Shown here: positions 1 through 64,000 of the stretch, piece after piece
Layout: every line of letters begins with the position of its first letter
Numbering within the stretch: position 1 is the stretch's first letter
NCBI RefSeq assembly: GCF_025813715.1
Contig: NZ_CP107532.1
Span: 248,001-312,000 of the forward strand
From: Methylobacterium sp. FF17
GTDB lineage: Bacteria; Pseudomonadota; Alphaproteobacteria; Rhizobiales; Beijerinckiaceae
Direction: 5' to 3'
DNA: 64,000 bases
Program-made: the position numbers and the translations under genes
Notes under the pieces: generated by a model
What the model was told of the DNA's origin: nothing
What the model saw: the letters and a program-made list of their open reading frames with translations, nothing else
Databases searched by the model: none

Positions 1-91
1 CCCTCCGGGACGAACGACCGTTCGCACGACGAACACCCCGCGTTGCGCAAACGCCAAGCGATCACGTTGTCTGAAGCCGGAAGAGCCTATC

Positions 92-373
92 ATGGACCGC
101 CCCCGCCGCGTCGGCCTGCCCTGGTACGAACCGCAGCACTACGCGTTGCTGCGCCAAATCCTTTCTGACGGCGCGAAGCTGCCGGTGCACTATGAGGCGT
201 GGCGGGTCTCCACCGAGCAGGTCGAACAGGTGGTCCAAAGTAGCGGCGTCGACGTCGTACGCGTGCCGATCGAACCGGATGCGTTCACGGCCTGGTGTGA
301 GCGCACGGACTCCGCGATGGATAGTGCCGCTCGCACCCGGTACGCCGAAGAGGTCCTTGTTCGCAAAGTCTGA
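92..373 (+). CDS. Small conserved hypothetical protein
   Basis: A 93-residue soluble protein without signal peptide or membrane segment. A purine-rich GGAAGAG lies about six bases before the ATG and supports this start. The layout (an early WYEPQHYALLR segment, then an acidic middle and a VVRVPIEPDAFTAWC segment) looks like a family of short hypothetical proteins that I recall from Methylobacterium and rhizobia, where the middle reads like a conserved 'VRVPLDPEAF..WC' block. No catalytic motif is visible and I assign no function. It is followed by about 160 bases without a gene and then by the convergent end of the molybdopterin oxidoreductase. Confidence 0.6.
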   Translation: MDRPRRVGLPWYEPQHYALLRQILSDGAKLPVHYEAWRVSTEQVEQVVQSSGVDVVRVPIEPDAFTAWCERTDSAMDSAARTRYAEEVLVRKV

Positions 374-533
374 AGGTGTCCCAGAGTGCGAGACCTGCGA
401 TGACATCGCTCGCGTCAGCTGGGATCTTCGAACCGCATCAGATCCCGGCCGATCATCCTGATGCCTTCATGAAAATCATGAAGACGCGATGGTTTCCATG
501 ATTTCCCAGGCCTGAAGCGCGCGAGCGCTGCCC

Positions 534-2942
534 TCACCCTGTCGCGTATTCGAGTTGCGGCGCCCGCACCCGGTCATCGTCGGCCTGCACGGTGACCGGG
601 ATGGTCTTGGCCGCCGGAGTCTTGCTGCCGATGGCGTAGTGCCAGATCGGCAGCAGCACGTTGCATTCGGGATAGTAGCCGCCGATGCAGCCGATGGGGA
701 TGTCGTAGGCGACGACCAGCATATCGGAAAGGCTGCGGTCGATCCCGTCGTCGGCCACCGTCCTGAGGGTCACGGCCTGCCCGATCTTCAGCCCGAGCCG
801 GTCGATGTCCGAGCGGTTCATCAGCACCACCTTGCGGGTGTTCTTGATGCCCCGGAAGCGGTCGTCGTAGCCGTACACGGTGGTGTTGAACTGGTCGTTC
901 GAGCGCAGGGTCATCAGGCGCAGCACGTCGTGCCCCACCTCCGGCATGTCCGTGTCCTCGTCGAGGCCGCTCGGGGTCACGATGTTGGCCCGGCCCGTCT
1001 CCGTGTGCCACTGGCGCTTGCGCGCCGGCAAGTCGCGCTGGAAGCCGCCCGGCTCCCACATCCGGCGTTCGTAATCCCAGAACGAGTCCGGCAGCGTGTC
1101 GGAAATCGCTTTGCGGATCTCGGCGTAGTCCTCCTGGTAGGTATCCCAGGGCACGCGTGGATTGGGGTCGAGCACGCGCCGGGCCAGCTCGCAGATGAGC
1201 CGGATCTCGCTGATGAGGTGCGGCGAGGCCGGCCGGCGCACGCCCCGGTTGCCGTGGATGCAGGCGGAGGTGTCCTCCATCGAGAGAACCTGCTGTCCCA
1301 GCTTCGTCTCGTCGATCTCGATGCGGCTGATCACCGGCAGGATGTAGCTGACCGCACCCGGCAGCAGGGCCGAGCGGTTGAGCTTGGTGATCACGTTGAC
1401 GGTCAGCCGCAGTCGGCGCCAGGCCGGCTCCATCTGGCCGTGATCGGGAATCGCCCGGACGAAGTTGCCGCCGAGCATGACGAACGCCCGGACCTCGTCC
1501 TTCAGGACCGCCTCGCAGGCCTCGATCGTGTTGTAGCCGGCCTCGCGGGGCGGCGCGAAGCCGAACTGCTCGCCGAGCCGGTCGAGGGGGAAGAGCTCCG
1601 GCTTCTCGGTGATCCCCACCGTGCGCTGGCCCTGCACGTTCGAATGGCCCCGGATCGGGCAGATGCCGGCGCCCACGCGGCCGAGATTGCCGCGCATCAG
1701 CAGGAGGTTGACCAGCATCTGCACGGTCTCGACCCCGGCCCGGTGCTGGGTCAGGCCCATGCCGTAGACGCCGATCACAGCGTGCGAGCGGCCGTAGACG
1801 GTCGCGGTGGCCTCCATGTCGGCGCGGCGCAGGCCCGAGCGCCGTTCGAGCTCGTCCCACCCTTGCGCGCGCAGCCAGTCGGCGAAGGTGTCGAAGCCGT
1901 GGGTGTGCTCGGCGATGAAGGCTTCGTCCAGTACGGCCGGGCCGCCGGCCGCCCGCGCGGTATCGTGCATCTCCAGCACGGACTTGCAGATGCCGGCGAG
2001 TGCCGCGAGGTCGCCGCCCGCCTTCACCTGGTGATACTGCGAGCTGATCCGGGTGTCCTTGCCGGTGAGCATCTCGGTGGGCGATTGCGGGTTCAGGAAC
2101 CGCTCCAGCCCGCGTTCGCGCAACGGGTTATAGGTGATGATCGGGACGCCGCGCTCGCTCGCTTCCTGCAGCGGATGCAGCATGCGGGGCGCGTTGCTGC
2201 CCGGGTTCTGACCGAAGAACAGGATGCAGTCGGACTTCCCGAAATCCTCCAGGGTGACCGTTCCGACCGGTTGTCCGATGCTGGCGGGCAGCGCCACCGA
2301 GGTGGTCTCGTGGCACATGTTGGACGAGTCGGGCAGGTTGTTGTTGCCGTAGAGCCGGGCGAAGAGCTGATAGAGGTAGCTCGCCTCGTTCGACAGGCGG
2401 CCCGAGCTGTAGAACACGGTACCCTTCTGGCGATCCTCGACGGCGCGCAGTTCGCGTGCGATCTCGTCGAGGGCATGCCCCCAGGAGACGGGCACGTACT
2501 TGTCGCTGTCCGCATCATAGCGGAGCGGGTGGGTCAGGCGGCCGGGCTGTTCGAGGTGGAAATCGTCCCAGCCCCGAAGCTCGGTGACGGTGTGCTCGGC
2601 GAAGAACTTCGGCGTGCAGCGATGCGCGGTCAGTTCCCAGGCCACCGCCTTGACGCCGTTCTCGCAGAACTCGAACGGCAGCGGGCTCGCGGGCTTCACC
2701 CAGGCGCAGCTGTTGCACTGGTAGCCGTCCACCTTGTTGTGGCGGGTCAGCGCGATCGGCACGCTCGCCAGCACGCCCTCCCGCCTCAGGATGTTGCCGA
2801 CCGAGCGGGCCGATCCCCATCCGCCGGAGGGCAGTCGGTAGGGCTTGAAAGTGGGCTTTTCCAACGAACGATCTCCGTTCCGACGCGACCCTGTCGAACC
2901 GACCGGGGAAACATCGGCCGCCCGCTTGGGTTTCACCTCCAA
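534..2942 (-). CDS. FdhF/YdeP-family molybdopterin oxidoreductase
   Basis: An 802-residue protein of the molybdopterin oxidoreductase superfamily, in the YdeP subgroup of formate-dehydrogenase-alpha-like proteins. Visible family features are the N-terminal segment KPYRLPSGGWGSARSVGNILRREG, a CNSCAWVKP motif near residue 78, a GQNPGSNAPRML block in the cofactor domain, and a C-terminal molydopterin dinucleotide-binding domain beginning around LRLMTLRSNDQFNTTVYGY. No Tat or Sec signal is evident, so a cytoplasmic location is expected. The physiological substrate of this subgroup is not settled; E. coli YdeP is linked to acid resistance. The start is uncertain: position 2942 is a TTG without a clear Shine-Dalgarno sequence, and a GTG lies two codons further in. 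It is divergent from the small gene at 3016, with about 70 bases between them. Confidence 0.85.
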   Translation of the reverse strand: MEVKPKRAADVSPVGSTGSRRNGDRSLEKPTFKPYRLPSGGWGSARSVGNILRREGVLASVPIALTRHNKVDGYQCNSCAWVKPASPLPFEFCENGVKAVAWELTAHRCTPKFFAEHTVTELRGWDDFHLEQPGRLTHPLRYDADSDKYVPVSWGHALDEIARELRAVEDRQKGTVFYSSGRLSNEASYLYQLFARLYGNNNLPDSSNMCHETTSVALPASIGQPVGTVTLEDFGKSDCILFFGQNPGSNAPRMLHPLQEASERGVPIITYNPLRERGLERFLNPQSPTEMLTGKDTRISSQYHQVKAGGDLAALAGICKSVLEMHDTARAAGGPAVLDEAFIAEHTHGFDTFADWLRAQGWDELERRSGLRRADMEATATVYGRSHAVIGVYGMGLTQHRAGVETVQMLVNLLLMRGNLGRVGAGICPIRGHSNVQGQRTVGITEKPELFPLDRLGEQFGFAPPREAGYNTIEACEAVLKDEVRAFVMLGGNFVRAIPDHGQMEPAWRRLRLTVNVITKLNRSALLPGAVSYILPVISRIEIDETKLGQQVLSMEDTSACIHGNRGVRRPASPHLISEIRLICELARRVLDPNPRVPWDTYQEDYAEIRKAISDTLPDSFWDYERRMWEPGGFQRDLPARKRQWHTETGRANIVTPSGLDEDTDMPEVGHDVLRLMTLRSNDQFNTTVYGYDDRFRGIKNTRKVVLMNRSDIDRLGLKIGQAVTLRTVADDGIDRSLSDMLVVAYDIPIGCIGGYYPECNVLLPIWHYAIGSKTPAAKTIPVTVQADDDRVRAPQLEYATG

Positions 2943-3015
2943 CCCAAGGCCAAGACGTTTGTTCGCAAGACGTCAATTGTTCACAAGACGACGTCGGGTC
3001 TTAACGGAGGTTAGA

Positions 3016-3297
3016 ATGCTGATCGGGCCAGATTATCTTTTGAAGAAGCCGGAGCGACCCTCGGTCCCGAAAGTGTTCTTCGACACCCAGATCGTGCCGA
3101 TCGCGGCCAATCTCGCCGGCGGGTGCGAAGTGGCCCTGGACCGGACAGCCAGGCGCCTGCGCGTCCGGCCGATGGTGATCGTCGCCTGGGCCTTGGGCCT
3201 GGCGGGGATGAGCCTCGCGGGTTTGTCGACTCTGCGCCGCGAGCGGCGCCGCACAAACCCCTCACACCGTCGAACAACGATCACCTCACGCGATTGA
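3016..3297 (+). CDS. Hypothetical protein with one C-terminal membrane segment
   Basis: A 93-residue protein. The ATG is preceded by GGAGG with five bases spacing, a strong ribosome site that fixes the start here and not at an in-frame ATG upstream inside the neighbouring promoter region. The first fifty residues are soluble with several prolines; residues about 57-75 (MVIVAWALGLAGMSLAGL) form a likely transmembrane helix, followed by a very basic tail (RRERRR). That topology is typical of small inner-membrane proteins, but I recognise no family. It is divergent from the molybdopterin oxidoreductase and lies 24 bases before the next small gene, so the two may be cotranscribed. Confidence 0.55.
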   Translation: MLIGPDYLLKKPERPSVPKVFFDTQIVPIAANLAGGCEVALDRTARRLRVRPMVIVAWALGLAGMSLAGLSTLRRERRRTNPSHRRTTITSRD

Positions 3298-3321
3298 CCC
3301 TGTCAGATCCGAGACCGTGCC

Positions 3322-3531
3322 ATGACGAGAGCCAAGATCGAACCGACCCCGCCGGATCAAGCGGACCGGCCGCGCGGCCAGTCCCTCGCGGATCTGGCGG
3401 CCGAGCGGGCGCCCGGACCACGGGCGCCGGATGAAGACCTCCGGGCGCGTCAGGAACAGCTCCTGGACGAGGCGATCGAGGAAACCTTTCCGGCCAGCGA
3501 TCCGATCGCCCCGAAGCGGATCACCCGGTAG
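3322..3531 (+). CDS. Small hydrophilic protein with FPASDP motif
   Basis: A 69-residue acidic, disordered-looking protein. Its C-terminus (LDEAIEETFPASDPIAPKRITR) carries the 'E-E-T-F-P-A-S-D-P' block that I recall from many short rhizobial and Methylobacterium hypotheticals. There is no signal peptide, Cys or transmembrane helix. It starts 25 bases after the preceding small gene and may be in one transcript with it. The function is unknown; the conserved tail suggests a protein or membrane contact, which is inference only. Confidence 0.6.
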   Translation: MTRAKIEPTPPDQADRPRGQSLADLAAERAPGPRAPDEDLRARQEQLLDEAIEETFPASDPIAPKRITR

Positions 3532-3629
3532 GCGGCTCGCTTCACCGGAGATCGGGCAGATCCACTGACTTCGTGGCCGGGACACGGGGGTTCGCAAGGA
3601 GCGGTTCCGAGACTGGCGACCGGGCGAGA

Positions 3630-4313
3630 ATGGCGAACAGGCATGAACACGCACGCGGGATCCTGAGCGCACGGCCGGGGTCGCCCGCCGAGGCCGGCGC
3701 GGGGGATCGCGTCGGGCAGGATACCCTACGGGAGCGCCTGCGCGGCCTCCTGCACGTTCCCGCCTCGCTCGATCCCGCGGGGCCGGTGCCGCTGCTGATC
3801 ATGCTGCATGGCGCCGGGGCTCGGGCGGGCGACGTGATGCCGATGGTGGCGCCGGCCGCCGACGACCATGGGGTGATCGTTCTGGCACCCGACGCGCGGG
3901 GAGCGACCTGGGACGTCATCCAGCCGGGATTCGGGCCCGACGTGGCGACCCTCGACGAGGTGCTCGCGGCCATGTTCCGGGCATATCCCATCGATCCGCA
4001 GCGGATCGCCATCGCGGGCTTCTCCGATGGGGCTTCCTATGCCCTGTCACTGGGGCTCGCCAACGGCAGTCTGTTTCGCGACATCCTGGCGTTCTCGCCC
4101 GGTTTCGCGGCCCCGGCCCGAACCGAGGGCCGCCCTCGCATCTTCATCGCGCATGGGCGCGAAGACCCGGTGCTGCCCTTCGCGCGCTGCGGCGACCGCC
4201 TCGCCGGTTCGCTCCGGAGCGCCGGGTACGATGTCGAAGACAGGCCGTTCTCCGGCGGGCACGTGGTGCCCACCGAGATGGTGCGGGCGGCGTTCGCCCG
4301 GTTCCTGGGCTGA
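3630..4313 (+). CDS. Alpha/beta-hydrolase esterase (phospholipase/carboxylesterase type)
   Basis: A serine esterase of 227 residues from this ATG. The oxyanion-hole region is LLIMLHGAGA, the nucleophile elbow GFSDGAS places the Ser near residue 132, the acid is the Asp in HGREDPVLP, and the His is in FSGGHVVP close to the C-terminus. This order and size match the phospholipase/carboxylesterase (acyl-protein-thioesterase-like) family. No signal peptide is seen, so it should act in the cytoplasm. A GTG at 3573 would add 19 arginine-rich residues, and neither start has a strong ribosome site. It is followed 63 bases later by the erythromycin-esterase-like gene in the same direction. Confidence 0.8.
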   Translation: MANRHEHARGILSARPGSPAEAGAGDRVGQDTLRERLRGLLHVPASLDPAGPVPLLIMLHGAGARAGDVMPMVAPAADDHGVIVLAPDARGATWDVIQPGFGPDVATLDEVLAAMFRAYPIDPQRIAIAGFSDGASYALSLGLANGSLFRDILAFSPGFAAPARTEGRPRIFIAHGREDPVLPFARCGDRLAGSLRSAGYDVEDRPFSGGHVVPTEMVRAAFARFLG

Positions 4314-4376
4314 TCGCCGGCCGCACCGAGACACCGTTGCCCGGCGGTGACCGCAGCAGACGAGCGGAGGAGAGTC

Positions 4377-5681
4377 ATGGCGCCTTCGACCAAGCACAAC
4401 CCCATCGTCGACCACCTGCGGGGGGCGGCCGAACCGTTGCCCGCGCCGGATGCGCCGGGCTTCGGGGCCTGCTTCGACCGGTTCGGGGAGGCCCGGATCG
4501 TGCTGCTGGGCGAGGCCACCCACGGGACGTCTGAGTTCTACCAAGCGCGGGCGGCCATCACGCAGCACCTGATCGAGCATCACGGCTTTCGCGTCATCGC
4601 GGTGGAGGCCGACTGGCCGGACGCGGCGATGATCGACCGCTATATCGGGCATCGCGCCGCCACCCCGTTTCCGGGGGACGCCTTCCGGCGCTTCCCGACC
4701 TGGATGTGGCGCAATGCGGAAATGCTGGACTTCGCCCGCCGGCTCCGCGACCTCAACATCGGCCGGGCCCCCCAGGACCGGGTGCGGTTCCGCGGCCTCG
4801 ACGTCTACAGCCTCGGCGCCTCGATGGCGGCGGTTCTGGATTATCTCGACCGGGTCGATCCCGGCGCGGCGCGCCAGGCCCGCGACCGCTACGGCTGCCT
4901 GACGCCCTGGCATGCCAAGCCGGAGCGCTACGGCCGCGAGGTGATGTTCGGCGTCAAGCACCCGTGCGAGGCCGCCGTCACCGAAATCCTGACCGACCTT
5001 CAGGACAAGCGCGCCGCCTACGCCGCGCAGGATCCGGACGCCTACGTCGATGCGACGCAGAACGCCCGGATCGTACGCGCGGCGGAGCAGTACTACCGCA
5101 CCCTGTACCGGGGCTCCGTCGAGTCCTGGAACGTGCGCGACCGGCACATGTTCGAGACGCTGCAGACCCTGGTCGCGGGCGGGGACAAGGCGGTGGTGTG
5201 GGCCCACAACTCTCATATCGGCCATGCGGGCGCCACCGCGATGGGGTGGGAGGGCGAGTTCAACATCGGCGAACTCGCCAAGACCGCTCACGGCGACGCG
5301 GCCGTGCTGATCGGCTTCGGGACCGACCGGGGCACGGTGGCGGCCGCCGACGACTGGGACGCGCCGATGCGGATCATGGACGTGCGCCCTGCCCGCCCCG
5401 ACAGTCACGAGGCGCTGTTCCGCGAGGCCGGCCTGCCGCTCAGCCTGACCGACCTGCGCGAGGCACAAGCCCTGCGCGAGGCTCTTGCCCAGCCCCGTCT
5501 CGAGCGCGCAATCGGCGTCGTCTACCGGCCGGACACCGAGCGGGTGAGCCACTATTTCGACGCGGTGCTGCCCGAGCAGTTCGACGCCTATGTCTGGTTC
5601 GAGGAGACCCGCGCGGTCACGCCGCTGGCGCGCAAGCCTGCGGGGGCCGGCGAGGACCTGACCTTTCCCTCGGGCCTCTGA
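4377..5681 (+). CDS. Erythromycin esterase family protein
   Basis: A 434-residue member of the erythromycin-esterase (Ere) superfamily. The family's conserved active-site positions are visible: GEATHGTSEFY (Glu and His) near residues 40-50, VEADWPDAA (Glu), and VWAHNSHIG (His) in the second half. Only some relatives hydrolyse macrolides; many, often encoded with stress genes, have unknown substrates, so resistance should not be assumed. The ATG follows GGAGG with a six-base gap, a better start than the GTG thirty bases upstream. No export signal is seen. It ends convergently against a small minus-strand gene, and its stop codon lies inside a palindrome. Confidence 0.85.
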   Translation: MAPSTKHNPIVDHLRGAAEPLPAPDAPGFGACFDRFGEARIVLLGEATHGTSEFYQARAAITQHLIEHHGFRVIAVEADWPDAAMIDRYIGHRAATPFPGDAFRRFPTWMWRNAEMLDFARRLRDLNIGRAPQDRVRFRGLDVYSLGASMAAVLDYLDRVDPGAARQARDRYGCLTPWHAKPERYGREVMFGVKHPCEAAVTEILTDLQDKRAAYAAQDPDAYVDATQNARIVRAAEQYYRTLYRGSVESWNVRDRHMFETLQTLVAGGDKAVVWAHNSHIGHAGATAMGWEGEFNIGELAKTAHGDAAVLIGFGTDRGTVAAADDWDAPMRIMDVRPARPDSHEALFREAGLPLSLTDLREAQALREALAQPRLERAIGVVYRPDTERVSHYFDAVLPEQFDAYVWFEETRAVTPLARKPAGAGEDLTFPSGL

Positions 5682-5689
5682 GGCCCGAG
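5669..5689. terminator. Palindrome between convergent genes, possible terminator
   Basis: CTCGGGCCT and AGGCCCGAG form perfect nine-base arms around a three-base centre. The centre contains part of the TGA stop of the erythromycin-esterase-like gene. The gene on the other strand ends at 5694, so the hairpin sits exactly between the convergent genes. There is no T-run on either side, so intrinsic termination is only plausible. Confidence 0.4.
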
Positions 5690-5693
5690 GCCC

Positions 5694-5906
5694 TCAGGGC
5701 TTGTAGCGATCCTCGGGTTTCGGGCGATCCGGGTCGGTCTCGCGCGTCCCCGGGCCTGCGGTCTCGGTCAGGCGGCGGTGGCTCGGCGCCCGGTCGCCGG
5801 ATTCCTGATGGTCCGGGCTGCTCTGGCTGACATGGTCGAGGCTGGCGGACACGCTCGCTCCGGCCAGTCCCTCCGCCCGGTCCTCGCCCGTCGTGTTGCT
5901 GGTCAT
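5694..5906 (-). CDS. Small hydrophilic hypothetical protein
   Basis: A 70-residue, strongly polar protein rich in Asp, Glu, Pro, Ser and Arg, ending in DPDRPKPEDRYKP. I start it at the ATG giving MTSNTTGEDRAEGL. The longer upstream reading runs through a 17-base tandem repeat and looks non-coding. No domain or motif is recognisable, and the composition suggests intrinsic disorder. The convergent neighbour ends 13 bases away. The tandem repeat immediately upstream falls in its likely promoter or leader. Confidence 0.45.
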   Translation of the reverse strand: MTSNTTGEDRAEGLAGASVSASLDHVSQSSPDHQESGDRAPSHRRLTETAGPGTRETDPDRPKPEDRYKP

Positions 5907-5921
5907 GGTGGCGGACTCCGA

Positions 5922-5989
5922 TCTGGATGCTGCAGGCCTCTGGATGCTGCAGGCCTCTGGATGCTGCAGGCCTCGGGATGCTGCGAGAC
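5922..5989. repeat. 17-bp tandem repeat, three perfect copies plus one degenerate
   Basis: The unit TCTGGATGCTGCAGGCC occurs at 5922-5938, 5939-5955 and 5956-5972 without mismatch. A decayed fourth copy (TCGGGATGCTGCGAGAC) follows at 5973-5989. Each copy contains the palindrome CTGCAG. The period is not a multiple of three, so it is unlikely to be coding. It lies just upstream of the small minus-strand gene that starts at 5906. Confidence 0.9.
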
Positions 5990-6093
5990 GAGGGACGCTC
6001 AGCGGCTGGGCCGCTTGAGGGAACCGGTCGGTTCGTCGCGGTTCTGCCCGCCCCCCGTGCCGATCGAGCCGGCGCTGGGCGGCGCACAACCTG

Positions 6094-6216
6094 ATGGTCG
6101 GTTCCGTCTGCGGCCTCACCTGCGACTGCCTCGGCCTGATCGGCTTCGCCCTCGCGGCCCTGCGCCAGCACGCCGCCGCCCGCCGCGTCGCGCCGGGTCT
6201 CGCCGCGCGGGTCTGA
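6094..6216 (+). CDS. Possible very small protein or gene remnant
   Basis: A 40-residue reading frame (MVGSVCGLTCDCLGLIGFALAALRQ...) with G or C at nearly every third position, as in the real genes of this window. Residues about 10-25 are hydrophobic. In-frame coding-like sequence continues upstream to a stop at 6016 without an ATG, so this may be the tail of a lost gene and not a complete one. No clear ribosome site precedes the ATG. Function unknown. Confidence 0.25.
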   Translation: MVGSVCGLTCDCLGLIGFALAALRQHAAARRVAPGLAARV

Positions 6217-6228
6217 CGCCGACTTGCC

Positions 6229-6949
6229 TCAGGCGGCGAGTGGATCGGCGAAGGCCTCCGGCAGGAATTGGGGCAGGTCGCGCATCGTGCCGAACACGCG
6301 CTCTGCGCCCGCCGCCAGGAGGCGCGCGCCGTGGTCGGGATGGCAATGGCCGCCGCCGGTGAAGCCGAAGACGCGCAGGCCGGCCGCCCTGGCCGCCGTC
6401 ACACCGGGCACGCTGTCCTCGATCACCACGCAGTCGCGGATGTCGGCCCGCATCCAGCCGGCGGCGTAGAGGAAGACGTCCGGCGCCGGCTTGCCGCGGG
6501 CGACCGACGACGCGCTGACCACGTTTCCCCCGAAGTGGTGCAGCAGGCCGGTGGTCTCGAGGCCGAGCCGGAGCTTGCCCGGTGCGCTGCTCGAGGCGAC
6601 GCAGACGGGCGCGCGGAGCCGGTTCAGGATGTCGGCGACGCCCTCGACCGCCCGCAACTCCGTGGCGTAGGCCTGCGTGATCCTGGCGTGCATCTGCGGC
6701 ACGAAGCGCTCCGGCAGCGGGCGTCCGCCGCGATCGCGCGATCTCGGCGAGCATCTCCGGCTCCGGACGGCCCGCGAAGCGGGCGATCACATCCGTCGTG
6801 GTGATGGGATAGCCATGTGCGGTCAGTTCCTCGGCGACGAGCCCGCAGACCAGGATCTCGCTGTCGATCATGACGCCGTCGCAGTCGAAGATCAGGGTCG
6901 GCGCGGCGGACGGGTCTGTGCTGGACAAGGGCAAGCTGTCTGACTCCAA
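6229..6949 (-). pseudogene. HAD-superfamily sugar phosphatase, frameshifted
   Basis: A beta-phosphoglucomutase/GPP-like HAD hydrolase split over two frames. The first part carries motif I, LIFDCDGVMIDSE, and the helical cap (FAGRPEPEMLAEIA). The rest reads DRGGRPLPERFVPQMHARI and contains the KPAPDVFLYAA lysine and the VIEDSVPGV acidic motif, but in another frame. The shift lies at about 6736-6742 in a GCGCGATCGCG stretch; removing one base, or restoring two, rejoins the protein at about 240 residues. No ATG precedes motif I, and the start is probably one of the TTG codons near 6920-6949. It is the last gene of the polyol operon, where such an enzyme would dephosphorylate a sugar or polyol phosphate. 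It is either a recent pseudogene or a sequencing error. Confidence 0.8.
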
Positions 6950-6972
6950 GGAGAATTCGGACGGGTTGGATC

Positions 6973-8409
6973 TCAGGGCCGGAACGTACCGTCGCGTAAG
7001 GCGCCCTCGATCGCCTCCAGGCTGCGCCCGGCGGTCTCGGGCACGAAGCGGAGCACGAACAGGAAGGCCGCGACGTTCAGGGCGCCGTAGAGCAGCATGA
7101 CGCCGCCGGTTCCGAGCGCGTCCACGAGGGTGAGGGCCGAGGCCGTGACCACGAGGTTCGAGCCCCAGACCATGGTCGCCTGGGCGCTGGTGCCGGCCGC
7201 GCGCACCGAGAGCGGGTACATTTCCGAGCCGCTGAGCCAGCCGACCACCTGGATGCCGCCGGCATTGAAGAACATGAAGGCCAGCAGGCAGGCGAGGATC
7301 GGCCAGGAGCGGTCGCCGCCCGCGAGCCCGAAGGTGAGCAGGCCCCCCAGTAAGAAGAGACTGAGGGCGGCGCCGGGCAGCATGAACAGCGAGAGGTTGC
7401 GTCGACCGACGCGGTCGACGATGGCGAGGCCGATGGCGGTCATCACCGCGTAGACGAGGCCGAGCCAGAGGGTCGAGCGCAGGGCGGTGGCGTGGTCGAC
7501 ACCGACCCCGGTCAGCAGCGTCGGCGCGTAGTAGATCATCATCTCGATGCCGGTGAGCTGCGTGAAGGCGGCGATGCCGAGCGCCGCCAGCACGGCGGGG
7601 CGCACCCAGCCCTGCGCAAGGCCGCGCCAGCCCTTCACGGGGGCGGATTTCTCGACCTCCACCACCCGCTCGATCTCGCCGAGTTCGCGGTCGAGATCCG
7701 TCCCCGGCGGGCGTACCCGCGCGAGATCCCGGCGGGCGGCATCGCTCCGGTCCCGGCCCACGAGCCAGCGCGGGCTTTCCGGCAGGACGAACGTGCAGGC
7801 GCACAGGATCGCGGCCGGGAGGATGGCCGCGCCGATCATCCAGCGCCAGGACAGCATCTCGCGGAATTCGGAGGCGACGAGGTTGGCCGAGAGGATGCCG
7901 AGCCCGATCGCCACGTTGAACATCGTCACGCAGCGCCCGCGCCGGTTGGCCGGGGCGAGTTCGGCGAGATAGACCGGGACCGCCTGCGAGGAGGCGCCGA
8001 CGGCCAGCCCCAGCACGATCCGGGCGGCGATGAGGAGGCCGGCACTCGGCGCAAGGCTGGAGGCGAGGGCGCCGACGACGTAGACGGTCGCCAGCACCGT
8101 CAAGGTCCGGCGCCGCCCGACGCGCTCGGTGAGCCAGCCGCCCGCCAGCGACCCGCCGATGGCGCCCACCAGGATCGCGGCGGCCGTCATCTCCTGCATG
8201 CGGTGGTCGAGGCCGAACTCGTCGCGGATCGCCAGGAGGGCGCCCGAGATGATCCCGGTGTCGTAGCCGTAGAGGAAGCCCGCCAGGGCCCCGACGCCCA
8301 CCACGAAGATGAGAAAGGGGCTGAAGCGCGCCCGCGCCCGCCCGCCCTCGGTCGCGCCGGCGACCTCCACCGTCGTGGGCAGGCGCGACGCCTCAGCGCG
8401 CGCGGACAT
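6973..8409 (-). CDS. MFS sugar/polyol porter
   Basis: A 478-residue sugar-porter-family MFS protein with about twelve membrane segments. Signatures are GFLYGYDTGIISGALL in helix 1, the loop motif ERVGRRRTLT between helices 2 and 3, the PESPRWLV motif before the central loop, DRVGRRNL in the second half and PETAGRSLEAIE after the last helix. These identify a proton-coupled sugar or polyol importer in the inner membrane. I start at the ATG giving MSARAEASRL, which overlaps the end of the upstream dehydrogenase gene by 17 bases, so translation is probably coupled. Together with the dehydrogenase and the broken phosphatase it forms one transcription unit. Confidence 0.88.
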   Translation of the reverse strand: MSARAEASRLPTTVEVAGATEGGRARARFSPFLIFVVGVGALAGFLYGYDTGIISGALLAIRDEFGLDHRMQEMTAAAILVGAIGGSLAGGWLTERVGRRRTLTVLATVYVVGALASSLAPSAGLLIAARIVLGLAVGASSQAVPVYLAELAPANRRGRCVTMFNVAIGLGILSANLVASEFREMLSWRWMIGAAILPAAILCACTFVLPESPRWLVGRDRSDAARRDLARVRPPGTDLDRELGEIERVVEVEKSAPVKGWRGLAQGWVRPAVLAALGIAAFTQLTGIEMMIYYAPTLLTGVGVDHATALRSTLWLGLVYAVMTAIGLAIVDRVGRRNLSLFMLPGAALSLFLLGGLLTFGLAGGDRSWPILACLLAFMFFNAGGIQVVGWLSGSEMYPLSVRAAGTSAQATMVWGSNLVVTASALTLVDALGTGGVMLLYGALNVAAFLFVLRFVPETAGRSLEAIEGALRDGTFRP

Positions 8410-9628
8410 CGGTGACGATCCCGGTGTCGATGAAGGTTCCGGATTCGACGAGGCGCAGCAGGCTGAGCAGACCGCGTCCGGCGGCGGGCGGGACGATGCC
8501 CCGCTCGGCCTCGTAGGCGCCGATCGGCCCGTTGATCCGGTCCGCGAAGCGCCGGCTGAAGGCGTCGATCGGCGTCGTGTCGCCGGGGGCCGGAGCCTGG
8601 AAGCGCGCCAGGATGCGGGTGATCGGGTCTTCGGTCGAGAGGAAACGCTGCAGGATCGCGGTCGCCGCACCCGCGAGATACGCGTCGACATCGATATCCC
8701 GCACGAAGTCGGCATAGGCCGGGTCGCGTCGGAGCAGGATCGCCACGCCGTCGCGCATCTCGTCCATCACCGCGATGGCGTGGCGGCGATGCTCGGGCGA
8801 GGTCGCGATGAAGGCGTTGAGCTTCATCGCGCGGTCCCCGCCGCTGGCCCGGAACGCCTCCAGGGCGATCAGCCAGTGGGTGCCGTTGAGGAGCCAGCCC
8901 TTGATCTGCTTTTCGACGTCGAGGTGGCGGCTGAACTCGATCGCGGTCCCGGCGCAGAGCGTGCGCAAGGGCTCCGTCCGCTCGGTCAGCTCCAGCTTGA
9001 GCGAGGCATAGGGCTCCGTCCGCACGCCGACTACCGGATGGGCACCGGAGGTGTCCTCCTCGATCTCGACGCACATCCGGTCGACCAGGGCGGCCACCGG
9101 AATCACCTGCCGGCGCGTGGAGGGCATCACGGCGGCGGCGCAGGCGGGCCCGTCGAGCACCGCCTGCGCCGAGACGGTGTTCTCGCAAGCGACGAGCGCG
9201 ATCGGGCCGATGGGCTCGCCCGCCTCCTTCATCTGCGAGAGCGTGTTGAGGGTCTCGACGACGGGGCCGTAATTCTCGTGCTTCAGGACGGAGGCCGTGA
9301 CGACGACGCCCCGGTGCTTGGCCGCCGAGGCCTGCGCGATGGCCCGCACGGTGGGGCGAATCGTCGCCGGGTCGTAGGTGTGGAAGCTGTCGTACGCGAT
9401 GGTCTCGCGGCGGGTGTCGACCGCGTCCAGCATGCGCAGCCGGTAGGTTCGATCGGGATTGTCCCTCAGGAGCGCGTTCCGGCGCGCCGCCCCGAGAGCG
9501 GTTTCGCCGGTCGCGTTGGCACCGGAGACCGCCCGGTTCAGCAGAACGGTTTGCGTATGGAGCGACCGGAAGGCCGGAACGACGAGGCCGAGACCCAGCC
9601 GGCCGGTGCCGAAATGCAGATGCAGCAT
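8393..9628 (-). CDS. NAD-dependent mannitol (1-phosphate) dehydrogenase family protein
   Basis: A 411-residue long-chain polyol dehydrogenase. The N-terminus MLHLHFGTGRLGLGLVVPAF holds the nucleotide-binding glycine motif. The middle carries KGWLLNGTHW, which fits the K-x4-N-x2-H active-site motif of mannitol dehydrogenases. The SVLKHENYGPVV and ACENTVSAQAV segments also fit the family. It should interconvert a polyol (or polyol phosphate) and the matching ketose in the cytoplasm; a phosphatase and a sugar porter encoded downstream make mannitol-1-phosphate or a related polyol likely, but this is inference. The start was chosen at MLHLHF because the extra 15 residues upstream precede the canonical fold; the ribosome site is weak. 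Confidence 0.8.
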   Translation of the reverse strand: MLHLHFGTGRLGLGLVVPAFRSLHTQTVLLNRAVSGANATGETALGAARRNALLRDNPDRTYRLRMLDAVDTRRETIAYDSFHTYDPATIRPTVRAIAQASAAKHRGVVVTASVLKHENYGPVVETLNTLSQMKEAGEPIGPIALVACENTVSAQAVLDGPACAAAVMPSTRRQVIPVAALVDRMCVEIEEDTSGAHPVVGVRTEPYASLKLELTERTEPLRTLCAGTAIEFSRHLDVEKQIKGWLLNGTHWLIALEAFRASGGDRAMKLNAFIATSPEHRRHAIAVMDEMRDGVAILLRRDPAYADFVRDIDVDAYLAGAATAILQRFLSTEDPITRILARFQAPAPGDTTPIDAFSRRFADRINGPIGAYEAERGIVPPAAGRGLLSLLRLVESGTFIDTGIVTDVRAR

Positions 9629-9719
9629 GGATGAGCGACCTGTTTTGAAAGCGTGGTCCCCGGCCAAGCGCATGGCCCCGCGGCGGGCGCAGGCGCAAAG
9701 CCGGGGATCGGATGGTGGA

Positions 9720-9869
9720 TCAGGAGGCTGCGCGCTTGGAGGTGTCGCGTCGGACGCCGACGCGATGAGCCTCGGCGATGCGCCGGGCGGCCGGAATATT
9801 GTTGAGGACGATACTGATTAGCACAAGCTTATCCGGTAGATTTGTCGATCCGATACGCTGATCGTTCAT
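9720..9869 (-). CDS. Small hypothetical protein of 49 residues
   Basis: An ATG preceded by GAGG (seven-base spacing) opens a frame that reads MNDQRIGSTNLPDKLVLISI and ends RRDTSKRAAS. The central VLISIVLNNIPAARRIAEAH stretch is amphipathic and looks like a genuine folded segment. The tail is basic. I do not recognise the family. It lies upstream of, and in the same direction as, the polyol dehydrogenase (91 bases apart), but nothing links it functionally. Confidence 0.45.
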   Translation of the reverse strand: MNDQRIGSTNLPDKLVLISIVLNNIPAARRIAEAHRVGVRRDTSKRAAS

Positions 9870-10234
9870 CGTGAAACCTCATGCAAAAGGAGATGTTGCG
9901 ACAAACCGCGCGATGGCCGCGCTGATCCGGTTTGAAATCGTACCGAGGCCGTGATCGTCGGAATTGAAACGGACGGACCTGCGGCGTGGGTCGTGATCGC
10001 CGGCATCCGCAGGACGGTGTTTGGGACGGACGAATGACCCGAGTCCCTGCCGGTGGCGAAGCAATCGGCGCACGCAGCTGCGCACACGCTTCGCCAAGTG
10101 TGTTCGCCAAGTGTGCTCGGCATGTGTGATCGCTCCGGTCGGTCAAACCGTCGATCAGGTCTGAACAAGTCCTGCCAGGCTCCGGTTTCTGAACCGACGT
10201 CGAACTTGCGTCGATCTTGCGAGGTGCCTGCGGA
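9870..10234. other. Intergenic region between divergent genes
   Basis: A stretch of 365 bases separating the 49-residue minus-strand gene from the PRISE-like reductase. The only structure I see is a three-copy 13-base tandem repeat (listed separately) about 100 bases before the reductase start. No convincing reading frame or RNA gene is visible. Confidence 0.5.
10090..10128. repeat. 13-bp direct repeat, two perfect copies and one degenerate
   Basis: TTCGCCAAGTGTG occurs at 10090-10102 and 10103-10115, followed by CTCGGCATGTGTG at 10116-10128. The spacing is exactly head to tail. It lies 107 bases upstream of the reductase start at 10235, so an operator or regulator-binding array is possible. 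Confidence 0.8.
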
Positions 10235-11305
10235 GTGAAGTCCGAGACAATCGATGCGCCCCGGCTTGGAACGGCCCTGATTGCCGGCGCAAACGGCATC
10301 ATCGGCAAGGCTCTGATGGAGGAACTCGGTTCGACGCCGGGTTGGCACGCCCGCGCCCTGTCGCGCCGCCCGCACGGATCGGCCGGGTCCATCGCCGTGG
10401 ACCTCGGCGATGCGGGTGCGACCCGTGCCGCGCTCCGGGAGGCACGGGACACGACGCACCTGTTCTACGCCGCGCTGGCACCGCAACCGAGCCTTGCGGA
10501 GGAAGATCGCGTCAACGGGGCAATGCTGCGCAACCTGCTCGACGGGCTGGAGGCCCACGATGCGCCGCTGCGGCGGGTGGTGCTCTACCAGGGCGCCAAG
10601 GTCTACGGGGTTCATCTCGGGCCCGTGCCGTCACCCTTCTACGAGGACGATCCGCGCCACATCGGACCGAACTTCTACTTCACCCAGGAGGATGAACTGC
10701 GGACGCGCGCAGCGCGCGGCGGCCCGGCCTGGGCGATCCTGCGGCCAGATGTCGTGGTCGGGGATGCCGCCGGAAATGCCATGAACATCGCCATGGTGAT
10801 CGGGGCCTACGCGGCCCTGTGCCGGGCGGAGGGGGCAGCCTTCCGCTTCCCCGGCCCCGCCCATGTCTATGAGGGCGTGCTGGCCCAGGTCACCGATGCC
10901 GGCGCCCTCGCCCGGGCGAGCCTCTGGGCGGCGACGGCGGAGGCGGCGCGCGGGGAGGCCTTCAACTATGTGCACGAGCCCTTCCGCTGGCGCCGGGTCT
11001 GGGAGACGCTCGCGGTGGCGCTCGACCTGCCCCTCGGGCCGCCGGTTCCCCTGAGACTCGCGACCCACATGGCCGATAAGGCGTCGGCCTGGGAGCGTCT
11101 GGTGGCCGAACAGGGCCTGCGCGAGACGCCCTATGCGCGCGCGGTCGGCTGGGGTTTCGGCGACTTCGTGTTTCACAGCGATTTCGACCTCGTCTCCGAC
11201 ATGGGCAAGATCCGTCGCGCCGGCTTCGACGAAAGCGTCGACAGCATCGCGGCCCTGCTGGGGGCCATCGGACGCCTCCAGGCGGCGAAGGTTCTGCCGC
11301 GTTGA
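10235..11305 (+). CDS. SDR-family reductase of the PRISE (progesterone 5-beta-reductase/iridoid synthase) type
   Basis: A 356-residue extended short-chain dehydrogenase. The N-terminus has the NADP-binding GANGIIGKAL motif. Instead of the usual YxxxK, it shows the two signatures of the PRISE group: YQGAKVYGVHLGP (Lys) and PNFYFTQED, equivalent to the plant NFYYxxED motif with the catalytic Tyr. Members reduce activated C=C bonds of enones; the bacterial substrates are mostly unknown. I use the GTG at 10235, which follows GAGG by ten bases; a TTG at 10217 is an alternative. A direct-repeat array lies upstream. The downstream neighbour is only a gene relic, so the gene appears monocistronic. 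Confidence 0.82.
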   Translation: MKSETIDAPRLGTALIAGANGIIGKALMEELGSTPGWHARALSRRPHGSAGSIAVDLGDAGATRAALREARDTTHLFYAALAPQPSLAEEDRVNGAMLRNLLDGLEAHDAPLRRVVLYQGAKVYGVHLGPVPSPFYEDDPRHIGPNFYFTQEDELRTRAARGGPAWAILRPDVVVGDAAGNAMNIAMVIGAYAALCRAEGAAFRFPGPAHVYEGVLAQVTDAGALARASLWAATAEAARGEAFNYVHEPFRWRRVWETLAVALDLPLGPPVPLRLATHMADKASAWERLVAEQGLRETPYARAVGWGFGDFVFHSDFDLVSDMGKIRRAGFDESVDSIAALLGAIGRLQAAKVLPR

Positions 11306-11415
11306 GGCCGTAGCGCCCCGCGCGGTGCTCCTGCGGGTCCTGGGCTCCGGTACGCATCCCGGCAACGCGCGATCCTGACCTTTCAAGCGCGGGGCCAAGG
11401 CCCGTCCGGGCACGC

Positions 11416-11666
11416 GCGGACGCCGCTGCCCATGAGACCGTTTTCCTTGCGATCAACCGGTCGACGCTGCCCGCTGCACTGGGCGGCCTCGCCGAACTTG
11501 GCGGCCGGATCGCGGCGCCGCGGCCGAGGCGAAAGCGGTGATGCACACGCTCATCGACCGACACGGCTTCTTCGGCATCAATCTTGGTTCTCTCGCGAAT
11601 GGGGGCCGTCTCGGACAGTTCCCGGGCGGCCCTTTACCAGCAATCAACCTCGTCAGGTTCGCCTGA
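11416..11666 (+). pseudogene. Relic of an NADPH-dependent F420-reductase-like gene
   Basis: Two blocks of one protein family survive in different frames. Near 11416-11500 the translation ADAAAHETVFLAINRSTLPA continues LGGLAELGGRI, matching the 'DVVxLAVPWS..PAAL..L..LGGRIVID' middle of NADP oxidoreductases of the F420-dependent fold. At about 11520-11666 another frame reads AEAKAVMHTLIDRHGFFGIN and ends GGRLGQFPGGPLPAINLVRF, the usual C-terminal end of that family. The Rossmann N-terminus and the central helices are missing and the frames are not compatible. I infer internal deletion and decay. The rest of the gap between 11306 and 11770 shows nothing recognisable. Confidence 0.65.
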
Positions 11667-11770
11667 GCACGAGGCGACCGAGCGTGACCGCTTTGTCATC
11701 ACTTTGAAACCGATCGGCATCATACGCGCGATCGGCCCGTAGCGCCTGAGCTAGCAGAAGGAAGACCCTC

Positions 11771-12607
11771 ATGCCCTTCGTCACCACCTCCGACGGCGTC
11801 GAAATCTTCTTCAAGGACTGGGGTCCGCGGGATGCGCAGCCCATCGTCTTCCACCATGGCTGGCCGCTCTCCTCCGACGATTGGGACGCGCAGATGCTGT
11901 TCTTCGTCGCGCAGGGCTTCCGCGTCGTCGCGCACGACCGGCGCGGCCACGGCCGCTCGGCCCAGGTCTCCGAAGGTCACACGATGGACGCCTACGCCGC
12001 CGACGCGGCCGCCGTCGTTCGTCATCTCGACCTGCGCAACGCCGTCCATGTCGGTCATTCCACCGGCGGCGGCGAGGTGGCCCGCTACGTCGCCCGGCAC
12101 GGCGAGCCGGACGGTCGCGTCGCCAAGGCCGTGCTCGTGAGCGCCGTGACGCCGCTCATGCTCCAGATCCCCGACAATCCGGGCGGCCTGCCGATCACGG
12201 TCTTCGACGGCTTCCGTCAGGCGCTCGCCGCCAACCGGGCGCAGTTCTTCCTCGACGTGCCGACGGGGCCCTTCTACGGCTTCAACCGCGACGGCGCGAC
12301 GGTGCATCCGGGCGTGATCACCAACTGGTGGCGCCAGGGCATGATGGGCAGCGCCAAGGCGCATTACGACGGCATCGCGGCCTTCTCCGAAACCGACCAG
12401 CGCGAGGACCTGAAGGCGATCGGCGTCCCGACGCTCGTCCTGCACGGCGAAGACGATCAGATCGTGCCGATCGACGCGGCGGCGCGCGAGTCGATCAAGC
12501 TCCTCCGCCACGGCACGCTGAAGACCTATCCGGGCTTCAGCCACGGCATGCTCACCGTCGACGCCGACACGCTGAACGCCGACATCCTCGCCTTCGTCCG
12601 GGGTTAG
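11771..12607 (+). CDS. Alpha/beta hydrolase, non-heme chloroperoxidase type
   Basis: A 278-residue cofactor-free haloperoxidase/arylesterase-like hydrolase. HHGWPLSSDDWD forms the oxyanion region, VGHSTGGGEVARY carries the nucleophile (Ser 97), HGEDDQIVP the acid and GFSHGM the His. The complete length and intact triad indicate a functional enzyme. These proteins are primarily esterases or perhydrolases in the cytoplasm; halogenation is a side activity. The ATG follows AGAAGGAAG by about six bases. A clearly related but broken copy lies near 26.5-26.9 kb. The LEH/SnoaL-like gene follows 107 bases downstream and may be cotranscribed. Confidence 0.88.
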   Translation: MPFVTTSDGVEIFFKDWGPRDAQPIVFHHGWPLSSDDWDAQMLFFVAQGFRVVAHDRRGHGRSAQVSEGHTMDAYAADAAAVVRHLDLRNAVHVGHSTGGGEVARYVARHGEPDGRVAKAVLVSAVTPLMLQIPDNPGGLPITVFDGFRQALAANRAQFFLDVPTGPFYGFNRDGATVHPGVITNWWRQGMMGSAKAHYDGIAAFSETDQREDLKAIGVPTLVLHGEDDQIVPIDAAARESIKLLRHGTLKTYPGFSHGMLTVDADTLNADILAFVRG

Positions 12608-12714
12608 GCTCCCGATGCAGGCGGGCCGCGGCGACGCGGTCCGCCGACCGCGAAGGCTCCCGGGACGATCCGATCACGACCGGCAATGCCGTGACGAGAC
12701 ACGCGAGGCATGCG

Positions 12715-13110
12715 ATGACCGACGACACGCCCGAGATCGCCCTGGTGCGCCTGTTCTTCGAACACATCAACGCCGACCGCTTCGATGATGCGATCGACTT
12801 GCTGGCCGAGGCGGTTTTCTACCACAACATCCCGTTGCCGGAGATCCGGGGCCGGGAGAACGCCCGACGCTTCCATAAGACCTTCGGGGTCGGCGACCGC
12901 ATCCGGGTCGACTGGAAGCTGCTGCGCATCGCCCAGGACGGCGATACCGTTCTGACCGAGAGACTCGATCTCTTCACCGCCCCGAACGGGAACCGCATCG
13001 CGCTGCCGACCATGGGCAGCATGCGCGTCGGCAACGGGGCGATCACGGAATGGCGGGACTATTTCGACCTCGCCAGCTTCGAGAGACAGGCGGCCGCGTT
13101 GCAAGGCTGA
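12715..13110 (+). CDS. SnoaL/limonene-epoxide-hydrolase-like protein (NTF2 fold)
   Basis: A 131-residue protein of the NTF2-like superfamily: ALVRLFFEHINADRFDDAIDLLAEAVFYHN opens the cone-shaped fold, and the C-terminal ITEWRDYFDLASFERQ resembles the last strand of limonene-1,2-epoxide hydrolases. The Asp-Arg-Asp triad of those enzymes is plausible here (an ERLDLF strand and the WRDYFD strand), but I cannot confirm it without alignment. It may be a small hydrolase, isomerase or orphan ligand-binding protein. The start is the ATG preceded by CGAGG; a GTG eight codons upstream is an alternative. It follows the chloroperoxidase-type gene in the same direction. Confidence 0.7.
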   Translation: MTDDTPEIALVRLFFEHINADRFDDAIDLLAEAVFYHNIPLPEIRGRENARRFHKTFGVGDRIRVDWKLLRIAQDGDTVLTERLDLFTAPNGNRIALPTMGSMRVGNGAITEWRDYFDLASFERQAAALQG

Positions 13111-13284
13111 TCCGCGCGGTGGCGCCATCCTCGCGTGCCGCGGCCTTCGGCGAGGATGGCATGCGCCGAAGCGGGTTGCGGGCGGAGCCGGCCGATGCGA
13201 TAGGGCGCGCCGGGTGCTCGGTCCGTCGGTCGGAACGGCAGGGTTTAGCGTTGGTCGGGCCGCCAGCGTCGGAGACCTGCGACC

Positions 13285-14484
13285 ATGCCGTCACTCCTGC
13301 GTCCCCTTTCGATGTTGCGCGCTACGCTCGCCAACGAGGCCGGCGGCGGCATCGTCCTGATGGCGAGCGCCGCGCTCGCCCTGGTCATCGCCAACTCGCC
13401 GGCCGCGCCGATCTACTTCGCGACGCTCGAGGCCTATCTCGGACCCTTGAGCGTGCTGCACTGGGTCAACGACGGCCTGATGGCGGTGTTCTTCCTGCTC
13501 GTCGGCCTGGAGATCAAGCGCGAGGTCCTCGACGGTCGGCTGCGCACCTGGCCGGACCGCGTCCTCCCGGGCATCGCGGCTTTGGGCGGCATGGTCGCCC
13601 CCGCCCTGGTGTATGTCGCCGTCAACCGGCACTCGCCCGAGACCCTGCGCGGCTGGGCGATCCCGACGGCCACCGACATCGCCTTCGCGCTCGGGGTGCT
13701 GGCCCTGCTGGGCTCGCGCGTCCCGGTCTCGCTCAAGATCTTCCTGACGGCGCTCGCCATCATCGATGACCTCGGCGCGGTCCTCATCATCGCCGCGTTC
13801 TACACCGCCGACCTGTCGTTGCCGATGCTGGGCGGCGCGGCCGTGGTGTTCGCGATCCTGTTCGGGATGAACAAGGCGGGGGTCAGCCGGCTGACGCCCT
13901 ACCTCGCCCTCGGCGCCGTGCTGTGGTTTCTGGTCCTCAAGTCGGGCATCCACGCCACCATCGCCGGCGTCCTCCTCGCCCTGACGATCCCGCTCCGCCT
14001 GAGCGTCGGCAAGCCGGACGATCCGACCTCCCCGCTGCACATCCTCGAACACGCGATCCACCCGTGGTCCGCCTACCTGGTGCTCCCCGTGTTCGGCTTC
14101 GCCAACGCGGGCGTCTCGTTCGCCGGCATGACGACCAAGATGCTGCTCGATCCCGTGACCCTCGGGGTGGCCCTCGGCCTGTTCGTCGGCAAGCAGGTCG
14201 GCGTGTTCGGGGCCGTGGTCGCCGCGGTGAAGCTCGGCCTCGCACAGCGTCCCGCCCATGCCGGGTGGTGGCAGCTCTACGGGCTCTCGCTCCTCTGCGG
14301 GGTCGGCTTCACCATGAGCCTGTTCATCGGATTGCTGGCCTTCGCCGACAGCCCAGAACTGGAAGCGGAGACCAAGATCGGCGTCCTGCTCGGCTCCCTG
14401 TCCTGCATGGCTTTGGGGGCTCTCGTGCTCCTGCTCGCCCCGAAATCGGAGATGGCGGGCCTTCGGACACCGAAGGGCGCCTGA
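13285..14484 (+). CDS. nhaA: Na+/H+ antiporter NhaA
   Basis: A 399-residue NhaA-type antiporter, close to the 388 residues of the E. coli protein, with about twelve hydrophobic helices. The family landmarks are [37 protein letters not shown], and the ion-binding Asp pair in [15 protein letters not shown] (residues about 161-162). The unwound helix region [14 protein letters not shown] is also present. It exports Na+ in exchange for protons at the inner membrane and supports alkaline and salt tolerance. The ATG at 13285 follows a GGAGAC sequence. It stands alone, with 174 bases upstream and 239 bases downstream free of genes. Confidence 0.95.
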
Positions 14485-14723
14485 ATCGCCGATGCCTGCG
14501 CTCGCCTGGATCGTCCCGGCGACGGGCCTCCGCGCCATTCCGCCGGCGGCCCTGCTTGGACGCGGGTGCTGACACAACCCCTGATGCTGTGGCGCGCACC
14601 CGCATCGGCATCGCCCGGTGGAAGCTTCGCCAAGTCACGGGTTGAACTCCGGCCGATTTCGGGCGACCCGGTGCCACGCGCCGCCGGTCCCCAACCCGAC
14701 CTTTCGTCCAGAGGAACCGCCCC

Positions 14724-15740
14724 ATGCAAGCCGTTGGTTTCCACGCGTCCCTCCCCGTCGAGAATGCCGAGGCGCTCGTCGACCTCGACCTCGCCGATCC
14801 CGTCCCGAACCCGCGTGACCTTCGCGTCCGGGTGCAGGCCGTCTCGGTCAACCCGGTCGACACCAAGGTCCGTGCCCGGACCGTGCCCGCTGGCGGACAG
14901 CCGCACATCCTCGGCTACGATGCGGCCGGAATCGTCGAATCGGTGGGGGCCGAAGCCAGCCTGTTCAAGCCGGGGGACGCGGTGTTCTATGCCGGCGCGC
15001 TCGGGCGCCCGGGCACGAATGCCGAACTGCATTGCGTGGACGAACGCATCGTCGGCCGAAAGCCCGCCTCGCTCTCGTTCGCCGAGGCCGCGGCCCTGCC
15101 GCTCACCGCGATCACGGCCTGGGAAGCCCTGTTCGATCGGCTCGATGTGCGCAGGCCCGTCGCGGGAGCCGGCCATGCGCTCCTCATCATCGGGGGTGCC
15201 GGCGGCGTCGGCTCCATCGCGACGCAGCTCGCGCGGCGGCTCACCGACCTGACCGTCATCACGACGGCCTCACGGCCCGAGACGGCGGCCTGGAGCCGGG
15301 ACCTCGGCGCCCATCACGTGATCGACCACAGCCGGCCGCTCGGCGCCGAGGTCGCCGCCCTCGGCCTCGGTGCGCCGGCCTTCGTGTTCTCCACCACGGC
15401 CACGGACCGGCACATGGCGGAGATCGCCGGGCTGATCGCGCCGCAGGGGCGGTTCGCGCTCATCGACGACCCGGCCAGCCTCGACGTGCTGCCCTTCAAG
15501 CGCAAGAGCGTCTCGACGCACTGGGAGTTCATGTTCACGCGCTCGATGTTCGAGACCGCCGACATGGACGCACAGGGACGACTCCTCGACGAGGTCTCGC
15601 GCCTCGTGGATGCGGGCACGCTGAGGACCACCTTCGCGGAGAGTTTCGGGCCGATCTCGGCCGCCAACCTCCGGCGCGCCCATGCGCTGATCGAGAGCGG
15701 GCGCGCCAAGGGCAAGATCGTACTGGACGGCTGGGCCTGA
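14724..15740 (+). CDS. Zinc-type alcohol dehydrogenase-like / quinone oxidoreductase (MDR family)
   Basis: A 338-residue medium-chain dehydrogenase/reductase. The N-terminal catalytic domain has VNPVDTKVRAR and ILGYDAAGIVESVG; the cofactor domain has LLIIGGAGGVGSIATQLAR (nucleotide-binding glycine motif) and the family tail RAHALIESGRAKGKIVL. Zinc-ligand Cys clusters are absent, as in zeta-crystallin-like quinone oxidoreductases and the 'zinc-binding alcohol dehydrogenase family 1' group. It is predicted to be a cytoplasmic NAD(P)H-dependent reductase of quinones or enones; the substrate is unknown. An AGAGGAAC ribosome site precedes the ATG. Its end faces the convergent NUDIX gene, with 21 bases between the stops. 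Confidence 0.82.
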   Translation: MQAVGFHASLPVENAEALVDLDLADPVPNPRDLRVRVQAVSVNPVDTKVRARTVPAGGQPHILGYDAAGIVESVGAEASLFKPGDAVFYAGALGRPGTNAELHCVDERIVGRKPASLSFAEAAALPLTAITAWEALFDRLDVRRPVAGAGHALLIIGGAGGVGSIATQLARRLTDLTVITTASRPETAAWSRDLGAHHVIDHSRPLGAEVAALGLGAPAFVFSTTATDRHMAEIAGLIAPQGRFALIDDPASLDVLPFKRKSVSTHWEFMFTRSMFETADMDAQGRLLDEVSRLVDAGTLRTTFAESFGPISAANLRRAHALIESGRAKGKIVLDGWA

Positions 15741-15761
15741 GCGAAGCGGCTCGCCGGCGCC

Positions 15762-16274
15762 TCAGTTGGGGGGCCGACCGGCCTGTCCGCGAAACGCCCG
15801 AAGCAGCGCCTGCAGGTCACATTCCTGGACAAGGTCCGCCGCTTCCTCGGCGGCGTACCAGCGCCGCTCGCGCTGCGTCTGCTCCGGCCAGCTCTTGCGC
15901 TCCTCGCTCACCTGCAGGGGATAGACCTTGACCGCGCAGGCCAGGGCGCGGCCGTCGCCCAGCTGCTTGTCGTAACGGTAGTGCCCGATCGCCTTCTTGC
16001 CGATCCGCCCCTTCAGGCCCGCTTCCTCGAACGCTTCCTGCTCGGCCGCGCGGTGGTCCTTGCGGCCGCGCATGGGCCAGCCCTTCGGGATGATCCAACG
16101 CTTGGTTTCGCGGGACGTGACGAGGAGGATCTCGGGGCGGCCCTCCGCATCGAGTCGGAATGGAAGGGCCGCGATCTGGATTCGAGGGCCGTGCTTCTTC
16201 TTCAGCGTCGTGTCTCCCGCGCCCTGACAATTCTTTGGGCAAGTCTGATCTGCAACCAACGCGCCGACATTCAC
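15762..16274 (-). CDS. NUDIX hydrolase
   Basis: A NUDIX-fold pyrophosphohydrolase. The segment PKGWPMRGRKDHRAAEQEAF followed by EEAGLKG is a NUDIX box in which the usual Arg of 'REuxEE' is Gln, a variant I recall from the diphosphoinositol-polyphosphate-hydrolase-like subgroup of rhizobia. Downstream, KVYPLQVSEERKSWPEQTQR and RRWYAAEEAADLV also fit that subgroup. It would remove diphosphate from a nucleotide or polyphosphate-linked substrate in the cytoplasm. The start is uncertain: no ATG is in frame, position 16274 is a GTG, and the conserved part begins only at KKHGPRIQIAALPFR about 25 residues in. It is divergent from the CYTH gene. Confidence 0.82.
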   Translation of the reverse strand: MNVGALVADQTCPKNCQGAGDTTLKKKHGPRIQIAALPFRLDAEGRPEILLVTSRETKRWIIPKGWPMRGRKDHRAAEQEAFEEAGLKGRIGKKAIGHYRYDKQLGDGRALACAVKVYPLQVSEERKSWPEQTQRERRWYAAEEAADLVQECDLQALLRAFRGQAGRPPN

Positions 16275-16407
16275 TTTAGTTGATCTGCCGGCACAGTTTC
16301 GCCCAAGGATGTGGGATTCGGGTCACGCTTTCGCTCCCGCGCGGGACCCTTGCGTTCCGCCACGCGATGCGTCAGAAGGTCGCCCACACAACTACCGTAG
16401 GTTCTGT

Positions 16408-16884
16408 ATGCCGATCGAGATCGAGCGCAAGTTCCTCGCCCACCGGGCCGTGCTGGAGCACTGCCGCACCGGTGTCTGCATCGTTCAAGGGTACCTTTTC
16501 ACGGATTGTGACAACACGGTGCGGGTGCGCCGCATGGGCGAGCGCTACTTCGTGGCCTGGAAGGGCAAGCGCCGTGGCGTCTGCCGCGAGGAGGTGGAGC
16601 AGGAGGTCGAGCCCGAGATCGGCGCCGCGCTGCTCGCCACGATCTCGCCCTTGAACCGGATCGAGAAAACCCGCCACCGCATTCCCGTCCACGGCCATGT
16701 CTGGGAGGTGGACCTCTTCGCCGGCAAGCTCGACGGTCTGATCCTGGCCGAGGTCGAACTCGGCCGCGAGGACGAGGCAGTGGTGCTCCCGGCCTGGGTC
16801 GGTCGGGAGGTGACGATGGACGAGCGCTACCGCAACTCCCGGTTGGCGGCCCGCGCGCTCGGCTTCCTCACCGTCGCCGCCTGA
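16408..16884 (+). CDS. CYTH-domain protein (class IV adenylate cyclase/triphosphatase fold)
   Basis: A 158-residue CYTH protein. The defining ExExK signature is the start itself, IEIERKF, and the tunnel-lining charged residues follow in strands: VRVRRMGERYFVAWKGKR, VEQEVEPEI, RIEKTRHRIPVHGHVWEVDLF and ILAEVELGRED. Bacterial CYTH proteins of this size act mostly as inorganic triphosphatases; adenylate cyclase activity is rarer. The protein is cytoplasmic with no additional domain. The ATG at 16408 is the only start that fits the fold. It is convergent with the AraC-type gene, with 11 bases between the stops. Confidence 0.85.
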   Translation: MPIEIERKFLAHRAVLEHCRTGVCIVQGYLFTDCDNTVRVRRMGERYFVAWKGKRRGVCREEVEQEVEPEIGAALLATISPLNRIEKTRHRIPVHGHVWEVDLFAGKLDGLILAEVELGREDEAVVLPAWVGREVTMDERYRNSRLAARALGFLTVAA

Positions 16885-16895
16885 CTCCTGCTTCC

Positions 16896-17651
16896 TCAGG
16901 CCCCGCGCGCCTGCCCGACCAGGGCCTCCGTCCGGCCCCGCAGGGCCTGGAGGCTTCGATAGCCCACCGCCTCCGCCACCTCTCTCAGGCTCCGTCCGTC
17001 GGCGGCGAGCGCCAAGGCCCGTACGATCCGGGCGCGGGCGCGCCATTGTCCGAAGGTGAGGCCCGTCTCCCGGCGGAACCCGCGCGTCAGGGTCCGGCGG
17101 CTCAGGGCCGCCTGCTCGGCCCAGGCGTCGAGGTCGAGGGCCCGGGCGGGATCGTCGATCAGCGCCAGGCAGATCCGGCGCAGGCGCGCATCGCGCGGGA
17201 GCGGCAGGGTCAGGCGGGTCTCCGGGGCGCGGCCGATCTCGTCGAGCACGAGGGCCGCGAGGTGCCCGCCGCGCCCGGCCTCGTCATAGAGCACGGGCTC
17301 CCCCGTCAGGGCGGCCAGGGCTGCGGCGAGAAGGGGTGAGACCTCGATGACGCGGGCCCGGCCGGGAAAGCCGGGGATCGCCTCCACCGCGAGATAGGCC
17401 GAGCACATCGCCACATCCCCGTGCATGACCACCGCGTGCGGCAGGCCGGGCGGGATCCAGAGGGCGTGGCCCTCCGGCACGACCCAGGTGCCGTCCTCGG
17501 CGGTCGCCATCATCAGTCCGGCGGTCGCGTAGAGCAGCTGCGCGCGGGGGTGATGGTGCCGGCCCGTGCTGGAACCGGCCGCGAAGGTCTTGGGCATCAC
17601 CGCGACCGCGCGCGGCAGCGCCTGGTAATCCTCGGCCCGGATCGAACGCAT
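16896..17651 (-). CDS. AraC-family transcriptional regulator with cupin domain
   Basis: A 251-residue regulator. The N-terminal half is a cupin ligand-binding domain (TGRHHHPRAQLLYATAGL, then WVVPEGHALWIPPGLPHAV). The C-terminal half has the first AraC helix-turn-helix (LDLDAWAEQAALSRRTLTRGFRRETGLTFGQWR). The second helix-turn-helix starts normally (SLREVAEAVGYRS) but ends in an atypical tail, LQALRGRTEALVGQARGA, without the usual F-x-x-x-F-R-r-x-x-G-x-x-P. It may therefore be partly degenerate. It is divergent from the MFS gene with a 90-base shared promoter region, the classical arrangement for a local regulator of that exporter. Confidence 0.85.
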   Translation of the reverse strand: MRSIRAEDYQALPRAVAVMPKTFAAGSSTGRHHHPRAQLLYATAGLMMATAEDGTWVVPEGHALWIPPGLPHAVVMHGDVAMCSAYLAVEAIPGFPGRARVIEVSPLLAAALAALTGEPVLYDEAGRGGHLAALVLDEIGRAPETRLTLPLPRDARLRRICLALIDDPARALDLDAWAEQAALSRRTLTRGFRRETGLTFGQWRARARIVRALALAADGRSLREVAEAVGYRSLQALRGRTEALVGQARGA

Positions 17652-17741
17652 GACGCCTCCCTGGCCCGATTGCGTACACCTTCGGCCCGACGGCGTTCAA
17701 CGGGTCAGGTAAGACGGGCGACCGCCGGAGATGCCCGCCTC

Positions 17742-18962
17742 ATGGATGCCGAGACCCTTTCCCGTCGCACCCTGCGCTTCGTGAACGTGGCGCATGCCCT
17801 CGACCACTTCGTCCTGCTGATCTACCCCACCGCCGTGATCGCGATCGCGGCCCAGACGGGTCTGGGCTACGGTGAGCTCATCACCCTCGCGACCGGTGCC
17901 TTCGTGGCCTTCGGCCTCTGCGCGCTTCCGATGGGCTGGCTCGCCGACCGGTTCGGGCGGCGCAACCTGCTGGCGGTCTTCTTCTTCGGCTACGGCCTGT
18001 CCTGCCTCGGGGTGGCGAGCGCCCGCACGCCGACCGCCTTCATGCTCTGGCTCTGCGTGCTCGGGCTCGCCTCCGCGATCTACCATCCGGTCGGCTCGAC
18101 CATGCTGGTCAGCCACGCGCGCCGCCTCGGACGCGATCTCGGCGTGAACGGCGTCTGGGGCAATGCCGGCGCCGCCACAGCCTCCGGCGTCACCGCGCTC
18201 CTCGCCACCGGCTTCGGCTGGCAGGCGGCCTTCATCGTGCCGGGCCTGTTCTGCCTCGCCTGCGGGGCGGCGTTCCTGGCCATGGTCCCCGGGGACGGCG
18301 CGGGCGCGCAGGGCAAGGCCGGGGGCAAGCCCCTCATCGCGGTCACCCGTCCGGTCGCGCTCCTCGTCGTGTTCGCCTTCGCCATCGTGGCCGGCGGGAT
18401 GACCTTCAACATCGCCACGATCGCCCTGCCCAAGGTCATCGACGAGCGGGTGGGCGACGGGCTGCCGCTGGCCCTGATCGGCTCGGTGGCGACCCTCGTC
18501 TTCGTGTTCGGCGCGCTGACCCAGTTGCTGATGGGCCGCCTGATCGATCGCTACAGCCTGCCGACGCTCTTCCTCGGGCTGTCCGTCCTGCAACCGCTCG
18601 GGCTCGGCATCGCCGCGTCGAGCACGGGCCTGCCGATGCTCGTCGGCCTCGTCCTGACCATGGCGGCGCTCTACGGGCAGGTCGTCATCAACGACGCGAT
18701 GGTGGCCCGCTACGTGCCGCCGTCCTACCGCGCCCGGGCCTACAGCGTGCGCTACTTCCTCGGCTTCACGGTCAGCGGATTCGTCGTGCCGCTGATCGCG
18801 TTCCTGCACGAGCGGGGTGGGTTCGGGACGGTGCTGGCGGTCGCGGCGGCGTTCGGAACCGTCATCGTCGCCGCGGCGCTGGGCTTCTTCTGGCTCACGC
18901 GGCGGGATGCGCCGCCGGCCCTCGCGGTCGCGGAAGCACCCGCTCCGGTCGCGGCCCCCTGA
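17742..18962 (+). CDS. MFS transporter
   Basis: A 406-residue major-facilitator protein with about twelve membrane helices. The loop motif GWLADRFGRRNLLAVFFFGYG after helix 2 and LLMGRLIDRYSLPTLF in the second half are the MFS signatures; ASAIYHPVGSTMLVSHARR resembles the fosmidomycin-resistance/arabinose-efflux-like drug exporter group. It sits in the inner membrane and probably exports a small molecule by proton antiport; the substrate is unknown. The ATG giving MDAETLSRRTL was chosen because longer readings overlap the divergent regulator. Divergence from an AraC/cupin regulator suggests inducible expression. Confidence 0.85.
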   Translation: MDAETLSRRTLRFVNVAHALDHFVLLIYPTAVIAIAAQTGLGYGELITLATGAFVAFGLCALPMGWLADRFGRRNLLAVFFFGYGLSCLGVASARTPTAFMLWLCVLGLASAIYHPVGSTMLVSHARRLGRDLGVNGVWGNAGAATASGVTALLATGFGWQAAFIVPGLFCLACGAAFLAMVPGDGAGAQGKAGGKPLIAVTRPVALLVVFAFAIVAGGMTFNIATIALPKVIDERVGDGLPLALIGSVATLVFVFGALTQLLMGRLIDRYSLPTLFLGLSVLQPLGLGIAASSTGLPMLVGLVLTMAALYGQVVINDAMVARYVPPSYRARAYSVRYFLGFTVSGFVVPLIAFLHERGGFGTVLAVAAAFGTVIVAAALGFFWLTRRDAPPALAVAEAPAPVAAP

Positions 18963-18994
18963 CGGGAGCGCCGGTCATCTGGATCGCGACGGGC

Positions 18995-20146
18995 CTAGAC
19001 GTAGCGGACCCAGCGCGCGGTGCTGCGGCGCTTGAACCGGACGGCCCAGCGGCAGGCCGCGTAGAGGGGAAGAGCGAGCGCCCCGGCGATGAGCCAGAGC
19101 GTGCCGGGCGACGCGGCCTCGATCCGGCCGCTGGGGCCGGCGAGGCCGAGGGCGAGCAGGCCGTCATGCAGCGCGCGCAGCGCGTAGAGATGGACCACGT
19201 AGAAGAACAGCGGCACGCCCCCGAAGGTGCAGAGCCAGCCGATCCCCCGGGCCGGGACGGCCTCCAGCGCCGCGAGCAGGATCAGCCCGAGGCCGAGGGT
19301 CGCGAGCAGGAAGTCGGCCGAAGGGGGATACTTCGTCAGGTTGAGGAACGACATCAGCGTGGCGGCCGGCGTGGCGCCGGCCTGCCAGGGCACGGGTTCG
19401 CCGTAGCCGTTCAGGCCGCGCAGGACCAGGAACGCGGTCAGGGCGGCGGCGCCAAGTCCGAGGAGCCAGCGACGGCGGGCGGCGGGTGTGGCTGCGACGT
19501 GGAGCGGCCCGAGAGCGTAGCCGGCCGCGATGACGCCGATCCAGGGCAGGACGGGGTACGAGGTCCGCGCCACGCCCCAGGGCAGGTCGATGAAGCCGCG
19601 CTGGTGGAGGATCGCCCAGGCGGTGTAGCCCGTCTGGCCGGGCGCGAGGACGAGGGGCGAGAGCAGGTTGTGCCCGAGCATGATCGCCAGGGCGACCCCG
19701 ACGAGCGCCGGGCGCGGCAACCACAGGAGCGCCGCCAGGGCGATCATGCTGAGGCCGATCGCCCAGATCACCTGCAGGTAGAGGATCGGCGGCAGCGGGC
19801 TCGCGGTCCAGGCGAGGTTCACCAGGGTCAGTTCGAGCAGCACCAGGACGAGGCCGCGCTGGAACAGGAAGGCGGCGGTGGCGCGGTCCCCGTGCCGGGC
19901 CCGGTAGAGGGCGGCCGAGAGACCGGTGAGCAGGACGAAGACGGGCGCGCAGAGATGCGAGGCCGTCCGGCTCCAGAACAATCCGGGCGCGGTGGTCGCA
20001 AGGTCCATCGGGTCCCGGACCTGGGCGTGCAGGAAGAAGAACTCTCGCACGTGGTCGACCAGCATGAGCAGCATCACGAGGCCGCGCAGGGCATCGATGG
20101 ACAGGATACGCCCGGCCGCGCGTCCGGTCTGGGCTGCGTCCGGCAT
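18995..20146 (-). CDS. Membrane protein of the heparan-alpha-glucosaminide N-acetyltransferase-like (DUF1624) family
   Basis: A 383-residue polytopic membrane protein with roughly ten helices. The opening RILSIDALRGLVMLLMLVDH is the conserved 'R-x-x-x-D-x-L-R-G' start of DUF1624/YeiB/NagX-like membrane acyltransferases. The middle contains YPVLPWIGVIAAGYALG and the end GGVPLFFYVVHLYAL, both typical of the family; the His of VVHLY and the Asp and His of MLVDH are candidate catalytic residues. It probably transfers acyl groups across the inner membrane. It starts 47 bases after the second DUF3526 permease gene and is the likely last gene of the B12-riboswitch operon, though its role there is unknown. 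Confidence 0.75.
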   Translation of the reverse strand: MPDAAQTGRAAGRILSIDALRGLVMLLMLVDHVREFFFLHAQVRDPMDLATTAPGLFWSRTASHLCAPVFVLLTGLSAALYRARHGDRATAAFLFQRGLVLVLLELTLVNLAWTASPLPPILYLQVIWAIGLSMIALAALLWLPRPALVGVALAIMLGHNLLSPLVLAPGQTGYTAWAILHQRGFIDLPWGVARTSYPVLPWIGVIAAGYALGPLHVAATPAARRRWLLGLGAAALTAFLVLRGLNGYGEPVPWQAGATPAATLMSFLNLTKYPPSADFLLATLGLGLILLAALEAVPARGIGWLCTFGGVPLFFYVVHLYALRALHDGLLALGLAGPSGRIEAASPGTLWLIAGALALPLYAACRWAVRFKRRSTARWVRYV

Positions 20147-20193
20147 CACGGCTCCATCGACTCGTTGCGGGTGGGTTGCGAAGCCCGAGCGCG

Positions 20194-21672
20194 TCACGCC
20201 GGCCAGGCCTTCAGGCGGGCGCGGGCGCACAGGGCCAGGACGAGGCCGAGGGCGAGAAGCACGGCCAGCGCGCCGAGGGTGTATTCCTGTCCGGACCTCG
20301 CCGCCGGCGCGGCCTCGAAGCGGGGCACGGCGTCGTAGGCGTCGAAGTCGAGCCGTGCCCGGCAGCCGTCGCAGACCGGCACAGGGTTCAGCGCCTGGGC
20401 CACGATGCGCGGTTCGAAGAACCGGCGCAGGCTGTGCCGGTACTCGGCGGCCGAAGCCAGGAAGGCGGCGTGGCGGCCCGCGTCTGTGCCGGCCGCGCCC
20501 TGGAGGGCGAGGTCGAGGGCGGTGGCCGGCGAGAGCAGCGCGAGCCACCGGCTCGTCGCGGCGACGGCCGCCTCATAGCTCCGGAAGGCCGCCCGGTGGG
20601 GGGCGAGTTCCGCGTCGTAATAGGCGTCGCGGGCCAGGCGCTTGATCTCGGGTGCGTCGCGCAGGTCGGGGCGCGCCGCTCCGCCGGGGATCCGGGCCAG
20701 CCATTCGGCCGTCAGGCGCGGGCCCGTGCCGCCGTTGTAGAAGGCGTCCTGGGCCTGTCGGCTCGCATCGATGGCCGCGATGCGCGAGGGCTGCGCCACG
20801 AGGCGGTCGGTCGCGATCGAGGCAGCCCCGGGCACCGCCACGGTGAGCAGGGTCCAAGCCAGCACGAGGATGGAGAGCGAGGCGACCGCCCCGCGCCACA
20901 GGGTCGCCACGAGCGCGCAGGCCGCGACCCAGAGCAGGATGCTGGCGGCGAGCAGCGCCGCGAGCCAGGCGAGCATCGCGGCGACGCCCGGACCGTCCGT
21001 GACCGCACCGGTCGCCAGGAGGGCGAGCCCGGTCTCGGCGAGGATGACCGGAACCGCGATCCCCGCGACGGCGCCAAACTTCGCCCCCGCGACCGCGCGC
21101 GGTCCGATCGGCTGTGCGGCGATCAGCCGGAGCGTGCCGGAATCGTGTTCGCTCGAGAGCCGGCCTCCCGCCAGGGCGATGACGCAGAGCGGCACCAGGG
21201 CGACGAGGACGAAGGCGAGGTCGAAGGCGCCGAGCTTCAGCTTGGCCGCCGCGCCGAGCTCGTACTCGACGTCGTCGAAGACCGTTCCGAAGCCGAAGTT
21301 CATCCGCAGCAGCATCGGCTGCACATCGGATTGCCCGGTGGCGAGGGCGGCGAGCGGGGTCGGCGGCTTGACCGCGTGGACGGTCAGGAACTGCGTCATG
21401 TAGCCGAAGGCGTGGGTCGGGTCCTGCCAGTAGTTCACCGTCACCGGCGTCGGCCTGGCGTAGCGGGCATGGGCCTCCCGCGCGGCCGTCACCGCCGCCG
21501 CTTCCGCCGCGGCGGCACGGGCGAGGGTCGCGCGTTCCAACGCGACCCGGGACGCGCCCGTCTGCGCCCCGATGATCAGGGCCACGAACAGCGCCGCGAA
21601 GATCGCCCAGGTCAGGCGCTCGCGCAGGAGGAGACCGGTTTCGAGGGCGAGGAGGCGAAGCGCCCGTCTCAT
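20194..21672 (-). CDS. ABC-2-type permease, DUF3526 family (second subunit)
   Basis: A 492-residue membrane permease. One helix near the N-terminus (LTWAIFAALFVALIIG) is followed by a large periplasmic domain of about 140 residues, then a cluster of five helices (AFDLAFVLVALVPLCVIAL onward), a second extracytoplasmic domain and a last helix. The segment LSSEHDSGTLRLIAAQPIGPRAVAGAK is the cytoplasmic coupling-type motif of this permease group ('E-x-G-T-L-R-L'). Its ATG overlaps the TGA of the upstream permease gene by four bases. The two permeases should form a heterodimer with the ATPase encoded upstream. An odd CDGCRARLD motif near the C-terminus (a CxxC) could bind metal or form a disulfide. 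Confidence 0.82.
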   Translation of the reverse strand: MRRALRLLALETGLLLRERLTWAIFAALFVALIIGAQTGASRVALERATLARAAAAEAAAVTAAREAHARYARPTPVTVNYWQDPTHAFGYMTQFLTVHAVKPPTPLAALATGQSDVQPMLLRMNFGFGTVFDDVEYELGAAAKLKLGAFDLAFVLVALVPLCVIALAGGRLSSEHDSGTLRLIAAQPIGPRAVAGAKFGAVAGIAVPVILAETGLALLATGAVTDGPGVAAMLAWLAALLAASILLWVAACALVATLWRGAVASLSILVLAWTLLTVAVPGAASIATDRLVAQPSRIAAIDASRQAQDAFYNGGTGPRLTAEWLARIPGGAARPDLRDAPEIKRLARDAYYDAELAPHRAAFRSYEAAVAATSRWLALLSPATALDLALQGAAGTDAGRHAAFLASAAEYRHSLRRFFEPRIVAQALNPVPVCDGCRARLDFDAYDAVPRFEAAPAARSGQEYTLGALAVLLALGLVLALCARARLKAWPA

Positions 21673-23063
21673 GGGGTCAGCCTGCGCACGGCCAGCGTCG
21701 CGGCCCCGCCGAGGGCAGCCAGCCAGAGCGCCAGCATGGTGGCCGGCAGCGCTGCCTCGCGGGCCGAGTCCGCGAGGGGAACCGGCCGGTGCCGGAACGG
21801 CGGCACCGTCTCCCAGAGTTCGTGGTCCGCCATGTAGAGCCGTCCCTGGCCCTGCGGGTTGTCGATCAGCGCCCGGTTCATCCGCTCCGAGATCGCGCGC
21901 CGGTAATGCTCGGCCGCCCAGACGAAGTGGACGTGCTGCGCGAAATCCGTCCCCGCCAGCGGGGCCGAGAGGGCCTGGAGGGCGATGCGCGGGGAGAAGA
22001 GCCCGGCCCAGCCATAGGCGCGCTCCTGATGCAGCAGGCTGTCGAAGAAGGCACCGAACGCGGCGTCGAACACCGCGAAGTTGTGCTGCTCGTTCTCGCT
22101 CATCATCAGGCCGCGAAGGTCCACCGGCAGGGCGTCGGGCTCGGTCACGCCGTAGCGGGCGAGCACGGCCTGCGCCCGGGCGTCGTTCGCCTCCGCCGTG
22201 CGGTGGGCCCGGAACGCGCCGTCGATACGGGCGCGCGTCTCCCGGTAGGACAGGGCCGGCGCGCCGGCCTCCACCGCGATCGTCGCGAGCCGGGGCGCGG
22301 CGACGCAGATCAGGACCCAGGCCAGCAGCGCGGCGGCGAGCGCCGCGCGGGCGGTGCGCGCGGCGAGCGAGAGCGTCATGGCCAGCACCAGGAAGACGGA
22401 CGCGTAGGCGAGTTGCGCCGCGATCCAGAGGCTGAGGCGGGCCCAGAGATCCCAGTCCGGCGCCTCCAGGCTCGCCGCCGCCAGACCGCCCAGGATTCCG
22501 AGGGGCAGCCCGACGACGAGGATCGTCGCGGCGAGGAGGGCCGCGAGCCGCCCCGCGAACAGCCGGCCCGGCGCGGCACCGTTGCCCAGCGCCAAGCGCA
22601 GGGTGCCGCGTTCGCGATCGGCGGCGAAGGCGGAGAAGCCGAGCAGGATCGCGGCCAGCGGCACGATCAGCTGCACGATGTCGGCCACGCTGCCGAGGCC
22701 GGCCCGCGCCAGCGGATTGGCGTCCTGCACCGCCCGGAACACCGCATCGTTGAACAGGTGGGCCTCGATGCGCACCATGCGCCCGGTATAGGGCTCGACG
22801 CCGGGGTCGAGGATGGCGAGCGGCGAGGACGGCTTGAAAACCCACAGACCGTAATGGTCGGCCGAATGGGGGTTCTTCGCGTCCTGCCCGAGCCAGCGCC
22901 CGCGCTCGGCCTGCGTGATCGCCCCGACATCGGCGGCCTCGCGGCGCGCCTGCTGCCAGGCGCCAGCCAGAGCGATGCCGAGGAGCGCGACGAGGACGCC
23001 GCCGATCCAGCGGAGCCGGGCCTCGCGCAGCACCTGGCGCAGTTCGGCGAGGATCAGCCTCAT
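21669..23063 (-). CDS. ABC-2-type permease, DUF3526 family (first subunit)
   Basis: A 464-residue relative of the next gene with the same plan: N-terminal helix (WIGGVLVALLGIALAG), periplasmic domain containing NPHSADHYGLWVFKPSSPLA and LDPGVEPYTGRMV, then several helices around VADIVQLIVPLAAILLG, the coupling motif ADRERGTLRLALGNG, another large outer domain and a final helix. The first block is characteristic of DUF3526 proteins. Family members occur beside TonB-dependent receptors and a lone ABC ATPase; their cargo is not established. Both ends overlap neighbouring genes by ATGA, so all subunits are translationally coupled and probably made in equal amounts. Confidence 0.85.
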   Translation of the reverse strand: MRLILAELRQVLREARLRWIGGVLVALLGIALAGAWQQARREAADVGAITQAERGRWLGQDAKNPHSADHYGLWVFKPSSPLAILDPGVEPYTGRMVRIEAHLFNDAVFRAVQDANPLARAGLGSVADIVQLIVPLAAILLGFSAFAADRERGTLRLALGNGAAPGRLFAGRLAALLAATILVVGLPLGILGGLAAASLEAPDWDLWARLSLWIAAQLAYASVFLVLAMTLSLAARTARAALAAALLAWVLICVAAPRLATIAVEAGAPALSYRETRARIDGAFRAHRTAEANDARAQAVLARYGVTEPDALPVDLRGLMMSENEQHNFAVFDAAFGAFFDSLLHQERAYGWAGLFSPRIALQALSAPLAGTDFAQHVHFVWAAEHYRRAISERMNRALIDNPQGQGRLYMADHELWETVPPFRHRPVPLADSAREAALPATMLALWLAALGGAATLAVRRLTP

Positions 23064-23782
23064 GAGGCGAGCCGCTCGATGTAGAGCCGTTCCAGGCCGA
23101 CATGGTCGAGCTGCCCGGGGTCGATCTCCTCGATGATGCGGCCGGCCCGCAGCACCCCGACCCGGTCCGCCACCTCCTTGACCCGGTAGAGGTCGTGGGT
23201 CGCCATCAGGATCGCGGTCCCACGCCGGGCGGCCGCGCGCACCAGGGTCGAGAAGTCGGCCGCGGCCGTCGGATCGAGGCCCGAGGTGGGCTCGTCGAGG
23301 AGGAGGAGCCGGGCGCGGCGCGCCAGCGCGATGGCGATGCCGACCTTCTGGCGCATGCCCTTCGAATAGGTCGCGGCCCGGCGCCCCCGCGCCTCGGGCG
23401 CGAGCCCCGCTTCGGCCAGGAGGTCGTCGGCCTGCGCCGCGGACAGGGCGAGCCCGGCCAGCGTCGTGAAGTAGCGCAGGTTCTCCCGTCCCGAGAGCGC
23501 GGGGTAGAGCGCCACCTGCTCGGGAATGTAGGCGATGGCGGCCCGCGCCGCGATCGGGTCCAGGCCGGCATCGACTCCGCAGACCCGGACCGTGCCCGCA
23601 TCCGCGCTGAGGAAGCCGAGGATGAGGTTGATCGTCGTGGTCTTGCCCGCTCCGTTCGGCCCGAGGAGGGCGAAGACCTCGCCGGCCCGCAGCGTCAGGT
23701 TGAGGCCGTCGAGGGCGTCGCGGCCGCCGAACCGTTTGACCACATCCCGGATGGCCAGCACGGCCTCGTCGGACCCCGCCAT
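23060..23782 (-). CDS. ABC transporter ATP-binding protein
   Basis: A 240-residue single nucleotide-binding domain. Walker A is LLGPNGAGKTT, the Q-loop region reads IAYIPEQVALYPALSGREN, the signature is YSKGMRQKVGIA, Walker B is LLLLDEPTSGLDP, and the switch His is in ILMATHDLYRVK. The 'SKGMRQK' form and the D-loop are typical of the DRA/ABC-2 exporter-type ATPases, not of BtuD-type importers. It pairs with the two DUF3526 permeases that follow. Its ATG overlaps the TGA of the TonB-dependent receptor gene (ATGA), and its own TGA overlaps the next ATG in the same way. Confidence 0.92.
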   Translation of the reverse strand: MAGSDEAVLAIRDVVKRFGGRDALDGLNLTLRAGEVFALLGPNGAGKTTTINLILGFLSADAGTVRVCGVDAGLDPIAARAAIAYIPEQVALYPALSGRENLRYFTTLAGLALSAAQADDLLAEAGLAPEARGRRAATYSKGMRQKVGIAIALARRARLLLLDEPTSGLDPTAAADFSTLVRAAARRGTAILMATHDLYRVKEVADRVGVLRAGRIIEEIDPGQLDHVGLERLYIERLAS

Positions 23783-25926
23783 CAGAACCGCACCGAGACG
23801 GTGCCGGTGAAGCGGCGCGGCGCGCCGGGATAGACCCGGAACACGTTGAGCGAACTCTCGTAGATCACGCTGTCGAAGATGTTCTCGACGTTGAGGCCGA
23901 AGCGGATGTTCTCGTAGCGGTAATAGGCGAGCGCGTCGGCCACCACGTAGGCCGGCAGGACGAAGCCGGTGCCGCCGGCATCCCCCGCGCGCTCGCCCAC
24001 GCCCCGAACGCCGCCGCCGAGGCCGAGGCCGGACCAGGGCCCGGACTGGACCTCGTAGACCGCGAGCAGGCTGCCGCTGTGCTTCGGAATGTTGATGAGG
24101 GCGGCCCCCACCGGCAGGACATTGTCCTTCGTCACCACCGCGTCGGCGTAGACGTAGCCGCCGATCAGGCGCAGTTCGGGCGAGATCTGGCCGGTGGCCG
24201 TGAGTTCGAAGCCCTGGCTGCGCACCGCGCCCGCCGCCAGGGAGAAGCCGCTGTTGCTCGGGTCGGGCGTGAGCACGTTCTCGCGCTCGATATGGAAGGC
24301 CGCTCCCGTCAGGCTCAGCGCCCCGCCGTAAAGGTCGAGCTTGGCGCCGACCTCGTAGCCGATGCCGGTTTCGGGCGCGAACGGCACCCCGCGCGAGGCC
24401 GCCGCAGCATCGGGGCCGATGTTCGGCCGGAAGCTCGTGCCGACATTGGTGTAGAGGGCGAGTTCGGGCAGCGGCTGGTACACGAGGCCGGCGCGCGGGG
24501 TTGCCGCCACCCGCGTCTGCTCGACGTCGCTGCGCGTGACGCGCTCGCGGAAGGACTGCTCGAAGGCGTCGAACCGGACGCCCAGCAGCGCCTTCCATTC
24601 GGGGCTGAGGGCGATCTGGTCCTGCGCGTAGAACGCCGTGTTGGTGACGCGCTCCAGGTTGGCCCGCCGAATGGTGAGCGGCGGGAGAGCCTGCCCGTAG
24701 CGCGGCTCGTAGATGTCGATGGAGAACGGATTCTGTCGAAAGTTCGAGCGGTCGTAGATCGTGCGGCTGTCGGTGCTCTCGCGCTCGAAGCCGAGGAGCA
24801 GGGTGTGGCCGAGATCCCCGGTCGCGAACCGACCGACCACCTCCGCCTGGCCGATCGCCGTATCCCAACTGTAATCGCGATAATTCCGGTCACGGGACAC
24901 CGTCCGGTTGTCGGCCGCGATCGCGCGGATCTCGGCGGATTCCCCCTCCAGGGTACCCGTGTTGAAATGCGCTCCGAGGCGCATCTGCCAGTCGGCGTCG
25001 AAGCGGTGCTCCAGGCGGACCTGCAGGGTGTTGGAGGTCTGCTCGGTGCTCTGGCCCGGCTCGCCGAGGAAGCGCGAGATCGGCAGGAACCCGAGCTGCC
25101 GGTTGATGGCGATCACGCCCCGGTCGAAGACGATGCGGTTGCGCACGAACTCGGTCTCGACGGTGAGCTTGGTGTCGGGTGTGATCTGCCAGCTGAGGGC
25201 GGGGGCCACGAACAGCCGGTCGCCGTCCACGAAATCCCGGAAGCTGTACTGGTGCCCCCCGGCGAAGTTGAAGCGGTACTGAAGCGTCTTGTCCTCGTTG
25301 AGGGCGCCGCCGGCATCCACCGTGCCGCGAAACTGCTCGAACGAGCCCCAGAGCCCACCCATCTCCACGAAGCGTTCGGCGGTGGGCTGCTTGGTGATGA
25401 TGTTGACCACGCCGCCGGGATCGCTGCGCCCGAACAGGGCCCCGCCCGCGCCCTTGAGCACCTCGATGCGCTCGACGTTCTGGGTGTCCGGCGGCGGCGG
25501 CGAGCCGCGATTGATCGCGAAGCCGTTCTTGAAGATCTCCGAGGTGGTCACGCCGCGCACGGCGTAGCTGAACACCGTCAGGCCCCCGAAATTGTTCTGC
25601 TGGGAGACGCCGGGCGTATAGTTGAACACCCGGTCGACCCGCGTGGCGGCAAGGTCGGTGATGACCTCGCGCGACGCCACCGTAACGACCTGGGGGACGT
25701 CGCGCTGGGGTGTGTCGGTCTTCGTACTGCTCACGGCGCGGGCCGCACTGAATCCGGGCGTCGGGCCGATCAGACCGATCGCCCCCTCCGGGACGTTCAG
25801 GCCGATGCCGGTTCCCTCCACGGTGAGGGTCTCCAGGGTCACGGCCGCGTCCTCCGCGAGCGCCGCCCCGGGCAGGGCCAGGGCGGCCAGGGCGACGCTT
25901 AGGCGCAAGCCGTTTTGGAAGGACAT
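23782..25926 (-). CDS. TonB-dependent outer-membrane receptor under B12 riboswitch
   Basis: A 714-residue outer-membrane receptor. A signal peptide (MSFQNGLRLSVALAALALPG ending AALA, cleavage before ED) is followed by a plug domain with VPQVVTVASREVITDLAATR, TPGVSQQNN and the LFGRSDPGGVVNIITKQPT block typical of ferrisiderophore receptors. About 22 beta strands follow, ending RRFTGTVSVRF with the terminal Phe required for Bam assembly. By sequence it would be called a siderophore receptor, yet a cobalamin riboswitch lies upstream in the same direction. Cargo may therefore be a corrinoid, a cobalt chelate or a siderophore. Longer upstream starts would run through the promoter and leader. It heads a chain of four genes with ATGA overlaps. 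Confidence 0.9.
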   Translation of the reverse strand: MSFQNGLRLSVALAALALPGAALAEDAAVTLETLTVEGTGIGLNVPEGAIGLIGPTPGFSAARAVSSTKTDTPQRDVPQVVTVASREVITDLAATRVDRVFNYTPGVSQQNNFGGLTVFSYAVRGVTTSEIFKNGFAINRGSPPPPDTQNVERIEVLKGAGGALFGRSDPGGVVNIITKQPTAERFVEMGGLWGSFEQFRGTVDAGGALNEDKTLQYRFNFAGGHQYSFRDFVDGDRLFVAPALSWQITPDTKLTVETEFVRNRIVFDRGVIAINRQLGFLPISRFLGEPGQSTEQTSNTLQVRLEHRFDADWQMRLGAHFNTGTLEGESAEIRAIAADNRTVSRDRNYRDYSWDTAIGQAEVVGRFATGDLGHTLLLGFERESTDSRTIYDRSNFRQNPFSIDIYEPRYGQALPPLTIRRANLERVTNTAFYAQDQIALSPEWKALLGVRFDAFEQSFRERVTRSDVEQTRVAATPRAGLVYQPLPELALYTNVGTSFRPNIGPDAAAASRGVPFAPETGIGYEVGAKLDLYGGALSLTGAAFHIERENVLTPDPSNSGFSLAAGAVRSQGFELTATGQISPELRLIGGYVYADAVVTKDNVLPVGAALINIPKHSGSLLAVYEVQSGPWSGLGLGGGVRGVGERAGDAGGTGFVLPAYVVADALAYYRYENIRFGLNVENIFDSVIYESSLNVFRVYPGAPRRFTGTVSVRF

Positions 25927-26249
25927 CGACAGGCTCGGATGCGACGGCGGTGAGCCGGCCTCCCGCCCCGCGCGGAGCGCGCATGACGGCGAGACGGCCC
26001 CGGACCAGGGAGGGGATGAAACGTTATTACGTTTCCAAGCCTTGCCGTGCAACCAGAACGTGGTCCGACCGGACTCCTCCGGAGCCGGATCGGATCCGGG
26101 CGTCCCGCTGGTATCGAGGTTTTCGCGCAGGCGCATCGACACGATCCAAGAGCTTTGGCTGGTGTCAGGCCGAGCGGCACGCGCCGTACCGCCCCGACGC
26201 ATCGGGCGGCACCGATCATGCGACCCACCGGAGCACCCCGCCCGAGAGA
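25927..26249 (-). other. Leader between the B12 riboswitch and the receptor gene
   Basis: About 320 bases of transcribed leader on the minus strand. Apart from the putative second promoter at 26018-26052 I see one imperfect GC hairpin (CCGCCCGA / TCGGGGCGG) around 26180-26205 without a T-run. There is no convincing small reading frame. An expression platform may be formed by the hairpin or by control of translation, which I cannot decide from the sequence. Confidence 0.4.
26018..26052 (-). promoter_or_regulatory. Sigma70-like promoter with inverted-repeat operator over the -10
   Basis: On the minus strand, TTGCAC (26052-26047) is separated by exactly 17 bases from TAATAA (26029-26024). The -10 lies inside the perfect inverted repeat GAAACGT-AATA-ACGTTTC (26035-26018), seven-base arms around four bases. 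A repressor bound there would block the promoter. The promoter lies downstream of the riboswitch, so its transcripts would escape B12 control. The repeat resembles AT-rich metalloregulator boxes such as Zur, but the identity of the regulator is not known. Confidence 0.5.
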
Positions 26250-26434
26250 CGTTCTAGGCCAAGGCAGGTCTCCTGGCTCGCGGATCGACGCCCCTGCCCG
26301 GCCTTCCCGGTGACGAGCACCAGTGACCCTGTTCGGCAGCGGCTCACCGCTCACAGTTGCGGGGGCAGCTTCGGCATCGCCCGCACGGGCTCGACCGAAT
26401 TCCCTCTTAGCTCGCGGTACCGGACCGCAAGAAC
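26250..26434 (-). promoter_or_regulatory. Cobalamin (adenosylcobalamin) riboswitch
   Basis: Read on the minus strand, the conserved cobalamin-aptamer elements occur in order. AAGAGGGAA lies at 26408-26400. GCTGCCCCCGCAACTGTG lies at 26369-26352. A B12-box-like GTCACTGG is followed by CCGGGAAGGC near 26325-26300. The 3' hairpin GCCAGGAGACCTGCC lies at 26277-26263. GTTCT (26434-26430) and AGAAC (26255-26251) close the P1 helix. When cobalamin binds, these RNAs normally lower expression of the downstream genes. Here those are the TonB-dependent receptor and the DUF3526 ABC system, about 320 bases downstream. Confidence 0.93.
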
Positions 26435-26536
26435 CTTGACGGTTCGACGTTTCCATGTGCCGCCGGTGGAGTCAATCCGCTGCCGGAAGCGTCGATACCC
26501 CGGTCGGGCGCCCTCCCCCGCAGGACCACAGGCGGC

Positions 26537-26880
26537 GCCCGCTCGTCGTCAACTCCCGGAGGCCGCTCGTCCTTCTTCCGCGTCGTCCCGACCGGCCCTA
26601 CGGCTTCCATCGCGACGGCGCACAGGCGGTGCCCGGCGTGATCCAGACCTGGTGGCGACGGGGCATGACCGGCAGCGTCAACGCCCATGACGCGGGCATC
26701 GAGGCGTTTTCCGGGACCGATCAGACCGAGGATGTCCGGGTCATCACCGTCCCGACGCGGGTGCTGCACGGCGAAGACGACAATGTCGTTCCCACCGCGT
26801 CTTCGGCGCTGAGCTCGATCGCGTTGCGTCAGAACGGCAGCTACCAGTGCAGCCGGCGCGGCCTGAGAACGGATCCGTGA
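26537..26880 (+). pseudogene. Relic of a chloroperoxidase-type alpha/beta hydrolase
   Basis: The central and late part of a non-heme chloroperoxidase-like hydrolase: FFRVVPTGP in one frame and then YGFHRDGAQAVPGVIQTWWR in another, continuing to TVPTRVLHGEDDNVVP. The intact gene at 11771 has FYGFNRDGATVHPGVITNWWR and GVPTLVLHGEDDQIVP in the same order. The frame changes near 26598, the N-terminal half with the nucleophile Ser is absent, and the C-terminal His region is replaced by an unrelated tail (SRRGLRTDP). It ends nine bases before the tRNA-Gly gene. Confidence 0.8.
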
Positions 26881-26888
26881 GAGAGGAG

Positions 26889-26962
26889 TGGAGCGGGTAC
26901 CGGGAATCGAACCCGGGTATTCAGCTTGGAAGGCTGCTGCTCTACCATTGAGCTACACCCGC
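26889..26962 (-). tRNA. tRNA-Gly (anticodon TCC)
   Basis: The minus strand reads GCGGGTGTAGCTCAATGGTA, then an anticodon arm with CTTCCAA (anticodon TCC), the T arm CCCGGGTTCGATTCCCGG and the acceptor end ACCCGCT followed by encoded CCA. The acceptor stem GCGGGTG/TACCCGC closes with a wobble pair. Length is 74 bases including CCA. Confidence 0.95.
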
Positions 26963-27030
26963 ATCGATGACCTTACGCGATGGTCGTCGACAGTGAGACG
27001 CGAAGGAGGTGCTCGCCATCTCGAAACGTT

Positions 27031-27114
27031 TGGTGGGGGAAGTAGGACTCGAACCTACGAAGCTTACGCAGCGGATTTACAGTCCGCCCCCTTTGCCGCT
27101 CGGGACATTCCCCC
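27031..27114 (-). tRNA. tRNA-Tyr (anticodon GTA)
   Basis: The minus strand reads GGGGGAATGTCCCGAGCGGC, then GGACTGTAAATCC (anticodon GTA), a long variable arm (class II) and a T arm AGGTTCGAGTCCT, ending TTCCCCC-A-CCA with encoded CCA. Length is 84 bases. It lies 68 bases upstream of tRNA-Gly in the same direction, probably in one transcript with it. Confidence 0.95.
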
Positions 27115-27182
27115 AAACCGGCCGCTTCTCAGCGGCGCGCCGTCCTTATGATGACGGCTCGGGCACGAGTCAACCGCGTCCC

Positions 27183-29003
27183 TCAGTCGAAATGCGCGAG
27201 ATCGCAGATCCGCACCTGCGCCCGCTCGGCGCCTCGCCAGCTGTCCACGGACAGGGTTCCGGCGACGTGGAGTTCGCGCCCGATCCCCGAGAGGATCGCC
27301 TGGCCGAGCGGGCCCTGCGCCGCCCGGAAGGCGATGGCGCCGATGGCCTGACCGTCGCGGCTGCGCAGCCGCGCCCGCACGTGTCCATTGCCGACGATGC
27401 CCGCATCCACGATGCGGTGGCGGGGCAGCACGAAGGTCGGCTCCGGGGCGGCGGCACCGTAGGGCCCTGCGCGCTGGATCATCCGGACGCGCTCGGCGGT
27501 GACGCCGCCGGCATTCACGGTGCCGTCCACCAGCAGGGCCTCGACGGCGCGCGCCTGCGCCACCGTCGAGGCCAGGGCTTCGCGCAGGTGATCGCGAAAG
27601 CGCGCCACGTCGGGTCCCGGCAGGGTCACGCCCGCCGCCATGGCGTGCCCGCCCCCCTTCAGGGCCAAGCCGGCCTCCACCGCGCCGCGCACGGCATGGC
27701 CGAGATCGGCTCCGGAGATCGAGCGGCCGGAACCCGTGGCGGTGCCGTCGGGCCGGATGGCGAAGGCGAAGGCCGGGCGGCCGAAGCGCTCCTTCAGGCG
27801 GGCTGCGATCAGGCCGACGACGCCGGGGTGCCAGTCGGCCGAGGCCGTGACCAGGACGGGGCAATCCGGGTCGAGGCCGAGCGCGTGGTCCATCTCCGCT
27901 TCGGCCGCGGCGACCGCCAGGGCCTCGATCGCCTGACGCTCCCGGTTCAGCCGGTCCAGCTCGGCGGCGATGCGCGCAGCCTCCGCCGCGTCCCCGGTGG
28001 TGAGCAGCCGGGCGCCCAGGCCCGCATCGCCGATGCGCCCGCCGGCGTTGATGCGGGGGCCGAGGAGATATCCGAGGTGCCAGGCTTCCGGCGGCTCGGC
28101 CAGGGAGGCGGCGTCGAGGAGTGCGGCCAGCCCCAGGCGCCCCCGTCCCCGCATCACCTTGAGACCCTGCACCACGAAGGCGCGGTTCAGCCCCGTCAGC
28201 GGGACCACGTCGGCGACGGTGGCGAGCGCCACGAGGTCGAGGGATTGCGTCAGGTCGGGAAGCCGGTCCGGCGGGAGGCCGTCCCCGCGCAGGCGCCGGT
28301 TGAGGGCGACCAGGGTCAGGAAGACGACGCCCGCCGCGCAGAGATGGCCGAGGCCGGAGAGGTCGTCGAGGCGGTTCGGGTTCACCAGCGCGCGGGCGGA
28401 GGGCAGGTGCTCCGGCGCGCCGTGATGATCGAGGACGATGACGTCGAGGCCGAGCGCCGCCGCCGCTTCCAGGGGCGCGTGGCCGCTGGTGCCGCAATCC
28501 ACCGTGACGAGGAGCGTCGCCCCCGCCTCATGCAGCGCCGTGACGGCCGCGACGTTGGGGCCGTATCCCTCCGTGATGCGGTCGGGGATGTGGATCTGGA
28601 CCTCGAGGCCCAGGCCGCGCAGGTAGGCGGCGAGCAGGGCCGCGCTCGCCGCTCCGTCCACGTCGTAATCGCCGAAGATCGCGACCCGCTCGCGATCCGT
28701 CACCGCGCGGGCGAGACGCTCGGTCGCCGCCCCCATGTCCACGAGGCAGTCGGGATCCGGCATCAGGTCGCGCAGGCGCGGGTTCAGGTGCGCCTCGGCC
28801 CCGGCCGGGCGGACCCCGCGTCCGGCGAGGACGCGGGCGAGAAGATCGGGCAGGGCATGGGCCTGCACCATCGTCACCGCATCGGCCTGGAGGGCGGGGT
28901 CGGCGCAGCGGTCGCGCCAGGGGCGTCCGAGGACCGAACAGGAAACGTCGAGGAACGCGCGGGGCGCGTCGAGGGGCTGGGCGGCTGACACGGGCGGGAC
29001 CAT
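27183..29003 (-). CDS. recJ: Single-stranded-DNA-specific exonuclease RecJ
   Basis: A 606-residue DHH-superfamily nuclease of the usual RecJ length. Metal-binding motifs follow one another: VAIFGDYDVDGAASAALLAAYLRG, LLVTVDCGTSGH, VIVLDHHGAPE (the DHH motif) and ALVNPNR. A DHHA1 domain follows with GGGHAMAAGVTLPG, and a C-terminal OB-type domain (VDSWRGAERAQVRICDL). It degrades single-stranded DNA 5' to 3' in recombination and mismatch repair. The ATG lacks a strong ribosome site, and a GTG four codons in is an alternative start. It lies upstream of tRNA-Tyr on the same strand and downstream of the pnt operon terminator. Confidence 0.93.
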   Translation of the reverse strand: MVPPVSAAQPLDAPRAFLDVSCSVLGRPWRDRCADPALQADAVTMVQAHALPDLLARVLAGRGVRPAGAEAHLNPRLRDLMPDPDCLVDMGAATERLARAVTDRERVAIFGDYDVDGAASAALLAAYLRGLGLEVQIHIPDRITEGYGPNVAAVTALHEAGATLLVTVDCGTSGHAPLEAAAALGLDVIVLDHHGAPEHLPSARALVNPNRLDDLSGLGHLCAAGVVFLTLVALNRRLRGDGLPPDRLPDLTQSLDLVALATVADVVPLTGLNRAFVVQGLKVMRGRGRLGLAALLDAASLAEPPEAWHLGYLLGPRINAGGRIGDAGLGARLLTTGDAAEAARIAAELDRLNRERQAIEALAVAAAEAEMDHALGLDPDCPVLVTASADWHPGVVGLIAARLKERFGRPAFAFAIRPDGTATGSGRSISGADLGHAVRGAVEAGLALKGGGHAMAAGVTLPGPDVARFRDHLREALASTVAQARAVEALLVDGTVNAGGVTAERVRMIQRAGPYGAAAPEPTFVLPRHRIVDAGIVGNGHVRARLRSRDGQAIGAIAFRAAQGPLGQAILSGIGRELHVAGTLSVDSWRGAERAQVRICDLAHFD

Positions 29004-29042
29004 AGCCGCATGCGGCGCCGAGCGCTGTAGCCGAAACGACGA

Positions 29043-29070
29043 AGGGGCCGGCGCTCGCGCGCCGGCCCCT
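29043..29070 (-). terminator. Intrinsic-type terminator after pntB
   Basis: AGGGGCCGGCG and CGCCGGCCCCT form a perfect eleven-base stem with a six-base loop, 27 bases after the pntB stop on the minus strand. The following bases (TCGTCGTTT) are only moderately T-rich. It separates the pnt operon from recJ. Confidence 0.75.
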
Positions 29071-29097
29071 CCCCCGCGGGGTCTGAACCGCTCTGGC

Positions 29098-30498
29098 TCA
29101 GAGGTTCTTGACGATGCTGTCGACGACCTTCTTGGCGTCGCCGAACAGCATCATGGTATTGTCGCGGAAGAAGACCTCGTTCTCGACGCCGGCATAGCCG
29201 GAGCCCATGCCGCGCTTGATGAACAGCACGGTCTTGGCCTTCTCCACGTCCAGGATCGGCATGCCATAGATCGGCGATGCCTTGTCGGTCTTGGCGGCCG
29301 GGTTGGTGACGTCGTTGGCGCCGATCACGAAGGCGACATCCGCCTGCGGGAAGTCGCCGTTGATGTCCTCCAGTTCGTGGACCTCGTCGTAGGGCACGTT
29401 GGCTTCGGCCAGCAGCACGTTCATGTGGCCGGGCATGCGGCCGGCGACGGGGTGGATGGCGTACTTCACGTCCACGCCCTCCTTCTTGAGCAGGTCGACC
29501 ATCTCGCGAAGGCTGTGCTGGGCCTGGGCCACCGCCATGCCGTAGCCCGGCACGATGATGACGCGCTCGGCGTTCTTCATGATGTAGGCCGCGTCGTCCG
29601 CCGAGCCCTGCTTGACCGGACGGGTCTCGACGGCGCCACCCGGGCCGGCCGCGGCGGCATCACCGCCGAAGCCGCCGAGGATGACGGAGATGAACGACCG
29701 GTTCATCGCCTTGCACATGATGTAGGACAGGATCGCGCCCGAGGAGCCGACCAGCGCACCCGTGATGATGAGCGCGAGGTTGCCCAGGGTGAAGCCGATG
29801 CCGGCCGCCGCCCAGCCCGAGTAGGAGTTCAGCATCGAGACGACGACGGGCATGTCGGCGCCGCCGATCGGGATGATGAGCAGGCCGCCCAGGAGGAAGG
29901 ACAGCAGGACGATCAGCCAGAAGACGAGCTTGCTCTCGTTGCCGATGAAGACCGCGATCAGCACCACCAGCAGGACGCCGAGGCCGATGTTGATGAGGTG
30001 GCGCTGCGGCAGCATGATCGGCTTGCCGGACATGCGCCCGTCGAGCTTCAGGAAGGCGATGACCGAGCCCGTGAAGGTGACGGCGCCGATGGCGACGCCC
30101 AGCGCCATCTCGAACAGCGACTCCTTGTGGATGTGGCCGTTCTCGAGGATGCCCACCGCCTGCGGGGCGTAGAGAGTGGCGGCCGCGCCCATCACGGCCG
30201 CGAGGCCGACGAGGGAGTGGAAGGCCGCGACCAGCTGCGGCATCGCCGTCATCGGCACGCGCTTGGCGATGACGGCGCCGGCCCCGCCGCCGATGGCGAG
30301 CCCGAGGATCACGATGACCCAGGCGCCGAGCCCGGCCGGGGGATGCCCGACCAGGGTGGTGAGCATGGCGAGTCCCATGCCGATCATGCCGTACAGGTTG
30401 CCCTGCCGGGACGTGGTCGGGTGCGAGAGCCCCCGCAGCGCCATGATGAACAGGACGCCGGAGACGATGTAGAGAAGGGATGAGACGTTCTGGGACAT
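29098..30498 (-). CDS. pntB: NAD(P) transhydrogenase subunit beta
   Basis: A 466-residue PntB. The first two thirds hold about nine membrane helices (beginning VSSLLYIVSGVLFIMALRGLS) that form the proton channel, and the last 180 residues form the NADP(H)-binding domain III: VIIVPGYGMAVAQAQH, IHPVAGRMPGHMNVLLAEA, FVIGANDVTNP and the terminal FIKRGMGSGYAGVENEVFF. With PntAa and PntAb it couples hydride transfer from NADH to NADP+ to proton entry across the inner membrane. Three bases separate it from pntAb upstream. The terminator at 29043 follows. Confidence 0.96.
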   Translation of the reverse strand: MSQNVSSLLYIVSGVLFIMALRGLSHPTTSRQGNLYGMIGMGLAMLTTLVGHPPAGLGAWVIVILGLAIGGGAGAVIAKRVPMTAMPQLVAAFHSLVGLAAVMGAAATLYAPQAVGILENGHIHKESLFEMALGVAIGAVTFTGSVIAFLKLDGRMSGKPIMLPQRHLINIGLGVLLVVLIAVFIGNESKLVFWLIVLLSFLLGGLLIIPIGGADMPVVVSMLNSYSGWAAAGIGFTLGNLALIITGALVGSSGAILSYIMCKAMNRSFISVILGGFGGDAAAAGPGGAVETRPVKQGSADDAAYIMKNAERVIIVPGYGMAVAQAQHSLREMVDLLKKEGVDVKYAIHPVAGRMPGHMNVLLAEANVPYDEVHELEDINGDFPQADVAFVIGANDVTNPAAKTDKASPIYGMPILDVEKAKTVLFIKRGMGSGYAGVENEVFFRDNTMMLFGDAKKVVDSIVKNL

Positions 30499-30501
30499 GT
30501 C

Positions 30502-30951
30502 TCAGGCCTTCTTCTTGTACATGCTGAGCATGCGCTGGGTGACGAGGAACCCGCCGAAGATGTTCACGCTGGCGAGAATGATGCCGACGAAGCCGAAGAA
30601 GCGGGCCCAGCCGGTGCCGTGCTCGATGTAGGGAACGCCGGCGGCGAGCAGCGCGCCGACGATGATCACCGACGAGATCGCGTTGGTGACGGACATCAGC
30701 GGCGTGTGGAGCGCCGGGGTCACCGACCAGACCACGTAGTAGCCGACGAAGATCGCCAGCACGAAGATCGCGAGCTGGAAGACCGTGGGGTCGACGGCGC
30801 CGTGGGTCACGGCGCTGAGGCCGTGGCCGAGGCCGTCGGCGTATTTCTGCGCCTGGGCGGCGTGCTGCTGAGCGATCTCCGCAGCGGTTCGGGCCGCAGC
30901 GGCGGCAGCGCGCGCCTGCTCGGCGGCCTGATCGGGGGGAAGCGTGGCCAT
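30502..30951 (-). CDS. pntAb: NAD(P) transhydrogenase subunit alpha part 2
   Basis: A 149-residue protein. A soluble Ala- and Gln-rich start ([20 protein letters not shown], likely coiled coil) precedes three or four membrane helices with [37 protein letters not shown], the conserved region of the alpha subunit's membrane domain. In E. coli this is fused to PntA; the separate gene is usual in alphaproteobacteria. It links the NAD-binding PntAa to the PntB channel. It lies between pntAa (17 bases) and pntB (3 bases). Confidence 0.95.
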
Positions 30952-30968
30952 CGTATCCTCCGGCGGGA

Positions 30969-32108
30969 TCAGGATTTGGGCTGGAACGAGGGGTGCGAAA
31001 CCTGGCCGTCGCGGGTCAGGTTGGTCGCCTTGACGAGCTCATCGTCCCACTTGACCGCCAGGGTCTTGGCCTCCTTGTCGATCAGGGTCTCGACGAAGGC
31101 ATAGAGGTTGCGGGCGTAGAGGCTGGAGGCGGTGGCGGCGAGGCGGCCGGGCACGTTGAGGTGGCCGACGATCTTCACGCCCTTCTCGGTTGTGACGATC
31201 TCGCCGGCCTTGGCGCCCTCGACGTTGCCGCCGCGCTCCACCGCGAGATCGATCAGGACCGAGCCCGGCTTCATCGAGGCGACCATCGCCTCGGAGACGA
31301 GCTGCGGGGCCGGCCGGCCCGGGATCAGCGCCGTGGTGATGACGATGTCCTGCTTGGCGATGTGGGTCGTGACGAGGTCGGCCTGCTTCTTCTTGTACTC
31401 GGCCGACATCTCCTTGGCGTAGCCGCCGGAGGTCTCGGCCTGCTTGAACTCCTCGTCCTCGACCGCCACGAACTTGGCGCCGAGGGATTCCACCTGCTCC
31501 TTGGTGGCGGGGCGCACGTCGGTGGCGGTCACCACCGCGCCCATGCGGCGGGCCGTGGCGATGGCCTGGAGGCCGGCGACGCCGACGCCCATGACGAAGA
31601 CGCGGGCGGCCGGGACGGTGCCGGCGGCGGTCATCATCATCGGCATGGCGCGGCCATACTCGGCGGCGCCGTCGACCACGGCGCGGTAGCCGGCGAGGTT
31701 CGCCTGGGAGGAGAGCACGTCCATCACCTGCGCGCGGGTGATGCGGGGCATCAGCTCCATGGCGAAGGCATCGAGGCCGGCCTCAGCCATGGCGCCGAGT
31801 TCGGCCTCATGGCCGTAGGGGTCCATGATCGCGATGACGGTCGCGCCACGCTTGAGAAGGCCGACCTCGTCCGCGTTCGGACGGCGCACCTTCAGCACGA
31901 GATCGGCGGATCCGGCGGCGTCCGCCGCGGACCCGGCGATGGAGGCGCCGGCCGCCTCGTACTCGGAATCCGGCACGCCGGCCTTCACGCCGGCACCCGC
32001 CTGCACGGTGACGTCAGCCCCGAGCCCGATGAATTTCTTGACCGTTTCTGGCACCGCCGCCACCCGCGGCTCCGCGGGATCGGTTTCCGATAAGACAGCG
32101 ATGCGCAT
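30969..32108 (-). CDS. pntAa: NAD(P) transhydrogenase subunit alpha part 1
   Basis: A 379-residue PntAa, the NAD(H)-binding domain I. It starts [20 protein letters not shown] and contains the alanine-dehydrogenase-like Rossmann core [30 protein letters not shown] and [10 protein letters not shown] near the interface with domain III. AAGGAG sits nine bases before the ATG and fixes this start; a longer reading upstream is not supported. It is the first gene of the pntAa-pntAb-pntB operon. The next gene upstream, a small membrane peptide at 32186, is in the same direction 77 bases away. Confidence 0.95.
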
Positions 32109-32185
32109 GCAGGAGTGCTCCTTAAAGGACGGCCCGAAGGCGACCCGCAAAATCAATCAAGAGGTGAAATTCGACGTCTGCGCCT

Positions 32186-32479
32186 TCAGGCGAAGGCCAG
32201 GTACAGGGCAAGGAGGATGCCGACCGCCAGGGGAGCCTTCCAGCCGATCGCGGGCGCCAGGGCGCCGACCGCGCCGGCCGCACCGGAGAGGAGCACACCG
32301 AAGATTGCCGTCAGCCAAGCTTCGCGGATGCCGCCGACGGCGAGCGCCAGAACCCAGCAGAGCACCACGCCGGTGCCGATTTCGACGAACCGAACGAAGC
32401 CGCGATAAGTCTGTTCGTGAGTCTTCTCGTCCATTGCCGGGCTGTAATGCCCGCCGGACACGGTCTTGGTATCGGCCAT
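32186..32479 (-). CDS. aa3-type cytochrome c oxidase subunit IV-like membrane peptide
   Basis: A 97-residue protein: soluble N-terminus with MDEKTHEQTYRGFVRFVEIGT followed by three hydrophobic segments. The 'M-x-x-H-x-x-T-Y-x-G-F-x-x-x-x' block leading into a helix is the signature of the bacterial aa3-oxidase subunit IV family (COX4_pro_2). In other alphaproteobacteria this family is a single-helix accessory subunit or an uncharacterised relative; the additional helices here are noteworthy. I start at the ATG giving MADTKTVSGG. It lies upstream of pntAa in the same direction, which links it to respiratory redox metabolism only by position. Confidence 0.78.
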   Translation of the reverse strand: MADTKTVSGGHYSPAMDEKTHEQTYRGFVRFVEIGTGVVLCWVLALAVGGIREAWLTAIFGVLLSGAAGAVGALAPAIGWKAPLAVGILLALYLAFA

Positions 32480-32602
32480 ATGATGGGCGTCCCCTTGGGT
32501 ATCATCTTGATTTGTTCCAAGGGGATTTAGCGCAAGCCAAGGTCGCTCGCAATCGACATGCGCGCCTCGCATTCGCCACGAACCGGATTTTCTGGCCGGT
32601 TC

Positions 32603-33967
32603 TCAGACCGGGAGCGGAAGACCCGCGCCGGTCAGGGCTTCACCTTGGCGCGCCTCGAGTTCGGCCAGCGAGAACCGGTCGATCTCCGCCTCGAACAACC
32701 GGTGATAGTTCAGCTCCGAGCGCAGATGGAGGAACACCGCGCCGAGGCCCACCGCCGCGCGATCCATGAACACGAATTCCTGCGGGATCGTCACGGGCCC
32801 GCGTGCCTTCAGGGCCTGGTGCACCTCGAAGGCCTGGCGCCGGCCGTATTCGCCGGGCTTCACGCCGTCCGCCACGGTCCGGGTCCGGTCCTCCAGGATC
32901 GGCCCGTAGATGAAACGCGCCCAGATGTTGAGGATCTCCACGAGTTCCTTGTTCAGGTTCTTGAAGCCCCAGGTCTCGTAGGCATGGACGATCCGGGCGT
33001 TGTCGTTGGTGAGGAGCCCCCGGTAGAGGTCCACCACGCCGCCGACGAAGCGCGGGTGGAAGATCCGCACGCAGCCGTAATCGAGCAGGTTGATGCCCTG
33101 CGCCTCGCCGCCCTCGGAGAACACGGTGTAGTTGCCGAGATGCGGGTCGCCGTGGATGACTGCGGCGCGGTTGAACGGATGCCACCAGGCCTTGAACATG
33201 GATTGCGCCAGCCGGTTGCGGATCTCGATCGGCGCCTCTGCGAAGTCGAGGATGCGCTGCCCGTCGAGCCAGCCCAGCGTCAGCAGGCGCTTGGTCGAGA
33301 GATCCTTGTGGATGGCGGGCACCCGCACCGCATCGATGTCCCGCAGCACGTTGCCGTAGAGCACCGCGTGCTTGGCTTCGCGCTCGTAATCGAGTTCCTC
33401 GCGGACCCGCGCGCCGATCTCCTTGGCGATCTCGCGGGTGTCGAGCCAGGACGACATCCGCCGGTGCAGGGCGAAGGCGACCTCCAGCTGCTTGAGGTCG
33501 GCCTCCACGGCCGATTGCATATCCGGATACTGGAGCTTGCAGGCGAGTTTGGTGCCGTCGAGGGCGGTGGCGCGATGGACCTGACCAAGGGACGCGGCGG
33601 CGGCCGGCTTCAGGTCGAAATCCGAGAAGCGCGTCTGCCAGTTCGCGCCGAGTTCGGCCATCATCCGGCGCTTGACGAAGGCGGCGCCCATGGGCGGGGC
33701 GTCCGCCTGGAGCTTCTGCAACTCGGTGGCGTATTCGGGCGGCAGCAGGTCCGGCACCGTTGCCAGCAACTGCGCCACCTTCATGATCGGGCCCTTGAGC
33801 CCGCCCAGTGCCTGCGCCAGGGCAGCGGCGTTGCTCGGCGCTTCCTTGCCGCCGAAGAGCTTGGCCCCGGCCATGCGGGCCGCGACCCCACCGACATTGG
33901 CGCCGACCCGCGCGTAGCGGCTGGCGCGGGCGGAGAAGCGGTTGGCTTCGCGATCGGTGTCGGCCAT
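32603..33967 (-). CDS. AarF/ABC1/UbiB kinase-like protein
   Basis: A 454-residue atypical kinase-like protein. The KxGQ motif that defines the family is present as GPIMKVAQLLATVPDLLPPE (Gly replaced by Ala). The alanine-rich nucleotide loop is AAAASLGQVHRA, the ATP-anchoring Lys is in KLACKLQYP, Glu in EELDYEREAKHA, the catalytic loop is VIHGDPHLGNYTV and the metal motif is LLDYG. UbiB proteins support ubiquinone synthesis or lipid movement, by ATPase and not protein-kinase action. No transmembrane helix is visible at the C-terminus, unlike UbiB itself, so it may be a paralogue. Two ATG starts nine bases apart are possible; I chose MADTDREANRF. Confidence 0.85.
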   Translation of the reverse strand: MADTDREANRFSARASRYARVGANVGGVAARMAGAKLFGGKEAPSNAAALAQALGGLKGPIMKVAQLLATVPDLLPPEYATELQKLQADAPPMGAAFVKRRMMAELGANWQTRFSDFDLKPAAAASLGQVHRATALDGTKLACKLQYPDMQSAVEADLKQLEVAFALHRRMSSWLDTREIAKEIGARVREELDYEREAKHAVLYGNVLRDIDAVRVPAIHKDLSTKRLLTLGWLDGQRILDFAEAPIEIRNRLAQSMFKAWWHPFNRAAVIHGDPHLGNYTVFSEGGEAQGINLLDYGCVRIFHPRFVGGVVDLYRGLLTNDNARIVHAYETWGFKNLNKELVEILNIWARFIYGPILEDRTRTVADGVKPGEYGRRQAFEVHQALKARGPVTIPQEFVFMDRAAVGLGAVFLHLRSELNYHRLFEAEIDRFSLAELEARQGEALTGAGLPLPV

Positions 33968-34098
33968 CGGGTGCATCACCTCGGCAGGAAGGACTGCCCC
34001 CGAGATATGCGTCGCGCCCGTGCTTGCCAGGGCGGCGGGCTCATGGGTCGCGGATCGGAAGCGACGGCTGGCCCTGACCGAGCGCGTTGCCCACGAAG

Positions 34099-34287
34099 TC
34101 AGGAATTGGGCGCGGGACGTCCGCCTGCGGCTTCGGCGGCGGGCTCGCAAGGCCAAATCCGGATCGAACCGTCCGGCTGGGCCGCGACGGTCAGGCGCTC
34201 CCCGACCCGCGCGCCGCGTTTATCCCGCAGTTCCCCGGGAAGGTCGATCCAGACAGCATCGCCGGTGGTTTCGACGTCACGCTTCAT
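34099..34287 (-). CDS. Small AbrB/MazE-like protein
   Basis: A 62-residue protein preceded by AGGAGG with five bases spacing, one of the strongest ribosome sites in the window. The sequence VWIDLPGELRDKRGARVGER continues LTVAAQPDGSIRIWP and has the swapped-hairpin AbrB pattern ('V-x-L-P-x-x-L-R-...-G-x-x-L-x-V...G-x-I-x-I'), as in MazE or VapB antitoxins. No MazF, PIN or other toxin gene adjoins it: upstream lies an oligoendopeptidase gene, downstream the UbiB-like gene. It may be an orphan antitoxin or a small DNA-binding regulator; the fold is inferred by eye. Confidence 0.55.
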   Translation of the reverse strand: MKRDVETTGDAVWIDLPGELRDKRGARVGERLTVAAQPDGSIRIWPCEPAAEAAGGRPAPNS

Positions 34288-34341
34288 GGCCGCCTCCTGC
34301 TACCCGGAACGATCCGCAGAAGGCGGCCTCACCGACCCGCG

Positions 34342-36216
34342 TTACGCCTCCATGGCTTCCAGCTCGACGATCATGCCCTCGATCATCGACAGCCCGATCT
34401 GCCAGAAGCCGGGATCGCGGGCGTCGAGCCCGAACGGGGCCAGCAACTCGCCGTAGGGCTTGGCGCCGCCGGCCGAGAGCAGCGCGAAGTAGCGATCCAC
34501 GAAGCCATCCTCGGCCTTCGAGTAGACCCCGTAGAGCGAGTTCACGAGGCAATCGCCGAAGGCGTAGGCGTAGACGTAGAACGGCGAGTGGATGAAGTGC
34601 GGGATGTAGGCCCAGAACGGCTCGTAGCCCGCATCGAGGCGGATCGCGGGGCCGAGGCTCTCGGCCTGCACCGACATCCAGAGCCCGTTGATCTGCTCGG
34701 CGGTCAGTTCGCCCTGCGCGCGGGCGAGGTGGACCTTGCGCTCGAAGGCGTAGAACGCGATCTGGCGCACCACCGTGTTGATCATGTCCTCGACCTTAGC
34801 GGCCAGCATGGCGCGGCGCTGCGCCGGGCTCGCCGTCGCCGCGAGCAGGCGCCGGAAGGTCAGCATCTCGCCGAACACGCTGGCGGTCTCGGCGAGCGTC
34901 AGGGGCGTCGGTGCCATCAGGGCGCCGTTCGGGCCCGCGAGCACCTGGTGCACGCCGTGGCCGAGCTCGTGCGCGAGGGTCATCACGTCGCGCGGCTTGC
35001 CCTGGTAGTTCACCAGCACGTAGGGGTGCGCCGAGGGCACGGTCGGGTGCGCGAAGGCGCCGGGCGCCTTGCCGGGGCGGGTCGGCGCGTCGATCCAGTT
35101 GCGGTCGAAGAAGGTGCGGGCGATGTCGGCCATGCGCGGCGAGAAGGCGCCGTAGGCGTCGAGCACGGTGTCGCGCGCCTCCGCCCAGGGGATCGTGCGC
35201 TGATCGACCTTCGGCAGCGGCGCGTTGCGGTCCCAGTAGGGCAGCGTCTCGACGCCGAACCACTTCGCCTTCAGGCGGTAGTAGCGGTGCGACAGGCGCG
35301 GATAGGCCGCCTGCACGGCCTCCACCAGGGCCGCGACGACCTCCGGCTCGACGCGGTTCGAGAGGTGGCGGGCATCCGCCACGTCGCTGAAGCCGCGCCA
35401 GCGGTCGGAGATCTCCTTGTCCTTGGCCAGCGTGTTGGTGATCAGCGTGAAGGTGCGCAGGTTCGCCCGGAACACCTCGCTCAGCGCCCCGGCCGCCTCC
35501 TTGCGGACGGCGCCGTCAGGGTCCTGGAGCTTGTTGAGGGTGGGCTCCAGGGTCAGCGCCTCGCCCTGGACAGGGAAGCGCAGGGCCGCGATCGTGCCGT
35601 CGAAGAGGCGGTTCCAGGCGGAGCGCCCCGTCACCGACTTCTCGAGGAACAGCTTCTCGGTGCGGTCGTCGAGCTGGAAGGGCTTCTCCCGGCGCAGGTC
35701 CGCGATCCACGGGGCGTAATGCGCCAGGGGACCGTCGGCCATCGCCCGGTCCAGGGTCTCGTCCGGGATGCGGTTGAGCTCGAGGGCGAAGAAGAGCAGG
35801 TGGCTCGAGGCCGTGGTCAGGCGCTCCTGGGTGTCCCCGTAGAACTTTTCGCGCAGCTCGTCGGTGGTGTCGCCGGAATAGACGAGACCGGCGAACGACA
35901 TCAGCCGGCCGAGCAGATCCTCGATGCCCTCGTAGGCCGCCACCGCCTCGGCGAGCTGGGACGAGGCCTCGGGACCGCCCGCGAGGTCGGCGAGGCGGCC
36001 GGCATAGCGCTCCGAGAACCGGGCGCAGTCCGCCTCAGCGCGGGCGAGGTCGGCGGTGAAGTCGGGGGAATCGATACCGGCATAGAGGTCCGTCAGATCC
36101 CATTCCGGCAGGGCGCCGAGACCCGCCGCGTGCGCGGCCGCCCTGGCCGCGCTGGTCCCTTCCGCATTCGCGACGATGCCCGAGAGGGTGGCATGGGCGA
36201 CGGCTCGGCTCGGCAT
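34342..36216 (-). CDS. M3-family oligoendopeptidase (PepF type)
   Basis: A 624-residue zinc metallopeptidase. The HELGHGVHQ motif (near residue 415) holds two His ligands and the catalytic Glu, and the downstream Glu ligand is expected in LAETASVFGEMLTF. The N-terminal WDLTDLYAGIDSPDF and the C-terminal FIHSPFYVYAYAFGDCLVNSLY blocks are typical of bacterial PepF-like enzymes of about 600 residues. It degrades cytoplasmic oligopeptides. The start giving MPSRAVAHATLS was chosen; the further upstream reading has no support. It stands alone, with 277 bases upstream before the divergent response-regulator gene. Confidence 0.92.
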   Translation of the reverse strand: MPSRAVAHATLSGIVANAEGTSAARAAAHAAGLGALPEWDLTDLYAGIDSPDFTADLARAEADCARFSERYAGRLADLAGGPEASSQLAEAVAAYEGIEDLLGRLMSFAGLVYSGDTTDELREKFYGDTQERLTTASSHLLFFALELNRIPDETLDRAMADGPLAHYAPWIADLRREKPFQLDDRTEKLFLEKSVTGRSAWNRLFDGTIAALRFPVQGEALTLEPTLNKLQDPDGAVRKEAAGALSEVFRANLRTFTLITNTLAKDKEISDRWRGFSDVADARHLSNRVEPEVVAALVEAVQAAYPRLSHRYYRLKAKWFGVETLPYWDRNAPLPKVDQRTIPWAEARDTVLDAYGAFSPRMADIARTFFDRNWIDAPTRPGKAPGAFAHPTVPSAHPYVLVNYQGKPRDVMTLAHELGHGVHQVLAGPNGALMAPTPLTLAETASVFGEMLTFRRLLAATASPAQRRAMLAAKVEDMINTVVRQIAFYAFERKVHLARAQGELTAEQINGLWMSVQAESLGPAIRLDAGYEPFWAYIPHFIHSPFYVYAYAFGDCLVNSLYGVYSKAEDGFVDRYFALLSAGGAKPYGELLAPFGLDARDPGFWQIGLSMIEGMIVELEAMEA

Positions 36217-36493
36217 GATGGTTCGCTTCCCTGGTGGCACGACGGGTGCCCTGGCCGCTGATATCGAGCGCCGGCCCGGTGCGATCAATCCGCGTCGGGC
36301 AGAATCGTCCGTCGCACCCGCGTTTGCACAGGCGCGTTCCGGCCGCGACGCGGCGCCGGCGGCCGTCCCCGATGAAAAGTCCGATCGTCGTTAAGCGCGG
36401 CTTTACGCATCTGGCCCACCCTACGGTTCGAAACGAAACAAGCGGGCGTGGCGGCCTCCGGTCCGTCCCGCCCGCGAACCTCGAGGCTGCCCC

Positions 36494-37984
<1,491 letters not shown>

Positions 37985-38098
37985 CGGCTTCCGTCGGGCG
38001 TCCTTTGCCGGAGCTCGGGTGCGATTGCGCACGCGCGCTCGAGATCCGATCATCCTAATGCCATCGGCCGGCCCGGTCGGTCCCGAGGAGTTGCACCC

Positions 38099-40201
38099 AT
38101 GGGCGTTTCGCGCTCCGCCGCCGTCGCGCTGTCAGCCCTGCTGGCGGCCTCCACGGCCCAAGCTCAGACGGCCCAAGCTCAGACGGCCGAACCGGCGGCA
38201 ACACCGTCGGTGATCCGGAACGCCGCCGTCGATCCCGGCGCGGCCCCGGTCGCACCGGAGGCGCCGAAACCCGCGCTCGCCGCCGACGCCCCGAAGCCCG
38301 CGACCTCGCCGGATGCCCCGGCCGCTGAAGCGCCTCCCGCCCAAGCTCCCGGCGCCCAGACCTCCGGTGCCCAAACCCCAGGGGCCCAAGCCCCGATCGC
38401 CCCTGCGCCGGCCGCCGAAGCCCCGCCACCGCCGGCCGATCCGCAATCGGCCGCCGTCGCCGCGCGCCTGTCCGATCCGGCCCCCCTCCTCCCGCGTCTC
38501 TCGACCAAGGAACGCGAGGCGATCCAGGCCTTCTACGCGCTCGGCGCGTTCAAGCCGGTGTGGATCGCGGACGGGGCCTTCACCCCGGCGGCGAAGTCGG
38601 TCGCCGCGCGCCTGGCCGCTGCCGGCGAGGACGGCCTCACGGCCTCGGCCTACCCCGTGCCGGTGCTCGGGACCCAGGGCGTCACCGAGGCGCAGCTCGC
38701 CGAGGCGGAGCTGAAGCTCTCGGCCGCCGTGGTGCTCTACGCGCGGGACGCCCGGGGCGGGCGCATCGCCCTGTCCAGCGTCTCCCGGCTGATCACCCCC
38801 GTCCTCGATATCCCCGCGCCCGATACCGTCCTCGGCCGCATCGCCTCGGCGGGGAGTTCGGCCGGCGCCCTCCTTCAGGGCTACAACCCGGCCCAGCCCG
38901 GCTACCTCGCCCTCAAGGCGCGCCTCGCCGCCCTGCGCGGCCACAACCATGCGCCGGTGCCGCCGAGCGTGCAGCTTCCCCCGGGCCCGGTCCTCAAGCT
39001 CGGGATGACCGATCCGCGCGTCCCGGCCCTGCGCAGCCGCTTCGGCCTTGAGACCCGCACCGCCGGCACACTCGATTCCGGACCCGGCGACCCCGAGACC
39101 TACGATGCCCGCGTGGCCGCCGCCGTGTCGGGCTTCCAGCGCGGGCGCGGCCTGCCGGCCACCGGCACGCTGACGGCGCAGACCGTGGCCGCCCTCGCCC
39201 GGCCCGACACGGCCGCCCGGACCGACGAGGGCGAGGCCGCCCTCATCGTGAACATGGAGCGCTGGCGCTGGCTCCCCTCCGACCTCGGCCGCGACTACGT
39301 CATGGTCAACATTCCGGAATTCAAACTCCGGGTGATCCGCGACGGCCGCCAGCGCGACGAGGCCCGCGTCATCGTCGGCAAGACCGAATCCCCCACCCCG
39401 ATCTTCTCGGGGATGATGGAATACGCCGTCGTCAATCCGTCGTGGAACGTGCCGCCCTCGATCCTGAAGAACGAGTTCCTGCCCGGCCTCGCCCGCGACC
39501 CGAACTACGCGGCCCGGCGCGGCTACGAGGTGGTCTACCGCAACGGCAACGTGTCGGTGCGCCAGCCGCCGGGCGAGCGCAACGCCCTCGGCTTCATCAA
39601 GTTCATGTTCCCGAACAACCACGCGGTCTACCTGCACGACACGCCGAACCGCGGCCTGTTCTCCGCCTCGCAGCGGGCGCTCAGCCACGGCTGCGTGCGG
39701 GTGGACGACCCGTTCCGCTTCGCCGACGCGGTGCTGCCCGAGGCCTGGTCGAGCGAGCGCCTGAAGAAGCTCATCGGCAAGGGCGAACGGCATATCCGCC
39801 TTCCCGAGAAGCTGCCGGTGCACCTCGCCTACTTCACCACCTCGGTGGACGAGGCCGGCGGCGTGCGCACCCTGCCGGACCTCTACGGCTACGATGCCCG
39901 CATGAAGGTCGCGCTGGGCCTGAGCCCCGGCAGCCTCCTCGTGGCCAAGGCCCCGGGCGGCAAGACGTCCGGCGCAAAGCCCGTCGCGGGCCGGACGTCC
40001 GGTTCCGGGAGCGCCGAGGCGGCCAATGCTGTCAAGCCGAAGCCCAAGCCGGTGGCGGAGGTGCGGCGCAGGCCCCGCCCCGAGGCGGCCTTCGCCGACG
40101 CCCCCACGACCCGGACCTCGGCCGCGCGGGCCCCGGCCGATTTCGGCGAGCCCGACCTCTGGACGCCCCGTCCCGGCCGTACCTCGAACGGCTGGTGGTA
40201 G
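38099..40201 (+). CDS. L,D-transpeptidase of the YcbB type
   Basis: A 700-residue murein L,D-transpeptidase. An N-terminal signal-like segment (MGVSRSAAVALSALLAASTA then QA) is followed by an Ala/Pro-rich low-complexity linker of about 110 residues, which contains a perfect 15-base duplication (GCCCAAGCTCAGACG twice). A scaffold domain, a peptidoglycan-binding domain (KLGMTDPRVPALRSRFG, GFQRGRGLPATGTLTAQT) and a YkuD catalytic domain (MERWRWLPSDLGRDYVMVNI, SHGCVRVDDP with Cys near residue 532) follow. It forms 3-3 cross-links in the periplasm. The tail is Lys/Pro/Arg-rich. GAGGAG lies nine bases before the ATG. The DUF882 gene follows in the same direction after 281 bases. Confidence 0.92.
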   Translation: MGVSRSAAVALSALLAASTAQAQTAQAQTAEPAATPSVIRNAAVDPGAAPVAPEAPKPALAADAPKPATSPDAPAAEAPPAQAPGAQTSGAQTPGAQAPIAPAPAAEAPPPPADPQSAAVAARLSDPAPLLPRLSTKEREAIQAFYALGAFKPVWIADGAFTPAAKSVAARLAAAGEDGLTASAYPVPVLGTQGVTEAQLAEAELKLSAAVVLYARDARGGRIALSSVSRLITPVLDIPAPDTVLGRIASAGSSAGALLQGYNPAQPGYLALKARLAALRGHNHAPVPPSVQLPPGPVLKLGMTDPRVPALRSRFGLETRTAGTLDSGPGDPETYDARVAAAVSGFQRGRGLPATGTLTAQTVAALARPDTAARTDEGEAALIVNMERWRWLPSDLGRDYVMVNIPEFKLRVIRDGRQRDEARVIVGKTESPTPIFSGMMEYAVVNPSWNVPPSILKNEFLPGLARDPNYAARRGYEVVYRNGNVSVRQPPGERNALGFIKFMFPNNHAVYLHDTPNRGLFSASQRALSHGCVRVDDPFRFADAVLPEAWSSERLKKLIGKGERHIRLPEKLPVHLAYFTTSVDEAGGVRTLPDLYGYDARMKVALGLSPGSLLVAKAPGGKTSGAKPVAGRTSGSGSAEAANAVKPKPKPVAEVRRRPRPEAAFADAPTTRTSAARAPADFGEPDLWTPRPGRTSNGWW

Positions 40202-40482
40202 GCGGCGCCCCGGCGGCTGCTCCCACTGCTCCATTTCGCCGGGTCGGCGTCCCGCTCGATCCCGTCTGGTTCGCTTCGCGGCGCGTCACCCCCGCGGGCG
40301 GCTGGACTCCGCGTGCGGCCGCACACCCCCGGCACGATTTCGCCACGGTTCAGACTTAGCCCTGAAGCCGACAAAAGGCGAAGCGACGAGGATCCGGTAA
40401 ACCGGTCGTTCACGGTTTTCGGCAACCTTGCGTTCACCATGATTCGCGTCCCGCTCGCGATCAGGCAGAGGGTGAGACCAAG

Positions 40483-42018
40483 GTGCTGAAGCGTCTGCGA
40501 AATGGGCTCCCGAGGCCAACGCGTGTCACCGAGGCGGATCAGGTACGCGAGGCCGGCAAGGCGCGCGTGGCGGCGCGCAGCCGCCGGCTTCGCCCCCTCG
40601 CCGCCATCGTCGCGGGACTCGGCCTCACCGTGGTGGGCGGCACGCGCGGCACGCAGGATGCGGTGGCCAACGGCGATACCCGCACCCTCTCGATCTATCA
40701 CAGCCACACCAAGGAAAGCCTGACCGTCACCTTCAAGCGTGACGGCCGCTACGATCGGGCCGCCCTGGAGCAACTGAACTGGCTCCTGCGCGATTGGCGC
40801 GCGGACGAGCCCACGAAGATGGACCCGCGCCTGTTCGATACGGTGTGGGAGGCCTACCGCTCCGTCGGCTCGCAGGAACCGATCACCGTCGTTTCCGCCT
40901 ATCGCTCCCCCGGCACCAACGCGATGCTGCGGCGGCGCTCCCGCATGGTGGCCGAGTACAGCCAGCACATGCTCGGCAAGGCGATGGACTTCTACCTGCC
41001 CGACGTATCCATCGACCAGATCCGCGCCATCGGCATGCGCATGCAGCGAGGCGGCGTGGGCTGGTATCCGCGCTCGGGAACTCCCTTCGTCCACCTGGAC
41101 GTGGGCTCGGTCCGGTCCTGGCCGCGCATGACCCACGACCAGCTCGCCCGGCTGTTCCCGGACGGCAAGACCGTCCACCTGCCCTCCGACAACCGCCCGC
41201 TCCCCGGCTACGAGTTGGCGCGCGCCGAGGTCCTGGCCCGGGGCGGCACCGTGCTCGGCGTCACGGAAGTGGCGCAGATGGACGAGGATGACGGGCCGAG
41301 CATCAAGGGCTTCTTCGCCAGCCTGTTCGGCGGCGGCAGCCGCGAGGCGGAACCGCCGGCCCAGGTCGCGAAGGCGCAGGGCCGCTCGCGGGCCAAGGCG
41401 GCGCCGGTGCTCGTGGCGAGCGCGGATCCCGAGGATCAGTCCGCGACCCGCTCGGCCCTCGCCTACGCCGCGCCGGCCGCCGACGACACGCTGAAAACCG
41501 CGCTCCTGCGCCGCGATGGCCGCGACGCGCAGAGCCTCCTGACGGCGGAGACGGGGGAGACGGCGGCGGCCGCCCCCGAGCCTGCCGCGACGATCGCGCT
41601 CCCGCTTCCGCCCCGGCGCCCGGCCGAGTTCGCCGCCGTCACGGCCGCCCTGACCATGCCGCTGCCCCCGCCGCGCCCGCCGGTCCAGGTCGCGAGCCTC
41701 GGGACCTCCGGCATGGCGAATCTCACGGTTCCGCCCGCCCCCGCGCGCGCCGGTGCCCCGCTGGTTCCCGCCAACGCCGATTCGCGTACCCAGCTCCGGG
41801 CCCTGTTCGCGGCCGCGACCGCCGATGCGGAGCCCGCGAGCCGCGCCGCGCCGGTCAAGCTGGCCAACGCCAAGGCGAAGCTCGACGGGGCGCCCGCCGC
41901 GATCGTCGCCCCCGTCACCGGTGTCGCGACCCGCTTTTCCACCCGCAGTCCGGGCGACGACCTCGCGGCGTCCCGATTCACCGGATCCGCGACCCGCGTG
42001 GTGCCCGGCGCCCGCTGA
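40483..42018 (+). CDS. DUF882 (YcbK-type, M15-like) cell-wall peptidase
   Basis: A 511-residue protein. A membrane segment or signal at residues about 35-55 (LAAIVAGLGLTVVGGTRGTQ) precedes a DUF882 domain: IYHSHTKESLTVTF, NWLLRDWR, TVVSAYRSPGTNAML, SQHMLGKAMDFYLPD and TPFVHLDVGSVRSW. The His and Asp of QHMLGKAMD and the His of FVHLDVG match the zinc ligands of M15 peptidases. The last 250 residues are Pro/Ala-rich and low in complexity. Relatives are predicted murein endopeptidases acting in the periplasm. It starts with GTG preceded by GAGGGTGAG. Its position after an L,D-transpeptidase gene suggests joint work on peptidoglycan. Confidence 0.88.
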   Translation: MLKRLRNGLPRPTRVTEADQVREAGKARVAARSRRLRPLAAIVAGLGLTVVGGTRGTQDAVANGDTRTLSIYHSHTKESLTVTFKRDGRYDRAALEQLNWLLRDWRADEPTKMDPRLFDTVWEAYRSVGSQEPITVVSAYRSPGTNAMLRRRSRMVAEYSQHMLGKAMDFYLPDVSIDQIRAIGMRMQRGGVGWYPRSGTPFVHLDVGSVRSWPRMTHDQLARLFPDGKTVHLPSDNRPLPGYELARAEVLARGGTVLGVTEVAQMDEDDGPSIKGFFASLFGGGSREAEPPAQVAKAQGRSRAKAAPVLVASADPEDQSATRSALAYAAPAADDTLKTALLRRDGRDAQSLLTAETGETAAAAPEPAATIALPLPPRRPAEFAAVTAALTMPLPPPRPPVQVASLGTSGMANLTVPPAPARAGAPLVPANADSRTQLRALFAAATADAEPASRAAPVKLANAKAKLDGAPAAIVAPVTGVATRFSTRSPGDDLAASRFTGSATRVVPGAR

Positions 42019-42703
42019 GCGTCGGCCCTCGCCCCGAAACCCCGCGCCTCGGCCGGTCGGCCGCCTCCATCCACACGCTTGAGCCTGCGGGCTCGCGCCC
42101 GCCGTGGTGGCGGTGACGCGTTCCAAGACCGTCATCGGGTTCGACCGCAACGGCCCGCATCCGGGCCGGGGCGACGGCGTCGTCGCGCCCAGGGCGCCGC
42201 GGCGCGATTTTCCCCGGCAGTTGCCTCAGTCTCGGCCATGATCTCTGCGACAAGGCCGGCGTGTGCCAAGGTTTCGCCCTTGGGCGCTTTGTTCTATTCT
42301 GGACGAACGCCGCGCGAACGACCTACTCACGAAATCGAGAGGTGACAAGCCTCGTGCTCGTGAATCAAAGCTAACCCCGCTAACCTTCGGCGTTCCGTTC
42401 GCTGGGTCCACAACTCAGGATCGTCGCGCGGATCGACCAACGTATGTGATGGCGGCAGGGTGTTTTCAGGCTTTGATAGGGATCTGTGCCCTCGGCCGGA
42501 TTTGATCGCGCGGGCGCCTGTATTGAAGGAACATCTCGGCTGTACGTCGTTTATCTGAGCGCAAGTCGTCCGGCCTCCCTCAAATGGGTCAGGACTCGGA
42601 ATATCCATTGGTCCAGAAGGCTCGATCCGTCTCAATGGGACGGAGTCGAGAACCGGGTTCTGAACGACGGAACTCCCCAGGCCCCGAAGGGAGGCACTCC
42701 GCC
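42019..42703. other. Gene-free region of about 685 bases
   Basis: No reading frame here shows the G/C-ending codon bias of the genes around it, and it is locally more AT-rich around 42220-42500. A GAAC-N7-GAAC sequence at 42305-42319 matches the alphaproteobacterial LexA-box pattern but has no SOS gene next to it. A ribosome site GGGAGG at the end belongs to the small gene at 42704. Nothing else is recognised. Confidence 0.4.
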
Positions 42704-42862
42704 ATGTTCGCCATCAGCTTGACCTGCCTCCTCGCCGGCGTGGCCCTCGCGGCCGCCGCGCAGAGTTTCCCGAACCACCGGGCGGCCATGGAATGGGCCT
42801 GCGGGACCCTGCTGCTCGCGGGGCTGGGGCTGCTCGGATTCGGCCTGCGCCTGTACCGGTAG
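42704..42862 (+). CDS. Small membrane protein with two predicted helices
   Basis: A 52-residue hydrophobic protein: MFAISLTCLLAGVALAAAAQ forms the first helix and TLLLAGLGLLGFGLRLY the second, joined by a short polar loop with FPNHRAAMEWACG. GGGAGG sits nine bases before the ATG. The hydrophobic pattern and strong ribosome site argue for a real gene. I recognise no family. It is convergent with gapR, and the hairpin repeat array separates the two. Confidence 0.5.
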   Translation: MFAISLTCLLAGVALAAAAQSFPNHRAAMEWACGTLLLAGLGLLGFGLRLYR

Positions 42863-42868
42863 GCCGTG

Positions 42869-43010
42869 GGCGCCGTCCGGCGCCGGTTCCGGGAGGCGAA
42901 GGCGCCGTCCGGCGCCTGTTCCAGTGGGCAAGGGCGCCGTCCGGCGCCACTTTTGTGGGCAAGGGCGCCGTCCGGCGCCAATTTCAGTGGGCAAGGGCGC
43001 CGTCGGCGCC
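42869..43010. repeat. Five-copy 32-bp tandem array of GC-rich hairpins
   Basis: The palindromic core GGCGCCGTCCGGCGCC begins at 42869, 42901, 42933 and 42964, and a core shortened by one base begins at 42996, so the period is 31-32 bases. The spacers vary (GGTTCCGGGAGGCGAA, TGTTCCAGTGGGCAAG, and versions with ACTTTTGT). Each core folds into a hairpin with GGCGCC arms. The array fills the gap between the stop of a small plus-strand gene and the stop of gapR, so it may act in transcription termination or RNA stability. Confidence 0.9.
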
Positions 43011-43018
43011 CCGGGGCC

Positions 43019-43285
43019 TCAGACCATGCCGAGCGCCTGCATGTAGAGCTCGAGGATCGCCTCCTCCTCCTGGCGCTCGGCGTGGTCCTTCTTGCGCAGG
43101 GAGATGATCTTGCGCAGGGCCTTGGTGTCAAAGCCGGTGCCCTTGGCCTCGGCGTAGACGTCCTTGATGTCGGAGGCGAGGCCGGCCTTCTCCTCCTCCA
43201 GGCGCTCGATGCGCTCGATGAAGCTCTTGAGCTGGTCGGCGGCGACGGAGGAGGCGTCGACGGCGGGTGCGGCGGATGCGGCCAT
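43019..43285 (-). CDS. gapR: Nucleoid-associated protein GapR (DUF2312)
   Basis: An 88-residue protein of the DUF2312 family. After a variable Ala/Ser start, the body [51 protein letters not shown] is the near-invariant coiled-coil and DNA-contact region of GapR. Caulobacter GapR binds overtwisted AT-rich DNA ahead of replication forks and stimulates topoisomerases. The start is the ATG giving [12 protein letters not shown]. It is followed at its 3' end by the hairpin array. The DUF1244 gene lies upstream in the same direction, 83 bases away. Confidence 0.93.
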
Positions 43286-43368
43286 GGTCGTCTCAAGTCC
43301 CTGAGATGCGAGGCGCCGCGATGCGCGCGCCGGAACCGCTTCGATAAGCCGTCAAGCTTACCGGGAGC

Positions 43369-43677
43369 TTAGTGCGGCTCCGGTGCCGCCTTCGCGAAGG
43401 CCGCCTGCTGCTCCGGAGAGGCGTCCGCCTGGTGCAGGCGCTTCCACTCGGCATAGGGCATGCCGTAGACGGCCTCCCGGCTCGCGTCCTTGCTCAGGGG
43501 CAGGCCCTGCGCATCGGCCGCGTCCTTGAGCCAGTTCGAGAGGCAGTTGCGGCAGAACCCGGCCATGTTCATGAGGTCGATGTTCTGCACGTCGGTGCGG
43601 TTCTGCAGGTGCGCCACGAGGCGGCGGAACACCGCGGCTTCGAGTTCCGTCCGGGTGGCGGCGTCGATCTCGGTCAT
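43369..43677 (-). CDS. DUF1244 domain protein
   Basis: A 102-residue protein. The middle reads AAVFRRLVAHLQNRTDVQNI and LMNMAGFCRNCLSNWLKDAA, the conserved core of DUF1244 (SMc04352-like), with a CxxC pair in FCRNCLSNW. YGMPYAEWKRLHQ near the end is also conserved. The family is common in proteobacteria and its molecular role is not established; the CxxC might bind a metal. No membrane segment is seen. It is upstream of gapR in the same direction and downstream of the N-formylglutamate amidohydrolase gene, 63 bases from its stop. Confidence 0.88.
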   Translation of the reverse strand: MTEIDAATRTELEAAVFRRLVAHLQNRTDVQNIDLMNMAGFCRNCLSNWLKDAADAQGLPLSKDASREAVYGMPYAEWKRLHQADASPEQQAAFAKAAPEPH

Positions 43678-43740
43678 GATGGCGTCTCCTTGCTGGACCC
43701 TTCAGGTCGGCGTGGCGGGGCGTCGCGTCAAGCGCGGCGC

Positions 43741-44487
43741 TCAGGCACGGATCGGCAGCATGGGCGCGAGCAGGCGCGCGAACCGCGCCGCCCACTCGGC
43801 TTGGCCCGCCTCGCCGACGATGAGGTCCTGGCGGATCTCCACGAGCGCGTTGGGCAGCCCGCGCGCCATCGCGTGGCGGTCGATCGTGTCGCCGGGCAGG
43901 CCGCCGCCGTAGGGCTCGTTGTCGCCGACCGTCAGCCCCGCCGGATCGGCGCGCAGGCCCGCGATCAGCGGCGCGCTCATGCGGTCGTCGCGGTCCCAGA
44001 GGATGCCGACCTCCCAGGGGCGCGGCACCCCGCGCCAATAGGGCGTGAAGCTGTGGATGGTGACGATGGCGGGCCGCACCCCGGTCGCGGTCGCGGCGGC
44101 GATGCCGGCCTCGATCGCGGCGTCGAAGGGCTCATAGAAGCGCCGGATGCGCTCGGCCTTGCCCGCCTCGTCGATGCGGGCGTTGCCCGGCACCACGGCT
44201 CCGTCGGAGAGGCGCATCACCAGGGTCGGGTCGGCCCGGCCCCGGTTCGGGTCGATGATGAGGCGCGAGAAGCGGGTCAGGATCGCGGGCGCGCCGAGCT
44301 GGGCCGCGAGCCGGCGGGTCACGGCGGCGGCGCCGATGTCGTAGGCGATGTGGCGGCTGAACTCGTGCGCCGGCACCCCGAGCTGGGCCAGATCCTCGGG
44401 CACGTGGTTCGAGGCGTGGTCGCAGATCAGCAGGAGGCCGCGGGCGGGGTCGCCGGGGAGCGTCTCGACGGGATGCGGTGGCAGCAT
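43741..44487 (-). CDS. N-formylglutamate amidohydrolase family protein
   Basis: A 248-residue member of the N-formylglutamate amidohydrolase family. The conserved LLLICDHASNHVPEDL opening, HIAYDIGAAAVTRRLA, RFSRLIIDPNR, and IVTIHSFTPYWRG segments give the zinc-binding and catalytic His/Asp residues. NALVEIRQDLI near the end is also typical. The classical enzyme (HutG) ends histidine degradation by releasing formate and glutamate, but no hut genes are visible here and relatives with other amide substrates are common. The start at MLPPHPVETLPG is preferred to longer readings. It is divergent from the glycerate kinase gene at 44711. Confidence 0.82.
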   Translation of the reverse strand: MLPPHPVETLPGDPARGLLLICDHASNHVPEDLAQLGVPAHEFSRHIAYDIGAAAVTRRLAAQLGAPAILTRFSRLIIDPNRGRADPTLVMRLSDGAVVPGNARIDEAGKAERIRRFYEPFDAAIEAGIAAATATGVRPAIVTIHSFTPYWRGVPRPWEVGILWDRDDRMSAPLIAGLRADPAGLTVGDNEPYGGGLPGDTIDRHAMARGLPNALVEIRQDLIVGEAGQAEWAARFARLLAPMLPIRA

Positions 44488-44710
44488 GGGGTCTCGCGCG
44501 GTCCGGGGTTGCGGCAGGCGGGGCTCCGGCCGCGGCCGCGGACGGTCCTTCCGCGAACGCGTGGCTTGCCGAGGCGGCGGGCGTCGGGCACAGCACGTAT
44601 CGCGGATCGCGCCGCGACGGCAACAATCCGGCGTCATGCCGGGGGCAGAACAATCCGGAGGAGAACCCCCGGGCCGCCTTCGCGACCGCCAACCGGATGA
44701 CGGAAGCGCC

Positions 44711-46027
44711 ATGACCGATCCCAAGATGACCGATCTCGATAAGACCGAGGCCGCCCGCGCCCTGCTCCTGCACTGCCTCGACGAGGCCATCGCGGCGGCC
44801 CATCCGGCCCGCTGCCTCGTGCCGCACCTGCCCGCGCCGGGCCCGGGCCGGCTCATCATCCTGGGGGCCGGCAAGGCCGGCGGCAGCATGGCGGCGGTGG
44901 CGAGCCGGTTCTACCGCGAGGAGCACGGCGTCGATCCGAGCCGCATCGTCGGCCTGGCGGTGGCCCGCCACGGCTATGGCGAGGAGGCGCCGATGATCCG
45001 CATGGTCGAGGCCGGCCACCCCGTACCGGACCAGGCCGGGATCGACGCCACCGCCGACGCCCTGAAGATCGCCGCAGATGCCGGCCCGGAGGACGACGTG
45101 CTGGTGCTGCTCTCGGGCGGCGGCTCGGCGAACTGGATCGCCCCGGCCGGTGACCTGACCCTCACCGAGAAGCAGGCGATCACCAAGGCGCTCCTGCGCT
45201 CGGGCGCGCCGATCAACGAGATCAACGCCGTGCGCAAGCACCTGTCGCGCATCAAGGGCGGCCGCCTCGCGATGATGGCGCGCAACGCCCGCTCGATCCT
45301 GACGCTGGCGGTCTCCGACGTGCCCCACGACGACCCGGCGGTGATCGCCTCCGGCCCGACGGTGCCCGATCCGACCACCCTGGCGGAGGCGCGCGCGATC
45401 TGCGAGCGCCGCGGCATCCCGCTGCCCGAGACCGCCAAGGCGCTCCTGAACGATCCCGTCAACGAGACCCCGAAGGCGGGCGACCCCTCCTTCGCCCGGG
45501 CCGAATACCGCATCATCGCCCGGCCCATCGACGCCCTGGAGGCCGCCGCCGCCGCCGCCGCGAAGGCCGGCTACGAGCCGGTGATGCTCGGTCCCGACGT
45601 GGAGGGCGAGGCGCGCGAGGTCGCCGCCGAGCACGCCCGCCTGGCGCGCGAACTGGCCGAGGCCGGACGCCGCGTCGCGATCATCTCCGGTGGTGAACTC
45701 ACCGTGACGATCCGGGGCGAGGGCAATGGCGGCCCCAACCAGGAATACGCCATGGCACTGGCGATCGCCCTCGACGGCGCCCCCGGTATCCTCGGCATCG
45801 CCGCCGATACCGACGGCACCGATGGCGGGCGGGGCGCGGCCACCGATCCGGCCGGCGGCCTCATCGACCCGACCACCCTCGCCCGCGCCCGCGCCGCCGG
45901 CCTCGACCCGGCCGCGATGCTGGCCGACAACGATTCGACGAAGTTCTTCGCCACCATCGGCGACCTCGTCCAGCCGGGTCCGACACGCACCAATGTCAAC
46001 GATTGCCGCATCATCCTCGTCGGTTGA
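44711..46027 (+). CDS. gckA: Glycerate 2-kinase, type II (GckA/MOFRL family)
   Basis: A 438-residue glycerate kinase of the DUF4147/MOFRL type. LIILGAGKAGGSMAAVA, DDVLVLLSGGGSANWIAPA, INEINAVRKHLSRIKGGRLA, and DVPHDDPAVIASGPTVPDPTT are family blocks of the N-terminal domain; GGELTVTIRGEGNGGPNQEYALA-like sequence and ADTDGTDGGRGAATDPAG (MOFRL domain) end the protein. It converts glycerate to 2-phosphoglycerate with ATP. In Methylobacterium this step feeds the serine cycle, so in such a host it would be central to C1 assimilation. The start is the ATG giving MTDPKMTDLDK. The DUF1036 gene follows after 16 bases. Confidence 0.9.
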   Translation: MTDPKMTDLDKTEAARALLLHCLDEAIAAAHPARCLVPHLPAPGPGRLIILGAGKAGGSMAAVASRFYREEHGVDPSRIVGLAVARHGYGEEAPMIRMVEAGHPVPDQAGIDATADALKIAADAGPEDDVLVLLSGGGSANWIAPAGDLTLTEKQAITKALLRSGAPINEINAVRKHLSRIKGGRLAMMARNARSILTLAVSDVPHDDPAVIASGPTVPDPTTLAEARAICERRGIPLPETAKALLNDPVNETPKAGDPSFARAEYRIIARPIDALEAAAAAAAKAGYEPVMLGPDVEGEAREVAAEHARLARELAEAGRRVAIISGGELTVTIRGEGNGGPNQEYAMALAIALDGAPGILGIAADTDGTDGGRGAATDPAGGLIDPTTLARARAAGLDPAAMLADNDSTKFFATIGDLVQPGPTRTNVNDCRIILVG

Positions 46028-46043
46028 GGAAACATCCCGTCGC

Positions 46044-46493
46044 GTGCGCCGCCCCTCCCCCGGGGGGCGCACCTGCGCGGGGGCGGCCATCCTCGTCGTC
46101 CTCGCGCTGACGCCCGCGCCCGCACAGGCGGACCTGCGCATGTGCAACCAGACCGCCAGCAAGGTCGGCATCGCGCTCGGCTATCGCGATCCGCAGGGCT
46201 GGGTCACGGAGGGCTGGTGGGACGTGGCGCCCAAGGCCTGCGAGACCCTGCTCAAGGGGGCGCTGGCGGCGCGGTTCTACTACGTGTTCGCGGTGGACTA
46301 TACGCGCGGGGGCGAGTGGAACGGCCGCTCGCTGATGTGCACCAAGGACCGGGAATTCACGATCCGGGGCGTCGAGGATTGCCTCGCGCGCGGCCTCGAC
46401 CGCAACGGCTTCTACGAGGTCGATACCGGCGAGCAGAAGAGCTGGACGATCCAGCTGACGGATCCGAACCAGCCGGCGGCGCCGACGCCGTGA
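46044..46493 (+). CDS. DUF1036 secreted protein
   Basis: A 149-residue protein from the GTG giving MRRPSPGGRTCAGAAI. A signal peptide (AAILVVLALTPAPAQA, cleavage before DLRM) precedes DLRMCNQTASKVGIALGYRD, WVTEGWWDVAPKACETLLKG, YYVFAVDYTRGGEW and MCTKDREFTIRGVEDCLARGL. This is DUF1036, a family of exported integral-to-periplasm proteins with four conserved cysteines (CNQT, ACET, MCTK, EDCL) that probably form two disulfides. Function is unknown. It begins 16 bases after gckA and is likely cotranscribed. No ATG lies in frame upstream, and the ribosome site GAGGA is 13 bases away. Confidence 0.85.
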   Translation: MRRPSPGGRTCAGAAILVVLALTPAPAQADLRMCNQTASKVGIALGYRDPQGWVTEGWWDVAPKACETLLKGALAARFYYVFAVDYTRGGEWNGRSLMCTKDREFTIRGVEDCLARGLDRNGFYEVDTGEQKSWTIQLTDPNQPAAPTP

Positions 46494-46574
46494 AGGGCGG
46501 GGCAGTCCCGGAGGCCGCTCAGGCGTCCCGGGGTCGAGACGGGTCGTCCCCGAATCGGATCGGGAAACGCCGGG

Positions 46575-46844
46575 TCAGCCGATCTGATCCTCGTCGTCCA
46601 CCTCCGGAACGATGTCGCTGAACGGGATGGTGAGCACGGGACGGGTCTGCTCGTCCTCGATCTCGAACGAGCAGGCGAACCAATCCCGCACGGCCATGGA
46701 GGGCGGCCCGGCAACGAGGTCGCGGGCGGTTTGCAGCGCATGCTCGCGCGCCGCCTCCACATCGGCGAGCTCATCCCCTTCGGGATCGACCGCCAGCTTG
46801 CCGGCGCCGGGGCCGTAGCGAAGGTTGAAGAAGTAGCGAGGCAT
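46575..46844 (-). CDS. DUF6894-like small protein
   Basis: An 89-residue protein beginning MPRYFFNLRYGPGAGKLAVD and continuing PEGDELADVEAAREHALQTA, the pattern of the DUF6894 family ('MPRYFFxxxxg....D.eG.el.d...A...A'), abundant in Methylobacterium and rhizobia. It is soluble, with an acidic tail (PEVDDEDQIG). Function is unknown. Its ATG lies two bases after the stop of the CRP/FNR-type gene upstream, so the pair is almost certainly one transcript, and a role under that regulator or in general stress is plausible. Confidence 0.8.
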   Translation of the reverse strand: MPRYFFNLRYGPGAGKLAVDPEGDELADVEAAREHALQTARDLVAGPPSMAVRDWFACSFEIEDEQTRPVLTIPFSDIVPEVDDEDQIG

Positions 46845-46846
46845 CG

Positions 46847-47560
46847 TCAGGCCCCCTCGATCAGCCGCGCGTACTCGGCCTCCGGAATACCGTAGCTGCC
46901 GTCCGCGATCTCCTCCAGAAGCTCCCGGTTGATCACGGTGACGCGCCCGCGCTTGGCTCGGATGCGGCCGGCGCCCTCGAGTTGCTGCATGGCGATGGTC
47001 ACGCCGGAACGCCGCACGCCCAGCATCATCGACAGGAACTCGTGCTTGAGCAGGAGCTCGTTGCCGTCGGCCCGGTCGTGACACATCAGCAGCCAGCGGG
47101 CGAGGCGCGCCTCGATCTCGAGGGTCGCGTTGATGAAGGCCGTCTGCCGGACCTGGATCATCTCGGTGAGGATGTAGCGCAGGAGCAGTTTGCGCAAAGC
47201 CGGGCTGTCCTCCACCGCCGCGACCACCACCTCGGCGCTGATCTGATAGGCGCTCCCCGGCATCTGAACGAAATGGTCGTAGGGCACGCGATCCGAGCCG
47301 AGGAGCATGGGGGTCGCCCCGACGACGCCTTCCCGGCCGACGATCCCGATCTCGACCCGGCCGTTCGCGCTCTCGGCGGTGATCGAGGTGACCCCGCTCT
47401 CCATGAAGTGGAACGTCTTGATGCGGGCGTTCGGCTTGATCAGGGGTTGCCCCGACAGCAGCTCGACGAACTCCAAGTGAGGCTGGAGGCGCGCGAAGTC
47501 CTCATGGGTCATGACTTTGAGCAAACGATTCTGTACGTCGGATTGCTGGATCGGAGCCAT
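46847..47560 (-). CDS. CRP/FNR-family transcriptional regulator
   Basis: A 237-residue regulator. Residues about 20-140 form the cyclic-nucleotide-binding-like barrel (FHFMESGVTSITAESANGRVEIGIVGREGVVGATPML), followed by the dimer helix and a winged helix-turn-helix (LLKHEFLSMMLGVRRSGVTIAMQQLEGAGRIRAKRGRVTVIN). The Cys residues of FNR-type iron-sulfur clusters are absent. The cNMP-binding R-E motif is also not obvious, so the ligand is unknown. This subgroup is common in Methylobacterium with a DUF6894 gene, as here. It is divergent from the receiver/CRP fusion gene, with 292 bases between. Confidence 0.85.
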   Translation of the reverse strand: MAPIQQSDVQNRLLKVMTHEDFARLQPHLEFVELLSGQPLIKPNARIKTFHFMESGVTSITAESANGRVEIGIVGREGVVGATPMLLGSDRVPYDHFVQMPGSAYQISAEVVVAAVEDSPALRKLLLRYILTEMIQVRQTAFINATLEIEARLARWLLMCHDRADGNELLLKHEFLSMMLGVRRSGVTIAMQQLEGAGRIRAKRGRVTVINRELLEEIADGSYGIPEAEYARLIEGA

Positions 47561-47852
47561 GGACCCTTATCTGCCAATAGGAGCAAGAGCGCATTTCGTC
47601 TCTTAGTCGCCTGCGCTCGAATATTTTCAGCAGACGATCGATTCCGTGTGATACAAATATTGGTTCAATACAACGGCGCAAAACCACTTATGTTACTTCG
47701 TTACTAACTCGGTACGGTATCGCACATTCGAAAGTTCGATAGCGCACGCGAAACATTGTTGCCTTGATGGGCCTTTTACTTGGAGGCTATAAAATTGATG
47801 ATACAGCCTTGTTGCCCTGGAGGTTGTTGAGCATCCTGTTCCGGAGCGTTCC

Positions 47853-49007
47853 ATGGATCTCGCAGCCCGACGCCCGCTCGTCCTGCTTGCCGAAGCCGAT
47901 GCGGTGGTCGGTGCGGATCTGAGCGAGGCGCTGGAGCGGGCGGGCTATCGTGTGCTCGGGCCGTTCGTAACGGGCGGCGAGGCCCTGGCCGCTATGGCGC
48001 GGGAGAGGCCCACCCTGGCCGTGGTGGATGTCGTACTCCGGGATGGTCTCAGTCCGGCCCTGGGCCGCGCCCTGCACCGGCACGATGTTCCGGTCCTCGT
48101 CTATTCCGCTCTCCGGCGAGACGACCCGCGGGCGCGCGACTTCCAAGGCCTGCCGTGGCTCGATAAGCCGGCTTCGCCGCAGGAGGTCACCACGCTCCTC
48201 GATGGACTGGCCCCGCCCCCGCCCCCATCGCCTGCCGTCGTGAAGTCCCCCGCGCCGGTTCGGATGCTCCGTTCGGATGAGAGCTTGGGCAATCCGCTCA
48301 TCCGCAAGCTGGAGGGCTTCGGGGTGCTCTCGGACGCGGATCGTGCGGTCCTGACCCAGATCAGCGCCAATCCCCGCCTGATCGGGCCGCGCATGGACCT
48401 GATCCGCGAGGGCGACCGACCCGAGGGCGTGTTCCTGGTCCTCGACGGCATGGCCTGCCGGCACAAGGTGCGCGAGACCGGCGCCCGTCAGATCCTGGCC
48501 TACCTGCTGCCGGGAGATCTCTGCGACCTCGACGTGGCTCTCCTCGACACCATGGACCACACCATCACCACGGTGTCGGCCTGCCGGGTGGTGCAGATCC
48601 CGCCCGAGACCATCGCCGCGTTGATCCAGCATCACCCGCAGGTCGCCCGGACCCTGCGCAAGACGACCCTGGTCGACAACGCGACCCTGCGCGAATGGCT
48701 GGTGAACGTCGGCAGTCGCTCCGCCGTGGAACGGCTCGCCCACCTGCTCTGCGAGCTCCTCGTCCGGCTGCGCGCGGTGGACCGGACCGAGGGCGACAGC
48801 TTCGAACTGCCCGTGACCCAGGCGGAGCTCGGCGACACGACCGGGCTCTCGAGCGTCCACGTGAACCGCTCCCTGCAGGAACTCAGGCGCCAGGGGCTGA
48901 TCGAACTGAAAGGTCGGCGCCTGACGATCCTCAATCTGCCTCGGCTCAAGGCGGTCGCCGAGTTCCGGGCGAATTATCTGCACCTTGGAAACCGAACCGC
49001 GGCATGA
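47853..49007 (+). CDS. Receiver domain fused to CRP/FNR-type regulator
   Basis: A 384-residue protein with two modules. Residues 1-125 are a response-regulator receiver (VLLAEADAVVGADLSEALER, the phosphoacceptor Asp in LAVVDVVLRDG, Thr/Ser region VLVYSAL, Lys in LPWLDKPASPQEV). The usual first acidic pair is replaced by AEAD. A Pro-rich linker (PPPPPSPAVVKSPAP) leads to a CRP/FNR barrel (IREGDRPEGVFLVLDGMACRHKV, LLPGDLCDL) and a winged helix (ELPVTQAELGDTTGLSSVHVNRSLQELRRQGLIEL). The C-terminal part resembles the CRP-type regulators of rhizobia. This joins phosphorylation input to a CRP output. There is no adjacent kinase. Confidence 0.88.
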   Translation: MDLAARRPLVLLAEADAVVGADLSEALERAGYRVLGPFVTGGEALAAMARERPTLAVVDVVLRDGLSPALGRALHRHDVPVLVYSALRRDDPRARDFQGLPWLDKPASPQEVTTLLDGLAPPPPPSPAVVKSPAPVRMLRSDESLGNPLIRKLEGFGVLSDADRAVLTQISANPRLIGPRMDLIREGDRPEGVFLVLDGMACRHKVRETGARQILAYLLPGDLCDLDVALLDTMDHTITTVSACRVVQIPPETIAALIQHHPQVARTLRKTTLVDNATLREWLVNVGSRSAVERLAHLLCELLVRLRAVDRTEGDSFELPVTQAELGDTTGLSSVHVNRSLQELRRQGLIELKGRRLTILNLPRLKAVAEFRANYLHLGNRTAA

Positions 49008-49767
49008 TTCGGGGACATGGCGCAGGGGTGTGATTCCGAGGCGTGAGATCCCCGCTCCACGCCGGGTCCCCTCGCCCGCCGGGCGTCCGTGCGATCGAAA
49101 AATCTTGACAATATTCCTATTATGTGGTTCCTTGCCACCGCTCGCCTTCCACGAGGGAGGCCCCGCGACGGACCGGGTCGCGGGGCTTGGAAGGAGGAGA
49201 CGGCGCCCGCGTCGGTGGCCCGGTTTCGCCATCGCTTCGGGCCGCGCCGTGCGACGCAAGGTGTCTCGGCAAACCGGTCCTTCCGGACCGGTCTCCTGGG
49301 GCATCCCCAGATAACGGACGACCTGCCCGAGACGCGGCGGGTCCGGGGCCGTGGGCCATGATAAGTCGGTCGCCAGGGGCTGCCGCTCCCGCCAAGGGGG
49401 TGACGGTGCCTGGAGGAGGGCCGCCACAAGCCGAGTCGCAGACGCTGTCGAAGACGCCGTGACGTGACAGGTTCGGCTCCCCGGCGGGGGCCGGGCCCAG
49501 GGACGCCGGGGAACCGGCATAACCTTCGAAAACGTGGTTTCGCGGCGTCCCGCGTCTCCCGCTTTCAGCCTCATCCCGCGCCGGAAACGGCGGCGGGGCC
49601 GTCGGCGCATGCCTCGCGCGCAGCGCGCGACCCTGCGTCGGGCGCGGCCCCCGCCGGGTCCCGGGGATCGGCGTTCTTGACGCGCCGGCTCCTTCGGTGC
49701 TTGTGGCCCTTCGCTCAATGCCGGTCGTTCGAAACTGGCGGGGCCCGATCCGGGGATGGAGACACCA
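49008..49767. other. Gene-free region of about 760 bases
   Basis: No frame here has both coding bias and a supported start. A short AT-rich patch at 49095-49130 (including CTTGACAATATTCC) could carry a promoter, but no clear -10 lies at the right distance. The last 15 bases contain the GGAGA ribosome site of pyruvate kinase. Confidence 0.4.
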
Positions 49768-51204
49768 GTGAAACGCTCACGCCGCACGAAGATCATCGCC
49801 ACGCTCGGCCCGGCCTCCGACACGCCGGAGATGATCGAGACGCTGTTTCGCGCCGGCGCCGACGTCTTCCGGCTCAACATGAGCCACCTGCCGCGCGAGA
49901 AGCTGCCGGAGAAGATCGAGGTCATCCGCACCATCGAGCGCGAGCTGAAGCGCCCCATCGCGATCCTCGTGGACCTCCAGGGCCCGAAGCTGCGCGTGTC
50001 CGCCTTCGCCGAGGGCGCGGCGATGCTCGCGAACGGCGCGACCTTCGTGCTCGACAGCGATCCGACGCCGGGCGACGTCTCGCGGGTCTACCTGCCCCAC
50101 CCCGAGATCCTCTCGGCGCTGGAGCCCGGTCACTGCGTCATCATCGATGACGGCAAGCTGCGGCTCACCGTGACGGAGGTCTCGGAGGGGCGCGCGGTGA
50201 CCCGGGTCGAGGTCGGGGGCCGCATCTCGAACCGCAAGGGCGTCTCCCTGCCCGACACGGTGATCCCCGTCGCGGCGATGACCGAGAAGGACCGGGGCGA
50301 CCTCGAGGCCGGCCTTGCCGCCGGCGCCGACTGGATCGCCGTCTCCTTCGTGCAGCGGCCCGAGGACGTGGCCGAGGTCAAGAAGGTCGCCGCCGGGCGC
50401 GCCCTGGTGATGGCCAAGATCGAGAAGCCGCAGGCGCTGACCCGCCTCGAGGAGATCATCGAGATCTCCGACGGGCTCATGGTGGCGCGCGGCGACCTCG
50501 GCGTCGAGATGCCGCTGGAGCAGGTGCCCGGCGTGCAGAAGCGCATCACCCGCGCCTCGCGCCGCATGGGCAAGCCCGTGGTGGTCGCGACGCAGATGCT
50601 CGAATCGATGATCTCCGCGCCGGTCCCCACCCGCGCCGAGGTCTCCGACGTCGCCACCGCCGTCTACGAGGGCGCCGACGCGGTCATGCTCTCGGCCGAG
50701 AGCGCCTCGGGGGCCTTCCCCGTCGAGGCCATCACCATGATGAGCCGGATCGCCGAGCAGGTGGAGCGGGACGCCCTCTACTGGACCATCCTGACCGCGC
50801 AGCGCTCCGAGCCCGACGCCACCGCCTCGGACGCGATCGCGGCGGCGGCCCACCAGATGGTCGATGCCCTGGGGCTCACGGCCGTGATGGCCTGGACGCA
50901 TTCGGGCTCCACCGCCCTGCGCCTCGCCCGCTCCCGGCCGAACGCCACCATCATCGCCCTGACCCCGAAGCGCGAGACGGCGCGGCGCCTGGCGATGTGC
51001 TGGGGGACGCACCCGATCGTCACCAAGGACGCCAGCGACGTCGACGACATGGCCTTCCGGGCGGCGAAGTTCGCGGTGCGCGAGAACTTCGCCGAGATCG
51101 GCGGCCGGATCATCGTGGTGGCGGGCGTGCCCTTCGGAACGCCGGGCGCCACCAACCTCGTGCGCATCGCCTTCGTGACCCGCGAGCACGCTGCGAAGGC
51201 CTGA
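49768..51204 (+). CDS. pyk: Pyruvate kinase
   Basis: A pyruvate kinase of 478 residues from the GTG (MKRSRRTKIIATLGPASDTP). The active-site features are FRLNMSH (Arg and Asn), LVDLQGPKLRVS, MAKIEKPQALTRLEEII (catalytic Lys and Glu), MVARGDLGVEMPLEQVPGVQKRI, VVVATQMLESMI and the ADAVMLSAESASG loop; the C-terminal allosteric domain follows (TAVMAWTHSGSTALRLARSRP). It makes pyruvate and ATP from phosphoenolpyruvate. GGAGA precedes the GTG by seven bases, favouring it; an ATG at 49756 would add four residues. It follows a long gene-free stretch and ends convergently at a hairpin. Confidence 0.95.
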   Translation: MKRSRRTKIIATLGPASDTPEMIETLFRAGADVFRLNMSHLPREKLPEKIEVIRTIERELKRPIAILVDLQGPKLRVSAFAEGAAMLANGATFVLDSDPTPGDVSRVYLPHPEILSALEPGHCVIIDDGKLRLTVTEVSEGRAVTRVEVGGRISNRKGVSLPDTVIPVAAMTEKDRGDLEAGLAAGADWIAVSFVQRPEDVAEVKKVAAGRALVMAKIEKPQALTRLEEIIEISDGLMVARGDLGVEMPLEQVPGVQKRITRASRRMGKPVVVATQMLESMISAPVPTRAEVSDVATAVYEGADAVMLSAESASGAFPVEAITMMSRIAEQVERDALYWTILTAQRSEPDATASDAIAAAAHQMVDALGLTAVMAWTHSGSTALRLARSRPNATIIALTPKRETARRLAMCWGTHPIVTKDASDVDDMAFRAAKFAVRENFAEIGGRIIVVAGVPFGTPGATNLVRIAFVTREHAAKA

Positions 51205-51209
51205 CACCC

Positions 51210-51239
51210 GCCGTCGCCGGCTTCCCGGCCGGCGGCGGC
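51210..51239. terminator. Hairpin between convergent pyruvate kinase and hydrolase genes
   Basis: GCCGTCGCCGG (51210-51220) and CCGGCGGCGGC (51229-51239) pair over eleven bases with one wobble and an eight-base loop. It begins six bases after the pyruvate kinase stop and ends just before the stop of the hydrolase on the other strand. It lacks a T-run. Confidence 0.5.
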
Positions 51240-51241
51240 CT

Positions 51242-52240
51242 TCAGCGGGCGCTGACCCCCTCGGAGAGGCGCAGGCTCTCGGAGAGACGCACGACCTCGT
51301 CCTGCACGGAGGTGCTCGCGACGGCGTGGACCATATGGCCGATGCCGGGCAGCACCACGAGCCGTGCCCCCGGGATGCGGGCCGCGAGGGGCTTGGCGTG
51401 GCGTTCGGCCGGCACGATGCTGTCGCGGTCGCCGGTGATGATGACGGTCGGCGCCGTGATCTCGCCGTAGCGACGGCTCTGCGCCAGGAGTGCCGCCGGA
51501 AGCCCGGTCAGGTCCTGTACGTTGGCGAGCATGGTCGCCGGCCGCAGCACCAGGGCGGCGCGGACCGCCTCCAGGTAGTTGGCGGGTGCCGCCTGCGGAC
51601 GGAACACGCCGTTTCCGGCCCGGGGCAGGTAATAGAGCCCGACCGGCGTCGCCACGGTCCGGCTGAGCAGCCAGGTCACCGGGGGCCAGAGCGCCAGGCG
51701 ATAGATCGCCGGGATCGGCCCGATCTCGGGCAGCGGCATCACGGCGGGCGACATCAGGACGAGGGCCGCGACCGCTTCCGGATGATCCAGGGCGAGCGCC
51801 GTCGCGAGGGCGCCCGACCAGGAATGCCCGAGCACGATCGCCGGACCGGCCCCGAGGCCCGCGAGGGCCTCGGCGATGGCGGCGGCCTGAGCCTGCGGCG
51901 TCGCCATCCCCGCGCCGGCGAGCCGGTCGCTCCAGCCGAAGCCCGGCCGGTCCAGGGCGATGACCCGGAAGCCCGCCTGGGCCAGGCTCCCGCCCAGAGC
52001 CGTCATCGGGTCGGCGGCATTGGCGGATGCACCGTGCAGGAGCACCACCGTTCCCCGGTCGGAGGGATTCGGCCCGGCCTGGATCGTCGCGATGCGCCCG
52101 CCTGTCACCGGAACGAAGGGTCCGGCGGGCGGATAGCGGGCCTCGATCCGCGCGGTGATGAGCAGGGTGATGCCCGCGGCCACGAGGGTGAGCACGAGGC
52201 CGCCGGCGAGCAGGGCCGCGATCAGTTTCAGGAGGAGCAT
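51242..52240 (-). CDS. Membrane-anchored alpha/beta hydrolase
   Basis: A 332-residue hydrolase. Residues 1-30 form one membrane helix (LLLKLIAALLAGGLVLTLVAAGITLLI), and the fold follows: VVLLHGASANAADP (oxyanion region), ALDRPGFGWSDR, the nucleophile elbow VLGHSWSGALA, the acid in GDRDSIVP and the catalytic His in PGIGHMVHAVAS. The N-terminal anchor puts the enzyme at the inner membrane, probably facing the periplasm if the helix has an N-in orientation. The substrate is unknown. It starts six bases after the end of the TPR gene upstream and is likely in one operon with it. Confidence 0.82.
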   Translation of the reverse strand: MLLLKLIAALLAGGLVLTLVAAGITLLITARIEARYPPAGPFVPVTGGRIATIQAGPNPSDRGTVVLLHGASANAADPMTALGGSLAQAGFRVIALDRPGFGWSDRLAGAGMATPQAQAAAIAEALAGLGAGPAIVLGHSWSGALATALALDHPEAVAALVLMSPAVMPLPEIGPIPAIYRLALWPPVTWLLSRTVATPVGLYYLPRAGNGVFRPQAAPANYLEAVRAALVLRPATMLANVQDLTGLPAALLAQSRRYGEITAPTVIITGDRDSIVPAERHAKPLAARIPGARLVVLPGIGHMVHAVASTSVQDEVVRLSESLRLSEGVSAR

Positions 52241-52246
52241 CGGGCG

Positions 52247-52852
52247 CTACAGGTCCCGGCCGTCGACATCGGGGGCGAGGCGGTCGATCGCCGTCTGCAG
52301 CCGGTCCATGCGCGGGTAGAGCGCCGCCGCCCGCCGGAAGGCGACGAGCGCCCGACGCTTGTCGTCCATGGACTGGTAGATGCGCCCCAGGGCTGCCCAG
52401 GCCTCGTAGTGGCGCGGCTCCAGCGCGAGCGTCCGCTGCAGGTCCGCGATGGCGGCGGCGGGGTCGGCCAGCATCCAGAACACCGTGGCGCGCCGGTTCC
52501 AACCCTCGGACCAGGCCGGCTCCAGGGTCGTCGCCCGGTCCATCAGTTCGATCGCCAGCGGAAGGTCCTGTCCGGACATGGCCTGGCGCGCCCGCTCGGT
52601 CAGCAGGTCCGCCGTCGCGCTGCCCGATCGTCCCAGCCGCTGCTCGATGAGCTTGGCAACGCCCTTGGCCTCGGCATCGTCCCCCGCCGCCTTCAGGCGT
52701 GCGTAGAGTTCGTCGAGGCCGGGCGGTGGCTTCTTCTCGGGCCTTGCCGTCTCCGGTGTCGGCTCGGCAAAGGCAGGCGGCGCCAGGCAAACGCAGAAAG
52801 CCGCGACGAGCGCGGCTTTCAGGCAGGATCGGATCGAAAGGGGGTTCGGCAT
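52247..52852 (-). CDS. Exported TPR-repeat protein
   Basis: A 201-residue protein with a signal peptide (CLKAALVAAFCVCLAPPAFA, cleavage before EPTPE), a Pro-rich stretch, then a helical region with three to four tetratricopeptide units: LPLAIELMDRATTLEPAWSEGWNRRATVFWML, PAAAIADLQRTLALEPRHYEAWAALGRIY and RRALVAFRRAAALYPRM. TPR proteins of this type bind partner proteins in the periplasm. The gene overlaps nothing, ends six bases before the anchored hydrolase gene and probably belongs to its operon. The partner is unknown. Confidence 0.82.
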   Translation of the reverse strand: MPNPLSIRSCLKAALVAAFCVCLAPPAFAEPTPETARPEKKPPPGLDELYARLKAAGDDAEAKGVAKLIEQRLGRSGSATADLLTERARQAMSGQDLPLAIELMDRATTLEPAWSEGWNRRATVFWMLADPAAAIADLQRTLALEPRHYEAWAALGRIYQSMDDKRRALVAFRRAAALYPRMDRLQTAIDRLAPDVDGRDL

Positions 52853-52921
52853 GGCCGGAGCTTCCTCGCCCCGCGCCGTGTCGTCAACGTGATGGCTTGC
52901 CGCGTCCGCGGCGAGCGCCGT

Positions 52922-53047
52922 TCAGCCCTGGCGCGCCTTGAAGCGCTTCTGGGTCTTGTTGATGATGTAGACGCGGCCCTTGCGACGCACGATCTGGTTG
53001 TCGCGGTGACGGCCACGGAGGGACTTGAGGGAGTTGCGAATCTTCAT
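52922..53047 (-). CDS. rpmJ: 50S ribosomal protein L36, zinc-free type
   Basis: A 41-residue ribosomal protein: [20 protein letters not shown] then [20 protein letters not shown]. It is L36 of the C-minus (YkgO-like) type; the three Cys and one His that bind zinc in the classical form are replaced. This is the usual form in alphaproteobacteria. The rest of the ribosomal gene cluster is not here, which is also normal for this gene. The upstream 600 bases carry no other gene. Confidence 0.95.
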
Positions 53048-53665
53048 CGGTCTCACGTCGGCCGGGCGCAGAACCCGCCGCCTGTCCATAGGGTCTCGGG
53101 AACGAGGCACCTGACGGCGGCCTCGGCGATGTGTCGATGCATCGCGGAAAGGCGGTTGCCTTATCAGGATTCGCGACATCATGGCAAGGCTTCGCGGCGC
53201 TTTGCACGATCGAAGGCCTGAGATGGGTCCGGCATCGGTGCCCTTCGAACGAATGTATCGCGCTCGTCGGGTCGATACTCATGGTCGGATGGAAACCTGA
53301 GGGATTGGAATTCCTGATCGACCACGGCCGGATTGGCCCACCGCCTCGGGACTGGAATCGTCCGCTCGCCGTTCCGAGAGGGGGAGAGGCGATGTGCGGG
53401 TATCCTGAATTTAACAACCATCAGAAGATGTATCAAAGGATAGTCCGCGCGGCTTTCAGAGCTCGGCAGATCCCTGGACCAGTGGGACGGCAACGCTCTC
53501 GTGAAACGGTCGGGAGTGCCTGTTCCGCGGTTCTCGGTTTCGCGACAGAGCTGGCCGGAGGGGCTCGAAAGCGATTGAGAACTGCGTCCGGCGCACACGG
53601 TATGTCTCCGTAAACACTTCGCATGCGAGATAGCGTCAGCATCTGTCAGCTACGGAGACCCACGG
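53048..53665. other. Gene-free region of about 620 bases
   Basis: It contains the promoters of rpmJ (minus) and of the PilZ gene (plus). No frame with proper coding bias is found and I see no RNA gene. Base composition is lower in G+C than the genes nearby, especially around 53250-53470. Confidence 0.4.
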
Positions 53666-54055
53666 GTGACGGTGGAATCAGGCGAGTCGACGCCAGAGTC
53701 GGCGGTCCCACGGCGGGAGGAGCGAAGCCCGACGAACTGGATCGCGACCATCCGTCTGCGCGATGGGACCGAGATCCCCTGCACCGTGAAAGACGTTTCG
53801 AAATCTGGTGCCAAGATCGGTGTGGCCGCCAGTCAGGTCCTGCCGCCTGTCTTCATGCTGCGAATCATCGGGCGCGATTTCCTGTGCCTCGTTCGCTTGG
53901 CGTGGCGCCGCGGGGATTACGTCGGCGTACGCATCGAGCGCGTGGGGAAGGTTCCCGTGTCGGCCGCAAAGACGGATGTGGATTCCCAAGCGCGACAGGA
54001 TGTGCGCGGCGGTATCGGCGTCCCCTCACGCAAGCGCGGGATCTCGGCCTTCTGA
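53666..54055 (+). CDS. PilZ-domain protein (c-di-GMP binding)
   Basis: A 129-residue single-domain protein from a GTG with GGAG nine bases upstream. The PilZ signatures are RREER (the RxxxR switch motif) near residue 17 and VKDVSKSGAKIGVA (D/NxSxxG) near residue 42, followed by FLCLVRLAWRRGDYVGVRI. These residues bind cyclic di-GMP. It is cytoplasmic and probably a small adaptor for motility, surface or polysaccharide control. The C-terminal 35 residues are polar and unconserved. It is convergent with hpnH; the hairpin at 54118 lies between them. Confidence 0.85.
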   Translation: MTVESGESTPESAVPRREERSPTNWIATIRLRDGTEIPCTVKDVSKSGAKIGVAASQVLPPVFMLRIIGRDFLCLVRLAWRRGDYVGVRIERVGKVPVSAAKTDVDSQARQDVRGGIGVPSRKRGISAF

Positions 54056-54117
54056 CGCGATGCCGGTGCCGGGCGCCGTACCGTTCCGATTTTTTTCGAT
54101 GGCACCATGAAACGCGA

Positions 54118-54151
54118 GAACCCCGCCCTGCCGAGGCAGAACGGGGTTCTT
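54118..54151. terminator. Bidirectional terminator hairpin between the PilZ gene and hpnH
   Basis: AGAACCCCG (54118-54126) and CGGGGTTCT (54143-54151) pair perfectly around a 16-base loop that has its own CTGCC/GGCAG stem. It is placed between the two convergent stops (54055 and 54185). A T-rich stretch lies before it (54090-54098) and a weaker one after it. Confidence 0.7.
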
Positions 54152-54184
54152 CGATGATGTTCGATGGAGAGGTCTCTCGCGCGT

Positions 54185-55348
54185 TCAGGCGGCGCTGCGG
54201 TTGCGCGCCTCGCGCTTGGTGTCGACGCCCGAGGCTTTAATCTCGGACAGCTTCTGAGCGACGTTACGCGAGAACACGAACTCGGCCGGACGCTGGTTCT
54301 CGAGGTTGATCTCCGGCGCCATCGCGCCCTCGGTCTTGATGCCGCGAATGGCGTGAATCAGGGGCTTCCAGGGCTTCTTGACCGAGTCGACCACCGAGGA
54401 CGCCTCGTAGCCCGAATGGACCATGCAGTCGGCGCACTTCTCGTAGTTGCCGGTGCCGTAGGAGTCCCAATCGGTCTCGTCCATCAGCTCCTTGAAGGTC
54501 GCCGCATAGCCCTCGCCGAGGAGGTAGCAGGGCTTCTGCCAACCGAACACGGTACGGGTCGGGTTGCCCCAGGGCGTGCAATGGTAGGTCTGGTTGCCGG
54601 CGAGGAAGTCGAGGAACAGGCCCGACTGCTGGAAGGTCCACTTCTCGCGACCCTTCTCCTTACCGTGACGGAACACGCCGCGGAAGAGATCCTTCGTCGC
54701 CTTGCGGTTCAGGAAGTGCTTCTGGTCGGGTGCACGCTCATAGGCATAGCCGGGAGAGACGGTGATGCCGTCGATACCCATCCGCGTGACGCTGTCGAAG
54801 AAGTCGGCGATCTTGTCGGCCGACGAATTGTTGAAGAAGGTGCAGTTGATCGTGACGCGGAAGCCCATCTCCTTGGCCTTCGCGATCGCCGCCACCGCCT
54901 TGTCATAGACGCCGCGCTGGCACACCGACTGGTCGTGCATCTCCTTGTCGCCATCGAGATGGATCGACCAGGTGAAGTACGGGCTCGGCTTGTACTCCTT
55001 GATCTTCTTCTCGAGGAGGAGTGCGTTCGTGCAGACGATGGCGAACTTCTTCTGCGCGATGATGCCTTCGACGATCTGCGGAAGATCCTTGTGGAGCAAC
55101 GGCTCGCCGCCCGCGATCACCACCACGGGTGCACCGCACTCGCGGACGGATTCGAGCGCATCCGCCACGGGCAGGCGCTTGTTCAGGATCTCGTCCGGAT
55201 AGTCGATCTTTCCGCAGCCGGCGCATGCGAGATTGCAGCGGAACAGCGGCTCCATCATCATCACGAGCGGATAGCGCTTACGTCCGGTCAGGTGCTGCTT
55301 CAGGATGTAGCCGCCAATCTTCGCGACGTACCGGATAGGAATGCCCAA
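54185..55348 (-). CDS. hpnH: Hopanoid biosynthesis radical SAM protein HpnH (adenosylhopane synthase)
   Basis: A 387-residue radical SAM enzyme. The cluster motif is CNLACAGC (CxxxCxxC) in MEPLFRCNLACAGCGKIDYP, followed by VVIAGGEPLLHKDL; TWSIHLDGDKEMHD and CTPWGNPTRTVFGWQKPCYL with its extra Cys residues are characteristic of HpnH. It joins the 5'-deoxyadenosyl group to diploptene, the first committed step of C35 hopanoid side-chain synthesis. The start is a TTG (MGIPIRYVAKIGGY): AAGGAG stands seven bases before it and no conserved ATG exists, while a longer reading adds 20 unconserved residues. It is divergent from hpnN, with 624 bases between. Confidence 0.95.
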   Translation of the reverse strand: MGIPIRYVAKIGGYILKQHLTGRKRYPLVMMMEPLFRCNLACAGCGKIDYPDEILNKRLPVADALESVRECGAPVVVIAGGEPLLHKDLPQIVEGIIAQKKFAIVCTNALLLEKKIKEYKPSPYFTWSIHLDGDKEMHDQSVCQRGVYDKAVAAIAKAKEMGFRVTINCTFFNNSSADKIADFFDSVTRMGIDGITVSPGYAYERAPDQKHFLNRKATKDLFRGVFRHGKEKGREKWTFQQSGLFLDFLAGNQTYHCTPWGNPTRTVFGWQKPCYLLGEGYAATFKELMDETDWDSYGTGNYEKCADCMVHSGYEASSVVDSVKKPWKPLIHAIRGIKTEGAMAPEINLENQRPAEFVFSRNVAQKLSEIKASGVDTKREARNRSAA

Positions 55349-55972
55349 GACGCGGCTCCTTGTTGTTGGCCCGAATGTATCGGGCTGCTTAGCGTGAAAA
55401 ATGGCCAAATTCCAGCGACGTAGCTTGGAACCGATCTCAAAGGCGTCGAAAGGCGTTCATTCGGCAAAGATCGCGAAGCCCTGGGACAATCGCGCCACAG
55501 AGTTTCAAGCGTCGGGACCGACCGTGCGATGGAGACTAGGCAGGGTATCTCAGCCCCATCCCGACTTTCCTATTCCTCCAGAGCATGCCCAGGCTGCAGC
55601 TTGACGGTTCCTGGTCCGACGAGCCGCGGCATCAAGGGCTATTTTCGAACCGTGCTGCGGTGCGAAGCGGCACGCGAGATAGAACCTCGGGGCCGCCACG
55701 CCGTTTGCGTTGCAATCTGGTCGCGGGGTGGATAGGTGGGCGTGCTGCGCAGGGCTGTTTCGTCCCCATGCGATTCAGAGAAGCTGTGTCGAACATGCAT
55801 CAATTGGCGCATGGGCAACTCGGTTTGCACGCTGGATTCGGGATTTGCAGCAACAGGTGATAACCCGCGGCACTAGACAGATCGATCCTCAGCTCCGCAG
55901 CCGTCCGGGCTGCGGCGTCCTTGCGGGCGCCAGGGCGGCGGGGATCGCATCGCTCAGGCAGGTAGGATACCC
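55349..55972. other. Promoter region between divergent hpnH and hpnN
   Basis: About 620 bases without a credible gene. It must contain the promoters of both hpn genes. I see no riboswitch-like or repeat structure; several short runs read as open frames on both strands but lack ribosome sites and codon bias. Confidence 0.4.
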
Positions 55973-58645
55973 GTGATCGAACGGCTCGTCGCGTTTTCCG
56001 TCCAGCGTCGCTGGCTGGTCATTGCTCTCGTGGCACTCGTCACCGTGGCGAGCGCCGGCATGGCGGCTCATCTCTTCAAGATCAACACCGATGTCGAGCG
56101 TCTGATCGACAAGGACGTGCCCTGGCGGCAGGACGAGATCAACTACGAGAAGGCCTTTCCCCAGCGTACGGGGACTTTGGTCGCCGTGATCGACGGGAAG
56201 ACACCCGAGGAGGCCGAGGAGGCCGCGGCCAACCTCTCGGCCGCTCTCGTCAACCACAAGGACATGGTCGAGTCGGTCTACCGACCCGATGGTGGTGCCT
56301 TCTACGAAAAGAACGGTTTCCTCCTGATGTCACAGGAGGAGCTGACGAAGACGACCGAGCAGCTCGTGCAGCAGCAGGGTCTGCTCGGCCCGCTTGCCGC
56401 CGACCCGTCGCTGCGCGGCATCATGCGGGTGCTCGGTCTCGGCGCACGCGGGATCAAGAGCGGAGACGCCAAGCTCGAGGACCTCGAGCGGCCGATGACG
56501 CAGATCGATGGAACTCTCCGCAAAGTGTTGACGGGCGAGCCGGCGCGCATGTCGTGGCAGATGCTGCTGTCGAATGGGCGGACGCAGAGCACCGATCTGC
56601 GCAAGTTCATCATGATCCAGCCGGTCCTCGACTATAACGCGCTGCAGCCCGGTGCCGAGGCGACCGAACTCGTGCGCAGGGTCGCCGCGGACCTGAAGAT
56701 CAACACGCTCGGCGCTCCTGAGATCGCGGGCAACCCGCGCATGCGCCTCACCGGCCCGGTGGCGGTGGCGGACGACGAGTTCGCGACCCTCTCCGAAGAT
56801 GCGCTGCTGAACTACAGCGTCACCGTCGGGGCCATCGTGCTCTTCCTGTGGCTGGCGCTGCGCTCCGCTCCGCTGATCGGCGCGGTCCTGATCACCACGT
56901 TCGCCGGGCTCATCGTCACGGCGGGCCTCGGCCTGCTCATGGTCGGCGAGTTGAACCCGATCTCGGTGGCCTTCGCCGCCTTGTTCGTCGGCCTCGGCAT
57001 CGATTTCGGCATCCAGTTCGCGGTGCGCTACCGGGCCGACCGCTACGAGCAGCCCGATCTGCCCTCCGCCATGAACGCGGCCGCCCGTGGGGTCGGCTGG
57101 TCGCTGACCCTGGCGGCCATCTCGCTCATCGCCGGCTTCTTCGCCTTCCTGCCGACGGCGTTCCGTGGCGTGTCGGAACTCGGCCTGATCGCCGGCGTCG
57201 GCATGATCGTGGCCTACCTGTTCTCCCTGACCCTGCTGCCCGCGCTCATCGCGGTGTTCAGGCCGAAGGGCGAGCGCGAGGCGGTGGAGACGACCTGGCT
57301 CGCTGGCGTCGATCCCTGGATCATCCGCAACCGCAAACCGATCCTGATCGGCGTCACCCTGATCACGCTGGCGGGCATCCCGCTGCTCTTCAAGCTGCCC
57401 TTCGATTCCAACCCGATGCACCTGCGCAGCCCGAAGGTTGAGTCGATCTCGACCTATCTCGACCTGATCAAGGACCCCGAGACGAGCCCGAACCTGATCG
57501 ACGTTCTGGCGCCCTCCCCCGAGGCGGTCCCGGCCCTTGCCGAGAAGATCTCCAAGCTCGCATCGGTGGCCAAGGTCATCGACATCAACACCTTCGTTCC
57601 GCCGGACCAGGATGCGAAGCTTGCGATCATCGCAGACACAGCCCAACTGCTCGGGCCGGTCCTGAATCCAGGCCGTAAACCGCCGCCGCCGACGGATGCC
57701 GACAACGTCAAGGCGATCAAGGAGGCCGTAACGGCCCTGCGCGGCATCGCGCTGGGTTCCGATGCGCCCGGCGCCAAGGCGGCGGGCGCTCTCGCGGATG
57801 CCCTCGACAAACTTGCCGCCGCGCCGGTGGCGACCCGCGAGGCGGCCAGTGTCGCCCTGACGAAGGATCTCAGGACCCTCCTCACCCGCCTCTCCGGGCT
57901 TCTGAACCCGGAGAAGATCACCCTCGACAATCTTCCGCCGAAGCTGAAGGCGGAATGGATCGCGGCGGATGGACGTTCGCGCATCGAGATCCACCCGAGC
58001 GGGGATGCCAACGACAACCAGGTCCTGCGTCGCTTCGCCAAGGATGTGCAGAGCGTGGCGCCGCACGCCACGGGTGCGCCGGTTGCCACGACCTCGTCGA
58101 GCTACACCATCCTCGGCGCCTTCCTGCAGGCGGCGGTGACGGCCCTGGTCCTCATCTTCATCATCCTGTCGGTGGCCCTGCGCAAACCCTGGGATGTCGC
58201 CATGACCCTGGGGCCCCTGGTGCTCGCGACCCTGTGGACCCTGATGGCCCTGCACATCGTGGGGATGCCCCTCAACTTCGCCAACATCATCGCAATGCCG
58301 CTGATGCTGGCGGTAGGCGTGGCCTTCCACATCTACTACGTCATCGCCTGGCGGGCCGGCGTCACCGACATGCTGGCGTCCAGCCTGACGCGTGCAATCT
58401 TCTTCTCGGCCCTGACTACGGGGACTGCGTTTGGCTCTCTGGTGCTGTCGAGCCATCCGGGTACCGCCAGCATGGGCAAGCTGCTTGCCCTGTCGCTGTT
58501 CTTCACCCTGGTGGCGGCCTTCTTCGTGGTGCCGGCTTTCCTTGGTCCGCCCCCGAAGCAGCCCGATCCGAAGCGGCCCGAAGGTGATGCCGCCCTGCCG
58601 CCGTCCCTTCAGCCTCGCAAAGCCGAGGCGCTGTCGGCGAAGTAG
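55973..58645 (+). CDS. hpnN: Hopanoid transporter HpnN (RND/MMPL family)
   Basis: An 890-residue RND protein with two halves, each of a periplasmic domain and a six-helix bundle. The N-terminal helix (RRWLVIALVALVTVASAGMAA) is followed by a long outer loop, then VTVGAIVLFLWLALRSAPLIGAVLITTFAGLI, LGIDFGIQFAVRYR, and the second half with ILGAFLQAAVTALVLIFIILSVAL and VGVAFHIYYVIAWRAG. In Rhodopseudomonas palustris and other hosts HpnN moves hopanoids to the outer membrane. The start is a GTG. A strong hairpin terminator follows, before the convergent hpnK gene. Confidence 0.93.
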   Translation: MIERLVAFSVQRRWLVIALVALVTVASAGMAAHLFKINTDVERLIDKDVPWRQDEINYEKAFPQRTGTLVAVIDGKTPEEAEEAAANLSAALVNHKDMVESVYRPDGGAFYEKNGFLLMSQEELTKTTEQLVQQQGLLGPLAADPSLRGIMRVLGLGARGIKSGDAKLEDLERPMTQIDGTLRKVLTGEPARMSWQMLLSNGRTQSTDLRKFIMIQPVLDYNALQPGAEATELVRRVAADLKINTLGAPEIAGNPRMRLTGPVAVADDEFATLSEDALLNYSVTVGAIVLFLWLALRSAPLIGAVLITTFAGLIVTAGLGLLMVGELNPISVAFAALFVGLGIDFGIQFAVRYRADRYEQPDLPSAMNAAARGVGWSLTLAAISLIAGFFAFLPTAFRGVSELGLIAGVGMIVAYLFSLTLLPALIAVFRPKGEREAVETTWLAGVDPWIIRNRKPILIGVTLITLAGIPLLFKLPFDSNPMHLRSPKVESISTYLDLIKDPETSPNLIDVLAPSPEAVPALAEKISKLASVAKVIDINTFVPPDQDAKLAIIADTAQLLGPVLNPGRKPPPPTDADNVKAIKEAVTALRGIALGSDAPGAKAAGALADALDKLAAAPVATREAASVALTKDLRTLLTRLSGLLNPEKITLDNLPPKLKAEWIAADGRSRIEIHPSGDANDNQVLRRFAKDVQSVAPHATGAPVATTSSSYTILGAFLQAAVTALVLIFIILSVALRKPWDVAMTLGPLVLATLWTLMALHIVGMPLNFANIIAMPLMLAVGVAFHIYYVIAWRAGVTDMLASSLTRAIFFSALTTGTAFGSLVLSSHPGTASMGKLLALSLFFTLVAAFFVVPAFLGPPPKQPDPKRPEGDAALPPSLQPRKAEALSAK

Positions 58646-58675
58646 CGTGGCTGCGAATCTCAATTCCTGAACACC

Positions 58676-58706
58676 GAAGGGGCGCGGATCGGATCCGCGC
58701 CCCTTC
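58676..58706. terminator. Bidirectional terminator between hpnN and hpnK
   Basis: GAAGGGGCGCGGATC (58676-58690) and GATCCGCGCCCCTTC (58692-58706) are perfect 15-base arms separated by one base. The effective stem is shorter because the loop needs a few bases. It lies 31 bases after hpnN and 30 bases from the hpnK stop. It is one of the strongest hairpins in the window. Confidence 0.85.
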
Positions 58707-58735
58707 TCGTATCGTCGCGGTCCTGAAGGCCGGGC

Positions 58736-59587
58736 TCAGGTCAGGAAGTCGGAAAATCCGCCCCGGGAAATGCCCGCCGCGGCCGCCAGGGTCGCTGGGG
58801 CGATGAGGGCGTCGCGCTCGGCCGCATAGGCGTAGCCCGGCGCCTCTCCCGCAAAGCCGCCACCCGTCGCAGGGTGGGTGTAGAGTTCCGTGAGACCATC
58901 CGGCAGGTGAGCCAGCAGGCCGGCGACCCGGGCCGGCGTCATGGCGCCGGACCAGGCGAGCCCGAGTGTCCGGTCGGGGATCAGCAGACCCGCCTGCCGC
59001 GCCCGCACGGCGAGCAAGGCAGCCCAGGGTGCACTGTCGAGGGCGGCTTTCGGGGTGGCACCGGGTTCGGCCGCGCGCAGGATGGCCCGCGTCTCACGGG
59101 GCACCCGGATTGCGCGCATGCCGTGCCGTTTCCCCGCCGCGAGGACGAGGCCGGCGATCAGCGGATGCACGTGGAAGTGCTTGTGGGCATTCACATGGTC
59201 GAGGGGCAGGCCGGTGGCGCGATAGGCCTGAAACTGGGCTTCGATCTCGGCGGTGAGTTGCCGACGGGCAGAGGCTTTCAGCGCAAGGTCGAGGCCGAGG
59301 CGACCCATGTCGCTGCGGATCAGTCCATCGGCTCCCACGAGGTCCGGAAGCTGTTCGGGTGGGAGCGTCGGCCACGCCTCGACCATCACCAGGTGAAGCC
59401 CGACGCGCAGTGAGGGCAGTCGCGTCGCGCGGGCTATGGCATCGGCGGCCGCGGGCGCGGACACCATCAGGCTCGCGGCCGTGAGGATGCCGTCGCGGTG
59501 GGCCTGCTCGACGGCCTCGTTGACCTCCCGGCTCAGGCCGAAATCGTCGGCGGTGACGATCAGGCGTTTCCTATGGGCCTCGGCCAT
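58736..59587 (-). CDS. hpnK: HpnK, YdjC/ChbG-family deacetylase of hopanoid biosynthesis
   Basis: A 283-residue deacetylase. LIVTADDFGLSREVNEAV carries the catalytic and metal Asp residues, VGLHLVMVEAWP the first His, HVNAHKHFHVHP the His cluster and TELYTHPATGG the last His; these are the YdjC fold's metal and acid-base residues. In hopanoid synthesis HpnK removes the acetyl group of N-acetylglucosaminyl bacteriohopanetetrol made by HpnI, before HpnJ acts. The ATG with AAGG seven bases upstream was chosen; a TTG six bases before it is an alternative. It is separated from hpnJ by 441 bases and a terminator, so it has its own promoter. Confidence 0.92.
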   Translation of the reverse strand: MAEAHRKRLIVTADDFGLSREVNEAVEQAHRDGILTAASLMVSAPAAADAIARATRLPSLRVGLHLVMVEAWPTLPPEQLPDLVGADGLIRSDMGRLGLDLALKASARRQLTAEIEAQFQAYRATGLPLDHVNAHKHFHVHPLIAGLVLAAGKRHGMRAIRVPRETRAILRAAEPGATPKAALDSAPWAALLAVRARQAGLLIPDRTLGLAWSGAMTPARVAGLLAHLPDGLTELYTHPATGGGFAGEAPGYAYAAERDALIAPATLAAAAGISRGGFSDFLT

Positions 59588-59972
59588 GTCCAAGCCTTCT
59601 CATCGGGAATGGTGCCGGGGGAAGCGGCAAAGGTATTGCGGCCGAGCACCGGGGTCGCTCCGGCCTTCCTGCCAGAGGCGTCCTCGAGCAGGCGCAGGTT
59701 CATAAGCTCTGGATTGCGCTTCAGCATCGGGGTCAAACTAGCCAGGGAACGCAAGGGCCGGCCTGTTCAATGCGCGCGCTCCGGGCGGCCTGTCCCTCAA
59801 GCAGCACCCGCTCCACCTCCGCCTAGAGCCGGCGGACCCTTGCGTCGCTGGCCGCACCCCAGAGGGTGTCGCGCGACCGGATCTGCCCGGCCAGGCGTCT
59901 AGACCACGAGATGCAGGGTGGAAACCGGTTTCCCGCATCCGGCTCGCCGTGCAGCAGGCCGCAGAAAACGAG
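59588..59972. other. Upstream region of hpnK
   Basis: About 385 bases with no gene I can support. A minus-strand frame at 59560-59754 (with MLKRNPELMNLRLLEDA) overlaps hpnK's start, has no ribosome site and is not recognised. The promoter of hpnK should lie here. Confidence 0.35.
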
Positions 59973-59999
59973 AACGGCCGGGCGATCTGCCCGGCCGTT
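59973..59999 (-). terminator. Intrinsic terminator downstream of hpnJ
   Basis: AACGGCCGGGC and GCCCGGCCGTT form an eleven-base perfect stem with a five-base loop. On the minus strand it is followed by CTCGTTTTCTG, a reasonable T-rich tail, and begins 29 bases after the hpnJ stop. It ends the hpnI-hpnJ transcript. Confidence 0.85.
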
Positions 60000-60028
60000 G
60001 TTGGCGAAAGACGATGAGGAACCCGGGA

Positions 60029-61465
60029 TCAGGCGGCCTTGGAGGTACCGGTCTGACGCTCCTTGAGGAAGCGGTAGAACTCGACACCCTCGCGCAGGCG
60101 GCGCTTCATCATATCGGGGGAGCGCACCATCTCGGAGACGATGGAGGCGATCTTCGGGGCGCGGAAGTAGAACTTCCGGTAGAACTCCTCCACCGACGTG
60201 AAGATCTCGGTGTGCGACAGGTGGGGGTAGTGCAGCGGGGCGATCTGAACGCCGTTCTCGTCGACGAGCTCCGCATTCTCCACGTCCAGCCAGCCGTTCT
60301 CAACCGCCTGCTTGTAGAGGAAGGTACCCGGATAGGGAGCCGCGAGCGAGACCTGGATTGTGTGCGGGTTGATGCGCTTGGCGAAGGCGATCGTCTCCTG
60401 GATCGTCTCGCGGGTTTCGCCCGGCAGGCCGACGATGAAGGTGCCGTGGATGGCGATGCCGAGTTCGTGGCAATCCTGAGTGAACTTCTCGGCCACCTCG
60501 ACGCGCATGCCCTTCTTGATGTTGTTCAGGATCTTCTGGTTGCCGGACTCGTAGCCGACGAGCAGCAGGCGCAGGCCGTTGTCCTTGAGGACCTTTAGGG
60601 TCTCGCGGGGCACGTTCGCCTTGGCGTTGCAGGACCAGGTGACCCCGAGCTTGCCGAGTTCGCGGGCGATCTCCTCGGCGCGGGGCAGGTTGTCCGTGAA
60701 GGTGTCGTCGTCGAAGAAGAACTCCTTCGTCTGCGGGAACTCCTTCAGGCAGTACTTGATCTCTTCGATCACGTGCGCGACCGAACGGGTGCGGTAGGTG
60801 TGGCCGCCCACGGTCTGCGGCCAGAGGCAGAAGGTGCAGCGGCTCTTGCAGCCACGGCCGGAATAGAACGAGATGTAGGGGTGCTTCAGATACCCGATGA
60901 AGTACTTCTCCATCTCGAGGTCGCGCTTGTACACGCTCGTGACGAAGGGCAACTGATCCATGTCCATCATGATCTCGCGGTCCTCGTTGTGGACCACGGT
61001 ACCGTTGGCATCCCGATAGGACAGACCCTTGATCTCCGACATCGGAGTGCCGTCGGCGACTTCCTTCACAGTGAAGTCGAATTCGTTGCGGGCGCAGAAA
61101 TCCACCACCGGCGCCTGGGCCATCGCGCCGGCGGCATCGACGGCCACCTTCGCGCCGATGAGGCCGGCGATGAGCTTCGGATTGGCGGCCTTCAAGGCCT
61201 CGATCGTCTTCACGTCCGACTTGAAGGACGGCACCGAGGTGTGGAGCACCACGAGATCGAAATCGTGGGCCTGGGCCACGATCTCATCGAGCTTGATGTT
61301 GTGCGGGGGGGCGTCGATCAGCTTCGAGTTCGGCACGAGGGCGGCCGGCTGGGCGAGCCAGGTCGGGTACCAGAACGACTTAATCTCGCGCTTGGCCTGG
61401 TAGCGGGAGCCGGCACCGCCGTCGAAGCCGTCGAAGGTGGGAGCCTGCAGGAAGAGGGTGCGCAT
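60029..61465 (-). CDS. hpnJ: HpnJ, B12-binding-type radical SAM enzyme for cyclitol-ether hopanoids
   Basis: A 478-residue protein. The N-terminal 180 residues form a Rossmann-like B12-binding domain (MRTLFLQAPTFDGFDGGAGS, DFDLVVLHTSVPSFKSDV). The radical SAM core has GRGCKSRCTFCLWPQ (CxxxCxxC), then FFFDDDTFTDNLPRAEEI and FIVGLPGETRETIQE. HpnJ contracts the glucosamine ring on bacteriohopanetetrol to the cyclopentane-like cyclitol ether, after HpnI and HpnK. The ATG giving MRTLFLQAP was chosen; a TTG nine bases upstream is possible. It follows hpnI by 56 bases, in one operon. Confidence 0.94.
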   Translation of the reverse strand: MRTLFLQAPTFDGFDGGAGSRYQAKREIKSFWYPTWLAQPAALVPNSKLIDAPPHNIKLDEIVAQAHDFDLVVLHTSVPSFKSDVKTIEALKAANPKLIAGLIGAKVAVDAAGAMAQAPVVDFCARNEFDFTVKEVADGTPMSEIKGLSYRDANGTVVHNEDREIMMDMDQLPFVTSVYKRDLEMEKYFIGYLKHPYISFYSGRGCKSRCTFCLWPQTVGGHTYRTRSVAHVIEEIKYCLKEFPQTKEFFFDDDTFTDNLPRAEEIARELGKLGVTWSCNAKANVPRETLKVLKDNGLRLLLVGYESGNQKILNNIKKGMRVEVAEKFTQDCHELGIAIHGTFIVGLPGETRETIQETIAFAKRINPHTIQVSLAAPYPGTFLYKQAVENGWLDVENAELVDENGVQIAPLHYPHLSHTEIFTSVEEFYRKFYFRAPKIASIVSEMVRSPDMMKRRLREGVEFYRFLKERQTGTSKAA

Positions 61466-61521
61466 GGGGTTCAAGGCCTCAGCGAGATCAGGGAAAAAGG
61501 TGAATCGAGGACGGGCGAAGC

Positions 61522-62709
61522 TTAGAGCGAGGATGCACCAGCATCGCGGGCGAGCGTCGCCTCGGGGATCAAGGTGCCATCTGCAACCACGCGATAATCA
61601 TGGCCCTTCCATGTCACGGCACCCGAGACGAAGCTCCAGGTGAAGTTCATGAAGGAGAGGATGTCGCGAATCGGCAACAGCCAGTAGGGATGCGGAGCGA
61701 GACCGAAGGCACGCTCCAGGCGGATGCAGAGGATGATGCGGCAGGCGAGCGCGAAGGCCGCCACCGCAAGGGCCGTGGCGCCGGCGCCGGGGATCAGCGC
61801 GCCGATGAGGGCGAGCGGAAAGGCATGGGTGACCAAGGAGCCGGCGTAACCGGCCGGGTCGACGTTGCGGATGGTCCGGTTCCAGCGCAACTCGTGACTC
61901 CACAGGCTGGCGAGGTCCGTGTCGACGCAGGTATGGCCGATGGTGAAGTTCGGAATCGCGACCACGCCGCCCTTCGCCCGCAGGGCTTCGCCGACCGCAT
62001 AATCGTCCGCGAGGTCGTTACGGAACGCCTCGAAGCCGCCGATCTCGGCGAGCGCCTCGGCGGTGAACGCGATGGTGGAGCCGAAGCACGGATTGGCGAG
62101 CCCCAGGGACGTGCCCATCACCACGTTGGGTAGGAATTGGACATCGATGGCGAGGGCCGAGAGGTGGGCCCAGATACCCCGATGCGCCGGCACGCCGTGA
62201 TACAGACAGGTGACGCCGTTGACGCCGGGCTGACCGAGTTCGGCGACGAGGCGGCCGAGGTAGTCCGGCTTCACCACCATGTCGCTATCGGCGAGCACGA
62301 TCACCTCATGGGCGATCAGGCCCGACATGTTGATGAGGTTAGAGACTTTGCGGTTCGTGCCGTGCTGGCGCGCGTCGATCACGAGGTCGAGGCGCTTGCC
62401 CGGATAGGCGGCCTGGAGCCGGCGCACGACGGCGATGGCCGGGTCTGCGGCGTTCTGAACGCCGAACACGACCTGTACCGGTCCGGCATAGGCTTGCTGG
62501 CAGACGGTCTCGAGATTCTCGTAGAGGTTCGGCTCGATGCCGCATAACGGCTTCAGGATCGTCACCGAGGGAGCCGCCGCACCGAGCGCCGGGGCCGGTT
62601 TGCGCGCGAAACGCCCCGCCAGCACGGCGGCCGTCAGACCGTACAGGCAGCCGACCAGGGCGATCAGGGGCAGAAGGTGCGAGAGCCAGGTCAGGTCCAT
62701 GAGGGGCAT
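61522..62709 (-). CDS. hpnI: HpnI, glycosyltransferase of hopanoid biosynthesis
   Basis: A 395-residue family-2/21 (ceramide-glucosyltransferase-like) membrane glycosyltransferase. An N-terminal helix (WLSHLLPLIALVGCLYGLTA) precedes the catalytic core with VTILKPLCGIEPNLYENLE, VIVLADSDMVVKPDYL (DxD-like), NDLADDYAVGEAL and HELRWNRTIR (the RxxRW-type motif). Helices near the C-terminus anchor it. It adds N-acetylglucosamine to bacteriohopanetetrol. The start at MPLMDLTWL is chosen; an ATG nine bases later is an alternative. It lies between the hpnM terminator and hpnJ. Confidence 0.92.
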   Translation of the reverse strand: MPLMDLTWLSHLLPLIALVGCLYGLTAAVLAGRFARKPAPALGAAAPSVTILKPLCGIEPNLYENLETVCQQAYAGPVQVVFGVQNAADPAIAVVRRLQAAYPGKRLDLVIDARQHGTNRKVSNLINMSGLIAHEVIVLADSDMVVKPDYLGRLVAELGQPGVNGVTCLYHGVPAHRGIWAHLSALAIDVQFLPNVVMGTSLGLANPCFGSTIAFTAEALAEIGGFEAFRNDLADDYAVGEALRAKGGVVAIPNFTIGHTCVDTDLASLWSHELRWNRTIRNVDPAGYAGSLVTHAFPLALIGALIPGAGATALAVAAFALACRIILCIRLERAFGLAPHPYWLLPIRDILSFMNFTWSFVSGAVTWKGHDYRVVADGTLIPEATLARDAGASSL

Positions 62710-62782
62710 CGCTCGGTCACGGGTCTCGTGAGAGTGCCGCGGGATCGAGCGGCGCGAATGATTCGAAGATCGGGAGGAAGAA

Positions 62783-62805
62783 AGTCCGGCCTCTCTCGCC
62801 GGACT
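62783..62805 (-). terminator. Terminator after hpnM
   Basis: AGTCCGGC and GCCGGACT form an eight-base perfect stem with a seven-base loop, starting right after the hpnM stop on the minus strand. TTTCTTCCTCC follows. It partly separates hpnL-hpnM from hpnI-hpnJ. Confidence 0.75.
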
Positions 62806-63417
62806 CTAAGGCGCTGGTTTGACGGCGAGCATGCCCGTGGTGCGATCGCGCAGAAATGTCAGAAGCGCGTCCGCGCCGCCGGCCTTCAGCGGTTCGGCGA
62901 AGCTGCCCCGTAAACTCGCCACTTCGCTGACGTTGCCGTTGAGGTAGACGTCCTGGACCCGGTTATCCGGGCCGAGAAGGAAATCGACCTGCGAGGTGTC
63001 TCCGTCCCGGTTCGCGACCTCGGTCTGGACCATTCGGTTCGGCCCCCGCGTCTCGCTTTGCGGCTTGACGCTGAAGATACCGCCCGCCGCCTGCGCAAGG
63101 CGCGTGGCGTAGGTCGCGGTGAAGTACCGGCCGAATGCCTCGGTGAGGGCGCCCTGCTGCTCGGGGGTGAACGCCTTCCACTTCGGACCAACGGCGACGC
63201 GGATCATTGCGGGGAAATCGAAGGTCTCGGCCAGGGTGCTGCCGATGCCGTCCGCGCGCGCCTTCACGTCCTTCGGGCTGTCCTTCAGGGCCGATTCGAA
63301 GCGTGCGTAGGTCTTGCTGATCGCCGCAACGGCCGGATCTTCGGCGGCTAGGGCAACGGTGCCGCCCTGGATCAGGCCGGTCACCAGTAGGGCGAGGGCG
63401 ATGCGTTTCAGGCGCAC
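62806..63417 (-). CDS. hpnM: HpnM, MlaC-like periplasmic lipid-binding protein
   Basis: A 203-residue exported protein. The signal peptide (IALALLVTGLIQGGTVALAA) precedes an MlaC/Ttg2D fold: IAVTFDFPAMIRVAVGPKWKAFTPEQQGALTEAFGRYFTATYATR is the core of the family, followed by a strand-rich end (VDFLLGPDNRVQDVYLNGNVSEVASLRGSF). MlaC carries phospholipid between membranes, and HpnM is assumed to carry hopanoid or a related lipid through the periplasm. It starts with a GTG that has GGGAGA nine bases upstream and overlaps the end of hpnL by ten bases, which suggests translational coupling. Confidence 0.92.
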   Translation of the reverse strand: MRLKRIALALLVTGLIQGGTVALAAEDPAVAAISKTYARFESALKDSPKDVKARADGIGSTLAETFDFPAMIRVAVGPKWKAFTPEQQGALTEAFGRYFTATYATRLAQAAGGIFSVKPQSETRGPNRMVQTEVANRDGDTSQVDFLLGPDNRVQDVYLNGNVSEVASLRGSFAEPLKAGGADALLTFLRDRTTGMLAVKPAP

Positions 63418-64000
63418 TTCTTGAAGTCTCCCAGATCGTCGTCATTGCGGATCCGGGCAGCGCCGAGATCGCTGGCCAAGCCATAAACAGGAACCGGGAT
63501 ACGGATCTCGCGGAGCAGGCCGGCTTCGGCTCTGGGCTCGGGGGCCTCTTCCGCCACCGCGGAGCGGCCCTCGAGAGCGTGCCAGGCGAAGAGTCCGGGA
63601 ACGCCGACGAGGAGGTCCGCGAGTCGCTTGACCAGCGACAGGGCGAGGGCCGCCTCGGCCGGAATTCCGAAGATGGCGCAGAGGGCGATCAGGCCGCCTT
63701 CCTGCGCGCCGAGGGCGCCGGGTACCGCGAAGGCCGCGCCGCGCACCGCCTGAGCCAGGCTCTCGATCACCACCGCCTCGACGACGCTCACGGGATATCC
63801 CATGAAGTGCAGGGCGACATAGACTTCGATCGTGCCAATCAGCCAGCCGCCGAGATGGATGCCGATACCTCCGGCGACCCGCAGGTGCTGGCCGTAGAGG
63901 CGCTTGAGGCTGGCATAGAGCACGTCGATGGCGCCGAGCGCCTGCCACTCGCGGGAGCCGGCGAAGCGGGTGACCAGGGCCTGGACGACCTTGTGGCCGC
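63408..64000 (-). CDS. hpnL: HpnL, hopanoid-associated membrane protein (partial, 5' end outside window)
   Basis: The C-terminal 197 residues of an integral membrane protein; the frame is open to the window edge, so its start lies beyond 64000. Visible are helices with GGIGIHLGGWLIGTIEVYVALHFMG, a conserved PGALGAQEGGLIALCAIFGIPAEAALALSLVKRLADLLVGVPGL segment and a soluble acidic tail. This is the UPF0104/lysylphosphatidylglycerol-synthase-like transmembrane fold of HpnL proteins. Its role in hopanoid handling is not defined; export or flipping is assumed from the neighbouring genes. Its end overlaps hpnM. Confidence 0.9.
   Translation of the reverse strand, partial: GHKVVQALVTRFAGSREWQALGAIDVLYASLKRLYGQHLRVAGGIGIHLGGWLIGTIEVYVALHFMGYPVSVVEAVVIESLAQAVRGAAFAVPGALGAQEGGLIALCAIFGIPAEAALALSLVKRLADLLVGVPGLFAWHALEGRSAVAEEAPEPRAEAGLLREIRIPVPVYGLASDLGAARIRNDDDLGDFKKCA

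Follow-up and report, generated by a model that had tools for sequence, protein, structure and literature searches.

A TonB receptor–DUF3526 ABC-2 operon of Methylobacterium with a cobalamin riboswitch and a probable Zur operator in its leader

A single operon in the methanol-utilizing bacterium Methylobacterium sp. FF17, encoding a TonB-dependent receptor, an ABC ATPase and two DUF3526 permeases, carries a cobalamin riboswitch in its leader, to which most members of the genus add a Zur-type box. It was analysed within a 64,000-nt stretch of DNA (the window; Table 1). On balance, this seems to be an operon for metal-chelate acquisition, resembling the Caulobacter znuK/znuGHI genes in function and under two-signal control in Methylobacterium, although we hold this at only somewhat better than even confidence. 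A first-pass annotation of the region is partly supported overall; it had missed both the probable Zur operator and the znuK/znuGHI precedent.

Operon Layout and Gene Content

Table 1. Features of the operon and its leader, with window positions.
Feature	Position	Strand	Basis
TTGAC, -35-like element of putative promoter P1 for the aptamer RNA	26471..26475	-	Position
Cobalamin riboswitch aptamer	26246..26453	-	RF00174 full length (1-189)
CGGGCGGGGTG..CCGG element, candidate expression platform directly 3' of the aptamer	26225..26244	-	Conservation
TTGCAC-N17-TAATAA, putative second promoter P2	26024..26052	-	Read from sequence; Zur-type box overlaps
18-bp palindrome GAAACGTAATAACGTTTC, probable Zur operator	26018..26035	-	Matrix score, sequence only
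Receptor A, TonB-dependent siderophore-type receptor	23782..25926	-	PF07715, PF00593, TIGR01783
ABC ATPase	23060..23782	-	PF00005 (ABC_tran) 105 bits
Permease 1, DUF3526 ABC-2, NosY-like fold	21669..23063	-	PF12040 82.1 bits
Permease 2, DUF3526 ABC-2	20194..21672	-	PF12040 47.3 bits
HGSNAT_cat/DUF1624-like membrane acyltransferase, accessory	18995..20146	-	PF07786 50.8 bits, Acyl_transf_3 31.3 bits

Pfam and NCBIfam matches uphold the gene order first described, including a DUF1624-like acyltransferase 47 bases beyond permease 2, and BtuC, BtuD and BtuF are indeed absent from the operon. Both permeases exceed the PF12040 cut-off of 25 bits. The three ATGA overlaps originally read between these genes hold for the ATPase/permease 1 and permease 1/permease 2 junctions, but the receptor and ATPase genes share a one-base TGATG overlap. 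In 13 receptor-A operons, counting that of the window, an acyltransferase homolog comes after permease 2, and in L181 one comes after the receptor; none was found at receptor-A locus L180 or receptor-B loci L020, L175–L177, and L179, and the L170 and L178 sequences end too early to judge.

Permease 1 has invariant residues Q60, H66, H70, and H102 between its first two membrane helices, while permease 2 has no histidine in columns conserved at 90% or more (38 aligned, with two rows shorter than 400 aa excluded). Structure comparison gave a NosY-like fold, with NosDFY entries first, followed by ABCG25, a mycobacterial efflux pump, and ABCA4. The fold is thus shared with the NosDFY copper-site ABC complex (PDB 7o0y, 7znq, and kin), but there is no NosD or NosL gene among the genes of the operon and the partner is a TonB receptor. 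NosY is also smaller, with about 250–275 resolved residues against 464 in permease 1, which adds the histidine set. The DUF3526 domain name was not found in the open literature searched; Caulobacter vibrioides has a PF12040 match.

ABC-2 folds usually belong to exporters. Together with the structural matches that come after NosDFY and the lack of a binding protein in the operon, this favors an ABC-2 pair that exports, either recycling the emptied chelator or secreting a self-made metallophore, with uptake left to the receptor. We regard such an arrangement as rather unlikely.

Receptor and Genome Context

The receptor has TonB plug and barrel domains and scores 340.6 bits with TIGR01783 (cut-off 223.5). 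Its nearest solved relatives are an enantio-pyochelin receptor and FoxA-type receptors; the PDB label “CntO” sits beside “FoxA” and was discounted as evidence for opine metallophores. With the B12-receptor model TIGR01779 the score is 49.9 bits, below the cut-off of 599.7, and solved BtuB is matched only by residues 65–211, the plug.

A FecCD permease (PF01032) had no match anywhere in the genome of the window's strain, in a search whose control matched 13 of 14 genomes. Absence of FecCD was considered as a defining trait and rejected, since among 22 genomes with permease 1 only that of this strain lacks it, the other 21 having FecCD, as do 99 of 111 genomes of the genus. The genome encodes a Zur-like protein at C1:1203992 (101.7 bits, below the NCBI cut-off of 167) whose nearest solved kin are 7dh7 and the zinc uptake regulator 4mtd. 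A divergent Zur-like paralog at C1:2611379 is likewise below the cut-off, and the third and last Fur-family match is Irr. A zinc-type solute-binding protein (SBP) scores 314.2 with the AztC model, below the NCBI cut-off of 350, with a manganese SBP model second. Genes for CbtA, CobW, and CobN sit behind another riboswitch.

These data bear on corrinoid uptake, in which B12 or cobinamide would enter through the receptor and the ABC-2 pair, substituting for BtuCDF, would carry it across the inner membrane. The likeness to BtuB-BtuCDF lies in a B12 riboswitch ahead of a TonB receptor; btuB is the classical target of this riboswitch, and the plasmid-borne btuB of M. extorquens CM4 is described as controlled by one too (PMC3621897). 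A strain without FecCD permeases would also need some other inner-membrane route. However, nearly all carriers of the operon do have FecCD, the CbtA, CobW, and CobN genes have their own riboswitch, and the system differs from BtuB-BtuCDF in its siderophore-type receptor, the absence of FecCD from the genome, and an operon with no binding protein. The TIGR01779 score and the plug-only BtuB match leave the corrinoid cargo proposed in the first-pass annotation unsupported, and a metal cargo is suggested by the Zur-type box and by the precedent of znuK/znuGHI. Corrinoid uptake was set aside as the leading reading, on receptor type and Zur-type box, and appears doubtful.

The Riboswitch and Its Leader

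The aptamer scores 120.3 bits against the RF00174 gathering score of 31.5 (E 1.2e-29, Infernal covariance model), with the whole model matched, bearing out the complete cobalamin aptamer noted earlier. Among 21 assessable Methylobacterium operons of this DUF3526-receptor type, 18 (17 besides the window) have the riboswitch at the operon head and in one more it separates the ABC genes from the receptor, so the suspected association of DUF3526 operons with B12 riboswitches is present.

In 15 of the 18 leaders, TTGAC is found at -22 (once -20, once -23) from the first base of the aptamer. The layout of P2 recurs in L036 and L168, and with TTGCAT in L018 and L035. A strict consensus promoter scan of the leader found none, listing neither the TTGAC of P1 nor P2, and a strict consensus scan for an intrinsic terminator in the leader was also negative. 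The candidate platform element CGGGCGGGGTG occurs in 15 receptor leaders compared and is missing before cbtA in L024; the leader 3' of the aptamer shows no clear folding advantage over shuffled sequences (z -0.98).

The Zur-Type Box in Methylobacterium

Searches with Caulobacter-type boxes largely missed the Methylobacterium ones, finding only that of L046, at one mismatch, so the search had to rely on a matrix derived from metal genes. It was built solely from boxes of zinc-SBP-type and COG0523 genes (13 distinct sites). SBP loci L206, L209, L211, and L215 and COG0523 loci L237 and L241 were excluded, their best sites fitting poorly or lying elsewhere. The palindrome GAAACGTAATAACGTTTC scores 24.6 bits with this matrix, and kin boxes precede SBP and COG0523 genes. 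It is the sole site in the 64 kb with at most two mismatches to the consensus (0.06 expected), a consensus partly drawn from the palindrome itself. Judged by sequence, it is a probable Zur operator.

Of the 18 riboswitch leaders, 12 reach at least 7.7 bits, with the box before the aptamer in 10 and after it in two. The boxes of L170, L184, L172, and L182 score 7.7–12.2 bits, a range in which matches outside leaders also reach 11.5, and those of L169 and L180 were recovered only with a consensus formed after the fact. No box was found in four leaders (L020 and L175–L177), all with receptor B. The three remaining operons (L168, L179, and L181) all score at least 25 bits. Across 502,358 bases of loci from the genus, the matrix gave 25 matches of at least 15 bits. 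Leaders of this operon account for 11 and those of other receptors for six; six more are at SBP, COG0523, or Zur-like loci, and two are farther upstream of a receptor. Upstream of COG0523 genes, a box matching at least 14 of 18 positions was present in only 7 of 30 loci.

Riboswitch and box are not universally paired in the genus, a possibility rejected because 15 of 20 control riboswitches outside the operon, from five genomes, have no box in the span scanned (maximum 1.4 bits). The five with boxes precede a receptor A or family C receptors; those without include L248 and L252 (before receptor A kin), L262 (B kin), and L264 (C kin).

Where the box precedes the aptamer, as in ten leaders, it is found 14–21 bp upstream of the TTGAC element. 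Such an upstream position goes with activation by Zur in Caulobacter, as described there (PMC4176598), so the zinc response may have either sign. That the palindrome instead serves another regulator, the Zur-like paralog or one of manganese type, with zinc not the second signal, is more doubtful still than corrinoid uptake: neither Zur-like Fur protein reaches the NCBI cut-off and the window box is somewhat unlike the SBP box, but the SBP/COG0523 matrix fits it well, COG0523 genes are described as common Zur targets (PMC6103462), and the only third Fur-family match is Irr.

Boxes Outside Methylobacterium

In 69 loci (1.02 Mb) from outside the genus there are four exact copies of GTTA-N5-TAAC. 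Each is positioned at the upstream end of the receptor in an operon of this type (L058, L063, and L082). No Zur box was found in the loci scanned from Lysobacter and Polymorphobacter kin, and Massilia kin have in its place a Fur-like repeat with eight bases between arms. The canonical-spacing Fur box GATAAT-N7-ATTATC was in none of 80 loci.

Comparison With Known Systems

The earlier statement that such systems have no assigned function proves too strong, because znuK/znuGHI of Caulobacter crescentus (CC1517 and CC1518-1520) are described as part of the Zur regulon (PMC4176598; review PMC6103462). By gene content and description they likewise comprise a TonB receptor, an ABC-2 ATPase, and two ABC-2 permeases; Zur binds and represses them, and znuK is required under zinc starvation (PMC4176598). 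Their box overlaps the -10, as the window box, by its position in the leader, overlaps the -10-like TAATAA. In Caulobacter, as we read Table 1 of that paper, the receptor gene and the ABC genes form distinct units that have the same operator sequence, whereas Methylobacterium has one co-directional operon and adds a cobalamin riboswitch.

A cobalt tie would be shared with a riboswitch-bearing TonB receptor of Novosphingobium (PMC7689651) and with META1_1076/1077 of M. extorquens, whose overexpression relieved cobalt limitation of plasmid-bearing cells (PMC2773004); the portions of these papers drawn on here mention neither an ABC-2 DUF3526 pair nor a Zur box.

Proposed Function

For the favored metal-chelate acquisition operon, the following scheme can be suggested. 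Cobalamin would shut the riboswitch and zinc-loaded Zur would act at the palindrome, so that production of the system would follow the cell's cobalt/B12 status and its zinc status. The window box overlaps the putative second promoter past the aptamer, and either signal could open the operon; the ten relatives whose box precedes the aptamer would have a single transcript subject to both signals. The receptor would carry a Co(II) or Zn(II) chelate to the periplasm, where the NosY-like ABC pair would spend ATP on it, probably to release the metal at permease 1's invariant histidines or to clear the empty chelator. Free ions would move inward via separate systems, of AztABC/ZnuABC type for zinc and CbtAB for cobalt. 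Of the earlier guesses, alternative cobalt-complex transport and an energy-coupled device in the periplasm are the better ones.

The fullest version of this is tentative, and we think it possible rather than probable: a zinc sensor on the DNA and an RNA that senses B12 would jointly gate a TonB receptor and a NosY-like ABC machine that strips cobalt and zinc chelates in the periplasm, and the genus would have shifted among series, side-by-side, riboswitch-alone, and Zur-alone control.

Significance

No cobalt-specific outer-membrane receptor had been confirmed according to a 2021 review, in the part drawn on here (PMC7689651), and cobalt limitation of methylotrophic growth has been described in plasmid-bearing M. 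extorquens AM1 (PMC2773004). The leader of this receptor-ABC operon appears to hold both of the controls expected of a cobalt/zinc chelate system. The DUF3526 ABC-2 permeases gain a testable role, and the genus offers a natural series in which control sites vary on one operon. Rather than bringing in vitamin B12 itself, the operon may serve to collect metals in short supply, for example cobalt or zinc.

Operon structure and riboswitch association

Computation identifies an operon with conserved parts and two kinds of control site, a cobalamin riboswitch and a Zur-type box (an 18-bp palindrome, probably a Zur operator). The minus-strand cobalamin aptamer proposed in the first-pass annotation was borne out by a full-length Rfam match. 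Of the three ATGA overlaps also described there, the two after the ATPase start hold, but the receptor/ATPase junction is a one-base TGATG overlap. Elsewhere in the window, an nhaA-I riboswitch (13212-13268, 48.2 bits) lies directly before an nhaA-like gene (13285-14484).

Features of the operon and its leader
Feature	Position	Strand	Remarks
Cobalamin riboswitch aptamer	26453-26246	minus	Rfam cobalamin model, full length, 120.3 bits
Palindrome GAAACGTAATAACGTTTC (Zur-type box)	26018-26035		between aptamer and receptor
TonB receptor	25926-23782	minus	behind aptamer
ABC ATPase	23782-23060	minus	behind receptor
DUF3526 ABC-2 permease 1	23063-21669	minus	
DUF3526 ABC-2 permease 2	21672-20194	minus	
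Membrane acyltransferase	20146-18995	minus	

The genome, which the names borne by close homologues assign to Methylobacterium, has at least four cobalamin riboswitches (150 of 471 candidates scored), the others preceding a TonB receptor (locus L022; L-numbers denote loci elsewhere in this or other genomes), a second siderophore-type receptor (L023), and cbtA, cobW and cobN genes (L024). Of 111 genus genomes, 24 have PF12040; among 385 sampled across the class, only four do, counting that of the window. Permease 1 occurs in 22 of the 24; the remaining two have only pieces of permease 2 (L185 in genome G520, a short contig; L186 in G481, relic-like). One contig (L178) ends inside the receptor, leaving 21 assessable leaders. 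The survey for B12 riboswitches proposed with the first-pass annotation was positive in 18 of these Methylobacterium leaders, with a riboswitch above the gathering score before the operon-heading receptor (window, L018-L021, L169-L177, L180, L182-L184). The L168 and L179 operon leaders have none. In L181 the layout is split (3912-8281), with a Zur-type box preceding the ABC genes; the riboswitch follows permease 2, ahead of the receptor, which is 56% identical to receptor A, the window's siderophore-type receptor. L020, L175-L177 and L179 carry another family, receptor B, at most 34% identical to receptor A over the aligned part; judging from these sequences, the receptor can be exchanged while the ABC genes remain. 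In a permease 1 tree the window, L018 and L168 group together (support 96/91) beside other Methylobacterium rows. L168 and L179, both riboswitch-less, are each nested among riboswitch bearers, so controls have been swapped or lost on the same operon.

Zur-type boxes

The palindrome is the sole site in the 64 kb within two mismatches of a consensus drawn partly from itself (0.06 expected). Among its kin in the genome are sites before genes for a ZnuA-family metal-binding protein (PF01297; the top NCBIfam model, zinc AztC, gives 314 bits, below the cut-off of 350) and a COG0523 GTPase, before the second riboswitch-bearing receptor (L023), and before a truncated acyltransferase gene. Many two-mismatch genome matches are due to chance, since control counts were 9 and 12 versus 13 and 16. 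PF01475 has just three matches in the genome. One is Irr; another, a Zur-like protein, scores 101.7 bits with the Zur model (cut-off 167), and its closest relatives of known structure are 7dh7 and 4mtd, the latter a zinc uptake regulator; the third is also Zur-like but more divergent. The divergent gene is in L135 (G000:C1:2611000-2624000; PF01475 match 2611379-2611696), which also has Zur-type boxes at 798, 877, 5598 and 7143, a TonB receptor gene, and an acyltransferase paralogue that is truncated and has a box within its reading frame. This locus appears to be the rearranged remnant of a comparable system.

Upstream of the metal-binding-protein gene, scored in the best 30 loci from 58 matching genomes, the box is found at 15/18 or better in 24 loci (0 of 900 shuffles) and at 14/18 or better in 27 (3 of 900 shuffles); for the COG0523 gene, seven of 30 loci reach 14/18. 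A position matrix built solely from 13 boxes before these two genes was then applied to the receptor leaders. Ten have a box ahead of the aptamer, at a distance of 36-43 bp from its first base (L019, 18.5 bits; L021, 23.2; L170, 7.7; L171, 24.9; L172, 10.2; L173, 19.4; L174, 24.8; L182, 12.2; L183, 15.9; L184, 8.8), and two after it (window, 24.6; L018, 25.5). Leaders without a riboswitch also have one (L168, 25.4; L179, 31.4; L181, before the ABC genes, 25.7). The matrix finds no box in L020 or L175-L177, and in L169 and L180 it misses a place matching 15/15 and 14/15 of a 15-base consensus that was itself derived from the leaders. In L169, L170, L172, L173, L180, L182 and L184, a second palindrome-like element (TGTG..CACA) lies farther upstream than the Zur-type box, roughly 60-77 bp ahead of the aptamer.

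Of 129,903 background positions, only the box of the window itself and a site in L138 score 8 bits or more. Matches of 7-12 bits occur outside leaders too, so the L170, L172, L182 and L184 boxes rest also on their constant place. The 502,358 bases of genus loci contain 25 matches of at least 15 bits: 11 in leaders of the receptor/DUF3526 operon, six in other receptors' leaders (L023, L249, L253, L257, L260, L266), six at SBP, COG0523 and Zur-like loci (L134-L136), and two at a greater distance upstream of a receptor (L179 at 9126, L263 at 3544). Twenty riboswitches outside the operon, from five genomes, served as controls. Five of them have a box above 20 bits close by: those of L249, L253, L257 and L260, which precede kin of receptor C, a further family, and that of L266, which precedes a receptor A standing alone. 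For the remaining 15, no score exceeds 1.4 bits in the stretch from 300 bp upstream of the aptamer to about 450 bp downstream; these 15 include L248 and L252, before receptor A kin (56%), L262, before receptor B, and L264, before a family C receptor (70%). Receptor C shares about 62% identity with receptor B and likewise has both riboswitch and Zur-type box (L023, L249, L253, L257, L260), and no ABC genes were identified beside it in the stretches read. In Methylobacterium sp. R2-1 (L046), a metal-sensitive repressor gene (4453-4731; PF02583, 73.4 bits; closest to the FrmR and RcnR models of NCBIfam, but below cut-off for both) lies just before a Zur-box-only operon, with an additional Zur-type box upstream of it at 4060.

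Leader layout

A putative window promoter (TTGCAC-N17-TAATAA, 26052-26024), read from the sequence and not listed by a strict consensus scan, has its -10 inside the box. The layout is repeated in L036/L168 and, with TTGCAT, in L018/L035, and resembles the repressor arrangement, box over -10, of Caulobacter znuK and znuGHI (excerpts of PMC4176598). The window would thus have a zinc-controlled promoter downstream of the riboswitch. Fifteen of 18 leaders have a TTGAC element some 22 bases ahead of the aptamer, and in the ten with a box before the aptamer the box is 14-21 bp upstream of this element; here zinc and B12 would act in series. This position also fits activation by Zur, as described for a Caulobacter zinc-efflux operon (same excerpts).

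Relatives outside Methylobacterium

A scan with 34 aligned permeases confirmed at least 559 relatives, and the best 80 loci were examined, 69 of them (1,021,902 bases) not Methylobacterium or Methylorubrum. In these 69, exact GTTA-N5-TAAC occurs four times, always at the upstream end of the receptor frame in the same operon type (L058, L063, L082). Permease 1 of L058, from a record titled Bacillus sp. 2B10, groups with an uncultured Sphingomonas, and mislabelling or contamination of the record is likely. In L032, from the class survey, a divergent receptor/ABC pair has GATGTTATAT in between, sharing these ten bases with the operator published for Caulobacter znuK. In Massilia (L045/L047), a Fur-like inverted repeat, GATAAT-N8-ATTATC, between divergent receptor and ABC genes (7150-7300) suggests iron control of the module; the canonical N7 spacing was found in none of the 80. 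In many of the 80, e.g., from Acidobacteria, a receptor directly before the ATPase was not found (few seeds used). By these sites, the receptor/DUF3526 module appears to be under zinc-, possibly iron-, and B12-type control, and is perhaps a general partner for metal-chelate receptors.

Possible mechanism and cargo

A TonB receptor with an ABC-2 metal system has been described in Caulobacter (excerpts of PMC4176598), and riboswitch-controlled cobalt receptors have been predicted (excerpts of PMC7689651); the open literature searched yielded no instance of a Zur-type box, a B12 riboswitch and a NosY-like DUF3526 pair combined. We infer Zur binding and B12 repression, and a cargo and mechanism as follows. 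The receptor would take a metal chelate into the periplasm, where the NosY-like pair would spend ATP on releasing the metal or removing the chelator, and freed ions would pass inward via other importers. No FecCD permease was found in the window strain's genome, so the chelate could not continue by that route there. FecCD is present in 99 of 111 genus genomes and 21 of 22 permease 1 carriers, so its absence characterises this strain rather than the system. Cobalt is consistent with the riboswitch and also with the genus: cobalt limitation of plasmid-bearing M. extorquens AM1 cells on methanol was relieved when the META1_1076/1077 TonB receptor operon was overexpressed (excerpts of PMC2773004). 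Zinc is consistent with the Zur-type box and, by analogy, with znuK/znuGHI. One chelate system carrying both cobalt and zinc would account for its possible closure by the status of either metal.
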